DNA of 64,000 nucleotides from Zopfochytrium polystomum (lineage: Eukaryota > Chytridiomycota > Chytridiomycetes > Chytridiales > Chytridiaceae): NCBI GenBank assembly GCA_025765615.1, contig JAIVFJ010000115.1, positions 62,001 to 126,000 on the forward strand, read 5' to 3'. This document shows positions 1 to 64,000 of the stretch, piece by piece. The first letter of the stretch is position 1. Each line of letters opens with the position of its first letter. The translations under genes and the position numbers were made by a program. The notes under the pieces were generated by a model. That model saw nothing but the letters and a program-made list of their open reading frames with translations, was not told the DNA's origin and did not search any database.

Positions 1-2080
1 TGCTCATACACTCCATCAATTCCAACACCAAAGTTCTGGACAGTTGCAAGGACTTGGTCGGGATGAACTTGTGCAAGCTCATTGCAGGCAAGGCGTGCAA
101 ATTGGAAGATTCCTGAAGATCTCTTATAGAGCTCAGCAGAGACTGCCTTCACATCGTCTGAATTGAGGGCACCGCCAGGGAATGACGTTGACAGTGTGGC
201 TTCCACAAATAGGTTCATATCTTTCCTGTTTTCCTCATCATTTGGTTCAAGAACCATAGAATCCAACTTCATCATGGTGCGGTACACATCCTGCTCAGGC
301 CTTCCAGTGGTGAATATTCTGATGAAGGGTGGCAGCTCCCCTGCAGCAAGCAACAGGAGCTTCAGCAAGTCACTTCTCTCCTTGCTGCTTGGAGCTCCAC
401 ACTCATCCAACGCATCAATGATCAGCAACACATTCTTCTGCTTGTCACTGGCGTCCAGCTGCTTCAATCCTTCAACAACAATCTGCATGAATGCTTCTTG
501 GGGTTTCTTCAAAATACTGTCATCTTCATTTTTGACATCTTCATCCATGGCCTTCTCACAGAATGTTCTAAAAGAGGGCAGGACGGTACACAGATTCCAC
601 ACAGTAGTGGACACAAGGCGCTGAGGAGTGTTCTTCTGCAAATCATCATGGCGACAGTAGAACACAGAGCCCAGCACAAACTTGCTGGGAAGCTTCTGGC
701 TCACAAGCCAGGCAACCACAGATTTGCCAAGTCCAGCTCCTCCATTCAACCACAGCACAGGAGAAGTCACATCAGCTGACAGCAGCCACTCATGGACTGC
801 TGTCAGGTAGTATCCACGAGTGCCAGCGACATAAGCTTTTGAGTGCTTCTCAGCATCCGCTTCAGAACCAACAGGATTGAGCCAGCCTTTCAACATATCA
901 GCAGGAGCAGAGGCTGTGGAAACAAAGGGCTCAGCAGCTGCCACAGCAGCCTGACAATGCTTAATCTGAGTCACAAGTATCTTCATCTGATCATTCCACT
1001 CAACAGAGCCATAGCTCTTTCCAGCAAAGTCAGCATACAAAAGCCTTGGTCTGTGTTAGTGGAGACAGTTTTCGAAACTCATCCATTCCAACTCACGATG
1101 CAGTCATTGCAAATGACTCTCCCTTTGCATCCTCCCCTGGCTTCAAAAGCCTGACTGGCACCCTTGGTTTCTTTCTGTCTTTGGCATATCTTATCTCCAA
1201 AAGACAGTTTTCTGATTTCTTATGGAAGAGTCAGCAAGCTCTGCATTGGTTCACATAAGCAAATACCTCATAATCAAGTGTCAAGACGGGAATAAAGACT
1301 TTGCTGGAGTCAACTCCTTCAGTCATTGCCTTGCTAACAGACCCACGCATATTTTCCAAATCAAACCAGACTTCAAGTCCATTTGACGTGAGGTCCTTGT
1401 GAATGTTCTTCACAATATCCCGGCTGTTCCATCTGGAGGACAGGAAGCAATGATAAGTGATTAATAAGTAAAGACTCTAAATCAGCTGAAACTTACTGGT
1501 AGGACAGGAATCCATCATAAATTTTCGAGCAAGTCACTGGGGGAGCAGTACCAGGCAGAGACTGCAACTGAGTATTCACGCTCGTCTTGGTCTGGATCTG
1601 GAAACGCGCCATTTTTTCCATGGTCGAGGCTTGAATCAAATGTTCAACCAGAGTTTCAGCACTTGTGACATCCCTGGCACCATCATCAGCTTTCAGCAAG
1701 ATTTGGATTTCTTGGCCAAGAAAAGCATCTGTCTTTCTGAAGATCTTGCAGCAAAAGAGCTAAGTTCAAAAGGAATACAACTAACTTAATTTACCTACCA
1801 CTTCCTTCAGAGTTTCGACATTCGGAGCGGACAATTCAAGAACTTGGATGGAAGGATCATCCATGTACTGAACTTCGACCCAATACTTGTAGGATCGGAT
1901 GGGATAGACTCCCAAGATGCTGGAGCTATTTTATTTTATTTATTTATTTAATTTTTTTTTTTTTTTTTTGAGAAGGAAATAGCCGTTGGGGAATTGTGAT
2001 AGAGTGGTTTAAGCGCGGAAATAGTGAATCTGCACAGTCATAATATTGCTCTAAAGATCTACTCACATAAAGCTGAGCAT
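1..2080 (-). CDS. TIR-NACHT NLR-like protein (3' part missing at window edge)
   Basis: Likely intracellular NTP-dependent sensor. Exons read on the minus strand: 2080-2067, 1919-1799, 1744-1497, 1432-1267, 1218-1097 and 1050 to beyond 1. All junctions are GT-AG and phase-consistent. A TIR domain spans about residues 119-230. It shows the box-1 motif YDGFLSYQWNSRD, box 2 GLEVWFDLENMRGSV, and SENCLLEIRYAKD, whose Glu sits where NADase TIRs keep their catalytic Glu, then KKPRVPVRL. A NACHT-type P-loop NTPase follows: Walker A NGGAGLGKS near residue 329, Walker B LLIIDALDEC near 427, then FTTGRPE. The C-terminal sensor repeats expected of an NLR would lie outside the window. The start at 2080 is an inference: it gives a 14-bp first exon with a good GTGAGT donor. 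The first ~110 residues match nothing I recognise. Domain identity is confident; NADase activity is inference. Confidence 0.85.
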
Positions 2081-3088
2081 CTGGCCGTGCTGGTGGAGCA
2101 AATCGAAAGCTTTAGTGCGTGAACGAAGAAGGCCATGAGGAAAATGCGGAAGGTGTGGGGTGGTCGTTATGTCGCTGTGTGTGGTTCAAATGCTCACATT
2201 GCTGTTGCGGGGCTGCGCAGGCTGTTCAGCGGATAACGATCGGCGAAACGCTGTTCGACGTTCGCAGCAGAGGACACGAAGCGGGGGTGGGCGATTTGCG
2301 AATGCCGTTCGTTCAGGGGATGCCATGCTGGTGGGCGATCGGGGGCGTTTGGGGCGGCGGGGTCTCGGCAATCAATCTTGGTGTGGTCGGTGGCGGTTGA
2401 CAATTATTTATTTGCTGAAAAAGTGTTGTGAGAAGGAGGGAACCAAAATCAGTGGCTGGCGTGAACAAACTGGGGCATGACTTTCTGGAAAACTGCGCAC
2501 AGGTGGACCACGGTCAAATCGAGCAGCTCCAGAATGACGGTAACGGTCGAGCCTGGTCGAGTTCGTCGTGCTGACGCCGTGTTTCCAGCGCCAAACGGTG
2601 CTGCCTGCGCCGTGCAGTCCATCACGACACAAACGGAGGACTGGTTAACCTAGCCGGATTTCATCCGTATTTGCAAAGAAGGGATTCGTTTTTCCTTAAC
2701 ACGCAACAGTAAAATTATAGCCTGTTGGAGGCAAAGAAACAGGACAACAGGAAATAGAAAAAAGGTTCGCGCTCCCAAGGGGTTGTCGAGGAACAGTCCG
2801 AAGAAAAAATAAAACCATGAGATCAACGACGCAGCGATTCAAGTCAGAAGATGAAGTGTACTTGCAGTACCGCAATCAATAGAAGGAGGAAGAAGAGTTT
2901 GAAGCAGAAAACGGAGCGCGGGAAAGGGGAGAGAAGTTAATTCCCAAACTGCGATGGGGAACAGAGGTTACAAAAAAGAATACATTTTATAGAAAAGGAG
3001 GAGGAAAGTTGTTTTAAGTGGAGAAAAAGATAGTCCATAGCGGGTGGCTGTTAGAACTTAGGGCGTATGCCGACCGGGAAGAAGAGAC
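2081..3088. other. Intergenic region between TIR-NACHT and multi-START genes
   Basis: About 1 kb. It holds the presumed promoter of the TIR-NACHT gene (upstream of 2080), a GC-rich stretch at about 2160-2640 with overlapping short open frames on both strands and no recognisable protein, and the presumed 3' UTR of the multi-START gene before its stop at 3089. I see no RNA gene here. Confidence 0.5.
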
Positions 3089-6000
3089 TTATTTTTGCGC
3101 CGGGGGTTTCTGCACCATCACGACGCCTACGACGATCGCGATCAACAAGATCCACTGGAACGGCGAAAACAATCCCAGCAAGATCCACATCAGCCCCGGC
3201 GCGACGGCGTACAACAGCACCTGCACGACGAGGAACGAGATGACGCTGCCGCCGCTCAGCACGATCGCCAGCTGCACAGGCGTCGCCGTCTCAAACAGCG
3301 TCAGCGGCTCCAGCGGTGGGCCCGCCGGGTTGCCGTGCCGCCCACCAATGAGAGGCGTCAGCGCCGTCAGCATCAGCGATGCAAACGCAAGGACGATCGC
3401 GACGGGGATCGGCCGCTCGCCCGTCGGCGGCGGCTGCGACGGCTGGACCTGCTGCTGCTGCTTCTGCTTCTGCTGCGTCGTCGTCGCTGCCGACCCCGCA
3501 GCGGAAGTCTTGAGCGCGTCGCCGGACAGGACCCGTTCGAGCTTCTGCTTGCCCGCGGCCGTGACACCGCGGTTGGACTTTTCGACGGCGACCGCCTGCT
3601 GATCGCCGTTAACTGAGAACAGGCGCTGCGACGGGGCGGCGGCGGCGGGGTCCAGCCGGCGGCGCCCGCACGCAATCGACACGCGAACGTCGGCGGCTGC
3701 CAGGCACGCATCGAAGCGCGGGTACACGCGAAGCAGTCGGCCGTCGGGCGTTACGCGGACCTCAAACATGTCCCTCCATGCTGGAGCGGCTGCGCCGGTG
3801 CCGACGGCGACGCGCGCGAAGGACAGGTCTACGCCTGCTGGGAAAACCAGGCGGTGCGCGTTGAGCTCGATGGCGCCTGCGTAGCCGGACGCCGCGGGCG
3901 CGCCGATTGCTGGGGTATGGGTTTTGGTGATGCGGTAGTCGAGGAGATAGGCGCCCGTGTCGGCGTCAAAGCGCTCGTCCTCAAGCTCGACCTTCAGACC
4001 TTCGCCCGTGTTTCCAATGACACGGACGTGCATGGGCACGCCACGCACGGCGAGGTACTGCTGGAGCTGCTCGACCACGGTTGCGATTTGGATGTTACGG
4101 ATTTGGCTGAGGGCGGGGGGCAGGTCGGAGCCGTATGCGACGTGGACAATGTGTGTCACAAGGGTTCCGCCTGAGGGGGAAGGCTTGACCATCCAACCGT
4201 TCACGTAAATGTGCGACCTAACAAAGTCGGGGTCGACAGGGATCTTTGGGTCTGTAATCGATGTGTTGATAACATAGTGTGTCAAGTTGGCGCTGTCATA
4301 GATGGAAACGTGAAGTCCAGCATAGTCGCGGGTTCTACAAATGAGAAGGCAGAAAAATTAAGTGGGGCAAGCGGGCGGCCGTTTTAAACTTACTTGTAAG
4401 GCGGAGAGGGCTTGCGCTTCGTTCTGAAAATATACTCATTCGGGTTCATAAATTCAACGACCTGGACACCGTCAAAGCCCTCATCCCAGTACAATCTCGC
4501 ACCGCCGCTTCTGATTGCCGCTACAATGTCCTCTGTCGAAAACTCTGGCGGGAAGACCTTTTCAGCCTTCACAGCCGTTGCGGCGAATCCTTCCACTTCG
4601 ACCGACGACACCGAGAGGCCGCCCTTTGTCTCAGGATGCTTCGTCCACTTCTTGGCCAAGAGGGCCTTGAGATGGCGCAGCGCCTTGACTCCAGTCTCCG
4701 TGTGGCGGTGGGGGACGTAGGTTGGCGGTTTTGGCGCAGCCGTAGTTGGCGACGCCGGACCGGCTTTTGACGGTGGCGTCTTTGGGGGGGCTGACGTCTG
4801 AATGACCGGTAGCTGCGCTAGGCTGTCCCCGGCGTCCACTATAGTGTCTTCGACAACAGAGCCCTTGTAAGTGACTCCTGGCACTGCGGACTTGGAAAAC
4901 GTGGCAACGACAGCAATCTTGTCGATGCCAGCAGGAGCGGACGCAGCATCGATCGACACAGTGATCGCCGTGCCAACGCCAGCAAGCGAGACGGCCGATC
5001 CTACCGCGCGGCGAACGCGTATTGCCTCTGCGACTGCACACTGCACTGCCACCGCCACTCTTCCACCAGGGAACCTCTTCGAAGGGAACAGGTAAGTCAG
5101 AGATCCTCCCAGCGATCCCGCGTTGTTTACAGTGAACCTTGCATTGAAGCTGCCAGACTTGGGGTCGTAGTCCTGCGAGAAGTCCGTAATGTTGAACGAG
5201 GGCTCAAAGTTCGCAACGTGCCGGATTAGGAAAGGGAAAGGGCCTTCGTTGGCGAGATAGTTTCCGACTTCGGCAACGCACATCGGGGTTTGCGACTGAA
5301 CCAACTTCAAAACCGCTATTTTTTAGAAGAGGGAGGCAGCCGTTAGAGTTATATTCAATCCAAGGCAGATTCAAGCTGCACTTACAAGCTGGAACGGATC
5401 CTTTGACGTCAATCAGGACGAAGTACGACACCGCAATCCCACCATCCTTTGGCTCCAAAACCCAAGTTCCTGTTTCCAAATGTGCTCGTACCCGCTTAGG
5501 ATCAGAGGGGTGGCTATGGTCTGGAATAGACGATGCGACAGCGTAAAGTGGCCCATTCAGTCCGTTTTCAAAGTGCACTTTAAGGAGAACAACAAGCTCC
5601 CTCCCAGCCACAGGGAAAGTTCCTTTCTGCAGGGTGTAAACGACATTCTCGTCCAGGTTCAGGGTGTCAAGGATTTTTCCGCCGTCGTAGCGCGCGTCCC
5701 CTATACCGTTGAAGGCAGAAAGGCCTCTACATTCAGAGACATGACCCTAAAATAATTTAAACATCGTAACACTTACAAACGCTTCGGCTCTCGAGATTCT
5801 TCAAGACACTTAACGCCTCAAGCATCGTAAAGCCATTCCAGAACGAGTCGCCACGGATTGCAGCCATAGGGAAACCAGGCACGTCCTTTTGTGTGATCTT
5901 CACGTTTCCGTTCACGCTGTGAGGGATCCAACCTGCGGAATCCAACGGGTAGATCTGCTTCGCAAAGTCGAGAGCTTTTCGACCCAGAGCAGAGTACTGG

Positions 6001-9000
6001 TGTTCAATGTACGGTCTCTTGGCCGGAGCTGCAGGAGCAACAGGAGTTGCCGCTACCGAAGGCAAAGCGGCAGGACGCGGTTGAGGGGCCGTCGCCACTG
6101 GTGTTGAAGGCTCCGTCGTCCTGATAGGAACCTCGCGGGACGTCGGAGTGGGCGCGATAACAGTGACCGGCGCGACCACCTGATTCATTGGCTTGTCGTC
6201 TGCGTCGACGCGAGTGTCTTCGACGGTTCTGCCGTTGTACGTGACGCCAGCTGCTGTCGACCTTCTAAACAAAACGACGACCGAAAACTTGTCCAGGCCC
6301 GCAGGGACCGCTGCGGTGTCCACTGATATCGTGACGGCCGTGCCTTGTCCGACGAGGGGCACAGCGGTGCCTACGACGCGGCGAATACGGATGGCACCGA
6401 TGCCCCCGCTGCTGCTTGCATCCGCTGCTTTCACCGAAACTTCGATATTCCCGCCGGGGAATCGCTTTGGCGGGAACAGGTACGAGATAGACCCGCCCAG
6501 GGTTCCAGGGTTGTGGACGGTGAAGTTGGAGGTGAAGTTCCCAGACTTCGGGTCGTACTCCTCAGAGACTTGAAGGATGTTGAAGGCGGGCTCAAAGGTG
6601 GCTATGTGGCGGATTAGGAGGGGGAAAGCGCCTTCCTTGGTGATGAAGCTTGCGACCTCGGCGATGCACATTGGAGTCTGCGTTTGCACAACCTTGATGA
6701 GGGCTAAATTTGTTTGGTTTCATGAACAGGTTAGATTTGATTGACGTGAGAGCAAAGTTCCAAAGAAAAGGAAAAGGACGCTTTTTGCCAGCAGAAAACT
6801 TACAGGGAGGAACCGTTCCTTTAACATCCACCAAGACAAAGTAAGAAACAGCGATTCCGCCGTTCATCGGCTCCAAAACCCAAGTGCCAGTTTCCAAATG
6901 AGCGCGAACCCGTTTTGGATCCTGGGGATGATTGTAATCCGGCAGAGACGTTGCGACGGCGTACACAGGACCGTTGAAACCATCGTCGTAGTGCACTTTG
7001 ACGAGCGTCACGAGATCTCGGCCAGCGACGGGGAAGACGCCCTTTTGCATGGTGTAACCCACAATCTCATCGAGGTTGAAGATTTCGAGAAGTTTGCCTC
7101 CGTCAAAGCGTCCGTCCCCTGTGTGTTTTATAGAGAATGTTGAGGCTCACTTTTCCTTTCATTTCATTACAGGGGGTGAAAACTTACAAACGTTCCGCCC
7201 TATGAAGCTTTTCAGCACACTCATAGCTTCAGACATGGTGAAGCCGGTCCAGAAGGAATCGCCTCGAATCGCGGCAATAGGGAAGCCTGGCACTTCTTTC
7301 TGCGTGATTGTGACATTACCAATGACACTGTGCGGTGACCAACCGCCAGAGTCGAGCGGATACAACTGTTTGGCATACTCCAGAGCTTTGCGACCCAGTT
7401 CGGAGTACCTGTGCTCAATGTACGGCCGCTGAGCTGGGAGGGTGACCGCGGCCGGGGCTGGTGCTAGGACGGCCAAGGACGATGGCACCGCCGCGACCGG
7501 CGCCGGCGCCGGCGCTGGCGCAATAAGCGAAGGAACCGCTTGAAGCGCGGGCTCCAGTTCCGCCTCAATCGACCTTTGAACACCTCCAGGGAAATCCGGC
7601 GCAGAGTCGCCGGAGGAGAACGCCTCGACCTCCTTCAGGATCGTGCCGAGATCTTCCACGCGCGTGTCCTCGACAATGGCACCGTCGACGACGACGCCCG
7701 CGGCGCCTGGCGCCTTCGAAAACACGGCAACGACAGAGATCTTGTCGACGGCGGCCGAGACGGACTTGGTGTCGACCGACAGCATTATCGCGGTTCCGCT
7801 GCCAACCAGTGGGACAGCTGTGCCGACAACTCGACGAACGCGGATGCCTTCCACCTGCGACGACAAGGTGACATCGATCTTGCCGGCGGGGAACCGCTTT
7901 GAAGGAAGCAAGTACGAGATGCAGCCGCCGAGGGAAGCCGGGTTATTGACCGTGAATCTTGCGACGAAATTTCCCGTTTTTGGGTCGTAATCGTCGGACA
8001 CATCTGAAATGTTCGGTGTTGGTTCGAACCCAGCGATGTGGCGAATGAGAAGCGGTAGTGCTCCATCTTTGGACATGTAGTTTGCGACCTCTGCGACACA
8101 CATGGGCGTTTGACTTTGAACAGCCTTGATGATTGCTAATTACACGAGTCCCCGGGTGATTGTTAGCTACAAGGATTCTAGAAATCGGATATGGAAACTT
8201 ACAAGCTGGCACAGTTCCTCTTATGTCCACTTGAACAAAGTAGGTAACTTCGATTCCACCATCCTTTGGTACCAAAACCCACGTTGCGGTTTCAAGGTGT
8301 GCACGAACGCGCTTTGGGTCTTGGGGGTGGTTGTAGTCGTCCAAGGAAGTGGCCACCACATAGACGGATCCATCAAGGCCGTCTTCGTAGTGCACCTTAA
8401 CGAGCGTCAGCAGTTCACGCCCCGCAACGGGAAATGTGCCCTTTTGCATCGTGTAACCGACGCTCTCATCAAGGTTGAAGACTTCAACAATCTTTCCTCC
8501 ATCGAAGCGGGCGTCCCCTGATGAACGAAAGAAGAGCAGATAGGAAGGGAGCGTCAATACTTCATCGCGGAAAAGACCACCGTGTCGTCACTCACAGACG
8601 CTGCGAGCATCCAAGCTCCTCAAAACACTCAACGCCTCAGACATGGTAAAGCCTGTCCAAAACGAGTCGCCGCGAATAGCGGCGATGGGCGCACCAGGAA
8701 TCTCCTTCTGCGTGATTTTGACGTTGCCAACAACGCTGTGTGGAGTCCATCCCGCAGCATCCAGCGGGTACAAACTTTTGGCGTACTCGAGGGCTCGGCG
8801 ACCGATCGCAGAGTACCGGTGCTCACGCACCGGGCGCTTCAGGCTCGGGGAGGTGGGAGACATCGGTTCCATCGTGAGGGCCGTTGAAGTGATTGTCGGC
8901 GGGGCGATGGGCGCCACCGCGGGGGCAGGGGCTGCCGGAGCGACATGCTCGGTTGCTGCAACGGAGGCCGGCACTGCCACGCTAACGGACCGCTGCGAGT

Positions 9001-10989
9001 CCTGAAAGCTGCTGTCGAAAGATGGAGCGTACTGGACGGGGTGGAAGGAGCTCTCTCGTGTCGGAATGTGGATGGAGCTACGCGATCGTCCGGGACCCGG
9101 CTGCATGGGCTGAGGGGATGTTGTTGCCGTAAAGGCCATATTAATAGAATCTTCAAACTGCCTCGACGAAGGTCGAATTATAGGTAGCTGTATAAGAGGT
9201 TCTCCGCTGTTTGGCTGGTTCCACTGGGGTTGAACCCCGAGTCCTCTGGTGGCCGGGCCAGGTGCGGTCATGGTCGAATGCTGAAGTATGCTCGGATTTT
9301 CGCCGTAGATGGAGGGAACAGGTTGTCTAGAAAACGTTGCTTTGAAAGGATGTCCCAAAAATCAAAACAAACAAAACTCCGAACCTTGACGACAAGCTGG
9401 CGCGTCTAACGTATTCCATGGTGGGGATGCCAGAGCCTTGGTTTGGCAGGCCGAACAACGATGCCCTCGAAGGCTGGTGCACAGGCGGAGGGCCATACTT
9501 TTTCAAGTACGAGTTCATGTAGACAACGACCAAGGCCCTTCGGGCAAGATAGCGTTTCGCGAGGCCCGCCGGGATCAGGCCCTTCACGTCGGACTGGATG
9601 ACGTAAGTGACGCGGGTCGCGGGGCGCCCATCGGGGGAGGTTTGCGGGTCGAGGATCCAGCCGTTGAGCTTGAGATTTGCGCGCACGCGGTCGGGGTGGA
9701 CGGGCACCTTTGGGTCTTCCGTCGAAGACGTGACGAAGCGGATGGTCTTTGTGACGTCATCGACCTCTACCTTTTCGACTAAGCACAGTTCGCGGTGCCT
9801 GTTGGGTATTAGATGTCACGTTAGACGTTAGACGGCCACGGTCACATGAAAGAAAAGGGTATTAAGAAAAATGAGAAAGCGGGCCGACGAAAAGCCGAGG
9901 TGGCGGGGTCGTGTGAGAAAGCGCAGAGAGACAGACAGAGACAGGAGAGAGAGAGAGAGACACGGACAGGGGCAAACAAGTGAGGCACCCACCCAATGAC
10001 CTTCTGCGCCGGATTGAACACCATGTACGAGATCGTCGTAGTTTCGTTGAGCATCTCGGCGACGTGGCCCTCCACGTACCAGTCGTCCCCTGCCGTCGAG
10101 CAAAAAGGCGTACGCGCGCGAGCGTGCGTGCGACGCGGGGATGTGGGGAGAGTGAATCAGGGGGGCAGGGACGAAGGAATACAAGGTCAGCAGACCGACG
10201 GCCAAGAACAAGATTCGAGTGGGCAACACACTTACACAGGCTCCGGCTCTTCACGAGCGTAAAAACGGTCTGTGGATCGTACCCATGCACAACGCCGACG
10301 CCCATAAAGATGGGCACCTCGCCCTTTGGCAGCTTGGTGCGACTGTACACCACCGCGCCGCTCTTGTGGGTCTGGACGGGCTTCCACCCGCCAAGGTCCG
10401 CCACCATGTTGACCAGCGTCGCCATGCTGCGCTCCGCGTGGTTCAGGTGGCCCGTCACGCGCAGCTGCTCCTGCGGCGACGGCGCGGCCGCCGCCGCGGG
10501 CTGCGTCGGCGGCGGTGGGCCAAAGTACGCTTGCGGCACGGTGGCGTAGGAGGCGGTCGGTGAGGTGGGTCCGCCCGCGGCGCCGGCGGTGGGGCTCGGC
10601 TGGAAGGCGTATGCGGCGGGCTGGAAGGCCCTCGGGAGCGAGCCGTAGGCGGATATGTCGCCGCCGCTGCCGCCCGCGAGGGTGCCTGGGGAGTGCGGCG
10701 ACGGTGGCAGGGGCGCCGCTACGTCCTGTGGGTGCGTGACGAATCCCGTGGCGGAGTGCACGGAGGCGTCGTCGGTGGGGCCGGGGACGGCGGGCGCCGC
10801 CGGAGTCCCGCTGAGGGCAGAGATCATCTGGTTGTGGCGCTGCTGGATCAGCTGCTGCACCATGAGGTCAAAGTCGTCATCGTCGACGTCCTCCTCGTCG
10901 ACGCCGTCGTAGGCCGCCTCGACGCCACCAGCGGGGTTGGCGGCAGGGTCGTCGCTCAAGTAGTCGTTGTCGTCATCGTCCCAACCCAT
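3089..10989 (-). CDS. Multi-START protein: five START domains, interleaved beta modules, C-terminal membrane anchor
   Basis: Predicted membrane-tethered lipid-binding or transfer protein of 2327 aa. Exons: 10989-10236, 10089-9993, 9798-9385, 9326-8596, 8517-8203, 8135-7188, 7118-6804, 6703-5777, 5700-5386, 5315-4394, 4334-3089; they sum to 6984 nt with every phase matching. The N-terminus is acidic (DDDDND). START domains lie at about residues 180-395, 590-790, 1010-1210, 1425-1625 and 1820-2010. The first four have the START hallmark R-x-V-W-D spanning an intron, and all share a conserved V-R-A/S-H/N-x-x-x-x-x-W-x-x-x-P strand. Domains 2-4 share a middle exon of exactly 315 bp. A ~110-residue beta-rich module (YDPKSG..., FPxG..., VVGTAVPL...) follows domains 2, 3 and 4, with a diverged one after 5. 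Hydrophobic helices at about 2222-2242, 2267-2289 and 2305-2320 end the protein. Function is inferred; ligands are unknown. Confidence 0.9.
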
Positions 10990-11430
10990 GCCGATTTTTG
11001 GTCCAAGTCAAAGAAAATTCAACGTGCCCTATACTGTAATTGTAGCTATTTGTAGTCGTTCACGGTTCGGATGTCGTGGCGCCAAAGCAGATTGCGACGC
11101 CCTTTTCTCGGCATGGAAAATAGGCGGCGAGAGGTCGCCGAAGCTTTGAACAGCATGCTCGTGACAGCATAAGGCGCGAGCGGTACTTTCAAATTTTTAA
11201 GGTCCTGTCTACATAATGTGGCATAATCTTCTACAGAACAACTCACCACTTCGAAAGAGAAAAATAACGAAGGGGATTGGAAGCCCAGACTCAAAATAAT
11301 GCGTGTCAAACCATAGCAGCGGGAACTGGAACGAAAGAGGATACCAAAGCAAACGCTCACATCTTTAAGTGTACGGTGACAATATTAAAAGAGAAAAACT
11401 AAGAGGAGGATGGGCACGAGGTACCAACCG
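10990..11430. other. Intergenic region / promoter of multi-START gene
   Basis: A 441-bp gap between the ATG at 10989 and the stop of the upstream single-START gene at 11431, both on the minus strand. It must hold the multi-START promoter and the upstream gene's 3' UTR. I see no convincing TATA box or RNA gene. Confidence 0.5.
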
Positions 11431-14002
11431 CTACTGCCCTGAGGCGCCGACGGATGAAGATCCCTTCAAAATCCCTTTCCCTTGCCTTCTGGACGACCCC
11501 GACGTCCCGCGGCGCTGAAGGTCCACTCCGCCGGCGGCCACCGTCATTCCACCCGGCGACGTTGGCAGAACGGCCGGCGAGGCGACCATACTCCGCGGCG
11601 ACGGCGGCGGCGGCTGGGGATTCGACCCGCCGCGAGCGAACGCGTTAGGTGTAATCGGCTGCAGGGGGTGCAGGAGCTGTTGGTGCGGGTGGTTTCCAGC
11701 GGACGCCGAATGCTGGGGCGAGAGGAGCGCGCCGCCGGGCAGCGACGGGCGCCGCGGGCCGGCGGCTTGCGGGGGCATCGCTGGCGGCGGAGCCTCTTCT
11801 GACGGCGACGCGGACGGCCGCCACGCGCCCCCCACGTCGATCGTCGCCGCTGACGGCCGCCTTGTCCCTGTCGTTGACGTTGACGTGCGTCTCTCGGTCG
11901 ACACCGACGTGCGCCTGTCTGTCGACCCCGTGCGTGAAGCCGGCGGAGTCGCGCCGGGGGTGCCAAAGCCGTTGCTGCTGCTGCCGACGGACTCCCCAAA
12001 TGACGTCGCCGACGAAACGGCGGCGGCGGCAGAGGCCGCTGCCGCCAGTGCGTCGCGGGCAAACTGGATGAACCCGGACGATCGAGTGCCCATTGGCGGC
12101 TCTGCTGGGATGGAGCTGCCGCCAAACTTCTTCAGGTACGCTGCCAACGACGTGTGAACGACAGCGCGCCGCGCGAGCCAGACGCCAGAGACGCTGGGTG
12201 GAATCAAGCCCTTAACGTCGATCTGCAGGACGTAGGTCAGACGAGTGGACAAGGACCCGTCGGCGTGGATGAGCGGGTCGAGCACCCAACCGTTCAGCTT
12301 CAGGTAAGCGCGGACCCGGTCCGGTCGTGGTGGGATTAGTGGTGTTTCAATGGATGAGACAACCAGTTTGAGCGAGTTGGAACGAGCGTCGTGGTGGATG
12401 CGCTCCAGAATGGCGAAATCCCGGGACCCAGCGAGCATCCGGGTCACGGGCTTCAGGCTGTAGTAAGAAAGAGAGGTTTGTGCGTCGAGCGAAGCTATGT
12501 GCGCGCCGTCTTCATACCATGGGTCCCCTGCAGAATAAGCCTCAGCAAAGAAAAAGGTCCAGACACCTCGCCAGTGGTAACTTACACAAAACTCTTGACC
12601 GTATCAGGGCCAATACGGTGACAGGGTCGAACCCTTTAATCACGCCGACTCCCATGTAAATCGGAATGTTTCCGCCCTTTCCCGTTTGGAACGTGTTTTC
12701 GTTCTTTTTGTTCCTTCGATACACCATAGTCCCTGAAGAGTGCGCTTGCTCCGCTCGCCAACCACTTTTATCAGCTACGAGCGCATCGAGAGTACGAAGG
12801 TTGCGTTTAGCGGCTTCCACGTACGCATAGTGCGTTGCAGAATCAAGAGAAGATGCCACGTCTGTGGACAGCGAGCGCGTTGAAGTTGGCTGAGGCGAAG
12901 TTGAAGGGGTGCTGAGATGAGCGTGCAGGAGGTTTTCGGAGCGGGGAGAAGCAGCCGAGCTCGGGGCGGCGCCGTCTTTGAGCGTGCCGAAAGAGGACTG
13001 CGTTTTGAGTGATTTTGTAGATGCTGGCCGGTTCGTTGACGGTGCAGAGGACGCCGAGGAGCGCGGGGAGCCAATTGCTGTTTGGCCGTCGAGAGGGGAG
13101 GAAAGCGAATCCCCTCCACCGTTGCCGGCGGTGGCTCCTTGCCGCTGCTCCATCAATCGCTGCTGCCTCTCGTGCTGCTCGCGCATCAGTTGCTGGTACA
13201 TCTGCTGCTGGGCCTGTTGTCGCTTCAGCAGGACGCGTGCGCGCTCGGTGGCAGGATCGGCCGCTTCGGTCTTTTCAACGCCGGGCAGTTCCGTCGGCTG
13301 CGGAGAGGGTGGTACAATGTCGAAGCCCGCGGGAACCACAGGGTACGGACTAAACGTATTCCTATCGCCACGACCGCCATCGGCGGGGGGCACCGGCGAC
13401 ATGAGCAAGCTTTGGCGCTGGGACAGCTGGTATTCGGCCATGTGTTCCTCTTTGTCAAGGGCGGTGACCAGGGCTGCATAGTCGTCGTTGATGGGCAGTG
13501 CAAGAGCGTTGATGATGTGAGTTGGGTGGAAGGAACCGACGCTCCCCATCGTGTCGCCGCTGGCGAATGATTCCGTGAAAGGATCGAGGAGGTCGAGGCC
13601 CAGATCGTCGGTAGGGGACAGAGGTCCGGAGCCAGCCGACTGGTGGTATTGGGGCGCTGCAGGCTGCCTGTTGGGGTTGGACGGCACGCTCTTCGATCTG
13701 GAGTGGCCAGGATGACGTTGGTTGGTGCTGGCGCTGCTGCTGTTCTTGTGCGAAGGGGACGGGAGGCCCGACGCCGAATCGGTTCCTCTGTTCATCTGTG
13801 GGGTGGAGGGCATCCAGTCGCTACTGGCGGGAAGGTAGCGAGCGGGGCGGCGACTGGGGGGGAAGGACGACGACGACGACGACAGTGATAACAAGCGAAC
13901 TGGCGGACGCGCGACCGATGACGCAAACGTCGAAGAAGCTTGCTGGCTGCGAGCGCGGTCAGGAGGGCGAACGAGAGAGACAAAATAGGTGGATGATGCC
14001 AT
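11431..14002 (-). CDS. Single-START-domain protein, paralogue of the adjacent multi-START protein
   Basis: Putative soluble lipid-binding protein of 837 aa in two exons (14002-12586 and 12527-11431; 2514 nt). The intron splits the START domain at the R-S-R-V-W-D motif in phase 1, the same place and phase as four of the introns in the neighbouring multi-START gene. START covers about residues 388-610, with MGVGVIKGFDP, VRAYLKLNGWVLDP and GLIPPSV; the closest relative in the window is START domain 1 of the neighbour (MGVGVVHGYDP, LARRAL..YLKKYG). The first ~380 residues are Ser/Pro/Gln-rich, with a Gln/Arg coiled-coil-like stretch near 250-280. The C-terminal ~200 residues are Ser/Pro low complexity. 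No membrane segment is seen. An in-frame ATG about 60 codons downstream is an alternative start. The head-to-tail position and shared intron imply duplication. Confidence 0.85.
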
Positions 14003-14038
14003 AGCGGGGAGACAGACAGACAGACAGACAGAGCGAGT

Positions 14039-14040
<2 letters not shown>

Positions 14041-14116
<76 letters not shown>
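14041..14116. repeat. (GA)n microsatellite
   Basis: Near-perfect GA dinucleotide run just upstream of the single-START gene's ATG (14002). Like the other GA/CT runs in the window, it lies in a presumed 5' UTR or core promoter. Confidence 0.95.
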
Positions 14117-14122
<6 letters not shown>

Positions 14123-15890
14123 AGCGTGGGAGACAGACCGAAGAGTGGGGCTTTCTTTCTTTTGGCGCCATATTCACGGCGGCAAATTTGATTTTCCAGT
14201 CATCAATTTTCGACTTATGAAGAACAACCGCGCGTAGAAAAAGCACCCTGTTCCGACCTTTTCCCGCCGCCAAACGGCAACAAGCGAAACCAAAAACTTG
14301 CTGTAGTGCAGTTGAACCTTTCGCACAACATCGGAACGCCAACTATCATAAGTTTGCAGGGTCATTCCTATGTAAGTTTTTGTGTTGCGCAGGTGAAATC
14401 GTTATCATCATTGTCAGTCCACAGTTCAACTTTTAGTGACTAACGCAGTTACATTGAACCCACTAGTCTCAGAATTCATTCTTTCCACTGTCGGCTGAAC
14501 GAAAGACAATGCTTGTGGTCCCATCCATCGTCATTCAGTTCGATCGGTTGGCAGAAGGCTCTCAGCTCGATGCAGTCCGGACCAGTTTTAGCAAGGTTTG
14601 GCGCAGCCTACTCCAAGACCGTGACTTATTTTCCAAAGACCAAGGTCGAGATTCAGAAGCGTCGGCAACAACTAAAATCCTTGGGCTTACATGCCACTTA
14701 CGATGATCTCGAAAATAGATCGTGCAAAATTTTGGAAAGGCCATTTGAGGAGGGCACAGTTCCGTTATTCTAGTCCGACCCTTACATTGAAGTCGCAGAG
14801 GTAGCCTTGGATTACGCCCAAGTACAGGATTTGCCGTTTCAGAAGGGAATACGGAACTCCTTCAGGACTTTTATTAGCCGAGATGCTTCAGGTCTGCAAA
14901 AAGGATAATTCCTCCCACTACGCAACACTGCTCTTCATTCGGGTTGGGTTGGGCTGTAAATAACTCCTGCCTGTCGGTGTTTGGTGTCGGAGTAGCAACC
15001 AGATTGTCAGTAATCTGTCTGCCTGTTGTGTGTTCGAATAGTACGTCAGCAGCCTCCTGACAACTCCTACACGCTTCGAGCGTACACAACGAGCGACCAT
15101 CCCCACTCGGAATTGGCCAAGTCTGGCAACAGCTCTGCCTCACTTCGCTGGGAACGGTGTGGCGGGATCTGTTCTGGAGAAGTGGTTTCAAGCGGAGGTG
15201 GGCCCCGCGGCACCCCACGATGACCACCAACCCTCCGGCGCAGCGGGAGGGCGGGCCGCGGCGAGGGGCAACTGCTGCGTGAATGGGTGCCAGGCGTTGG
15301 GGCTGCTATCGTTCCATCCTCGTGTTTCATTTTCCCAGCTCTCTCCCACTCTTTTCCGGTGTCGACGTGGTGTCTGCTGCAGGTCTAGGCCAGCTTCTGC
15401 GATGGGGTAGTTGCTTCTTTTAAGCCCCCTCTCTTGTTTTCTCGATTAAAAACCTATCAAGCCGATCGCAAGTCCTCTGCCTCCAAGTAAGGTTCGTACT
15501 TTTGAATCTTTGTTTTTGCCTCCTCCTCTTCTCATCTCCTCGACTGGTTGCGGCAAAGGATCGGATTTGAGTTCAGTCTTTTTTCCCCCCCCTTCTATTT
15601 GTGGGGTGTGGTTGGCTCCTTCGGTTTCTTTACTTCACGGCAGAACAGCTTCAAGCAAGAATGCGACGGAAGGGTACGGGCGACAGGGAGAGTCAGGGCA
15701 GGTGTCCGGTTTTTCATTTGTTTAAACGGTTGGCCTTTCACCAGAAGATAGCTGACTTCACATCATTCTCCGTGCCCTAGCAATCTGCCAAAAACGCGTG
15801 TTGTGTCAGGTCAGTTCAGCTGTTTCTTCCCGGCTCCGTTCACGCCACCATTCTTGAACGGGCAGAGGCAGGCGCGAAAACCGAGGGCTG
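14117..15890. other. Gene-poor stretch with short unassignable open frames
   Basis: About 1.8 kb. Around 14510-14930 (+) there are short overlapping frames with ordinary amino-acid composition (for example one reading FPKTKVEIQKRRQQLKSLG) broken by stops. This looks like a gene or transposon remnant I cannot name. About 15400-15780 is T-rich, intergenic-looking sequence. No RNA gene seen. Confidence 0.4.
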
Positions 15891-16712
15891 TCAAAAGATG
15901 TCCCTGAAGACCTCTTGCATGCTGGGTTTTCGCTCCAGCCGTTGCTGGAACAACCCAGAGTTTTCCCACCACCCCAAAACATCGATTTTTTCAGAGTCCG
16001 CAAAAGGCATAGCGGCCCGGCTGATATCGTGCCCGCTGACCTTCCACCAATCCAATATACTGATTGAGCCTGACCAAACCGCTTCATGCACGGCCTCCTG
16101 TCTGAATTGTAGATCGTATCCGCTCTCCTTCCACCAGTTTTGTACGTGCAGGTGGCCGCGCTGGCTTACCGATGTTAGTGCGAGATCGTCGTACTTGAAC
16201 TCGAGTCCACTGTCTTTCCATCACTGCAGTGCATTTGAGGGGAAGCTCGCTTTCCTTTCACCACTGCAGCGATTGAAGCGACTTGGGGCTTACATAGAGT
16301 ATCGCCCTTTCGTCGTTCTTCAGCTCCAGCCCACTCTCCTTCCACCACTGCAATGTCTCCGTCTCCCCCACTTTCCGAGACCCAAGTCATCGCAAACGCA
16401 ATGTACTTGAGCGGGAGCCCGCTCTCTTTCCACCACTGCAGCAGGTGGATGTTCCCCCGCGATGCACGCAGAATGGATCGTACCCTCAGTGTACCGGAGC
16501 TCCAGGCCGCTGTCCCTTCACCACTGAAGGATCTCGACAGAGTGCGCACAGTCCACTGCATCTGACGTGTACGATGCGTCGAAGCGCTGGCGCGGCAGGT
16601 GGAAGAGAAGGTCGAGGACGCCGACAGAACGGACTTTGTGGAGCGTTCCGGCCATAAAATCAAGGAGAGCCGCGGCCTGGGCACTGGGCAGGCGGGAGAG
16701 CGATGCCATCAT
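15891..16712 (-). pseudogene. Degenerate ankyrin-repeat gene
   Basis: The minus strand carries several copies of a unit like LQWWKESGLPLKY...A..WASE, the style of ankyrin-like repeat abundant in chytrid genomes. A start is plausible at 16712 (MMASLSRLPSAQ), reading through LLDFMAG, VLDLLFHLPRQRF, then HSVEILQW. The repeats then jump between frames: near 16440-16400 the repeat LLQWWKESGLPLKY is in a different frame from the N-terminus, and near 16150-15900 (LDWWKVSGHDIS, VLGWWENSG) in another. The units are too close and the frames change too often for introns, so I call it a pseudogene. Sequencing error cannot be excluded. Recognition of the repeat is from family knowledge. Confidence 0.65.
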
Positions 16713-17141
16713 GAAATGATCCTTTGAGTATGACGGCAGATTGTGATCGCGATCGCAGGCACAAGGGGAAGTCGAGGCGGAGGGACACTTGGTGGTGGTG
16801 GCGGCAGCGGCGAAGTCGCCTTCGGGCTGTTCTTCGCTGTGGCGGCGGCGTCGGCTGGCGCTGATCTGTCCATCGCACAAACGAAAGCGGGTTTCCCTGC
16901 ACACGACTCATGAGTTTAGATGATGAGGCACGTCTTCGCGCCTGCTTCTGTGCTACCGACTTGCCAATTGAAAGTAACCTCTGTCCAGCATGATAACGCA
17001 AGGAATGTCCGAAGGTCCGAAAAGCCCAATTGTGAAGAGTTTCTGTATGTTTACTGTATGCTGCAGCCACCTCGTTCAGCTCAAAAGAGAAATAAGGACA
17101 TCTTGCAATCCACCCAAAGTAAAGGTACCCCACCTCGCGCC

Positions 17142-20100
17142 TCACTTCTTCTTGCCTCCACCTCCACCACCACCTCCCGCCGGCTTAGCTGCCGGCTTTG
17201 CTGCCGGCTTGGCTGCTGCCGCAGCCGGTTTCGCTGCAGGCTGTTGCTGCTGCTGCTGCGTAGCCTTTTTCGGGTCGGGCGCCTGCTGCTTCGGCGCGGA
17301 AGCCTGCTTTGCGGCTGATGCCGGCTTTGACGCCGCCGCCACCTGCTGTTTCCCTCCTCCGTTTCCGCCGCCCCCAGTCGAACGCGCAGCCGCCGGCTGC
17401 TGCTTCGAGGCCGGCGCAGCCTTTGTGCTACCTGCGCTGCTTCTCGCCGGACTTTTTGCCGCACCGCCCCCGCCCCCACCGGCACCGGCACCAGTCGTAC
17501 GCGCCGGAGTTGGCTGCTTCTGGGCCGGCACGGCCTTTGACCCACCTCCGCCACCCCCGCCGACACTTCTCGCCTGTGTCTTTACGGCACCGCCCCCTCC
17601 GCCGCCGGTGTTCCCGCGAGCTGTGGTTGCAGGTGCCTTCCCACCACCGCCGCCGCCGCCTACGGCACCTTTACCCGCACTACCGCCTCTGCCTCCACCT
17701 CCACCACCTCCTCGGGACGCGGCGGCAGTCTTTGCGGCACCGCCAACTGATGGGGACTTCGCGTTATTGCTCGCAGCTTTGCCGCCGCCACCGCCGCTGC
17801 CGCCTTTGGCCCCTCCGACTGCACCGCCGCCGCCGCCACGGGTCGTCCCGCCAGCCCCGCTGGTGTTTCGACCTCCCACTGCAGCCTTGCCGTTACCAGT
17901 AGCAGCTTTACCGCCTCCGCCGCCACCACCTGCACCACCGCCACGTGTCGTCACTGCTGCCTTGGCTCCTGGGGCTTTACTGTTCGAAATACCAGCTCCA
18001 CCGCCCTGAGTACCAGCTCTCGATTTGTTGCCAGCCGCATTGCCACCGCCTTTGTTCGCACCGGTGCCGCGTCCCGCTGCTGTCGGGGTTTTGCCCGTGC
18101 CACCACTAGTCTTGCCACCAGCTCCCTTTCCGGCACCGACTGCGGCTCCTACACCGCCACGCGTTGTACCTCCCGGCTTGCTGCCAACCGCAGCAGCATT
18201 ACCGCTGCCTCCGTTCGTTCCGATGCCACGTCCCGCTGTGCCTGACGGCTTACCGCTGCCACCAGTGGCCTTGCCGCCTCCACCGCCAGCGGCTTTACCC
18301 GTACCACCCTTGGGGGCTCCACCTCCTCCGCCACTGCCGCCGCGGGTATTCATTCCTCCCTTGCTGGCCCCCGCGGTCCCTTTTCCACCTCCGTTCGTTG
18401 CTGGCGTCTTGCCGTTGCCACCACCAGCTTTGCCGCCGCCAGCCTTCGCGGCTCCGACTCCACCTCCTGGGCGGGTTGTAGTTGCGCCTTTGCTGCCAGC
18501 CGCTCCACCTTTACCGCCACCTCCGTTGGTGCCGGTGCCGGTGCCGCGTCCCGATGCTGCTGGCGTCTTGGTGTTGGGACTACCGCTTTTGCCGGCGGCG
18601 CCACCTGACTTGCCCACACCACTCTTGGCTGCAACTCCACCGCCACTACCACTAGCTTTGCTGCCCGCCACTGTGCCTTTGCCACCTCCTCCGGTCGCGC
18701 CGGTGCCGCGTCTCGCTGCTGCTGTCGGGGCCTTGCCGTTGGGACCAGCAGCCTTGCCGCCAGCGCCTTTTCCGGCCACGGTTTCCGCCTTGCTACCGGT
18801 GGTCGCGCTTTTGCCTCCGCGTGAATTTGCGCCGGTACCTGCTGCTGGGGACTTGCCGCTGGCGCCAGTAGTTTTTCCGCCGCCGCCGCCGCCGCCAGCT
18901 TTGCCGGTACCACTCTTGGGGGCTCCCGCTGAAGTGACTCCTGCCTTTCCGCCGGCCCCTGCTCCTTTGCCACCTCCGCCATTTGCACCGGTTCCGCGTC
19001 CCGCTCCAGCAGTCTTGCCATTGGCAGCACTAGCTTTGGCCGCACCGCCTTTCGGGGCTCCAGCTCCGCCCCCACCGCCGCCGCGAGCGGTCGCTCCAGC
19101 CTTGCTGTCTGCTGCAGCAGTCCCTTTGCCGCCGCCGCGGCCGCCGTTCGCTCCGGTGCCACGTCCTCCTCCAGCTGCAGCCGTCTTGCCATTTGCACCG
19201 CCGGCTTTGCCACCCGCTCCAGCTCCGCCGTCCCGTGACGTCGTTCCTGCTGCCTTGCTGCCTGCAGCGGGGGTCCCTTTGCCGCCTCCTCCGCCACTCG
19301 CGCCGGTGCCGCGTCCCGCTGCCGCAGTCGCTGGAGTCTTGCCGCTTGTGCCACCGGCTTTCCCGCCACCGGTGCCACCAGCTTTGGCGGCACCACCTTT
19401 GGGGGTTCCAGCTCCGCCGCCACCGCCCGCCTTGCTGCCCGCCGGGGTTCCTTTTCCGCCGCCCGCGCCGTTTGCGCCGGTGCCGCGTCCCGGTGCTGCT
19501 CGTGCTGCTGCTGGTGTCTTACCGCCGGCACCACTACTGGCTTTGCCGCCGCCGCCGCCGCCCGCACCGGCACCGGCTTTACCCGTTCCCCCTCTGGTGG
19601 CTCCAGTTGTGCCGGCACTACCACGGGCAGTGTTTCCAGTCCTGCTGCCAGCGGCTGTCCCCTTACCGCCCGCACCGCCACCAGTCGTGACCGTTCCTGT
19701 GCCGCGCCCTCCCGCTGGTGCTGGTGTCTTGCCGTTGGCAGCACTGGCCTTGCCGCCGCCACCACCGGCTTTACCTGCACCACCCTTGGGTGTCCCAGCC
19801 CCACCGCCAGTTCCACCACGGCCAGCCGTCGCTGCTGCTGCTGGGGACCTGCCGTTGCCACCACCAGCTTTGCCGCCGCCACCCTTTCCGGCTCCGTCTC
19901 CACCTCCTCCGCGGGCTCCCGTCTTGCTGCCCGCAGCCGCGGTTCCTTTGCCCGCTGCTGCTGGCGTCTTGCCATTTCCGCCGGCGGCTTTGCCGCCTCC
20001 GGTTCCGCCCACACCGCCACCGGCTGCCTTGCTGCCCGCAGCCGCGGTTCCTTTCCCGCCTCCTGCCGTTGCGGTCTTGCCGTTGGCCTGCCCGGCTTTG

Positions 20101-22458
20101 CTGGCACCGCCGCCGCCGCCACCGCCAGCCTTTGGGGTTCCAGCTGCACTGCCGGTGCCGCCACGAGTCGTTGCTCCTGCCTTGGTCGCAGGAGCGGTCC
20201 CCTTGCCGCCAACGCCGCCGGTCGCACCCGTGCCCGTGCCGCGTCCTCCCGCTCCTGTGGCCGTCGCCGTTTTGCCGTTGGCAGTTGCGGCTTTTCCGGT
20301 GCCGCCGCCGCCTCGGGCGTTGGCTGGTGCAAGTCCTTTCCCGTTGCCAGCCGCGGCGGCTTTGCCTCCAGCCGTAGCGGCACCGCCGCCCGTCGTGGCC
20401 TTGCCGCCCGCGCCAGTGCCGCCAGTTTTTCCGACCCCGCTCCCGCCGCCGCCGCGGGTCGCCGCCCCCGCCGCTGCTGGAGTCTTGTTGTTGCCGCCCG
20501 CAGCCGTCCCTTTGCCGCCAACTCCGCCGTCGCGGGGCGCCGCCGCCCCTCCGGCCTTGCCGCCAGCTGGGGTTGCCGCTTTGCCGCCTGCTTTGTCGGC
20601 GCCGGTTGTCGGGGACTTGAGTGGGGAAGGCGCACGAAGGGAGTGGGAGGGGGTGTGGTGGGGGGGTGAAGATGAGTTGTTGCCCAGTTCTTAGCAGAGG
20701 TTCAACGCGCGACAGTCAACAACGTTGGAGACGCGAGACGCCCCACTCTATAGTCGACCCTCGCTGGTTTGGCTCACCTTTGCCGCGCCCTTGTTGCCGC
20801 CGCCTGCAGCGCACGCGCCGCCCGCGCGACGGAACAGCTGCCCGGCCCTGCCGGCGCTGCGGAATCGGAACCCGCTCGCTTCGCACGCTTGCTGGATACT
20901 GCCCTTGTCGGTCCGGTCGTAAAAGTCCTTTTTGTACTGTTCGAGCTCCGATTTTTTCCCGGCTTCGATTTTTAATTGGTTTTGTTGGATGGAAGGTTAT
21001 TAAGATGAATGAAACACGAGATATGAGACACATCACTGGTGTAAACTCCTTTTTTCGACCGAGACGCAAAGGAATAGACTTACATTGACCCCAGTCGATC
21101 AGTTCCGCCTTGGGACCGTTGTACTGCGAGGTGGAAAAGCAGCGGCAGAGAAGGTTTGTTGCTATCAGCTTGCAGAGTGGAGCGCGAGTTTTTCAAATCA
21201 ACGCATTTGCCAAAAACTCAACTGTTTTCCCGTTCTTTGGCTGCTGCTGCGGCGTGATTCGCACGTTGTCGGGTTGCACGTCTCTGTGTAGGTACCCCGT
21301 CTTGTCTTGCTGCGCCTTGATCTGGTCGTAGATGTGATCGCTCAGCTTTGGCTTTTGCAGTTCCTTCTTGGTGTTCTTGTCGAGCGGCTGTCTCTGGTTC
21401 TCTGGTTTGTGGAGCTGGTTGTAATGGGTCTTTGTCTGGTCGACTTGTTGGTACGCCTTTTTCGCCGCAGGATCGTTCTTGGCCTGGTTCAGGTAGTCTT
21501 TGAGGCCCATCTCGCCGACCTTGTGCTGGATCATGGTTTTCGTGCCGTCCGACGCGATGAGCTGGCCGGCTGCGTTTGACGAGGGATTTGTTGGGTGGTA
21601 GTGATGGTTGTGGCAGTCGATCGGTTAACGCTCAAGCAGTCGTTCTCACTGGGGCCTTTTTCGAATAAATACAGACCTGCGCGGGTCGCGTCCACCTCAT
21701 GCGGGCCGAACGTCAACGCCCCTCGGTACTCTTTGTACACTGCGTTGTAGCTTTTGCCGTCGGTGGAGGCCTTGTACGCGTCAGCCCTCGTGTTCTTGTC
21801 CACCTGGAATTTGGGACCTTTCTGAAGGTTCCCAAAGTGTTTTTTTAGCATGAGTAACCTTTTAAGATTAAACGACCCGAACCTGGACAGAGACTCCCCC
21901 AACAGTGACGACGGGGTCGTCCTTGCTGGGTTTCTGAGACGGGGGCGGCGCCGTCGACGTCGACGCTTCGTTGGAGCCCGAGGTGCTTGCGCCTCCACTG
22001 CTGCTGCCGCCGCCGCCACCTTTTTTCTTGAACAAGTTTCCCAGCACGGGCACCGGCTCGGCGCGGGCGGTGGTGGTGGTGGTGGATGCAGCAAGGAGCA
22101 GCAGCAGCGCGAAGGCGGCGGCGGCGACGACGAGGAGACGAAGCACACAGCGGCAGCGGACCGGGAAGGGCCCGGCGGAGGCGGCAGCGGACTTGGTGCG
22201 TTCAAGTTGTGGTGGCGGGCGTGGTCGAGAGCGGCGCGAGGTGCGTGCTTTCCCAGTGGCCAGAGATTCTGCTGGTGCTTGAGCTGGTCGTGGTGAAAGT
22301 GGCGCTGGTAGTGGTACTGGTGGACGTGGCCGTGGCGATGTTTGATGTTGTGGTCGTGGCGGGCGGGGGCGGCGGCGGCGGCCGTCGACTCCGCCGATTC
22401 GGTCGCCGTGGCCGCCGTGGCGGTCGACGCTGCAGCCGCCGACTCCGTGGGCGGACAT
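17142..22458 (-). CDS. Signal-anchored kinase-like protein with giant Gly/Ala/Lys repeat tail
   Basis: About 1600 aa. Exons: 22458(?)-21874, 21821-21650, 21569-21223, 21123-21084, 20962-20778, 20615-17142; 4803 nt. A hydrophobic segment at about residues 104-124 (LRLLVVAAAAFALLLLLAAS) is a signal anchor, or a signal peptide if the true start is later. A kinase fold follows: VYKEY with putative ATP-binding Lys near 225, HEVDATR Glu near 237, GEMGLKDYL hinge/helix, HRDVQPDNV catalytic loop near 347-355, and IDWG in place of DFG near 377-380. The last exon adds about 1157 residues of imperfect ~53-residue Gly/Ala/Lys/Thr repeats (GGKTPAAAGRGTGANGGG-like) ending GGGGKKK. The HRD-to-DWG link needs an intron at 21222-21124, which restores the frame exactly. 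Start codon and first donor (21874 or 21883) are uncertain. Likely secretory-pathway; adhesive or matrix role is inference. Confidence 0.75.
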
Positions 22459-23933
22459 GCTCTGTTTGGCGTTGCTGCCGGTGGTGGGGTGGGGGTGGTT
22501 CCGTTGAAGAAGGCAGCAAACACCGACACGGTCTTTTTCCCGCTTCTTGCCTGTGACGGACCTCCTCCTCTGGGGGGAGGGGAGGGCTGAGCACTCAAAC
22601 CACTCGTAATGGCATAATGGCATAATGGCAGAATAATAATAATAATAAATAAATGGGAAATTGTTTGTTTTGTTGGAGTGAGTGTCTGAGACTGGACTGG
22701 GGACTGACTGGGCAGATGGCGTTCCAGTGCCTGTGCGTGCTTGCTGCGCCCAATTTTTTTTTGTTGTTGTTGTTTTTCTCCTTTTCAGCGTGCAGACGGC
22801 CAGACAGACAGACCGGAGACAGGCGGAATTCAATGTGCAGCCTGTTTTGTCTCCATGACACGTGACTATTTTATTTTTTTTATTTTTTTATTTTTTTTCA
22901 TTTTTCACCTTTTCGAGTGTCTGTGTGAGTTTTCTCCCACACACACAACATTCAACACACTTGTGGTTACCATTACATGTTTCTGTAAGTGAAACTACGC
23001 ACATGGGTCTGAACTTTGGAGTTTTGACAGGGCGACAAATGTTTTCACTACCCCACAAAAGTTAAGTGTACCAGATGGAAATCCAATATATAAAACTCCT
23101 TCAGTTTTCAATTATTCAGCTTAACTTTGCACTGAGATAGACCATTTATTGAACTCAGTTCTTCAAATTTGATCATTCTAATCGTCATGGTACTTACTGT
23201 TGGAAATTGTTGTTGAACCCAGCTGGTGCCAGATGGTGCGCATTGCAGAGCCCCGGCTGAAGGGGAAGAGTCCAATTACAAACTAGAATATATGCACGAT
23301 ATGTAATCTTTGGTTGAATCTAGCTATAGCATCCAGCAGTGGGGAACAACAGCATCAGTCCAACTATCAGACTCACACATTCTTAATTACACTCCTGTCT
23401 GGGCATCTGCAAATGTGGAATACTCAACCACATCCAGCCTCAGCTCTACTGTCAGCTCGAAGTCATCAGAGTTCAATCTTGCCTCTGTCGGTGACAGAAA
23501 TCTATCTTCTGTCATAAATTGGCTCTGAAAGCTGAATTCCATCGCACCATAGAACAAACTTCCAATACTCGGCACTAATCTCGCTTTTTTCAACGTCCAA
23601 TGCACCAAGAGCCGCCAGTTTTTCAACAATCTTGCCCTTCTCAGCGGTGGAAAGGTCGTTTGGGCGACTGGTGGTAAGCTGTTGGTCACATCCGGAGCGT
23701 CGCTGGGTTGGGGCGACAGCGGGCAGCAAAGGAACTGAAGATGCCCATTTTTCCATTTGAAAGAATGACAGTATTCCAGCACCAACACTGCCTTGCGCGT
23801 GCACTGTCGTTGTATTTGTCAGTTTGGTCATTCGTGGCGATCTGTCGATTGAGATATTGCTTTGGTAGTGGTTGTTGGTGGTTTTTCCTTTGCGCCTTGC
23901 GATGCGCGAGAGAGCTAATATATAAACTATTTA
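22459..23933. other. Intergenic region with possible gene fragments
   Basis: Upstream of the kinase-like gene. 22600-23200 is AT-rich with poly-T tracts and no genes. Around 23390-23830 the minus strand has two overlapping frames with natural composition (one reading KGKIVEKLAALGALDVEKS, the other SPTEARLNSDDFELTVELRLD). They would join only through a frameshift near 23510, so this looks like a broken gene I cannot identify. Confidence 0.45.
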
Positions 23934-23989
23934 CCTTCCATTTTGGGTCGCATTTTTGGACTACCCAAAATGCTGTCCAAAATGGAAGG
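23934..23989. repeat. Hairpin at the outer edge of the left arm (13-bp perfect inverted repeat)
   Basis: CCTTCCATTTTGG at 23934-23946 is exactly reversed and complemented at 23977-23989, with a 30-bp loop. The second half-site ends at the base where homology to the right arm begins (about 23991). It could be a small MITE-like element or a hairpin involved in the rearrangement. Confidence 0.85.
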
Positions 23990-24102
23990 TGAGCCGGTTC
24001 CGGGGCTTCCAAAAAAAACACTTTTTGCCGATACGCGGGTCCGCCTTGTTACTCGGCTGAGCACGCAAATGCATAATTGCGGCAAATCCGTTGAAGGCCA
24101 CC

Positions 24103-24103
<1 letters not shown>

Positions 24104-24173
<70 letters not shown>
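24104..24173. repeat. (CT)n microsatellite upstream of micro-exon gene copy 1
   Basis: About 35 uninterrupted CT units ending some 80 bp before the ATG at 24257. The equivalent run in the right-arm copy (about 54520-54690) is longer and interrupted. The third family member has GA at 60137-60170, so a polypurine/polypyrimidine tract is a shared promoter feature. Confidence 0.95.
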
Positions 24174-24176
<3 letters not shown>

Positions 24177-24256
24177 CTCTCTTCTTCCTTGAAAAATAAA
24201 TACTTTTCCATAAAACAACGGGAGATCAGACCAGCCCACACCCGCCAACTCCCAAC

Positions 24257-26718
24257 ATGGTCCTCTCCAAGTCCATCCTTGTTCTCGCATTGCTTCTTCT
24301 CTCTGCCACAACCGCCATCGGTGAGGACCCTCTTCTCACTTCTTGCCTTTGCTTTAAGGAGATCCATCTGTCCAATCGTCCCTCACGTCCCTCACCGCTT
24401 CTGTCCAGCCGGCAATACTGGAAGCTCGTCAAAGCCGCCTCGTGAGTTCCCCTTCCGCTTTATGGACCACCCAACTGCAACTGAGTACAATCGTCCCTTT
24501 CTTCGTAGGCCCAGGCGGCAGTTCTGCAAGCTCGTCGAAGCCGCCTGGTGAGTTCTCCCGCAAGCCCTCGCTTCCGCTTGATGGACCGCCCACCTGACCG
24601 AGAGACAAATATACAATCTTTTCCTCCCCTATTTTGTCCAGTCGGCAGTTCTGCAAGCTCGTCGAAGCAGCCTCGTGAGTATCGTTCGATTCAGATCTTC
24701 ATTTTTCTGTTTCAAAGGAATGTGTGGCTCGGTTTAAAACGGTACCGGTTTCGCTGCCTGTGATTCCCCTGCCTCTCGTCCCCGCATCTCCCCGGAACGA
24801 TTTGCAGCGAAACGCAGCAGCAGCATGCAACCAAGCACTAGTCGAACTAGCAGCTGTGAGTGGTCGAGGGGCTGTTGTTGCGTTAGGCGCAAAGCTTTCT
24901 TCATCATTTCGATGCTTACCAAGATCTGATTTACCGTTTTGACGGTTGTGTTCTCCAGTTGGTAAAGGTAAGAATTCCTTCTCTTCGCGTGAAAAGCAGC
25001 TCCGTTAACCACCAACTGCATTTTCAATCAAAAAATAAAAGTCCTCGAACGTGCCAAGTCCAGTGAGTGCAAGAACAAAACAGGAAACGTCTTGACGTGC
25101 CAGCTTATGAATTACCCAACGTTCTGCGACGAAAGGTCTTTCCGGCGCAGGGTCCGGCGGCCAATCTTGTGAGCTTCAATCGCAACGAGTTCGTTTATTC
25201 TCCGGCCACTCACCCTGCACTCTCCAAAATGAAATTTTTTTCGTTGATCTCATCCAACGGTTCGATCAGCCAAGCCCATGAGTAAGCCGTTCACTTCCTT
25301 TCGTTCTTCACACCTGTGAATTAGCGGGCGAACCGACCCTCCATTCCATTCTCAAATCCATCTACTCTTCTTAGAACTCGATTATTCCCAGGCTGGGACC
25401 GACAAATTAGGTTTGGTTTCCCCCCCTCTTGGACCTTTGCTCCCGCCGTTTCAACAAATATCATCCTCGTCGAAAAAAACCACAGCTTCGATGCACAAGA
25501 ATCGTCGTGTGAGCCAGGGTCTAGGTCCAGTCGGCGATTCGGCAAGCTCGTCGAAGCCGCCTCGTGAGTCTCTACCTCCGACCTAGATCCCTTTTTTTTG
25601 CTTCCACGGGTTTGCTTGGCTCTCTTTTAAACTCTGCCGATTTCGCTGCTTCGCCTCCATTGCTTCCTCCGCCTCCCTTCTCCCCGTTTCCCCGGTAACG
25701 ATTTGAAGCAAGCCGCAGCAGCAGTATGCCTGCAAGCACTGGTCAGACTGGGAAACGTGAGTTGGTAGAGTGGGGCTGTTGATGTGGTCAACATCATTTC
25801 AAAGGTGACCAAGAGTTGATTTGCCGTTGAACGACGGTGTTCTCCAGTTCCTAAACGTAAGAATCCCTCCTCGTCGTGCAAAAAGTAGTTCTGTTAACCA
25901 TTGATGGTATTTGAAACAAAAAAAAAAAGCGCCCGGCCGTTCCCAGTCCAGTGAGTACAAGACAAAAGAAGGAAGAGCTTTGAATGTGCCAGCTAAAGTT
26001 TAATCCATTCTGTACCTAAAGGCCTCTCCGGTGCAGCGTCTAGGGGCCAATCTTGTGAGTTTCAATGGCACCCACATTTTTATTTTCTTTCTCCGGCCAC
26101 TAACCCCAAAACAAATGCTTTTTTATTGATCTCATCCGCCGGTTCCATCAGCCAAGCCCATGAGTAAGTCATTCACTTTTCATTCGCTCATAACACCCGT
26201 GATTTCGTATTGGTCGCTCCATTTGATTTATGATTCCACCTCCTTTCCTTAGAAATCGATTATTCCGAAACCGGGAGCGGCAGATTAGGTTTGTTTTCCC
26301 CATGATCCTTTTTTCTCGCGTTTTCATGCCTCGACGATGAAAATCACAGCGTCCATGCACAAGAATCGACGAGTGAGCGAGGGTTTAGGTCTGTGCCATG
26401 TGGAATTCGTCCTCTATTTTCCGGTCAAATGCGATGGGGTAAAACTAATGGGAATTCCTTTTTTGGTCGCCTCTTTTGGCAGGCCCGGTAAAGTCAGTCC
26501 CGAACAACGATCCTCCAATCAAGTTGCGCCGGCGCCGGTGATTCCGTGGCGCTCTGGAGCGTCCTGGGAGTTTTTTGTAGCGGAAACAGTGCGTGAATAC
26601 AGACAAATGGTGTGCTACGGAAAACGATACCGAAACATACTCCTTCCTTTTCGACAGGCTTCTCAGGTGTCCTACGACCTGTGTCCCGGCAGATGTCTGT
26701 TGTTGCGGTTTCGGATGA
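24257..26718 (+). CDS. Micro-exon gene, copy 1 (secreted repeat protein)
   Basis: Predicted secreted protein of 227 aa from 20 exons: 24257-24320, 24409-24441, 24515-24547, 24642-24674, 24808-24855, 24959-24967, 25042-25062, 25151-25168, 25270-25281, 25375-25410, 25486-25563, 25709-25756, 25848-25856, 25930-25950, 26037-26054, 26152-26163, 26253-26288, 26350-26388, 26483-26537, 26658-26718. Exon 1 encodes a signal peptide (MVLSKSILVLALLLLSATTA). Exons 2-18 are 9-78 bp, each 3n long with phase 1 at both ends. Three 33-bp exons encode GSSASSSKPP-like peptides. The size series 48-9-21-18-12-36-(39) occurs twice, with matching peptides (FGK/LPK, SKPM/SKPM, KLDYS/KIDYS, ASMHKNRR). Introns are 61-145 bp. 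Terminal exon is less sure: an alternative acceptor gives 26693-26804 in the same phase. Exon sizes recur in two other genes here. Function unknown. Confidence 0.85.
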
Positions 26719-27469
26719 TGAGGGCCGTATTCAGGCTGGTCCGCGTCATCCGGCATTCTTTGCGGGCTGTTGCAAGCGTCAAGTGGCTTCCTGAGCAACT
26801 CTAAACAGCAAGGACGTGCCGGAAACCGCGGACAGTGGTGATGCGGAGCAGCGCTCCCAACGAGATGTACCACAGCGAGGCCCGCGGAGGCTTGTGGAGG
26901 AGGGGGAGGATGCGACGGCAGAGGAGATGACGAACGCGGACGGATCCAGGGAGGGCGTCGCGGAAGGGGTTATTGAGGATTCACTCCCTGACTTTTCCCA
27001 CATGTGCATGTGCGCGTTTGGCGCGCGAAAGCATCGTCAATACGGACGGAGACAACGAGCAAAAAAGAATAGGTGCCACCCAAGCACGAAAACGATCAAA
27101 AAAAGAAAAAAAAGGAAGTTTTTGCTGCAGGCTGTCTTTGTTCGGCACAGCCACCGTAGCGGCCCATCCGCCACCCCCGAGAACACTGCGGCTGCGCGCA
27201 TCAAAGACAGCCGTCCGCTGCATAAGAGAGGGCAGGAACAGAGAGAGTGAGAGAGAGAGAGAGAGACAGCGAGATGGAGGGGTGGCTTTCCACCTCCACG
27301 CGTAGTCAGTGACAAGGCCACCATGGTTGCCGCCCAAGCAGCCCGACCCTTGGTTCGCACTGCTTGCTATAAAAGCCGCGCGACAGCGAACATCGTCCCC
27401 ACACACAACAACCCCAGCAAAAGCGAAGAAAACAGAACCAACCCAACCGCAAAACGAAAAAAAAAAAAG
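26719..27469. other. Region between micro-exon gene and small secreted gene (left arm)
   Basis: Presumed 3' UTR of the micro-exon gene and promoter of the next gene. Conserved, with indels, in the right arm at 51111-52001. An open frame on the plus strand (about 26816-27100) is only partly kept between arms, so I do not call it a gene. A short GA run lies at about 27244-27265. Confidence 0.5.
27368..27375 (+). promoter_or_regulatory. TATA box of small secreted protein gene
   Basis: TATAAAAG, 95 bp before the ATG at 27470. Conserved at the same place in the right-arm copy (51203-51210, minus strand). Confidence 0.7.
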
Positions 27470-28099
27470 ATGTTTTTCTCGACCACCTCCGTCGTCGCCG
27501 CCGCCGCCTTCGCAGCCCTCGCCTCTCTCGGCCTGTCCGCAACCCACGCCGCCGCGTCGCCGGCACCCGGCTGGGTATACATAAATGACGACGCGCCCCT
27601 CCCCCACGGCCTCACCAACAGTGGGCCTTCGGCGCCGGCCTGCAAGCCGCAAGGCTCCAACGCGGACTACGCGGTCCCCACCGACATCAACGGCAAGCCG
27701 CTCATCTTCAGCTTCGAGGAAGCCAAGACGTACTGCAGCATGAACACCTTCTACAATCTCGCAAAGGAGACGTACGCGAACCAGCCCGATTTCGAGAAGC
27801 TGCTGGCGCAGTGCACTCCCTCCAAGAAGGCCTGGTGAGACGCGTCGCCCGCCCTCCCTCTCTTCGTCTAGCATTTCTCGTGCTCAAAAAAAACTAATCG
27901 CTTTCAACAACATACGCTCTCTTCACGGATCGCTCATTATTTCAGGATCGCGGCGTGGAACACGGACACCTACCAGGGCTACCCTCTCTTCACAATGGCC
28001 AGGACGGACGGCGACGTCAACAGCAAGTCGGGCGTCTACATCGACATTACCAACACGGAACGCATGCCCGCCATCTGCGGCACCAGCTCCAAGGCCTAA
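27470..28099 (+). CDS. Small secreted protein, left-arm copy
   Basis: A 172-aa protein from two exons (27470-27834, 27946-28099; intron phase 2). The start follows an A-rich leader; an upstream in-frame ATG at 27323 lies before the TATA box and is rejected. An N-terminal signal peptide (MFFSTTSVVAAAAFAALASL) is followed by a Pro-rich stretch, then FEEAKTYCSM, LAKETY, AWIAAWNTDTYQGYP and MPAICG. The order Cys-LA-WI-DTY-G-PAIC loosely recalls a C-type-lectin-like fold, but it is short and lacks a clear WND calcium motif, so this is only a suggestion. It lies 0.7 kb downstream of a micro-exon gene on the same strand, an arrangement kept in both arms. Confidence 0.85.
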
Positions 28100-28900
28100 A
28101 AATCAATATTTCTTCGCGTATACGCGAAGGGTTGTGGGGGAGGGGGGTTCTACACCAATCCCCTTTCCGTTATCATTCATTTTTGTTCCTTCGTCAACTG
28201 CTTCAACAGTTCTTATTATTTTGCCAAACGTCTGAACTCGTGGCTTGGCTACAGTTGTCAAATCGGACTTCGCACCTATTTCATTTGAACTTTGAAAATA
28301 TACTATGCCTTCCAACCAACGGCTCCAACTCCGGTCAGAACTCAAACTCCACGGGAGTGCTTTTTGAGAAGCCTTCGCGAACCAAACTGGTTACTGGGCA
28401 ACAGCACATTTCTGGCTTCTCTTTCCATTCTCTTCAGAATCTGTTCAGTACCGTACCTCTTGCTTTTCTTTACTTTTCGCCAGGATTTTTTATTTTGCAA
28501 TCGGTTTCACGATGGTCATCTGGCTGGAACTGCTCTGCGGCCGAACATTTGATGAGCGCAAATAAAGGGGGAAATCTGCGGTTGACGCTTTATTTTTTTT
28601 TTTTTCGGAAGAAAGTTTTTGCTTGGCAGAAGCCCAATACGGCCATTTTCGTCTAAAATTTGATTATTTCTAAGTACAGAATCCGCCCGACGACGAGAGC
28701 GTTTGAGAGATTGGAGCCACACAAAAGAACTCATCTGTTCACAGTGACGCGCGTTTCCCTCTGTACGTCATAGGTGTGATAGGGTGCCGTGTTTCTCGCC
28801 TAAAATAACGATAAAAATCCCACACTCCCATCCACAAGGTCACGCCATCAAATCCGGCACCAACCCACCAACCAACCAACCCCCTCTCCTTCTCCGGCCA
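28100..28900. other. Non-coding end of left arm (orphan GMC promoter copy)
   Basis: Homologous to 49711-50483, which in the right arm lies between the small secreted gene and the GMC oxidoreductase ATG (49678). The homology stops about 33 bp short of where a GMC start codon would be, and no GMC coding sequence follows here. Confidence 0.75.
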
Positions 28901-29584
28901 CCCTCGCCGCTGTGGGTTTTTTTTTTTTTTTTTTGGAAATACGTCAGAGGTTGGGGCGACGGAGGAAGGGGGAACGGGGTAGCGGTTGATACTTAACAGA
29001 GTCCCTCCCACTCGTCGCTCGGCTTTGCCGTGCCGCTCTGATTCATCAATCCGGACGGCGCCGCGGTCGTCGCCGCCGATCCTGGAGCTGTCTCCGTCCC
29101 CACCACCATAAACCGCTCACCTGTGGGCAGACTGCCTCACCCCCAATAGGTGAAGAGACAGACATACTTTGTCTGTCACCCACAGTCTCAACTTCCTCTG
29201 TCTCCCACACATATCCCCTTCATGGGTCCTATGGCACAACAGACGGGCAAGAGACAGGTGCTCCACACCTGTACCCTGCAGTCACTTACGCTGCACCAAA
29301 GCCCCTTCGTGGGACCTCCCTGATGGCAGTGTGAGGACAACAGGCCGTCAAGCCTGTGACCTCAAATAAAAGAGTGTATACCCACTTTTTCACTGATAAT
29401 TGTGAGGATTATCCACCCGTCTCGAAGCGCGTTATACACGCATTCGGCTTGGACTCTGCTGCATATATTATTATTTTATTATTATTGGTTGTCCACATAA
29501 GCCACCGACTGACACTTGTTGTCGCACCTGCGTCACCTGTCACTATTATTATTCGTGCTATTATTATTATTATTATTATTATTC

Positions 29585-29665
29585 TGTACAATGGCTGCAG
29601 ACCGAGTGTGGTTAGAGCGCTCCCTTCAATTGGGAAGGTGCCAAGTTCGAGACATGCAGACTGTT
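29585..29665 (+). repeat. tRNA-Leu-like pol III promoter segment (possible SINE head)
   Basis: GTGTGGTTAGAGCG resembles an extended A box. It is followed by an anticodon-arm-like TCCC-TTCAATT-GGGA hairpin (would-be anticodon CAA) and then GTTCGAGAC as a B box. There is no complementary acceptor stem, so it is not a tRNA gene; a tRNA-derived SINE fits better. Confidence 0.45.
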
Positions 29666-30330
29666 GGGCTGCAAAGTCCAACATGTCCAGCTAATAACCC
29701 CTCACTTTTGGAATGACTAAGGACTGAACCACTTCTGTGGGAGAAGTGCAAAGTCCAGATGCCCGGCTACCATGATGTAATGCCTCATATGAGTGGTATG
29801 AGAAGACAGGGCTTTTCTTTCTCTTTCTGTTGATGATTTTTACTTGTTTTTCCAATTAGTATTTTCCTTTGTTTTGGCTCTTTTTCTTGTTTTATCTTTT
29901 ATTTAGTTGTTTGTTTACTGTCTCTCTTTGAGTGTCTTCTTGTCTGCACCAATCATTTCTTGCCAGTTCCTCCACCCCCCCTCCACTCTGCTCTGGTGGC
30001 TGTCTGCCAAGAAATGGCCCCATGATTCTCTGAGCTGTCTCTTTTTGTTGATGGCTCAGCCCCATTTGGTGAATCACCCACCCCTTCTGTTCTTTACTGT
30101 TTTATTTATTGTTTTGCTGTTTTGCATGTGTTTTCCCTCCTTTTTCCTCTCCTCCCTGTGATTCCAACCCTCTCCTATTTAAACTGCTGCCCCCCCTTCT
30201 TGTTGACTGTGAGAACTGTACCTGAAGTCCCTTGCCTGCCCTTTCCTTCCTGACTGTATGTAGAGCTGGGGGTGGCAGTCCCCTGGTGTGTGACAGGAGG
30301 TTGAAGTCCTCTTGGCCATCATGGCAGTGT

Positions 30331-30352
30331 GCTGGGTTCAATCCCCAGTGCA
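30331..30352 (+). repeat. B-box-like tRNA T-arm motif
   Basis: GCTGGGTTCAATCCCCAGTG forms a perfect 5-bp T-arm stem around GGTTCAATCC. No matching acceptor or anticodon stem is found around it. Probably a second tRNA-derived repeat fragment in the same island. Confidence 0.4.
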
Positions 30353-32792
30353 CCTCACCATTCTGCATGCTGCTTAGGTTGGACTGGGTAGGAGTCACTT
30401 GGTGATGGAAGGATAGAGGGTAAATCTGTGGTGGTGCCTCTAGGTTCCTGTCAATACATCTAGTCAAATCCAGGTCTCTCAAGGTGATATGAATGAGCTG
30501 GCTGGTCAGGTACTGCTGCAGAAATGGTCTCTCAGGTATGCCCCCATCTCCCTGTGTGTTGGCTCCTGTGGCCTCTGGTGGGTCTGGTCTTCACTGGGTT
30601 CAGACCCTCTTTCTCTCAGATTAATGCCTGTGATGTCTTGGTGTCACACTTGTGTGTGGGAGTGGGTTTTAACCTTCCTTGCTTCTAAGATAGGGGATTC
30701 CTCTGGCCTGGTGAGGCAGATGTCTGTGTCCTAGTAGGATGAAGCAAGAAGAGTCCCACTGTCTCCCACCCTGTGTGCCCCCTCCTTGGATTGAGTTGGA
30801 ACCTCTCTTGGGAGTGAGACAAGATGTGTCTGGTTCTGTTAAGTGGAAAACAGTTCTGGTTTGATCCAACAGGCATCTCTGCACACTAACTGTTCCTTGT
30901 GTTTGCCCTTTGTGTCCAACCCCCTCCAACTTAGGGCTTGTCTTTGGCAGAGAGGGAGCTGGTGCTCCAAGGTGGTGGCTCCAACAGGTTGGGACCTGGC
31001 CACTTTCCTCCCCACTCTCCTGCCTTCCCCCTTGGCCTCTGCCTTGGGAAGGAGCTGGCACAGATTGGTTGGTGCTGCCTTAGGCGCCCCCTTTGTTGCC
31101 CTAAGTCTCATTCCTTACCGAGTGATTCGGTCCCTTTGGCTTTGCCATTGGGGTTTCTCTGTGTCTCGGACCAGAGGCATTTTGCACTTTCTTTTGTGAT
31201 TGTGCCACCTTTGTCACACTTTTCTTATGTTTCCCTTTTAGATGTGTGATAACTGCTCTTTTTTGTGTTTAAAGAGTTTCTTTTGTGTTTGATGATGGGC
31301 TTTAGTAGACTCCAAATACATTTTCCTGTCTGGTGACCCCTAGACACCTTCTTTTGCCCCTTTTCATTAGATAGGATTGGTATTTAGGCCATTGCTCTAT
31401 TTCCACCTCCAGCCCAGGGTGAGGAGATTTAGAGAGCACAGTCTCACAGCAGCTGTAAGCAGTCTACTCTGAGTGAGTGAAAGGAGTGAGTGACATGGAG
31501 ATGTATGTTTGTGGGTGGTCCAGAGAAAAACTCTGATGAATTATTGATACATAATGATGATATGTGTGCTATAATAGTCGCTAGGCATGCATGACTGGAA
31601 CAGGGTAAAAGCCTCTCCTATGTTATCTGCTTGAGAAGGGGAAGAGGAAATGTGTTTGCACCAGGTTTCTGACCAGCTTCAGTCCCTCTCACTGAGTTCG
31701 ATTGACATTTTGCCGTGCATAAAAGTGACAGACATTGGAGTTGATGCGCACCTTATGTACAACAAATACATTGCTGCCCATCGAGGGACAACGAATCAAT
31801 CAGTCCCACGAAACGCTATATTTGTTGTCGATCACCGTTATTCACTGGTTGGGAACGGTTGATGTACTGTCAGGAGGGACGTTGATTCCAGCTCCAGCGA
31901 TTGCGAGATTGGTCGGGATCATTGGATTATTGGTTGCGAATGTTGCCTCATTCTTGTTGTGTGTGATTGCAATCAAATGAACGAAGGGTAGATTGCCTTG
32001 TATGTGGCGGCTACTTAAAGAAAGGCACGAATCATCTCAGCGGCATAAAGATAACGTGGAAAGAGCAGGTCCGTCGGTAGTTACTGTGCCGACCTCGTCT
32101 TTTGCAATCTCACAACTCTCACAGAAGCTCGCCGAATTCCCCGTGCGAATCCACAACAAACCATTCATTTGAGCACCAATAATGATCCGAGGTCAGTGTT
32201 CCACAGTGCTGGTCAAACTGAAGGTGGTACAAGTACCGGAGACTGATATATCCTCAGTATGATTCCAGCGACAATTCTGGGTTCTCATTGCAACAGGGAA
32301 TGGTATCTCCAACGCGGGGATTGGTTGAGCAACTTTGGTATTTTATGGCCTGTTGGAGTATACGCACATTGGTAGTACTGTATTCAAGATACGCTGACCC
32401 ATTTGTACTCCTTTGCAGGTATTTGAGCACTGTACAAGTGCTTGGTAAGGTTATTGAGGTTTTGATCCACAGGCTGGACATCCCATCATTGTGCTCTACT
32501 CTGGCAATTTGATAGGAGTTAATTCCGAGCCATGATCACTTCTTTGCTCACATATTCCATGGAATTTTGGCCACATCAGCGTGCTGCAACAGGGTGCCAT
32601 CATTGTGTTGATCAAGACACCAACGCCGCCTCCCGTAACCAAACCCACCCCACCACAGCAGCAGCGGGGCCCAGTTAAACAAAAGTACATAGGAAATCAG
32701 CAACTTCAGTATTATCAGGAAAGAAATCATCCACCATTCACCAAAGAGAATAAAAAAAAAGTGTGTAGAAATAGCAGAAGGGATATGCCAGT

Positions 32793-34820
32793 TCATTGAC
32801 TGTTTGAGTAGTACGGCTGCCCCTGCGCCCGCGCGTGCCCGCCATAGTACTCGCTGCCCACACCGCCACCGCCACCGCGACCACCATCACCACCACCGTC
32901 ACCACCACCGTACCCGCTGCTCCCGAACCTTTGGCTCGCGCTGTACCCTCCGCTCTCGGATCTGCCGGTAGTACCGTACGGCGCGCCGCCACCCCCACCG
33001 TAGCCACCGTAGGCACTGCTACCACCAACGCTACCCCGTCCTCCTCCTCCTGCTCCTCCTCCTCCATACCCGCCGCGCGACGCAGACCGCATCGAGTCCG
33101 ACGCCACCGCTGACGACGGGTACGCCATCATCGCGACCGCCGAGTTGCCGTACATCCCCGCCGACGACCCGGGCCGGCTTTGCGGCGACAGCAGCGGCGC
33201 CGCGGACCCGGGTCGCCCGTCGCTGCCGCCGTAGTACGCCGTCGACCGCGCCGACGACGACGACCGCGACGAGGGAGGAGGGTGCGACCGAGCAAAGTCG
33301 CCCGAGTACGCGCTGGTCGTGGTCGACGCTGTTTGCGTCGGGTATCCGCGCTGTTGCTGCTGCCAGGCGGTCGCCCCGCCGCCGCCGCTCGGCGATGACG
33401 AGAGAAGCGTCCCAGCCATGGGTCCGTTCCGCGTCGACGACGACATCATCGATCCGGTCGGCGTCGGCGCACGGTACCCCGGCGGTAGGCGCCCGCCGTT
33501 CTTGAACGGCGCGTCAAACGCCGCGTCGTCATCGTCGCCGGCCGACTTGGTCATCCCGTACCCGAGCGCCGCCGTGCCGCCACCACCTGCGGCGGCGGAG
33601 GCGGCCCCGACCCCGCCCGACGGGCCAAAGCCCGTGAACGGGTCGCCGTCATAGTCGTCGTCCTCATAGTCCTCGTCCTCGTTGCGGACGTACCGCGCCA
33701 TGACGGCTGCGCGCAGCGTCAGCGTGAACCCGACGAACGCGGCGGCGAGCGCAGCGCACGTGACCGTCGGGAGCGACACGTTGATGCTAGCTGCGACGCC
33801 GTAGCCGGCCGCGGCGGCGCTGTTGACTTGGTCGCTCAGCTGCATGCCCATTTTGATGAGGGCGGCGAGGGACACCGAGAGGCCCGCGACGGCGACGAAG
33901 CTGAGGAAGGCACCGATCGACGATAGAATCGTTTTGGCCATGTTGCGGGAGCCGCGGCCGCCGCGCCAGGCGATGGCCAGCCAGTTGAAGAGCGGCGCTA
34001 CGTAGAGGGGTGGCGTGGCGATTAGTGTACCCAGGAGGGCGAGGGGCAGGGCGCGGACGGGAAGGGATTGCAAAAGGGTGCCGATCGGGTCGGTTTGTTG
34101 GTCTGTTGCGGCTGCTGCTGCTGGTGGCGGAAGTTTTGGTAGAGTGAACGACAGGCCCGTCGAGAGGATATTGGACAAGCCCAGCTTGACGCAACTTGTG
34201 GAGGACGCCGAGAACACACAAAAGCCCTACCAAGATGTTCAGCAAGAGAGTGAGTGATTGAAGAACAGTTGATAATGGCTCATACCCATAGTGTCAGCGA
34301 AGCCGACGTTATGGCGTTGGCGTCTTGCGCGTCCGTGGTTCTGCGAAAGTCGATGTAGACGACCGAGTGGTTGATGAAGGGGATGAAAGAGTTTCCGCTA
34401 AAGAGCGCTACATCTGACGATAACAATCGTCGAGGAAGACAAGAAAGCGAAGACGGTTAAAGGGTGCAGTCAGTCACACTCGTGCGCATCTATCTGGGAT
34501 CGTCCGTCGTGGATCGTCGCCATGACTCAGTACTCGTCCGACAGACCGACAGACGGCCCTCCTCAAACGTCTTTCTGTTTTCCCCCACGTGAATACTTAC
34601 TTGCGGCGCCGGTGGCGAGCACAAGGGCGGCGATGGCGGCCATGAGGGCCGTGCGCGGTGGCAGGAAGCGCGGTGGCGGCCTTGCTTGGTGGTTGTACGT
34701 GGGGATGGTGCTGGTGTTGGGCAGCCCTTCGAGCCGGTCGTCGCCGTCGTCGAGGCCGCCGCCGCCTCTGAGCCCGTCTTTCGCTCGGCTGCGGGCGTAG
34801 GGGCCGCCCGACGCCGCCAT
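32793..34820 (-). CDS. SUR7/PalI-like four-helix membrane protein with long Gly/Ser/Tyr tail
   Basis: A 593-aa protein; exons 34820-34601, 34413-34286, 34226-32793 (1782 nt). Four hydrophobic segments: about residues 57-75, 171-201, 216-241 and 265-290. The extracellular loop after TM1 has the LxLW-x-x-C...C pattern (LTLWGFCVFSASSTSC, split by the second intron) of the SUR7/PalI (claudin-like) superfamily. After TM4 comes an acidic stretch (NEDEDYEDDDYDGDP), then about 280 residues rich in Gly, Ser, Tyr and Pro, as in fungal PalI/Rim9 proteins. Known roles of that family are ambient-pH signalling and eisosome/plasma-membrane organisation; which applies here cannot be told. The single minus-strand gene between the arms apart from the GMC gene. 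Confidence 0.8.
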
Positions 34821-35829
34821 TCTGAGTGGACTGATTGTTTGTTTGTTTGTTTGTTTGTGTTGTTTGCTTGGAGTTCTTCCTGTCCTGTCTCCCTCTCTCT
34901 GTCTCCCTCTCTGTTTCTGTCTGTCTATGTCTCTGTCTCAGCCCAGCCCAACATTGTTCGGCTATCCTTTTTGGGGCGCGGCTGCTCCGACAAAAGTGAT
35001 TTCGACACAGAAACACTGATCGTCTGAAAGTCTTTCGGTTCACCCCGAGAGCCTTTCTTTTCACACAAATACTAGATGATGGTTCAACGGGATGACAGCC
35101 CGTCGCACCTGAAGCAACAGAGCCATGTGGCCGAGGACCAGAAGTGCGGGAAGGGCTCGCGAGTGAGAGGCGAGGCATCCACGCATTTCTTCAACCGTCG
35201 CCGCACGCAAGGGGCCAACCAAAGAAAAAAAAAAAAAAAAAAGGCGATCTCATCAAAGTCAAAACCAGGCATCAAAGGGAGGGCTTTTAAGGAGTATGAA
35301 GCTCTACCCTTGCCTCCTTCACTTGGCCACGCAGAGAGGAAAAGAGGGCACATTTCTCACACTCCTCGTTCTGGAAATGACAGCCGTCTCCGTCCAAAGC
35401 CGAAGTCCATATGGGTGCCCTTTCTGGATGTTTGCGGTGTGTTGCGTCTGCAGTTGAGCGCGACATTGTGGCGCACTGGGGCCGAAAGCAAGTTGCAATG
35501 GAACAAGTGACAAAGTCTTTGCACGCGCGCTCGAGTTCACCACGGAGCACCTCGCCACACAGATTGAAGGAAAAAAACTATCAAAATCCATAAAAGGGAA
35601 GTGTCCGAAAAGGTCACACCCATATATTGGTATTTGCACACACAGACTAACAGGCACTAAGTGAGCGACGAGACTGACCAATCGGCGTGCCCCGTCGATT
35701 GCGAGCTGAACAGACACAAGACGAGTTGAAAGAGACAATGAGAGACGACGGAAGAAAAAGAAGACAAAAAAAAACCCCCCAAAGAGAGTCAGTCTATGAT
35801 CAAAACAAGCCAAACCAAACAAGACAAAC

Positions 35830-35864
<35 letters not shown>

Positions 35865-35983
35865 CAGCCCTTTCAGCCCTGTCCAAGAAGGCAGGGCATA
35901 TGTCATTCATCGCTGCCGCCGCCAAAAGCCGTCGCCAGTCCTTCAGCTTGTCGTCGTTGATTTCGCCAGCGTCAGGATAGACC
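34821..35983. other. Divergent intergenic region
   Basis: Lies between the SUR7/PalI-like gene (-) and the Arf GEF (+), so it should hold both promoters. It contains GTTT repeats near 34838-34860 and A-tracts at 35224-35242 and 35830-35860. No gene recognised; open frames here run through low-complexity sequence. Confidence 0.5.
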
Positions 35984-38900
35984 ATGCTGAACAACAACCC
36001 GCATCGGGCCGGCATGCACGCTCCAGCCGCCCCTTCCTTGCCCTCCTCCTCTACCAACGACAGCAACAATAGCAATAGCGACAGCAACCACAACCAATAC
36101 TTCACCAACGCAGACTCGAGCAACCACCGGCGCACCAACTCGTCCCCATCGCCACAGCGCCGTCCGTCCAGAGGACCTCCTCCCTCTCATTACACGCACC
36201 TCCACCACCTCCACCACCACCACCAACAGCAGCAGCAGGAGCTGCAGCTGCCGCAGCAGCACCCTTACAGCCAGGATCCCTTCTCGCCGTCCTCTCCGTC
36301 TCCGTTCGCCGCGTCCTCCCCCACACCCACCGCGAGTGGTGCAAATTTTTCGAGCGGCGGCAGCGGCGGCCCCCTTGACCAGCGAATCTCCGACGGTTCT
36401 CCTATTCCGCCGCCCCCTTCAGGTACTTCCCTCCACGCAAATTTCGTCGGTTATTACACCACGAACACCAACGCCAACAACAACACCAACAACAACTCTC
36501 ACCCTCACCGCCATCCCACCCCGCCAACTCCGCCTGCGAATCTTGCCGCTTTCCGCACTAGCAACGGCGGCGGTGGTGGCCGCTTCAGCTTCGAAGGCCA
36601 TCATCACCACGGCATGGCAGGTTTGCCACCATCCGGCAGCGGCGGCAGCAGCGGCCGAAGCAGCCTGAGCATTGGCAACGGCAGCTCCAACCGCACAAGC
36701 CCTTCCGTCCCTGATTCGGCCTCGCCATTCCCACACTCGCACTTCCAATCGCCATCCTCCTCCGCCAGATCCTCTCCATCTGTTTCGTCATCCTCCTTTG
36801 TGTCAGGGGACACTGTCAGACGGACTCCAACTGGCCCATTACCCGATTCTATCCCATTCTTGCAGTCCCCAGATCCCGAGTTCCGCCCATTCCCCATCTA
36901 CGATTTCGATCCTCGGCACCAGGCTGGAGGTGGTGCCTCCAGTAGGGGAAGTCTTAGCAGCTCCGGTAGCCCGATGATTCCGCCCACCCCATTCTTTCCA
37001 ACCGCAACTGCCAGCCATCCACCGCTTCCGCAAAGCTACTTGCAGAATCAACATCCGTACAATTATCAGCACAACCAATCGCCAGTTCCACCCGGATACG
37101 CCACGGTCGGCCGGGCCGGTGAGCAAGGGGTTCGCACAGGGTCGATGGGCGATCGATCCCAGTCCCCGCGAGTTCGCCGATCTCAGAGCGCAAACCGGCT
37201 CAATGTGTCGTTTGGCCCAGTCTCGCAGCCTCCCACTCCATCCTCCTCCCAACAACCGTATCCACAAGTTCCCCACCGGATGCCCTCGGCGTCCCTACCT
37301 TCGTCCCCACACAGCGGAAGCCACCCAGATCTGGCAGGTAACATTCGCACGCGAGCAAACAGCAAATCAGAAGCGGATCGACTGGAATCGGAGCCAAACG
37401 GTCCCGTATCACACAAGAGCGCCATGAGAAGACCGAGCCAGTCGGACCTGCGCTCTTCTGACAGCAGTGGAAGCAGCAATGCTTCTGCAATGGGGCAGGG
37501 AATGCCTAGAGCTGGAAGCGGCGGAGGGATCGGTGGTCAAGCCAACGCTGCGTTGGAAGCGCAGCTCGAATATCAACGTTTATTGATAAGGCAGCAAGGC
37601 CCATCGCCAAAGCTCGTTCCGAGGGAGGAGCAAGTCGTTTGGGTACGTTTTCAGTTTTGCACTTGTGTGGCAATCGTTTGTGTTGACCAGAACTTCCTTC
37701 GGTAAACAGAGACCAGAGGCGCCGCCCATTCAAACTCTCCAAGAGCAGATTCGACGTCGCCCTTCTGTCGCCGAGCTGACATCGCCAACATCCAGAACTT
37801 CGTCCCAAGCCACAACCCTCTCGTCTGTGCAACCGTCCTCTCCGCCTCAAACCCCGATCACATACATGCCAAATCCTCTCGACTCCATTGCCTCTTCACC
37901 AAAGGGCGTATTTTCTCGAATGTTTGGCAAATTAGCGAAACGCCAAGCGAGTTCGACCAGCACCTCGACTGCAGTAAGCAGCGCGAGTTCCCCTAGCCTG
38001 AACGCTCTTGTCGTGACAAGCGCGACCGGCAACGGCAGCAGCAGCGCAGCCAGCCATCACAGTGGCAGCAGCGGGAACAACAGCTCCACTCGACGACCCT
38101 CCACGCAGAGCGCGCGGGATGAATTTTCCAGCGATTCAGTTCTATATGTCGCACCATCGCACAGGAAAGTTTCAGGGTCGGAGTCTCGCGGTACATTCAA
38201 CCCGTCGATCAAATCCGGAGATTCCGTGAGGCCTGAGCTACTGATAGCAGCAGAAGTGAATTATAAGACTTTGAGCCCTGAGGACGCTGCGGTGCGTCTT
38301 TTCCACTTGACCATAACTGGCCTTTCGAAAGAGGATGTCTGCAATATTATTGGAACGGGGTAAAGTCTCTGTATTGGATATAGATGGAACTCAGCTGATA
38401 AGTGTCCTGTTTGTATTTTCCTTCGTAAAGGGACGACTTCCACCTCGCGATACTCCAGCAGTATATGAAGCAGTTTGACTTTCTCTATGCGGACATCGAC
38501 ATTGCATTGCGGCGCCTCACATCACATCTGTACCTTGTTGGCGAAAGTCAGAAAATCGATAGAATTTTGCACGAGTTGGCACGGAGATACTGGGAATGTA
38601 ATCCGGATGCGAATCAGATTTATAGAAGCGCAGGTTTGTCGCATTTTGGTTGTCGCATTTTGTTGCGAAACCTGCACAACGGAACCAATCCTGACAACCC
38701 ATTTTTTGTTGTTATTGCTGCAGAGGTTGTATACGGGATCCTCTTTTCGATCGTTCTTTTAAACACGGACTTGCACGTTGTCAACGTTGGAGCGAACAAG
38801 GCGAAGCGGATGGAGAAAAAGGACTTCATCAAAAACACATTTGTGTACATTGATCAAGAGATTGAGCAGGATCCTGTCGCCTTCAAAGAGCTGAACTCCA

Positions 38901-41086
38901 TTGGAGCGGGCTACTTACGTTCTTGGAGGAAGGATATGGAAAATTTACTCGAGGTAACGTGCATGGGCGATGCAGCTGCCTGTCTAACGCTCTTGTCCTT
39001 CTCCGCGCTGAATGATTCAGAACCTGTACAAGTCCGTGAAAGACAATCGAATTTTGCTTCAAGCACCAGCGCCAGCCACCGAAGCGGACCCCACTGATGA
39101 CGCCCGGCCTTCACGCGCTGCCAACAGTGCGCCAAACAGCGATAATCGGCGGCCGTCCGCCACCCGCACAAATTCAGTGCCGTCGGTGGCCGCGCTTTCG
39201 ATCGCGGCCCGCCTGGCGCACTCGCAGTCAGATCCCAGCGTTCCACCAGTGCCACAGCTCCATAGCGCAGCGCCGTTCTCCCCTCCCCAGTCGCCGCCTC
39301 CCAGCGCCAGCCTGAACCCACCAAACGAAAATTCGTTGCACTCTCGCACGTCCTTCTCAGGGTCAGAGCTTTCTGGCGGTATCGCAAGCGGAACGTCGAC
39401 CCACCCATCCGGCTCCCGCACCGGCTCGTCCTCGCAACGGCGCGCCCGCCGCGGTCTGGGTCGGTTTAGGCGCAACGTCACCTCCGGCGTCGCGATGGAG
39501 GGGCTGCTGATCCGGAAACACGTGCAAGAAAAGGAGGGCGTCCGGGCGAAGGTGCGGAAGTGGACCAAAATGTGGGCGGTGCTGGCGATTGACGAGGTCA
39601 AAGGCGTGGAGCTCACGCTGTTCAAAGTCGAGGGCGGCTTGCAGATCGACGGCGAAGTGGGGTTCGACGAGGTGGAAACCGCAGTCAGCGTTGGGAAAAG
39701 TGAGACGAGAAAGATGGTGTTGAAGGTTGGAATACTTTCTCTCAGTGTTTTAGCCTCCGAGCTTCTAATCTCTCATCTCGCACGCTAGATATCGAATGAT
39801 CCTCCGCAAGTGCACAATCTCCTCCACGCATCCGCTTTCGCGCTCAAGCCCCCAGGACACAGTCCATCGCGCCCGTTTGTCATTAATCTCACACTTTCCA
39901 ACGGAGCAATCTACCTTCTTCAAACGCCAACTTCTGAGTTTCTCCTCGAGTGGACCAAGACAATCAACTACTGGGCGGCTCGGAAGAGCAAGGAGCCGAT
40001 GCGCGGTGCCATCAGCAGCGCAGAGTACGGCTGGGGCGACGCAGCATGGGAACGGATGGAGCAGGAGAGACTTGAGCGAGAAGGCGGTAGCAGTGGCAAC
40101 GGGGGAGGCCTGTTGGAATCATTTGGCGGGCGGCGGAGGAATGTCAAGATTGAAGAGTGGAATCCGCCTCCAGCCTCCTCCACGCTCGTCAGCGAACTGT
40201 CGGAGGAATCGCAGCTTGCGAGTATGCGGAAAGTAGCAGATGTTTTGTCTCGCGAGCTTGAGGAGCACGCAAGCTATAAACAGCCGATGGAAGCTCGAGT
40301 AAGCTTTTCTTTTGACTTGCAAATGTCATGCGATTTTTAACGGCGGTTGAATTACCCCAGTGGGCCTCGAATCCTTCCGCTCTGGCCAAAGCCCGGTCAA
40401 ACTGGACTCGAAAAGAGCGCTACCTCACGCAAGAATACCTGCGCTTCGCCATGTACGCCCAAATCCTCCGGTCCTCCGTCAACCTTTCCCGCTACGACGA
40501 AATCTCCATCATCTCCGCATCCTCCTCCACGTCGTCCTCCTCCCCGAGGGGCGGAGGCCGACACCGTCCTCGACGGAACCGAAGCCGCAGCGGCGACCTG
40601 CCGTCCGGCAGCACGGATTCTGGCGGCGGCGGTGGAGGGGGAGCCAGGACGCCCTCGACATCGCCGCAGCCGCACTCGCAGGGGCAAGGTCTGCCCAGTA
40701 GCAGCAACCCGCCGCCGGCGGTGCCCGTCCGCTTCGCGTCCAGCTCCACGGCGACCCTGGTCTCGCCCGCGTCGGCGGCGGGGCTCTCCTCGATCGACGA
40801 GCAGTCGCCGTCCCCGAAGCACCCTGGCGGGGGAGGCCGGCGATCGGCTCGGGAGGGCGAGATGGACGAGACGGACAACGACGACGAAGGCGACGGCGTG
40901 GACCGCGACGACGTCAATGACGACGACGACGACGACTCTGTGTTTGCGGGCACCGGGTTCGCGATTACGAACCGGCGCAGCCGCATGTTTGTGGACATTG
41001 GCGGCATGCTGGTCGGGGCGCCCCCCGCTGCCGTCACGGTTGTTGGCTCGGTAGCAGAAGGAGACGCGGTCGCAGAGCCGCAATAG
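35984..41086 (+). CDS. SEC7-PH Arf guanine-nucleotide exchange factor, EFA6/Yel1 type
   Basis: A 1560-aa protein predicted to activate a plasma-membrane Arf GTPase (Arf6/Arf3 class). Exons: 35984-37642, 37710-38359, 38431-38633, 38724-38953, 39021-39725, 39789-40298, 40361-41086 (4683 nt). Residues 1-720 are disordered, His/Gln/Ser/Pro-rich, including poly-His and poly-Gln near 65-90. SEC7 lies at about 735-915: the catalytic glutamate finger LVGESQKIDRIL is near 806, then RYWECNP and LLNTDLHV. A PH domain starts near 1068 (AMEGLLIRKHVQEK...RKWTKMWAVL) and continues through VHNLLHASAFALK, YLLQTPT and EWTKTINYWAARKS, the EFA6/PSD-family pattern. A predicted helical region follows (about 1285-1370), then an acidic, low-complexity C-terminus. 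Family placement is by motif order and is firm for SEC7-PH. Confidence 0.9.
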
Positions 41087-42128
41087 TGGGCATCATTCAT
41101 TTTTTTTTAGTCCCCTCCTTTCTTTTGGGAAGCGGGTAGCGGTAGTGTGTTAAGGGAGGGGAACTGGGTGTGGGAAATCGGTGGACGCAAGGTGTGTGCT
41201 GGTTTTCGAGTGGGTTCTAGCGGGCGCGGCGAGATTTCCGCTAGACCTCAGCATCGCAGCCTCCCCCCCCCACTCCCCCTCGCCAACCGCCTTCTTATTC
41301 CGACGCTTTGGGTACGATCCTGTTCCCCTTCACTTTTTGCACTTTTTGTTCGACGTTGCTTTGATTTTGTTGCGTTCGTTTGCCTTTTTTCGCGACGTTG
41401 ATGCTTGATGCTTTTTTTTGTTGCCCTTTTCCCTTTTCCCCCCCAACTCGTTGCCGCGGACTGGTTCTCCTCATCCCACGCTTCCTTTTCCGCCCCCATT
41501 TCGTCCTCCTCCTGTTCCACCCCCCTACCCTACCTTTTCCTTTCTCTCTGAGGGGAATCCACTCCATTCATTCTTTCTGCCCCACCTTTTTCGTCGCTCC
41601 ACTTGTTTTGAGACGTCCATTCTCTTTACAACCCAACCGAAACTCTTCCATTCTTTTTTTTTTCTTTTCCCCACCCCCCTGCGTCCTATATAAAAGTTTG
41701 TATAAGCGGGAAACCATTTACGTTGCGATTAGTCAAGTCGGTTTGTTAGACTCGTTGCCGTTGAGTCCCAAGGACTGCGCTCGATTGATGATTAATATTT
41801 GCTCGGATCATACGCATTAGCGAGATCACGTGGCGACGGAATTCTGCGGAGGAAAGAGGAAGAGAAAAAGAACAGTGCAAAAGGGCAACGAATATCGCAC
41901 ACACACACACACACACACGCAAACAGTGAGAGCGTAAGTGTTTGAATGGGGTTCAGACTGGCTGCGCTTGAATCTGTCTGGGGCTCGCTTCTTCACTTGG
42001 TTATCAGCCCCTCTCGTTGTCCATTTGAGGAAAGAAAGAGGCGAAAAAGGGAGCGGGGAAACGTTTCTTCCAAAATTGGTTCAGAAAAAGGAAAAAGGGA
42101 AATAAAGTGTGTGGTAGCAACCAGCTGC

Positions 42129-42158
<30 letters not shown>
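41087..42158. other. Intergenic region between Arf GEF and TPR-PH genes
   Basis: Presumed 3' UTR of the Arf GEF, a pyrimidine-rich stretch (41260-41690), then the promoter and leader of the downstream gene. Simple repeats: CA at about 41901-41919 and CAGA at about 42129-42158, directly abutting the next ATG. No gene seen. Confidence 0.55.
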
Positions 42159-42159
<1 letters not shown>

Positions 42160-45100
42160 TGATGGATCGACGGCGCGCTGCGGGCGGCGTCGTCCGCGAC
42201 CAACACCACCACCAACACCCACACCTCAGCCCCTCGGCCTCGGCAGCCTCAGCCGACGCCGCCGCCGCCTCCGCCGTCAGTGCCGACAGCGGCCATCTCA
42301 TGGCGCGGCGGGGATCGTCTGCTGGTGGTGGACACTTAGCAAGGGGGGGAGCAGGAGGAGAAGGAGCAGAGGCCGGAATAGGTCGGCGTCCCAGCAACCA
42401 CGGCTTTACTCGCGGAGGCGGCGGTCCTGACCCAACGTCGCGGTCTCGGTCGGCGTCGGCCGGCGCCGTGCTGTCCGTCCCGTCTTCCCATCGCAGTGAC
42501 TCTGGCGCCGGCGAGGGCGGCGGCGGCATCAACAGCGACGAGACGTATTGGCGAAGCGCCGTCCTCGCCTATTCGAAGGGCGACCAGTCAAAGTCACTGT
42601 CTCTTCTGTCGGTTCGTGCATGCAACACCGCCCCTTCCACCCCCTCTAAACACCCCTCTTCGTTGCGCACTGAATCGATCCCTTTATTTTTTACAGCAAA
42701 TCCGCGAGGATTCTCTAGCGGTCACGCTCAACCTGGCGATCGTCCTCCTTTCGATGGGGGACATGGTGTCGGTGGCGAGCTTCCTGTCCAAGGCGATCGA
42801 GCAGGAGCTGCTTGTGTCTGACGACGCGGCGCCGCCGGACCCCGGGCACGATGACCTCATCCTGCTTTGCCACTGGTTGTTTGCGCTCGCCTGCACTCTC
42901 AACTCGGACAACCTGGATCGCGGGTGCAAGCAGTTCTTGGAGATTTCAAAGGTATGGTGCGGTCGGCCTGCTCGTTTCGTGTTCTGTTTGCCGCAAACCA
43001 AAGATCCGCTGACAGCCCAAAACCGTTCTGCTGCTACGCTTCCGCCAAATTCAGATGGTCGGCCAGCGGGTCGTGGTCGACTTCCGCTACCTGGGCCTGA
43101 ACTACTCGATCCATTTGTTTGAAGTTCTTTTCAACGCCGCGCTATGTCTGTGGCGTCTCGGGCTAATCGACGAGGCGGCCCAAGAGCTGGCAGATGCTCG
43201 GATGCACGCGGAAACAAGAAAGCACTTGGAGACGTTCGACGCGGTCATGGAGGCTGGGTTTGACCCACCGGGCCTCTTCACCCTGCTCCCGGAGCACGGC
43301 CTATTCGACCCCCCAAAGCAAAACAGATGGATCAAGCGACCTGGTCAAGGCGTGCTGAAGCATGCCAACACCGCCAACACCGCCAATCGGCTAGCCCCTC
43401 CTCCCCCAGCAGTGTACCTCGACGAACCAGACACAGTGTTTCAGCCCTCCCGCGGCAGCGTCGTTCCACCGGTGCCGGCCATTCCCCGGCAGTTTTTGCC
43501 GGCACAGGTCGGGCCGACCCAGAGAAATCGCATGCAGACCGCGGAGGACCAGAAGCGGCCTCAAAGCGAGCTCCCCAACCTCGACACCAGCATGTCGCTG
43601 TCTCCCATGGCCTCCGCCGCGCTGTCCATCACGGTATCTCCCTCCGCAGCAACCCCGATCTCCGCGCAGGACGCGGCGCGGGAGCTGTCGGAAGCCCTCG
43701 CCGCCGCGCGGTCCTACCGCGATTCCTGGTACAACAGCTCGAGCCGCGCCAGCAGCGTCGTCGGCCTGTCGTTTCCGGCTTTGCGAGGAGCCCCGCAGCC
43801 ACCGTTGACGGCGGCGCTCCTCGCTGTGGCCGAACAGTCGCTGCCGTCGGCCGCAGTGACGGATTCTGATGGCACCATCGACCTCACGGCCCCAGGCATG
43901 CTAGAGCCGAGCGAGGCGGACGAGTTTGCCTCGTCCACGTCGTCGATGACGAGACCTGGGGAATGGCGTAGAGTGTCTGAAGTGGAGTCCGATGCGTGGG
44001 GAATGGAGGCAGATTTTAGAACGATTGCTGGTGAGTGGTGGTATTAATCGTCCTTCCAATTTTGCGCAGCTCTACTAAAATCCGTTTTTTTCTCCTCAAA
44101 AATCAACCATCAGCCCAATTGAAGGACGTTGCACCGCCTGTTCCACCAATGCCATCGGTGGTGCCTACCGCTCCGATTGTCGCCACTCCTTACACAGATC
44201 CTGACGAGTCAAAGCCGTCGTCCAAGCCAGCAGCTGGGATGCCGGGAGGCCCCCCTAAGAAGTCTGTCTTCAAGTCATCCACCCTTCCCAAAGATCTAAA
44301 CCTTGCCGACGTGGCGGCATCGATGGCGCCAACCAACAGCGATGAAAAGCGGAAAGAGCGCAAGGTTGTGAATGCGACGCTCCCAAAGACCATGGACCTG
44401 GCAAAGCTCGCTGCAGAATTCGGCATCGACATGTCGTCCTCTGAGATTCCGTCACGTTCCGCATCGGCCTTGCACTCCCTGCAGACCCAGAACGCTGCTA
44501 CGGCGGCTGCCTCCTCGTCGCAGCGGCGCCCATCCGTCCCACACAATCCAGCCCCTCCTTCCACGTCTTCAGCCGCTGCAGCAGGCACGTCACATAACGC
44601 CCCCATCACCGCCGCGGATATTGCCGCGATCGTTGCGTCCACTGCCCCGTCCGGATCCAAACCGGGCTCACGGTCGAAATCAAAGGCGTCCAAGAACATC
44701 AGCATCGCTCCGCGCGGCTCCTCTCTCGCCAAAACCGCTGCCACAGGTTCCGATGTCCCCCCGCCGCCGGCACCGCCTCCCAAATCTCCCACAACGGCTG
44801 CAGGGCCAGACCTTCCCTCAGCGTCCTCAGCTGCGAGCCCTGTTCGCACGACTGATCCGAACGCGAATCTCTTACCCCATTCACCCTCCTCTGCCAGCAC
44901 CCTCAACTCGTTTCCGCGCAACGCGGGAAGCGCTTCGTCGCAAAGCAGCGGGTCTCTGGGAAGGAATGGTGGCGGTGCTGCACCACAACCTGTTATTCAA
45001 GAGCTGCTTGCTGTGCTTGATGGGCTGGGCCCGAAGCAGCACGAGTTCATTGCGTATGCCGATTATTTGGTTGGGTTGGACCAGGTCGCGAGCAAGGTAT

Positions 45101-46486
45101 GTAAGTCGGGTGCGCATTTCGCACGTTGTATTGATCAGGTGTTAATTGCCCATCCCAGAACCCCAGCAGCGGCGACTCAATGTTCGCGCACGAGAACGAC
45201 GATCCAGACGATTTTGAAGACCCGACGGAGGCGTTTGTTGACGAGTACAAGGGCGTTCGCGTTCTGTCCATCGTGAGCGATCGCACAACCTTATTCAACG
45301 CGTCCATGGATCGATCGAGGAAGCGGAGCGTTTCAAAGGGTAATAATCAGGAAAGTCGCGCTCAGCCGTCGAAGCAACCGGCGGCACACCTGCCGGCCCC
45401 GCCTCCCAGCCAACCGGGGCTCGTCCGGATCCCACCGCGCACCTACGAGCCAGGGACAGTCCCGATCGGTTCTCAGCACAATCTTATTGGCCCGGTCGTC
45501 ACTCGCCCCACTTTTGGTGGTCTTATTGACGGACTGCGCGGCGGCGGATCGCCCATGTTGTCCTCCTCGAGCACGGCCACGTACCCGAACCTCCCCCAGC
45601 ACTCGAAAACGCAGCAGCCCAGCCCGCAGTCCCCTCCGCAGCATTCGGTGCGGCCCTTCTTCCCCTCGGGGGAAAGCGACATTGGCTCGGAAGACGCCGA
45701 AGCCGTGGCCACGGCGCAGCAGCTACTGAAATCCCTCGCCCTCCCCGACCTCGAGTCGTACCTCTCCGTGTGCCGCGCCACCGGCGCCGCGAGCTTTGGC
45801 GCGTGGAAAACCCGCTGGTGCGTCCTCCGCAACCGCACCCTCTTTGTCGTCAAGAGCCCCGTCGACCTCGTCCCCGTCGCCGTCGTCCCGCTCGCCAGCC
45901 AGCGCGCACTCTCCGCCGCGTCCACGGGCTCCTCCGCTAGCACCGCCACCGCGGCGTCGGACGGCGCGGACGCGGTCGAAGTCGAAATGGTCTCGGAGAA
46001 GGAGATGCCGAGCGTGACGACGACGTTTGCGACGGATCAGATCATGATGGGCGGCGGCGGCGGTGGCGGAGGCGGAGGAGGCGGTGGCGGGGTTAAAGGC
46101 GGGGCGGGTGGGAGGAGACCGGCGTTTGCGTTCAAGGTCGTGTCAAAGATGGGCGACGGACGGCCGGGCGTTCCGCTGCTGTACATGGGGAGCGACGACC
46201 AGCTCCGCGTGCTAAACTGGGTGACGTTGATCGCAAAGGCGATCCGAGGCGACATCAGTTGCGTAAACCTGTTTTTTCCCCCCTTTCCTTGTGCTTTGCT
46301 TTGAACCTTTCTAACCCAGCGCCTTGGCCTGTATATTTTTTTCCCTCTTTCCACGTAGGAACGGGTCCAGGCTTCCTAATACCGATCAAATCCCTGCAGG
46401 ATCGTCCGCCGAGCCCTCCGATGATCATCGCGTCGCGTGCCCGCTCGGCGTCGACGCCCACGTGGCACCCGCCGCGATCGCATTGA
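42159..46486 (+). CDS. TPR + PH scaffold protein, p67phox/NoxR-like TPR region
   Basis: A 1297-aa protein; exons 42159-42611, 42697-42951, 43055-44030, 44114-45096, 45159-46257, 46359-46486 (3894 nt). Residues about 125-330 form TPR helices (YWRSAVLAYSKGDQSKSLSLL, SLAVTLNLAIVLLSMGDM, FEVLFNAALCLWRLGLIDEA), then MHAETRKHLETFDAVMEAG and GLFTLLPEHGLFDPPKQ, which recalls the end of the TPR domain in p67phox and fungal NoxR. The middle is Pro/Ser-rich with short acidic and basic motifs. A PH domain lies at about 1085-1254 (LESYLSVC...WKTRWCVLRNRTLFVV ... LNWVTLIAKAI), interrupted by a poly-Gly loop. The start gives MMDRRR directly after CAGA repeats. NADPH-oxidase regulation is only an inference from the TPR end; the PH call is firmer. 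Confidence 0.8.
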
Positions 46487-47545
46487 GAGGGCTTTGCAGC
46501 CCCCCGCTCGATAGGGAAATGCTCAAACCCGTGTTTTAAGTTTCTTTTTTGTTTTTTTTTTGTTTGTACGCACAATCCGGGAATTTACGTAGATGTATAT
46601 ACCCCCTCCGCCAGCCCTATTTTGTATTGCAACTTGCTCACCGCACTTCTCCGGCCACCAAGTTTGCCGGACGAAATCATCGATTTCCCCCCCCGCATCA
46701 CCCCATCTTCGCACCTTTCCCGCAATCCCTCTCCTTTCGGGCCTTCTCAACCCTTAATGCTCCTGATTCCTTGGAGCTCTTACTCGGCAGCTTCGTTGGG
46801 CGGATTCTCCTTGTTTTGTTTGCTTGTTTTTTGTGCTGTTGTTGTTTTTTGTTTTTTTTTCGTTGTTTTTTTGTTATTGTTTCTGGCTTCGTTGTTTGTT
46901 GCGGGGGCGGAGCTGACGAACTAGGCAGTGCGTTAGTGAGCGAGCGAGCGTGAGGAAGGGATGGATGTTTCGCACGTTGCTGGCGGATCCGAACTTTTGT
47001 TGCTGGGGAGGGGCGGCTTCCCTCTCCTTTCTTTTGGTTTTTTGGTTGCCTTTGTGGTCCTGGCTGCAGGCCCCCAGTGGGATGATGAAAAACAAGAAAT
47101 GTTCAAAAGAGGTTTTGACGACATGGAACAAACGCGCTCGTTTTTTCTGTTGTCCCTCGGTGTGCGGTGGTTGCGGGGACAACGGCGGATGTGCCTATAT
47201 GTATGTAAAGGGTTGGGAAGTGCGGGCTTTATTTTTTGCCAATACCTCTCGTTTCTTTCTCGATAAAATGCGTCATATATCTCGCTCTGGAACACCCTTG
47301 TTCCGAGCAGCGTAAGTTTGTTACCTCGCGCTGGGAAGACAGGGATCAAATAACCGTATGCAATGGATGAACGCAACCTTTATATATTGGTTGTTTGATG
47401 TGTCTGTTGGGGCAACTCTACTGTCAAGTTTTTTAAAGAAGTATTCTAACTGCTTCCGATTCTTTCTGAGCTGTAAGTTCTAAAGGAGATGTCCTAACAG
47501 TATCAGGGAAGGAGAAAGATCCCAACTTCTAGTAGGTGGGAAATC
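46487..47545. other. Convergent intergenic region
   Basis: Lies between the stops of the TPR-PH gene (+) and the GMC gene (-), so it is 3' UTR sequence plus spacer. T-rich with TTTG/GTTT tracts. No supported gene or RNA. Confidence 0.55.
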
Positions 47546-49678
47546 TCAAGCTGTGCAAGGCGTTCCCGCCTTGATAGCGTCGGCAATGATTACGTCGGCC
47601 GCTTTTTCGGACACCATATAAATTGGAGTAACTGAAAAAGTGAAGGGAAAAAAAAGGTCAGCGGATGGGATATTAGGCGATTTACTGTTTTTTCACTCAC
47701 CGATGAAGAGTCCAGGGATTTTGGGGAAAACGGACGCGTCCACGACCCGAAGGTTCTTTGCGCCGCGGACCCGAAAGCCAGAGTCGAGAACCGCCATCCC
47801 GTCGCCGTCTATGCCGATTTTCGCCGTGCAGCAGGCGTGGTGGCCCCACGCGTTCTTCTTGATATAGTCGATGATCTGGTCGTCGCTGGTGACCGCGCTC
47901 CCCGGCACGAGCTCGGCCTTGAGGAACGGCTTGAGCGCGAAAAAGCTGCCGAGGCTGCGCATGTTCTTGACCTGCTGCACCACCGCCGCCAGGTCGCCGT
48001 CGCCGTCGGAAAAGTAGTTAAAGTTGACGTTGGGTCGGGCCCGCGGGCTCGCGGACGCCAGGGTGACTTCGCCGTTGGTGTTGTTGGTGCGCGCCTTGAG
48101 CGCCAAGAATGAGAGCTGGTTCTTGGTCTTTGCGATTTCTTGCGAGTAGCCGGTGCGGTACCCGGAGAACGGACCGGCGACCGCAAACAGGTACGCGTCG
48201 ACGGGCCCGTCGGAGGAGGACTTGCGGGTGGAGCCGAGGATGGCGCCGTTCATGCCGTACACGGACCGTTTCCCTTTACTGAGGTAGTCTGCGAAGCAAG
48301 GGTCCGACGCGTTGCCCGGGAGGAACAGGCACTTTGATGTGATGTCCCAGTCTGTGGTCATTTCGTAGTTGACGGACACCTCGTAGCGGTCCTGCAGGTT
48401 TTTGCCGACGCCCGGGAGGTCGATCTTTGTGGTAATGTTTAGCGCCGACAGCTGAGACTTTGGCCCGATGCCCGACAGCATGAGGAGTTGCGGCGTGTTG
48501 TAGCTGCCGGCGGACAGGACGACCTCGCGGTTGGCGTAGATTTCCATCAAGTTTGGAAGCGCGCTGCTCTTGTCGGACAGCGGGGAGGCGTGGTAGAGGG
48601 ACTTTCCCTTTGCGACCTGGACTCCGTACGCGGCGTTGTTGTCGTCGAGCAACACCTTGGTGACCAGGGTGTCCATCATGATGTCCAGGTTGTTTGGGTA
48701 CTTTGCCTTTGTCGCGAGGAGAAACTCAATGAGACCGGTTCGGGTTCCGTTGAGAATGCTCAGCGGGGCTTCAGCGGATTTTGTCAGCGTTTGCCAGTTT
48801 CCGTCAAAGCGAACAAGAGGACAAACTTACGCAAGTGCCATCCTTCTTTCTCGTTCGCGCCTGGATAGTTGACGTCGTCGAACAGAGTTACAGAAGTGGA
48901 GAGACCGAATGCGGCGATGGTGGCCAGGAGCTTCAGATCGACGGGGGTCAGCGCAGCACGTAAATCTGGCTGTGAGATTGGAAGCCAACCGCCGGTGCCG
49001 TGGTTGCCGAGGAGAGAGAGGGCGTAGTGGTTGTCCTCCATCTTTTCAAAGTACTTTCGCATGTTGGAGTTTGCCCACGAACTGTCTCCGGTGAGAGAGG
49101 CGACGTCGTCGAAATCGGATGCGAAAGGGTAGAGCTAAAGTGTTTGGAAGCTTGTCAAGCCGTCGGTCCGTTGCAAAGAGGCCCCTTACCGCAAACATGG
49201 CGTTATGTGCCGTACAGCCTCCAAGCCCGCTCGACCGAGGGTAGAAAACATTCTGGTTTCCGTATTGAGATCCCGCCGGGTAATGTTGGACAAAGTAGTC
49301 CCACGCTTTTAAGAAGTAAAGATCATGAGCCTTACAGCCAACTCATGAAGAAAAAAAAAAAATGAAGGGCGAGAACATGGAAAGCAGGTGATCCTCACCG
49401 ATGTTGGGATCTTCCGAAGAAAGAGGGTAAAACGCCGGCGTGGACACGACCGAGCTGTTGTAGGTTGAGCCGGCCTCGATGAGGAGGACTTTGTAGCCGG
49501 CAATGGCGAGGCGGGCCGAGAGGGGACCGCCGCCGGCACCGGAGCCGACCACAATGTAGTCATACTTGGACTTGCATGTTGCCGCCCTTGCCAACGGCTG
49601 GCAGAGCAGGGCAGCGACGAAGGCGGCGCCCGCGGTAAGAACTCGCAGCAAGCGAAGGCCTTTCCCGTCAGCAGTCAT
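47546..49678 (-). CDS. Secreted GMC-family FAD oxidoreductase
   Basis: A 617-aa extracellular flavoenzyme of the glucose-methanol-choline family; substrate unknown, probably an alcohol or sugar. Exons: 49678-49399, 49305-49190, 49134-48831, 48768-47701, 47631-47546 (1854 nt). Residues 1-33 form a signal peptide ending near LARAA. The FAD-binding loop YIVVGSGAGGGPLSARL is near 41-57 with LLIEAG as the second strand. The GMC signature SSGLGGCTAHNAM and the second signature AGSYNTPQLLMLSGIG are present. The active-site region WGHHACC with catalytic His lies near 548, and TPIYMVSEKAADVI closes the fold. Length is normal. Its ATG sits only ~33 bp inside the spacer from the edge of the right duplication arm, so its promoter is duplicated at 28100-28900 while the coding sequence is not. 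Located downstream of the small secreted gene on the same strand. Confidence 0.93.
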
Positions 49679-50483
49679 GGGTCACGCAGCGGATCGTCGG
49701 GACGTCGGAAGGAGAAGGAGGAGGGGTTGGTTGGTTGGTGGGTTGGTGCCGCGTTTGACGGCGTGACCTTGTGGATGGGAGTGTGGGATTTTTATCGTTA
49801 TTTTAGGCGAGAAACACGGCACCCTATCACACATATGACGTACAGAGGGAAACGCGCGTCACTGCGAACAGATGAGTTCTTTTGTGTGGCTCCAATCTCT
49901 CAAACGCTCTCGACGTCGGGCGGATTCTGTGCTTATAAATAATCAAATTTTAGACGAAAATGGCCGTATTGGACTTCTGCCAAGCAAAAACTTTCTTCCA
50001 AAAAAAAAAAAAGGTCAACCACAGATTTCCGCCCTTATTTGCGCTCAAATGTTCGGTGGCAGAGGAGCCAGATGACCATCGTGAAACCGATTGCAAAATA
50101 AAAAATCCTGGCGAAAAGTAAAGAAAAGCAAGGGGTACGGTACTGAACAGATTCTGAAGAGAATGGAAAGAGAAGCCAGAAATGTGCTGTTGCCCAGTAA
50201 CCAGTTTGGTTCGCGAAGGCTTCTCAGTACTCCCGTGGAGTTGGAGTTGGAGCCGTTGGTTGGAGGGCATAGTATATTTTCAAAGTTCAAATGAAATAGG
50301 TGCGAAGTCCGATTTGACAACTGTAGCCAAGCCGCGAGTTCAGACGTTTGGCAAAATAATAAGAACTGTTGAAGCAGTTGACGAAGGAACAAAAATGAAT
50401 GATAACGGAAAGGGGATTGGTGTAGAACCCCCCACGCCCCCTCCCCCACAACCCTTCGCGAGCACACGAAGAAATATCGATTT

Positions 50484-51110
50484 TTAGGCCTTGGAGCTGG
50501 TACCGCAGATGGCGGGCATGCGTTCCGTGTTGGTAATGTCGATGTAGACGCCCGACTTGCTGTTGACGTCGCCGTCCGTCCTGGCCATTGTGAAGAGAGG
50601 GTAGCCCTGGTAGGTGTCCGTGTTCCACGCCGCGATCCTGAAATAATGAGCGATCCGTGAAGAGAGCGTATGTTGTTGAAAGCGATTAGTTTTTTTTGAG
50701 CACGAGAAATGCTAGACGAAGAGAGGGAGGGCGGGCGACGCGTCTCACCAGGCCTTCTTGGAGGGAGTGCACTGCGCCAGCAGCTTCTCGAAATCGGGCT
50801 GGTTCGCGTACGTCTCCTTTGCGAGATTGTAGAAGGTGTTCATGCTGCAGTACGTCTTGGCTTCCTCGAAGCTGAAGATGAGCGGCTTGCCGTTGATGTC
50901 GGTGGGGACCGCGTAGTCCGCGTCGGAGCCTTGCGGCTTGCAGGCCGGCGCCGAAGGCCCACTGTTGGTGAGGCCGTGGGGGAGGGGCGCGTCGTCATTT
51001 ATGTATACCCAGCCGGGTGCCGGCGACGCGGCGGCGTGGGTTGCGGACAGGCCGAGAGAGGCAAGGGCTGCGAAGGTGGCGGCGGCGACGGAGGTGGTCG
51101 AGAAATACAT
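50484..51110 (-). CDS. Small secreted protein, right-arm copy
   Basis: A 171-aa protein; exons 51110-50749 and 50637-50484 (516 nt, intron phase 2). It differs from the left-arm copy by a few residues in the signal peptide (MYFSTTSVAAATF versus MFFSTTSVVAAAAF, one codon shorter) and a Gly-Ser-Asn to Gly-Ser-Asp change; the C-terminal exon encodes the same sequence as far as I can read. Splice sites are identical. Both copies appear functional. The loose C-type-lectin-like pattern (Cys, AWI, DTY-x-G, PAIC) applies equally. It is followed 0.8 kb downstream by the GMC oxidoreductase, which the left copy lacks. Confidence 0.85.
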
Positions 51111-51462
51111 CTTTTTTTTTTCGTTTTGCGGTTGGGTTGGTTCTGTTTTCTTCGCTTTTGCTGGGGTTGTTGTGTGTGGGGACGATGTTCGCTGTCGCGC
51201 GGCTTTTATAGCAAGCAGTGCGAACCAAGGGTCGGGCTGCTTGGGCGGCAACCATGGTGGCCTTGTCGCTGACTACGGGTGGAGGTGGAACGCCACCCCT
51301 TCATCTCGCTGTCTCTCTCTCTCTCTCTCACTCTCTCTGTCCCTGCCCTCTCTCATCCAGCGGACGGCTGTCTTTGATGCGCGCAGCCGCAGTGTTCTCG
51401 GGGGTGGCGGATGCGCCGCTACGGTGGCTGTGCCGAACAAAGACAGCCAGCAGCAAAAACTT

Positions 51463-51496
<34 letters not shown>

Positions 51497-52001
51497 CTTT
51501 CTTGGTCGTGGGTTGTTTGTGCGAAGTCAGTCTTTTTTCTTTCCTTTCTGGGCAGGCGTTGATCGTTTTCGTGCTTGGGTGGCACCTATTCTTTTTTGCT
51601 CGTTGTCTCGGTCGGTATTGACAATGCTTTCGCGCCAAACGCGCACATGCACATGTGGGAAAAAGTCAGGGAGTGAATCCTCAATGACACCTTCCGCGAC
51701 ACCCTCCTGGATCCGACCGCGTTCGTCATCTCCTCTGCCGTCGCAGTCTCGGTCGAATCCTCCGCCGTGTCCGTGCCACCTACTGCTACTTCCCTTCCGC
51801 CTCCGCCGCCGCCTCCGCCTCCGCCTCTGCCTCCGCTGGCTTCGCTGTGGTTCGCCCCTTTGGAAGCGCTGCTCCGGATCACCACTTTCCTCGGTTTCCG
51901 GCACGTCCTCGCGGTTTAGAGTTGCTCAGCAAGCCACTTGACGGTGGTAACAGCCCGCGAAGAATGCCCGATGACGCGTACCAGGCTGAATACGGCCCTC
52001 A
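51111..52001. other. Region between micro-exon gene and small secreted gene (right arm)
   Basis: Counterpart of 26719-27469. Contains the TATA box (CTTTTATA at 51203-51210, read on the minus strand), a GA/CT run near 51313-51340, and a T tract at about 51467-51496 absent from the left arm. No supported gene. Confidence 0.5.
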
Positions 52002-54438
52002 TCATCCGAAACCGCAACAACAGACAGCTGCTGGGACACAGATTGTAAGAGACTCAAGAAGCCTGCCGAAAAAAAGGAGGTTTTGGGATCAATTTCCGTT
52101 GCACACCATATGTCTGTATTCACACATCGTTTCCGCTACCAAAAACTCCCAGGACGCTCCCGAGGGCCGCGGAATCACCGGCGCCGGCGCAACTTGATTG
52201 GAGGATCGTTGTTCGGGACTGACTTTACCGGGCCTGCCAAACGAGGCGACCAAAAAAGGAATTCCCATTAGTTTTACCCTATCGAATTTGACGGGAAAGA
52301 TAGAGGACGAATTCAACATGGCACAGACCTAAACCCTGGCTCACTCGTCGATTCTTGTGCATGGAAGCTGTGGTTTTCATCGACGAGGCGTTGAAAACGC
52401 GACAAAAAAAGGATCAAGGGGAAAAACAAACCTAATTTGTCGAGCCCGGTTTCGGAATAATTGATTTCTAAGGAAAGTAGGTGGATTCATAAATGAAATG
52501 GAGCCACTAATACGAAATCACTGGTGTGATGAACGAATGGAAGTGAATGACTTACTCATGGGCTTGGCTGATGGAACCGGCGGATGAGATCAATAGAAAA
52601 ACATTTGTTTTGGATATGGTGGCCGGAGAAAGAAAAAAAAGGTGGATTGAAACTCACAAGATTGGCCCCTAGACGCTGCACCGAGGCCTTTAGGTACAGA
52701 ATGGATTAAACTTTAGCTGGCACATTCAAAGCTCTTCTTTCTTTGTTCTTGTACTTACTGGACTGGGAACGACCGGGCGCTTTTTTTTTTGTTTTCAATT
52801 ACCGTCAATGGTTAACAGAACTACATTTTGCACGACGAGGAGGGATTCTTACGTTTAGGAACTGGAGGACACCGTCGTTCAACGGCAAATCAACTCTTGG
52901 TCAGCTATCACATCAACAGCCCCACTCTACCAACTCACGTTTCCCAGTCTGACCAGTGCTTGCAGGCATACTGCTGCTGCGGCTTGCTTCAAATCGTTAC
53001 CGGGGAAACGGGGAGAAGGGAGGCGGAGGAAGCAATGGAGGCGAAGCAGCGAAATCGGCAGAGTTTAAAAGAGAGCCAAGCAAACCCGTGGAAGCAAAAA
53101 AAGGGATCTAGGTCGGAGGTAGAGACTCACGAGGCGGCTTCGACGAGCTTGCCGAATCGCCGACTGGACCTAGACCCTGGCTCACACGACGATTCTTGTG
53201 CATCGAAGCTGTGGTTTTTTTCGACGAGGATGATATTTGTTGAAACGGCGGGAGCAAAGGTCCAAGAGGGGGGGAAACCAAACCTAATTTGTCGGTCCCA
53301 GCCTGGGAATAATCGAGTTCTAAGAAGAGTAGATGGATTTGAGAATGGAATGGAGGGGTCGGTTCGCCCGCTAATTCACAGGTGTGAAGAACGAAAGGAA
53401 GTGAACGGCTTACTCATGGGCTTGGCTGATCGAACCGTTGGATGAGATCAACGAAAAAAATTTCATTTTGGAGAGTGCAGGGTGAGTGGCCGGAGAATAA
53501 ACGAACTCGTTGCGATTGAAGCTCACAAGATTGGCCGCCGGACCCTGCGCCGGAAAGACCTTTCGTCGCAGAACGTTGGGTAATTCATAAGCTGGCACGT
53601 CAAGACGTTTCCTGTTTTGTTCTTGCACTCACTGGACTTGGCACGTTCGAGGACTTTTATTTTTTGATTGAAAATGCAGTTGGTGGTTAACGGAGCTGCT
53701 TTTCACGCGAAGAGAAGGAATTCTTACCTTTACCAACTGGAGAACACAACCGTCAAAACGGTAAATCAGATCTTGGTAAGCATCGAAATGATGAAGAAAG
53801 CTTTGCGCCTAACGCAACAACAGCCCCTCGACCACTCACAGCTGCTAGTTCGACTAGTGCTTGGTTGCATGCTGCTGCTGCGTTTCGCTGCAAATCGTTC
53901 CGGGGAGATGCGGGGACGAGAGGCAGGGGAATCACAGGCAGCGAAACCGGTACCGTTTTAAACCGAGCCACACATTCCTTTGAAACAGAAAAATGAAGAT
54001 CTGAATCGAACGATACTCACGAGGCTGCTTCGACGAGCTTGCAGAACTGCCGACTGGACAAAATAGGGGAGGAAAAGATTGTATATTTGTCTCTCGGTCA
54101 GGTGGGCGGTCCATCAAGCGGAAGCGAGGGCTTGCGGGAGAACTCACCAGGCGGCTTCGACGAGCTTGCAGAACTGCCGCCTGGGCCTACGAAGAAAGGG
54201 ACGATTGTACTCAGTTGCAGTTGGGTGGTCCATAAAGCGGAAGGGGAACTCACGAGGCGGCTTTGACGAGCTTCCAGTATTGCCGGCTGGACAGAAGCGG
54301 TGAGGGACGTGAGGGACGATTGGACAGATGGATCTCCTTAAAGCAAAGGCAAGAAGTGAGAAGAGGGTCCTCACCGATGGCGGTTGTGGCAGAGAGAAGA
54401 AGCAATGCGAGAACAAGGATGGACTTGGAGAGGACCAT
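52002..54438 (-). CDS. Micro-exon gene, copy 2 (secreted repeat protein)
   Basis: 227-aa product, 20 exons on the minus strand: 54438-54375, 54286-54254, 54180-54148, 54053-54021, 53887-53840, 53736-53728, 53653-53633, 53544-53527, 53425-53414, 53319-53284, 53208-53131, 52986-52939, 52861-52853, 52779-52759, 52675-52658, 52567-52556, 52467-52432, 52367-52329, 52233-52179, 52062-52002. Every exon has the same length as in copy 1 (64, 33x3, 48, 9, 21, 18, 12, 36, 78, 48, 9, 21, 18, 12, 36, 39, 55, 61), and the sum, 684 nt, stays in frame. A one-base indel relative to copy 1 near 52295 falls between exons 18 and 19, so it is silent under this model. That supports the intron there over a continuous reading frame. 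Signal peptide identical to copy 1. Terminal-exon choice shares the same uncertainty. Confidence 0.83.
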
Positions 54439-54519
54439 GTTGGGAGTTGGCGGGTGTGGGCTGGTCTGATCTCCCGTTGTTTTATGGAAAGGTATTTATT
54501 TTTCAAGGAAGAAGGCAGA

Positions 54520-54553
54520 GAACGAGAGAGAGAGAGAGAGGGAGAGAGAGAGA

Positions 54554-54605
<52 letters not shown>

Positions 54606-54690
54606 AGATATAGAGAGATAGAGATATAGATAGAGGAAGAGTAGAAATAGAGAGAGAGACCAGATAGAGAGAGAGGAGAGAGAGAGACGG
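54520..54690. repeat. Interrupted (GA)n array upstream of micro-exon gene copy 2
   Basis: GA-rich array with AGAGAT and GAA interruptions about 80-250 bp upstream of the ATG at 54438. Longer and less pure than the matching CT run in the left arm (24104-24173). Confidence 0.9.
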
Positions 54691-54786
54691 TGGCCTTCAA
54701 CGGATTTGCCGCAATTATGCATTTGCGTGCTCAGCCGAGTAAGAGGGCGGACTATCGGCAAAACATGAAACCACCCGGAACCGGCT

Positions 54787-55196
54787 TAGCCGCGAGTGTT
54801 CGCAATTAATGCTTGGCAAATGCGGCCATAGTAGCGTGTCACGTGTAGTGACAAACACTACAAAAACGGCTTTCCGAATTGATATTGTCTTTGCCAAAAA
54901 AAGTGGCGTCGAAATTCCATTCAACGCTGTGGAAAGAAAAAAGGTCAACAGCTTTTCTCATTTTGCTTATTTTTCAAATCGAAGCATTCCTCTTTTTGTT
55001 AGTCCGCTTTTTTTTTACTGCCCTTTTTTTTTTTCTTCCTTTTCTTTTTTTGTTAGAGATTATTGCAGGTCAGATGCTCCAACAGAAAACGCAGATTTCT
55101 TTTTTTGTCAATGAAATGTTTCTATATTAATCACTACTTTTCCTTGTTTGCTTCTAAGTTTTTTATCGAATTTTTAAATAAATATTTTCAATAATT
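54787..55196. other. AT-rich spacer right of the inverted duplication
   Basis: No homology to the left flank. Contains several T tracts; no gene or RNA recognised. Confidence 0.5.
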
Positions 55197-56301
55197 TTGT
55201 TGTTTTGGCGATGGACGAGGGAATGGAAAATCGACGGTGCACGAACGGGTCCTCGCCTTCCCCCAACCACCAACACCACTGATACCCGACTGCCGGTCAC
55301 ATTGAAGTTAGAGCCAACGTTCAAGAATTTTCATGGTCAACACACAAAGAGAGGACAAGCTGCTTTGCCAAGGCCAGCCCCAGTGAACGTCACAGGCCAC
55401 TCACGCGATGACTTCGTGACAAACCTCTGTGAGACTTTCAAGCACGAAATTGGTCCTGTCGCTCGAGTGATTACTGCACAGCCGCTGACTTTTGAAACAA
55501 GGCCAGAGGAGTACGCAGTTCGTTTGAGTGATTCCCCATTCCTTTTCACTTTTGAGAAGGTCGGAACAAATCGAAAACTTTGTTGACCAGCTCCTGCTGA
55601 CTCCAGTAAGTACCGTTCAAGTTCTTGTTGATTGCCACCTAATCAAAAAAAAATGCAAAGGACTTGGAAATCTCACTGTGATGGTGTTGAGCGAAGGAGC
55701 TCTCCAATCATGGAATGGGACTGTAGTGGAGTTAATTATTCTCAGACACGGAGATATCAGGTCTTCAAGCGACTGGAATGCTTTCCTTGCGCAAGTACTG
55801 AGTCGAACAAGTCGAGAAGATCGATCAGGAGCGCCAGCAATGGAAACTGTTGAAGAAATTGTTGAGTAGCACAACGCAAACATCCAACCTTTTTCCATGC
55901 CCGCGAATCAGCCTGGAACATGTGGGCAAATCATGTTTCAAAGCTACCTGTTCCCGAGCAAGCTTGCTGCCATTGAACGAGATCCTCCCAACGAACTGAA
56001 GGGCATGTTCAGGCCCACCCCAGGCGAAGCTGAGCGACAACAACATCAATTCCAGAAGGAACTCCAAACAGTAGAGGGAATGTTTCAGTCGCATGTGGAG
56101 CAACTTGACCGACTCCAACAACTTGCTGAAGGTGTTCTCGATCAAATCAATAGGTTCCGTAGGATTTTGGAAGGTCAGCAGCGTGTGCTAGTGGCAGTTC
56201 TCGCTATTCATTCACGTCCACACGAGTCGGGGCTTTCAAGGGTCCACCTTGAACTCATAATTGATCGATTGGATGATGACCATAATGATCTGGACCCTTA
56301 A
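55197..56301 (+). pseudogene. Broken hypothetical gene
   Basis: Three successive plus-strand frames have natural, non-repetitive composition: about 55230-55560 (PVTLKLEPTFKNFHG, RDDFVTNLCETFKHEIGPVA), 55555-55869 (EQIENFVDQLLLTP, GNLTVMVLSEGALQSWNGTV) and 55897-56301 (PNELKGMFRPTPGEAERQQH, then a Gln/Leu-rich coiled-coil-like helix, then IIDRLDDDHNDLDP). The first two would join only by a frame change near 55555 with no clear intron, and no good ATG begins the first. I do not recognise the family. It could be an intron-containing gene with non-obvious splice sites, but a decayed gene is more likely. Confidence 0.4.
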
Positions 56302-56387
56302 AAACAAGAATAATATCTATTTCGCTCCGTTGTGGTTTCCACCCATTACCAAAAAAAAACCAATTTTGAGAGAGTACACACTACTGC

Positions 56388-56390
<3 letters not shown>

Positions 56391-56461
<71 letters not shown>
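56391..56461. repeat. (GA)n microsatellite
   Basis: About 35 GA units between the broken hypothetical gene and the transposase remnant. Confidence 0.95.
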
Positions 56462-56463
<2 letters not shown>

Positions 56464-56539
56464 CATATAAATTTTTATGTATAAACGTGCATGGTGCCAA
56501 ACTGCGGAACTTTATTCAACATCCTTAACTCACTTAACT

Positions 56540-57710
56540 CACTTAGGCCCCATAACAACCAGCAAAGTCAGTGCGAAATGCTTCAGTTGGATCATACTGG
56601 CCCTCCTTATAACCACACTTTGCGAAAATAGCTTCCATAGAATAGTCTTCAAACTCACTAAGGACAGACTCAACGAAACCAAGAAGCCCTTGGGCTGTCA
56701 TTGTCCCTTCTTTGTAGGCCCGCCGCATCCGCATCTTAATAATCCCGAATAAAACTTCTCAATAGGATTGTAAAACGGACAGTAAGCCGGAAGAAATAGT
56801 GGTATTATGCCAATGGAATGCATGTACATGACAAAGTTAGCGTCACAATGGATTTTCGCGCCATCCATTATCCAAATTGAATGAAAACCGAGATAGACTT
56901 GAATTTTATCTGAAGTTCACAGTTGAACACTAGAAACAAAAATTAAAAAAACTCACTGGAATTGAGAGCTGATTCGCGACACGCAACGACAAACTTGGCT
57001 CTGGTGAATGTTCCATCTGTTTGAACAGATTGAAGAAGTCCACGAATACCAATAAAGCAAAGTTAAGATGCGCGAGGAAGACGTTTGAATTCTCCCCTAA
57101 ATATCAAAGGTTCTCCACGCTTTGCATAGCCTCGACGTCGGCGAAGGTCACGGTTATCAAAGGAAATTTCGTCCAGGAACACAAGATTAACTAAACTCCA
57201 GTTAATTGCATAGAGTTCTTTGTTATATCGAAGAATATCATCCATGCGAATGTTTATTGCCCTGCGTTCGATGAGCTGGTATTCATTAGAAATTGCATTG
57301 CAGAACGTCAAGATCCTTTAAAAAAAGCAAGTCTGAGTAATCGCTTGCACCACCAACAAACCTTTCGTGTATATCCCAGCTTGTTGATGATTCGTGATAT
57401 CGTTGAAAGGCTTTTTTCTTCGTTCCAATGTTCAATAAAAGCGTCCCTTATCTCGTTGAGGTACGACAATAGATTTTTGTCAAGAAATAATTTGATCCAT
57501 TCACAGATCGTTTTCCAAAATTGTTCGACGCCCAACAGTTCCAGTGTCTTCAAACTGCTTTCGCCATCTGCGCAAGGATCTCTTTCCCACATTGAAAAGA
57601 AGTGCAACCTCTGGCGCAGGGATTCCAAGAACCACAAGGGCATGAAGCGCTCTGAGCTTTGAATCTTCAGAGGGCTGGCGACGAAGTGCCACACTTAGAG
57701 ACTGCATCAT
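56540..57710 (-). pseudogene. IS630/Tc1-mariner-type DDE transposase remnant
   Basis: Minus-strand fragments in family order. 57710-57520: a helix-turn-helix (LRALHALVVLGIPAPEVALL, then RSLRRWRKQFEDTGTVGR). About 57520-57330: an IEHWNEEKSLSTISRIINKLG segment. 57311-57063: NLVFLDEISFD with the first catalytic Asp, then RRGYAKRGEP. About 56890-56850: IWIMDGAKIH, second Asp. About 56790-56740: LPAYCPFYNPIEK, the Glu. Then a frame change and MRMRRAYKEG with a C-terminal helical stretch. At least two frame changes, near 57520 and 56745, are not obvious introns, so the element looks inactive. I could not find terminal inverted repeats. It lies 0.5 kb from micro-exon gene 3. Confidence 0.7.
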
Positions 57711-58234
57711 GGATTGTTGGCGATCGCGTGCTGTTGATCAGTTGACGTGAAGGCAATTGAGGGGGCAGTGGAGGCGGAGGATGGGCGGCAGAGGCGAGCG
57801 AACTTTCTCTTTATTCACCCACATCCATACCAACACCCGCAATCGCCTCCACGACGATTTCATAAATAAGAAATAAGGTGATCTTTGTTGCTACTAATCC
57901 TGCCTTTTATTGTCCAAATAACAACGCTGCACACGGCTGTGTTCTCTGGTCGAGCTCTGCTTAACAACCAATGATTGTTCGGCATATAACTTGTTTTGGT
58001 TGGCAACCAAAACTTGCAGTCGCAAAAGGCTTCAACGTCAAAACACTTCTTTTTACGTTCAGTCAGACGAGGATTTGGAAAGATGGCTGGGCCGCGGCGG
58101 TACAGGTGAATTTTACCTTTGGAGAAATGAACTTTGGGCTTGGGAAATTTACGTGCATAGATTTGATACTTGCTTGCTTTATGCAACTGCACAAGTAAGC
58201 CCTCTTCTGACATATCGCCCGAAACACCTAAAGC
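57711..58234. other. Spacer between transposase remnant and micro-exon gene 3
   Basis: Contains a 117-codon minus-strand open frame (58213-57860, KFPKPKVHFSKGKIHLYRRG) that starts just past the predicted stop of micro-exon gene 3. It is Lys/Arg-rich and unlike anything I know. It may be 3' UTR, a further exon, or a small gene. Confidence 0.35.
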
Positions 58235-60055
58235 TCAAAACTGATGGTAGAAAAGCTTGACATTTTGGATTAATCTACCCAATATTCGAAAATCTTCACA
58301 AAAGGCCGGACAGGCTGAGTGCAACGGAATAGTCCCCGAGACGGACGGAGTGCACGTGGATTGCGTCACCTGGAGACGACTAGTCCCAAGCGGCACACTT
58401 TGATCGATGGATCGAGGGAGCAATCCATGAAAGAAGGATATAAAAAAGGATATTCAGTTATGCAATGAACCTCGCCACATCTGTATTTCTGTGAATGTTT
58501 CAATTTGATTTCGCCGAAAAGAAGTTTCCAAACATCTGCGCCCAAGGCCAGCAGAATCACCGTTCCGGGTTCGACTGCACCGGCCCTGCCAAAACGCAAA
58601 ATGCCTCGTCAGTCCGACCCCAATTCTCCTCGCGAAAACAGTGTGGCGGGAAAACGGATGACGGTCCGTTCTTCCCCGAAATGACTCACGAACCTAGGCC
58701 CTTGCTCTCACGCGTTTTCTTGCGCATTGAGGCTGCAGAAGGCAGAATGGGTTGAGAGATTGAAAGAATGGCGGCAATAAAACGGGGCGGGGGGCTGGTG
58801 AGAGTGGGCTTTCTAACCTAACCGGTCGAAGCCGGATCCCGAAATGTCCAGCTCTGTGGGGAGAAGATGGATAGATCAGAGTCATGTCGGCCCGCGGCTG
58901 GGAGCGCGCGACGTACTGGCGGGCTCGTGCAAGTCCATTTCTGGTTCGCTCTGTGGAAAATATTTCACCGGGCCTAAACGAGCGAGAGGGTTCCATTAGC
59001 CCGCCGGATGACCGTCGACGAAAAGTAAAAGATGCCTCCATCTTCCTACTCCCCACCCAAAAAAATTGCTGAACAGACCTAGACCCAGTTTCTCCCGTCG
59101 ATTCTTGTGCATGGAAGCTGCCGTATTTTTTGGGGGGGGAGGGGCCGTTAAACGGCACAAAGAAAATAGAAAGGTGGTGTTCAACTGGCAAGCAAACCTA
59201 GGCGGTCGAAGCCGGATTTAGTAACGTCCAACTCTGCAGGGGGAACGTCGATCAGAACCAGGAGCCGGAGGTGACAAAATAAACATAGTCGAAAGAGCCT
59301 GAAGAGGCACTGACTACTTACTCATTGCCCTGGCTGGCGAAAGTCAGTTGGCGTGGAACATTCCGGGGGAAATTAAGATTTTACGAGAAATAAGGTGCAA
59401 CAGTTTCGACGTGTGACTGGAACTCACTGCCGCTGCTTGGCAGTCTGTTGGCAATACCTTCAGACACACAACGTTGAAAGGGATGATTATTGACATTATT
59501 GGGCTTGTTATAACAAGCTAAACTTTGGTTTCCACTCACTGGATTTGGCGCTGCTCAAGGCTTATTTTGATTGGTTGCCATCGTTGGTCAACAGATGATC
59601 AATTGGTGATACACCACATGATAAGTTGGTTCATACCTTTCCCAACTGTCGGATGGCATCAGCGCAAACAATGAAAGTGTGGGTTGGCTTGAATTATTGC
59701 ACTTGACAAGCCGAAAAATCCCACTCCGCCTCCTCCTTCAACTCACTAGAACTCTTAGACCAACCAGTGCCAAGGGCTGCGTATGGTTAAAACCAGCAAA
59801 ATGCGTGAGAATTTGGAGTAGGGGCCGCACGGAGAATCCGCTCTGAAACCAAGGCCTGATTCGATAGACTCTACGTACAAGGCCTCTTCGACGAGCTTGG
59901 AACATTTCCGGCTGCATTTACGGGTTCGGGGAGAGATCGTCAAAAGTGATGGAAGGTGTCATGGCTTTGTGAATGAGAGACTCACCGGTGGCGGTTGTAG
60001 CTAAGAGCAGGAGCGTTCCGAGAAGGAGCCACAGAACCAACTTGGTGAGGATCAT
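58235..60055 (-). CDS. Micro-exon gene 3 (diverged family member)
   Basis: About 186 aa from 14 predicted exons: 60055-59986, 59911-59879, 59776-59747, 59645-59637, 59560-59540, 59457-59428, 59333-59322, 59233-59198, 59117-59079, 58853-58818, 58732-58694, 58585-58561, 58488-58471, 58397-58235 (561 nt). Exon 1 is a signal peptide (MILTKLVLWLLLGTLLLLA) ending in phase 1 like copies 1 and 2. The exon sizes 33, 9, 21, 12, 36 and 39 recur, with related peptides: GNVPSSSKRP, IGK, ALSSAKS, TRAM, KLDVTKSGFDRL, ASMHKNRREKLGL. The 36-39 pair is present twice. The 25-bp exon matches copy 1's 55-bp exon (both begin GPVxS and end at CG|GTGATT). The last two exons are the least certain, and the 225-bp gap after 59079 may hide more. 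No homology outside exons is evident at this depth, so exon conservation here is informative. Confidence 0.72.
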
Positions 60056-60106
60056 GATGGTAATTGGTTTTGGGACTTGGTTCCCTTCTCAAATGCTGTG
60101 GGTAGG

Positions 60107-60117
60107 ATATTTATATA
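60107..60117 (-). promoter_or_regulatory. TATA box of micro-exon gene 3
   Basis: Reads TATATAAATAT on the minus strand, about 52 bp before the ATG at 60055, with a GA run (about 60137-60170) just upstream of it. Confidence 0.65.
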
Positions 60118-60136
60118 CGTCGGTTCGGGCGTGCCG

Positions 60137-60170
<34 letters not shown>
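60137..60170. repeat. (GA)n microsatellite upstream of micro-exon gene 3
   Basis: About 17 GA units, followed by a GT run near 60191-60206. Occupies the same promoter position as the CT/GA arrays of copies 1 and 2. Confidence 0.95.
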
Positions 60171-60172
<2 letters not shown>

Positions 60173-60905
60173 TGAAGTATTTTGTATTTTGGTGTGTGTG
60201 TGTGTGACTATGTATCCTTGCTCAGCCGTGCCTCCGCTCTGTTTGCATTCAGTGTCGCCCGTTTGTCTTGGCAATGGCAACAAACAGACACGCACAAACA
60301 ATTATACGCCGCACGCGAAGCCGCAGTTCTGCCGCCCTCTCTTTGCTCGAAGCGTTTGGTCTCTTGGCCCCCTCCCCCTTCCCCGGCCACGCAGCTCACT
60401 CACTCTTCTCGCCTTGAGGCTAAGTAGGTCCGCAGATTTTGCGTGGCGGATCCGTTTCGCCGCTTTCGGGGGGGGGGTTCCCAGCCCTGATTCGTGATCC
60501 CTCACGCAGCTGATCTGGACAGGGTGCGGAAAAACGGATTGAGTCGGCTTGGATCTGGTGAGCCGACATTTCGCCCGCCTGGTGAAGTGGAATGCTGCTT
60601 GTCAGCACTTTTACGACCCTGTGCAATGTTTTCCGTTTCACTGTGTGGGAACCAAGTGATACCCCTTTTAGTCCTTGAGTGGGAAGCTTCTTTTGATCGC
60701 GGGGGTGGCCTCTTCAGTGGATCGCTTAGCCTAGTTTTTATTGCAAGGTTTCATTGTGGTAACTTCGACTAGAAATTGAACCAAAGGAGTTAGTTGAAGC
60801 CAAAAGAGGAAAAGATGTTCGCTAGACAAAGCGCCACAACTAAACAAAAAAAAATCAACCCGTCTTGGCTTCGACAACGAGATTCTTTTTGGAACTCAAG
60901 GTATC
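60171..60905. other. Intergenic region upstream of micro-exon gene 3
   Basis: Separates micro-exon gene 3 from the stop of the membrane-protein gene at 60906, both on the minus strand. Holds the distal promoter of the former and 3' UTR of the latter. Short open frames only. Confidence 0.5.
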
Positions 60906-62906
60906 CTACTGCTTGACAGTCGTTTCGCTGTACGCGGGAGGGAACAGCTCTCCCGTAGAGCTCATGGCGACAGTTTCCGATCTGTCCAGCCGAGACGCAT
61001 CGCGAACTGGCACGGGCCACACTTTGCGGTCAGCGGCGGGTTGCTCGTTGTACTTCCACGCCAAGCTCGACTTTTCCGATCCGTTCCCGCTCTGCTCCGG
61101 GGCCGAAAGCGGCACCGACTGAGCGGACGCTCCGGCCGTCGCACCGGCCACCCACATCCCCGCCTCGGGCTGGGGCGCTGCCATTGGAGGGACGTTGTGC
61201 GAAAACGAGCTTTCGCTGTATCCGCCAGCACTTTGACTGTAGATTGTGGAAGGGGCGTGGTTGAAGGACCCGTCATACCCCGCCTGTGCCGACGGTGTCA
61301 AAGTCACCCCTGGTTGAATCGGCTGCGGGTATTGGTAGGAGGAAACCGTCAACGCCTGCGTCGGCTGGCCAACCGGTCCGCCGTGGCTCGCGATGCCGAA
61401 CGCGCCGCCGGCTCCTCCCGCTTCTCCTCCGTGCCCAGGGGCGTAGAGCGCAGCATCCTCCCCGCCGGCACCGCCGCCGGGGCCAGAGTACGCATAGCCG
61501 GCGCCGACCGTCTTCGTGTCGGTCGTGTCGCGCTGCCGCCGCCGCACCACCACCAGCCCGATAATGACCAGCGCGACCGCCACCACGGCTGCGACCACGC
61601 CGCCCACAATCGCGCCGACCGGCACCACGCTGCGGGTGCCGCCGCCGCCGTCTGTGGCCGCCCCGGACTGCCCCGACGAGGCGCCCCCGCCGCTACCGCC
61701 GCCGCTTCCGCCGCTTCCGCCGCTCCCGCTGCCCGCGCCGGCCGTCGACCCGCCCGTCGCCGCGGACGCCGATGTGCTCGCCGACGGCCGGATTGCGATC
61801 GTCGTGCCCACGGTCGACCCCGCCGAGTCCGTCGTCACCGTCACGATCGTCGACGCGGCCGGCGCGTCGGTCGTGGCGGTCGCGACGGAGGTCTGGACGA
61901 CGGTTGTCGTCGAGACGGCCACCGAGGGCTGCGCGGGGGCCGTCGGCGCGATCGTGCCGTCGAAGGCGCCGTTCACCCACTGCCACCATGGGAACATGAC
62001 GTACTGGTTCGGGTAGGTGTGGGGGTAGTTGAAGCCTTTCTATTTGGTTGGGAGAAGTGGGGGATGGGAATGGGTGTAAAGAGTCGAGGGAAGGAGGTGG
62101 TCGCCAGAGGGTTGTAGAATGAGAAGGGCTGGGCTGTGTTTTTCCTGGAGGTGGAGGTCCACCAAAATCTCGGTTATTTACCATGATGCACGATCCGTTG
62201 GAAAAGTACATGGCCGCCGCGCAGCGGGTTCCATCGTTCAAGCAGGTGTTGGCGCAGTCGTTGAGCGTAACGCTCGAGTACCACGGTCCGTACGAGTTGT
62301 CAATAAAGTACTAATGGCGAATGTGTGTGGGGGGTGGGTGGGGTGAGCCGCCAGTCAGTCATGCATATCCGCGTCGCATGCAAAGTAACTTACCCTTCCA
62401 GGCAGAACCCAGTTCATGTCCCCGCCCCACACGATCGAAGCTCCGGCCATCCGATCGTACTTTTTGACGAAGCACCCGGGGATACCCCCGGGAGACACGT
62501 CCTGGTTCCAAACGATCAGGTCGACCTCGCCCGCGGGCACCTTGCCGCGGACGTAGTTCATGCAGTCCTGGTAGGTGATGGTCTGGTGGTCCTTCTGCCA
62601 CGCTATGTTGTCGTGCACGCCCGGCTGGTCGGCGTCCTTGAGGTATCCGAAGTTGAAGGTGATGCTCGTGTCGCCCAGCGGGTTGCCCGGGATCCAGAGC
62701 GGGTTGGAGGAGGCCGGGTGGGGCGCGAGGGCGGCGATGGCGGCGAGAGGAACAAGCGCGCGAGCGGTGGCGGAGGAGGCGGGCCTGCGCTGGCGCTGCG
62801 GCCCGCGACAAACAGCGGCCCTGCTGCTGCAGCTGCTGGCGCGGGGCGTGGGCGGTTTGGGTACCATCGCTCTCGTTGCCGTCGCCGTCGCCGTCGTCGC
62901 TGTCAT
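60906..62906 (-). CDS. WSC/PAN-like single-pass membrane protein
   Basis: A 591-aa cell-surface protein; exons 62906-62394, 62310-62182, 62039-60906 (1776 nt, all introns phase 0). A hydrophobic signal (ARALVPLAAIAALAPHPASS) near residues 48-67 follows a basic, Ser-rich leader; the start at 62906 is the ATG nearest this signal, below the CTGT repeat. The ectodomain has NPLWIPGNPLGDTSITF and paired Cys. Exon 2 encodes SVTLNDCANTCLNDGTRCAAAMYFSNGSCIM, here split as DCANTC, RCAAAMYF and SCIM, a WSC/PAN-apple-like Cys pattern. A Ser/Thr- then Gly-rich stalk leads to one TM helix near 352-378, followed by VRRRQR as a stop-transfer signal and a ~210-residue Gly/Tyr/Pro-rich cytoplasmic tail. The layout resembles fungal wall-stress sensors. 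The WSC link is by pattern only. Confidence 0.75.
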
Positions 62907-62963
62907 GGCCTTCGCGACGACCACGTCCACGCCTGTTTGGTGCTGAGTGATTGATTGATTCCT

Positions 62964-62965
<2 letters not shown>

Positions 62966-63009
<44 letters not shown>

Positions 63010-63033
63010 GGTCTGTCTGTCGGTCTGTCTCTC
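62966..63033. repeat. (CTGT)n microsatellite
   Basis: Tetranucleotide run with a few CGGT variants, about 60 bp upstream of the membrane-protein ATG; it is in a presumed leader and is translated only in spurious long frames (RQTDRQTD). Confidence 0.95.
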
Positions 63034-63662
63034 TCCAATTTTTGGACCGTTTACGAATGCTTTCTTTGTCTTTCCTTCTTCCAAATACGGATGGCCACAG
63101 ACAGACACTCCCAATCGACAGTGTTCTTTCCCCCCACTTCACATTTCACATTTCAATTTCAAGGGAGCGGACCTTGCAGTGGTTGCGTCGTTGCCAGTGG
63201 CTGCTGGCCAGACAAAATTGAGCATCCCGACTGTAAAACACTGACTCTGGCTCTGACCTGTCGTCGTCCAAGAGAGACAAGTGAGCGCGCGGGGGAAGCA
63301 AATGCCCCGTGGTCATGCCAAGAACGGCTCTGATCATGACCAACCAACCCTCTCTCTCCATCAAGAACGAAAAAAAAAAAAAAAAAGCTTGTACGGAGCA
63401 AGAGCAGCAAAACTAGCTGACGCGCAAACCCCCCGAGAAGCAGACCAGCACAGCTGTCTTTGCAAAGTATCGCTACCATCATGCACGCCGACGATGGTGG
63501 TAGCGGGCGGTGAAAACATCCAAAAGTGTCCATGGCTCGGGGCGACATTCAAAGTTCGACGGTTGGAGTTTCCATTAACGAAGCGCGGCCGCCTGGGGCT
63601 GCAGACACGAACCAGATAAACTAAGAAGCCGATATTATGTCAACGGGCGATACAATATTGCC
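63034..63662. other. Intergenic region before tRNA-His
   Basis: Promoter side of the membrane-protein gene. Has an A tract at 63370-63386. No gene recognised. Confidence 0.5.
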
Positions 63663-63734
63663 GCTGTATTCGTATAGTGGTTAGTACGCCTCGTTGTGGC
63701 CGAGGAAACGGTGGTTCGATTCCACCATACAGCA
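63663..63734 (+). tRNA. tRNA-His(GTG)
   Basis: A full cloverleaf can be drawn by hand: acceptor GCTGTAT/ATACAGC (7 bp), D arm GTAT..GTAC, anticodon stem CCTCG/CGAGG around TTGTGGC (anticodon GTG), T arm GGTGG/CCACC around TTCGATT, discriminator A. No intron. Extended A box TAGTGGTTAGTACG and B box GGTTCGATTCC are present. The extra G-1 of tRNA-His is not encoded (base 63662 is C), consistent with eukaryotic post-transcriptional addition. Confidence 0.95.
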
Positions 63735-64000
63735 AAGGCAAATCCGCTAAAATAATCCGACAATCATCATTCCTCGATGTGCTTCGTCCATGAGACGCCG
63801 CGACGCGACCTTTCGCGGGGGGAGCATCGCTCTCCGCCAACGCGATGTTCCAACCGAAATGAGCAAGCACAGCCCAAGCGCACACGCACACACACACTTT
63901 CCACTTTCTATCTCTCTCTTTCTCCTCCGTTCCGCACCCAGCTGAGAATATGAAAAGCGCCGAATGATGACTAAAATGCTTTCTTTTATGTCGCTTTGTG
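63735..64000. other. Window end, non-coding
   Basis: Nothing recognised downstream of the tRNA apart from a CA run near 63882-63897 and CT-rich sequence. Confidence 0.4.

Follow-up and report, generated by a model that had tools for sequence, protein, structure and literature searches.

Micro-exon genes of the chytrid Zopfochytrium polystomum: a three-gene family predicted to encode secreted modular proteins and probably enlarged by duplication of exon-intron units

Introduction

Micro-exon genes (MEGs) of schistosomes contain very small symmetric exons and can produce protein variants by alternative splicing; in the available text of PMC4350168, they appear to be restricted to platyhelminths. 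In excerpts of PMC4671649, MEG micro-exons of less than 36 bp are located between longer flanking exons, the signal peptide is mostly encoded by the 5' exon, and 26 of the 33 internal exons of MEG-26 to 32 are symmetric. Exon lengths of 6-81 bp and intron lengths of 0.1-5 kb are given for MEGs in the accessible part of PMC10526429. The bicycle genes of aphids, as presented in portions of PMC9168663, have about 17 exons, which are mostly tiny and nearly all of which, when internal, are in phase 2; they form large families and encode putative secreted effectors with CYC motifs. Among fungi, the SP7-like proteins of arbuscular mycorrhizal species are described, in the section of PMC11333574 that was available, as encoded by genes in which a single conserved intron precedes the first repeat. 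No fungal micro-exon gene of the kind reported below was found in searches of one open-access library, including the available text of PMC7385547, in agreement with an earlier note on the DNA studied here, which knew of no described fungal counterpart.

The DNA analysed in this work, hereafter the window, is a 64,000-nucleotide stretch of Z. polystomum contig JAIVFJ010000115.1 (positions 62,001 to 126,000, forward strand). Z. polystomum is a saprobe of the order Chytridiales (Chytridiomycota). The window contains three related predicted genes, designated A, B and C. The earlier note dealt with gene A alone and saw in it, in a fungus-like genome, an architecture like that of schistosome MEGs, namely a signal-peptide exon followed by a series of tiny exons, all symmetric and of phase 1; this description stands for a coding gene of a fungus, and copies B and C are added to it here.

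Like schistosome MEGs, as far as those are covered in the sources available, the chytrid genes have many tiny, mostly symmetric exons behind a 5' exon encoding a signal peptide, and both are fast-evolving families with small secreted products (predicted in our case) that are overlooked by automatic annotation. They differ in host, a fungus rather than a flatworm, and in intron length, which is 61-145 nt in gene A, 64-144 nt in gene B and 63-108 nt in gene C, and not 0.1-5 kb. The internal exons are symmetric in 17 of 17 cases in gene A, 17 of 17 in gene B and 11 of 11 in gene C, compared to 26 of 33 in the partial account of MEG-26 to 32. With respect to the criterion of less than 36 bp given in the same excerpts, exons of 36 nt or less contribute 321 of the 657 coding nt of gene A and 236 of the 441 of gene C; exons of 51 nt or less contribute 456 and 314 nt, respectively, and the terminal coding parts of gene A are 64 and 59 nt long. 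Protein searches revealed no sequence relation to any MEG family. We conclude that, on the sequences compared, the chytrid genes resemble MEGs in architecture and not in detectable sequence, and we do not class them as MEGs.

The aphid bicycle genes, to the extent that their partial description allows comparison, are similar to the chytrid genes in the number of exons, most of them tiny and nearly all in one phase, and in their putatively secreted products. Their phase is, however, phase 2, whereas all 17 internal exons of gene A and all 11 of gene C are in phase 1, and in place of CYC motifs the mature parts of all three chytrid proteins contain no cysteine. The SP7-like proteins are also secreted fungal repeat proteins, and an exon-intron structure serves as a mark of their family; in the excerpt available, though, this structure is one conserved intron and not a set of micro-exons, and the fungi belong to another phylum. 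There was no SP7-like protein among the matches of our protein searches.

We consider it highly probable that genes A, B and C constitute a micro-exon family of Z. polystomum that encodes secreted modular proteins and has expanded through the copying of exon-intron units situated between introns of phase 1. At the level of sequence, the gene structure is well supported and we regard the family as real, judging by exon borders kept between copies, an open reading frame, duplications, exon counts of 19, 19 and 13, and selection on the predicted frame.

Results and Discussion

Exon-intron structure of gene A

Gene A occupies positions 24257-26541 on the forward strand and is composed of 19 exons, with 657 coding nt specifying 218 amino acids. 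Exon 1 (24257-24320, 64 nt) encodes a hydrophobic leader, the predicted signal peptide MVLSKSILVLALLLLSATTAI, and ends within the alanine codon preceding GN; inspection of the translation places a likely cleavage site where exons 1 and 2 meet (AIA/GN in gene A; ATA/GN in gene C). Three 33-nt exons follow: exons 2 (24409-24441; counterpart in gene C at 59911-59879) and 3 (24515-24547) encode an SSSKPP module each, and exon 4 (24642-24674) encodes an SSSKQP module. Downstream are exon 5 (24808-24855, 48 nt; 30 nt in gene C), exon 6 (24959-24967, 9 nt), exon 7 (25042-25062, 21 nt), exon 8 (25136-25168, 33 nt), exon 9 (25270-25281, 12 nt) and exon 10 (25375-25410, 36 nt, donor GTTTGG; 36 nt and donor GTTTGC in gene C); exons 6, 7 and 9 are also 9, 21 and 12 nt long in gene C. 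Exon 11 (25486-25563, 78 nt) lies at the joint of an internal duplication, after which second copies of exons 5 to 10 are present as exons 12 (25709-25756, 48 nt), 13 (25848-25856, 9 nt), 14 (25930-25950, 21 nt), 15 (26022-26054, 33 nt), 16 (26152-26163, 12 nt) and 17 (26253-26288, 36 nt, donor GTTTGT). Exon 18 (26350-26388, 39 nt) duplicates the first half of exon 11 and has a GTCTGT donor, as does its 39-nt counterpart in gene C. The terminal exon 19 (26483-26541) is 59 nt long including the TGA stop codon at 26539-26541.

The 64-nt signal-peptide exon and the 17 symmetric phase-1 exons announced in the earlier note are thus present, with GT-AG borders throughout; the 17 internal exons range from 9 to 78 nt, and the junctions it named (24675/24808, 24856/24959 and 24968/25042) all belong to our model. 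Donors of the form GTRAG are found in 15 of the 18 introns of gene A, the exceptions being the three weak donors of exons 10, 17 and 18, in 15 of the 18 introns of gene B, and in 5 of the 12 of gene C. A G at donor position +5 is invariant (30 of 30 introns in genes A and C together, 18 of 18 in gene B). A branch-point-like YTRAY motif 12-60 nt before the 3' end of the intron occurs inconsistently and is absent from several introns.

Three details of the earlier description were revised. For exon 8, an inner CAG would permit a form of 18 nt (25151-25168); since the block copies show three differences over the initial 15 nt of the longer form, all of them synonymous, the 33-nt exon fits better. 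The 78-nt exon combines a 39-nt exon and a 33-nt SSSKPP exon, fused across the 6-nt relic GTCCAG. Finally, the gene had been extended through two last exons to 26718, while we prefer a single terminal exon ending with the TGA at 26539-26541. The alternative 3' end, with a splice 26538/26658 and a stop codon at 26716-26718, leaves the frame open in both A and B; we judge it less likely because genes A and B differ at 9 of 61 sites in the alternative last stretch and at 0 of 58 sites in the exon preceding it.

Comparison with chance

The exon chain was compared with chance using a mechanical search for series of symmetric exons 6-90 nt long that are open in one fixed phase, separated by gaps of 45-250 nt, preceded by AG and followed by GTRAG. 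The longest chains comprised 15 exons in gene A, 15 in gene B and 5 in gene C; the chain found departs from the model of gene A in taking a 39-nt form of the third exon and a 9-nt last exon and in lacking the exons with non-GTRAG donors. In 300 dinucleotide shuffles of the gene A region, the longest chain was 5 (one shuffle), with one shuffle reaching 4 and ten reaching 3, and the region has 17 GTRAG donors, where the shuffles average 3.2 and never exceed 9. In natural sequence, the longest chain was 3 in the 192 of 246 2.5-kb windows that touch none of genes A, B and C, 4 in loci taken from unrelated pattern matches (110 windows, 84,522 bases), 3 in the two flanks of the contig (64 windows), and 4 in six 10-kb samples from six other contigs (60 kb, 192 windows). 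The exon chain of gene A is beyond chance. The chain of 5 in gene C does not exceed the best shuffle, its low score being due to the small number of GTRAG donors (5 of 12), and the case for gene C is its match to gene A.

Internal duplication of gene A

Positions 24636-26391 on the forward strand contain an internal tandem duplication with a unit of about 889 bp (24636-25527 versus 25525-26391, 70.6% identical). All eight exon pairs of the doubled block are equal in length (six whole exons, and two pairs that each take one half of the fused exon), while all seven intron pairs are unequal. When substitutions alone are counted, 181 of 231 exon positions (78.4%) and 466 of 585 ungapped intron positions (79.7%) are alike, so that by this measure the exons of the two blocks resemble each other no better than the introns do. 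The relic GTCCAG (25525-25530) is what is left of an intron; it is read as codons joining the 39-nt and 33-nt exons and supplies part of the sequence GLGPV, which remains as in the other modules. Exons 2-4 are themselves tandem repeat units, visible as direct repeats in 24200-26900.

Many short introns within one gene could also be expected if introner-like elements had split an older gene into tiny pieces. The longer intron-covering direct repeats in 24200-26900 are, however, explained by tandem duplication of the exon 2-4 units and of the 889-bp block, and a search of the 80-Mb genome with the whole region uncovered no dispersed introns, as far as such a search can see. Splitting by introner-like elements has, in our opinion, the slightest chance of all explanations considered, and duplication of exon-intron units is the preferred one.

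Genes B and C

In the genome search just mentioned, conducted at the DNA level, the gene A region matched, besides itself, gene B, a piece of gene C and a single 93-nt stretch on another contig. The latter corresponds to sequence past the stop codon of gene A, and the chain search detected no chain of three or more exons at its locus.

Gene B (52175-54438, reverse strand; 217 amino acids, 19 exons, with all 17 internal ones a multiple of three in length) is an inverted copy of gene A. Both genes are included in an inverted duplication (24104-28895 versus 54595-49711), pieces of which are 94-95% identical. Over 24185-25684 the two genes are near-identical, with one mismatch and some gap columns, while over 26185-26934 they are about 10% different; the 5' half looks like the product of a recent gene conversion, to judge from this pattern of identity. 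In the diverged 3' part, which begins in the intron after exon 12, 11 of 208 exon sites and 60 of 576 intron sites are changed; the sole exon indel is 3 nt, and the introns changed in length by -14, 0, 0, -7, -1, +3 and +1.

The inverted duplication also carries a second putative secreted-protein gene beside A and B. This two-exon gene adjoins gene A at 27470-28099 on the forward strand and encodes 172 amino acids with a signal-peptide-like start; its copy in the other arm is on the reverse strand. A Pfam search with it gave nothing above threshold.

Gene C (58557-60055, reverse strand) is a divergent paralog with 13 exons of 70, 33, 30, 9, 21, 30, 12, 36, 39, 57, 36, 39 and 29 nt, i.e., 441 coding nt for 146 amino acids; its 11 internal exons are all symmetric and in phase 1. 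Exons 2-9 match, in order, exons 2 and 5-11 of gene A. Of these eight pairs, six are equal in length (exon 11 of gene A being represented by its first 39 nt) and in the other two the difference is a multiple of three. GTTTG and GTCTG, the weak donors after the 36-nt and 39-nt exons, are in the same places in both genes. There are no counterparts of exons 3 and 4 of gene A, nor of most of its second block. The 57-nt exon of gene C is followed by another 36-39 pair, whose donors are GTTAG and GTTCG and which on sequence grounds we regard as a duplication of its own. In all three genes the start codon is directly preceded by TC/GA simple repeats, at 24104-24182, 54524-54687 and 60139-60170.

Additional members of the family were sought in the genome with patterns and with tblastn. 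A longer exon-11 pattern with up to three mismatches gave six matches, all in the family, and none in the control. A pattern for exon 11 with up to two mismatches matched at 62 sites, six of which are in A, B and C, while the reversed control matched at 11; one of the 56 other matches was inspected closely and is unrelated, and the rest are taken as chance or repeats. Five of the seven matches to an exon-9 pattern were in the family, and the other two are near-identical copies of something unrelated. With protein C as a query, tblastn returned three matches at gene C, and two further matches at other places were weak (E 0.08 and 0.35). Members that have diverged strongly would escape all of these searches.

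Reading frame and public annotation

The predicted frame contains no stop codons over the internal exons of genes A and C, while the other two frames contain 8 and 5 stops in gene A and 7 and 3 in gene C. In the predicted frame, dN/dS is 0.48 between the blocks of gene A and 0.32 between A and C; for the 36-39 pairs it is 0.15 (second block of A versus second pair of C) and 0.28 (the two pairs of C). In the other frames, the values are 0.90-1.79. The A-C tests used the six common exons of equal length and omitted exon 1, exons 5 and 8, and the terminal part. When the same substitutions were re-placed by permutation, the excess of synonymous changes was clear in the A-C comparison (13 of 31 changed codons, P=0.0056) and weak between the blocks (12 of 37, P=0.071).

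The sole protein-database match listed for the product was an NCBI model of Z. polystomum, DFJ73DRAFT_764065 (100 amino acids, E 0.26), whose first 21 residues are identical to those of gene A and which then runs through intron 1 into another frame. Compared to the structure proposed here, this public model of A or B is truncated, retains intron 1 and is in another frame. That the annotation should be right in the 5' part, i.e., that intron 1 is kept and about 100 amino acids are read in the other frame to an end near 24762, seems to us quite improbable. It is true that intron 1 of gene A contains no stop if kept, and that exons 2-4 alone fit both frames about equally by eye. Yet intron 1 of gene C, if kept, runs into a stop, the other frames have stops in later exons in addition to dN/dS values of 0.90 or more, and the public model ignores the exons after exon 4, though most of them have counterparts in gene C.

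Change within the family is fast, and exons 5-7 differ from their second copies mostly at the amino-acid level, as might be the case in a decaying pseudogene family or in non-coding repeats. None of the three genes has a stop or a frameshift, however, the in-frame comparison of A with C carries a purifying signal, and exon lengths change only by multiples of three. We therefore find decay or a non-coding nature very improbable and treat A, B and C as coding genes.

Predicted product

The predicted product is likely secreted and probably disordered. The mature parts of A, B and C are basic and rich in serine and proline; they contain no cysteine and 17-26% serine, have a pI of 10.5-11.7 and, by charge and hydropathy, fall on the side of the boundary typical of disorder. 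A 28-residue module, K-[LI]-[DN]-x(4)-G-x(2)-[KR]-L-A-S-M-...-GLGPV, occurs twice per gene, with GLGPV following the LASM part in six of six cases in the three genes. We suggest that this module may be the active part, perhaps freed by cleavage at basic pairs.

A Pfam search revealed no family above threshold; the DIM family scored below it, with E 0.013 over the leader of gene C and E 0.26 in the neighbour gene. A PDB search with the product gave no relative, and no homolog outside this genome was found in protein searches or in viral contigs.

Origin and consequences of the uniform exon phase

According to the preferred interpretation, the signal peptide would be encoded by exon 1 alone and followed by modules of 3-26 residues, nearly each on its own phase-1 exon, and the family would have grown as whole exon-intron units were duplicated. 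Introns in phase 1 permit the duplication or loss of any unit while the reading frame stays intact. Duplication of units is directly visible in exons 2-4, in the 889-bp block of gene A and in the 36-39 pair of gene C. RNA would presumably be made and spliced as modelled, mostly into one constitutive form through intron definition, with some exon skipping possible, and the product would be secreted.

The uniform phase can be read in two ways, either as a selected freedom to skip exons or as a trace of unit duplication between phase-1 introns. The former reading would make each gene a MEG-like diversity device, whose exons would be spliced together in many different subsets to yield many secreted variants. 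All 17 internal exons of gene A, and all 17 of gene B, are removable without a change of frame, gene C has nothing corresponding to exons 3 and 4 or to the bulk of the second block, exon 8 has an in-frame inner acceptor, and schistosome MEGs of this architecture do vary in this manner in the available text of PMC4350168. Symmetry, however, is equally expected from duplication of exon units, and since such duplication is visible here and would leave the same phase, symmetry alone does not show combinatorial splicing. Nor do the splice sites and introns point to it: donors in genes A and B are mostly strong (GTRAG in 15 of 18 in each; 5 of 12 in C), which suits constitutive use, and the introns do not exceed 145 nt in A, 144 nt in B and 108 nt in C (minima 61, 64 and 63 nt), compared to up to 5 kb in the partially available MEG descriptions. 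We regard variant production by combinatorial exon use as possible but rather unlikely. Equally doubtful, in our assessment, is the broader proposition that a fungus has independently evolved, outside animals, a micro-exon diversity system with combinatorial phase-1 micro-exons and secreted modular variants. Short introns such as these, of 61-145 nt, suit intron definition and do not specially favour exon skipping. As exons 5-11 of gene A show no visible relation to each other, the uniform phase could also have causes other than duplication.

If these genes are spliced as modelled, micro-exon secreted genes would have three or more separate origins, one each in flatworms, aphids and a chytrid. 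This would point to a general route, in which exon-intron units flanked by introns of one phase are duplicated behind a signal-peptide exon, rather than to parasite immunity alone. Steps of this route appear to be preserved in the three copies, namely internal duplication, an exon fused over a dead intron, and an inverted copy with a near-identical 5' half. Annotation pipelines break such genes, the public model being an example, so they may be overlooked in other fungi.

Other features of the window

ARAGORN called a tRNA-Phe at 30268-30356 on the forward strand; it is absent from the Rfam results at gathering score and is possibly a false call. At about 57700-56900 on the reverse strand, there is a stretch containing stops which, by eye, we take to be a remnant resembling an IS630/Tc1-type transposase. 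A tandem family of related proteins, whose DNA pairs are 65-67% identical, is encoded on the reverse strand at about 4390-8825, and beside it, at 3089-4285, lies a sub-threshold match to a START domain.
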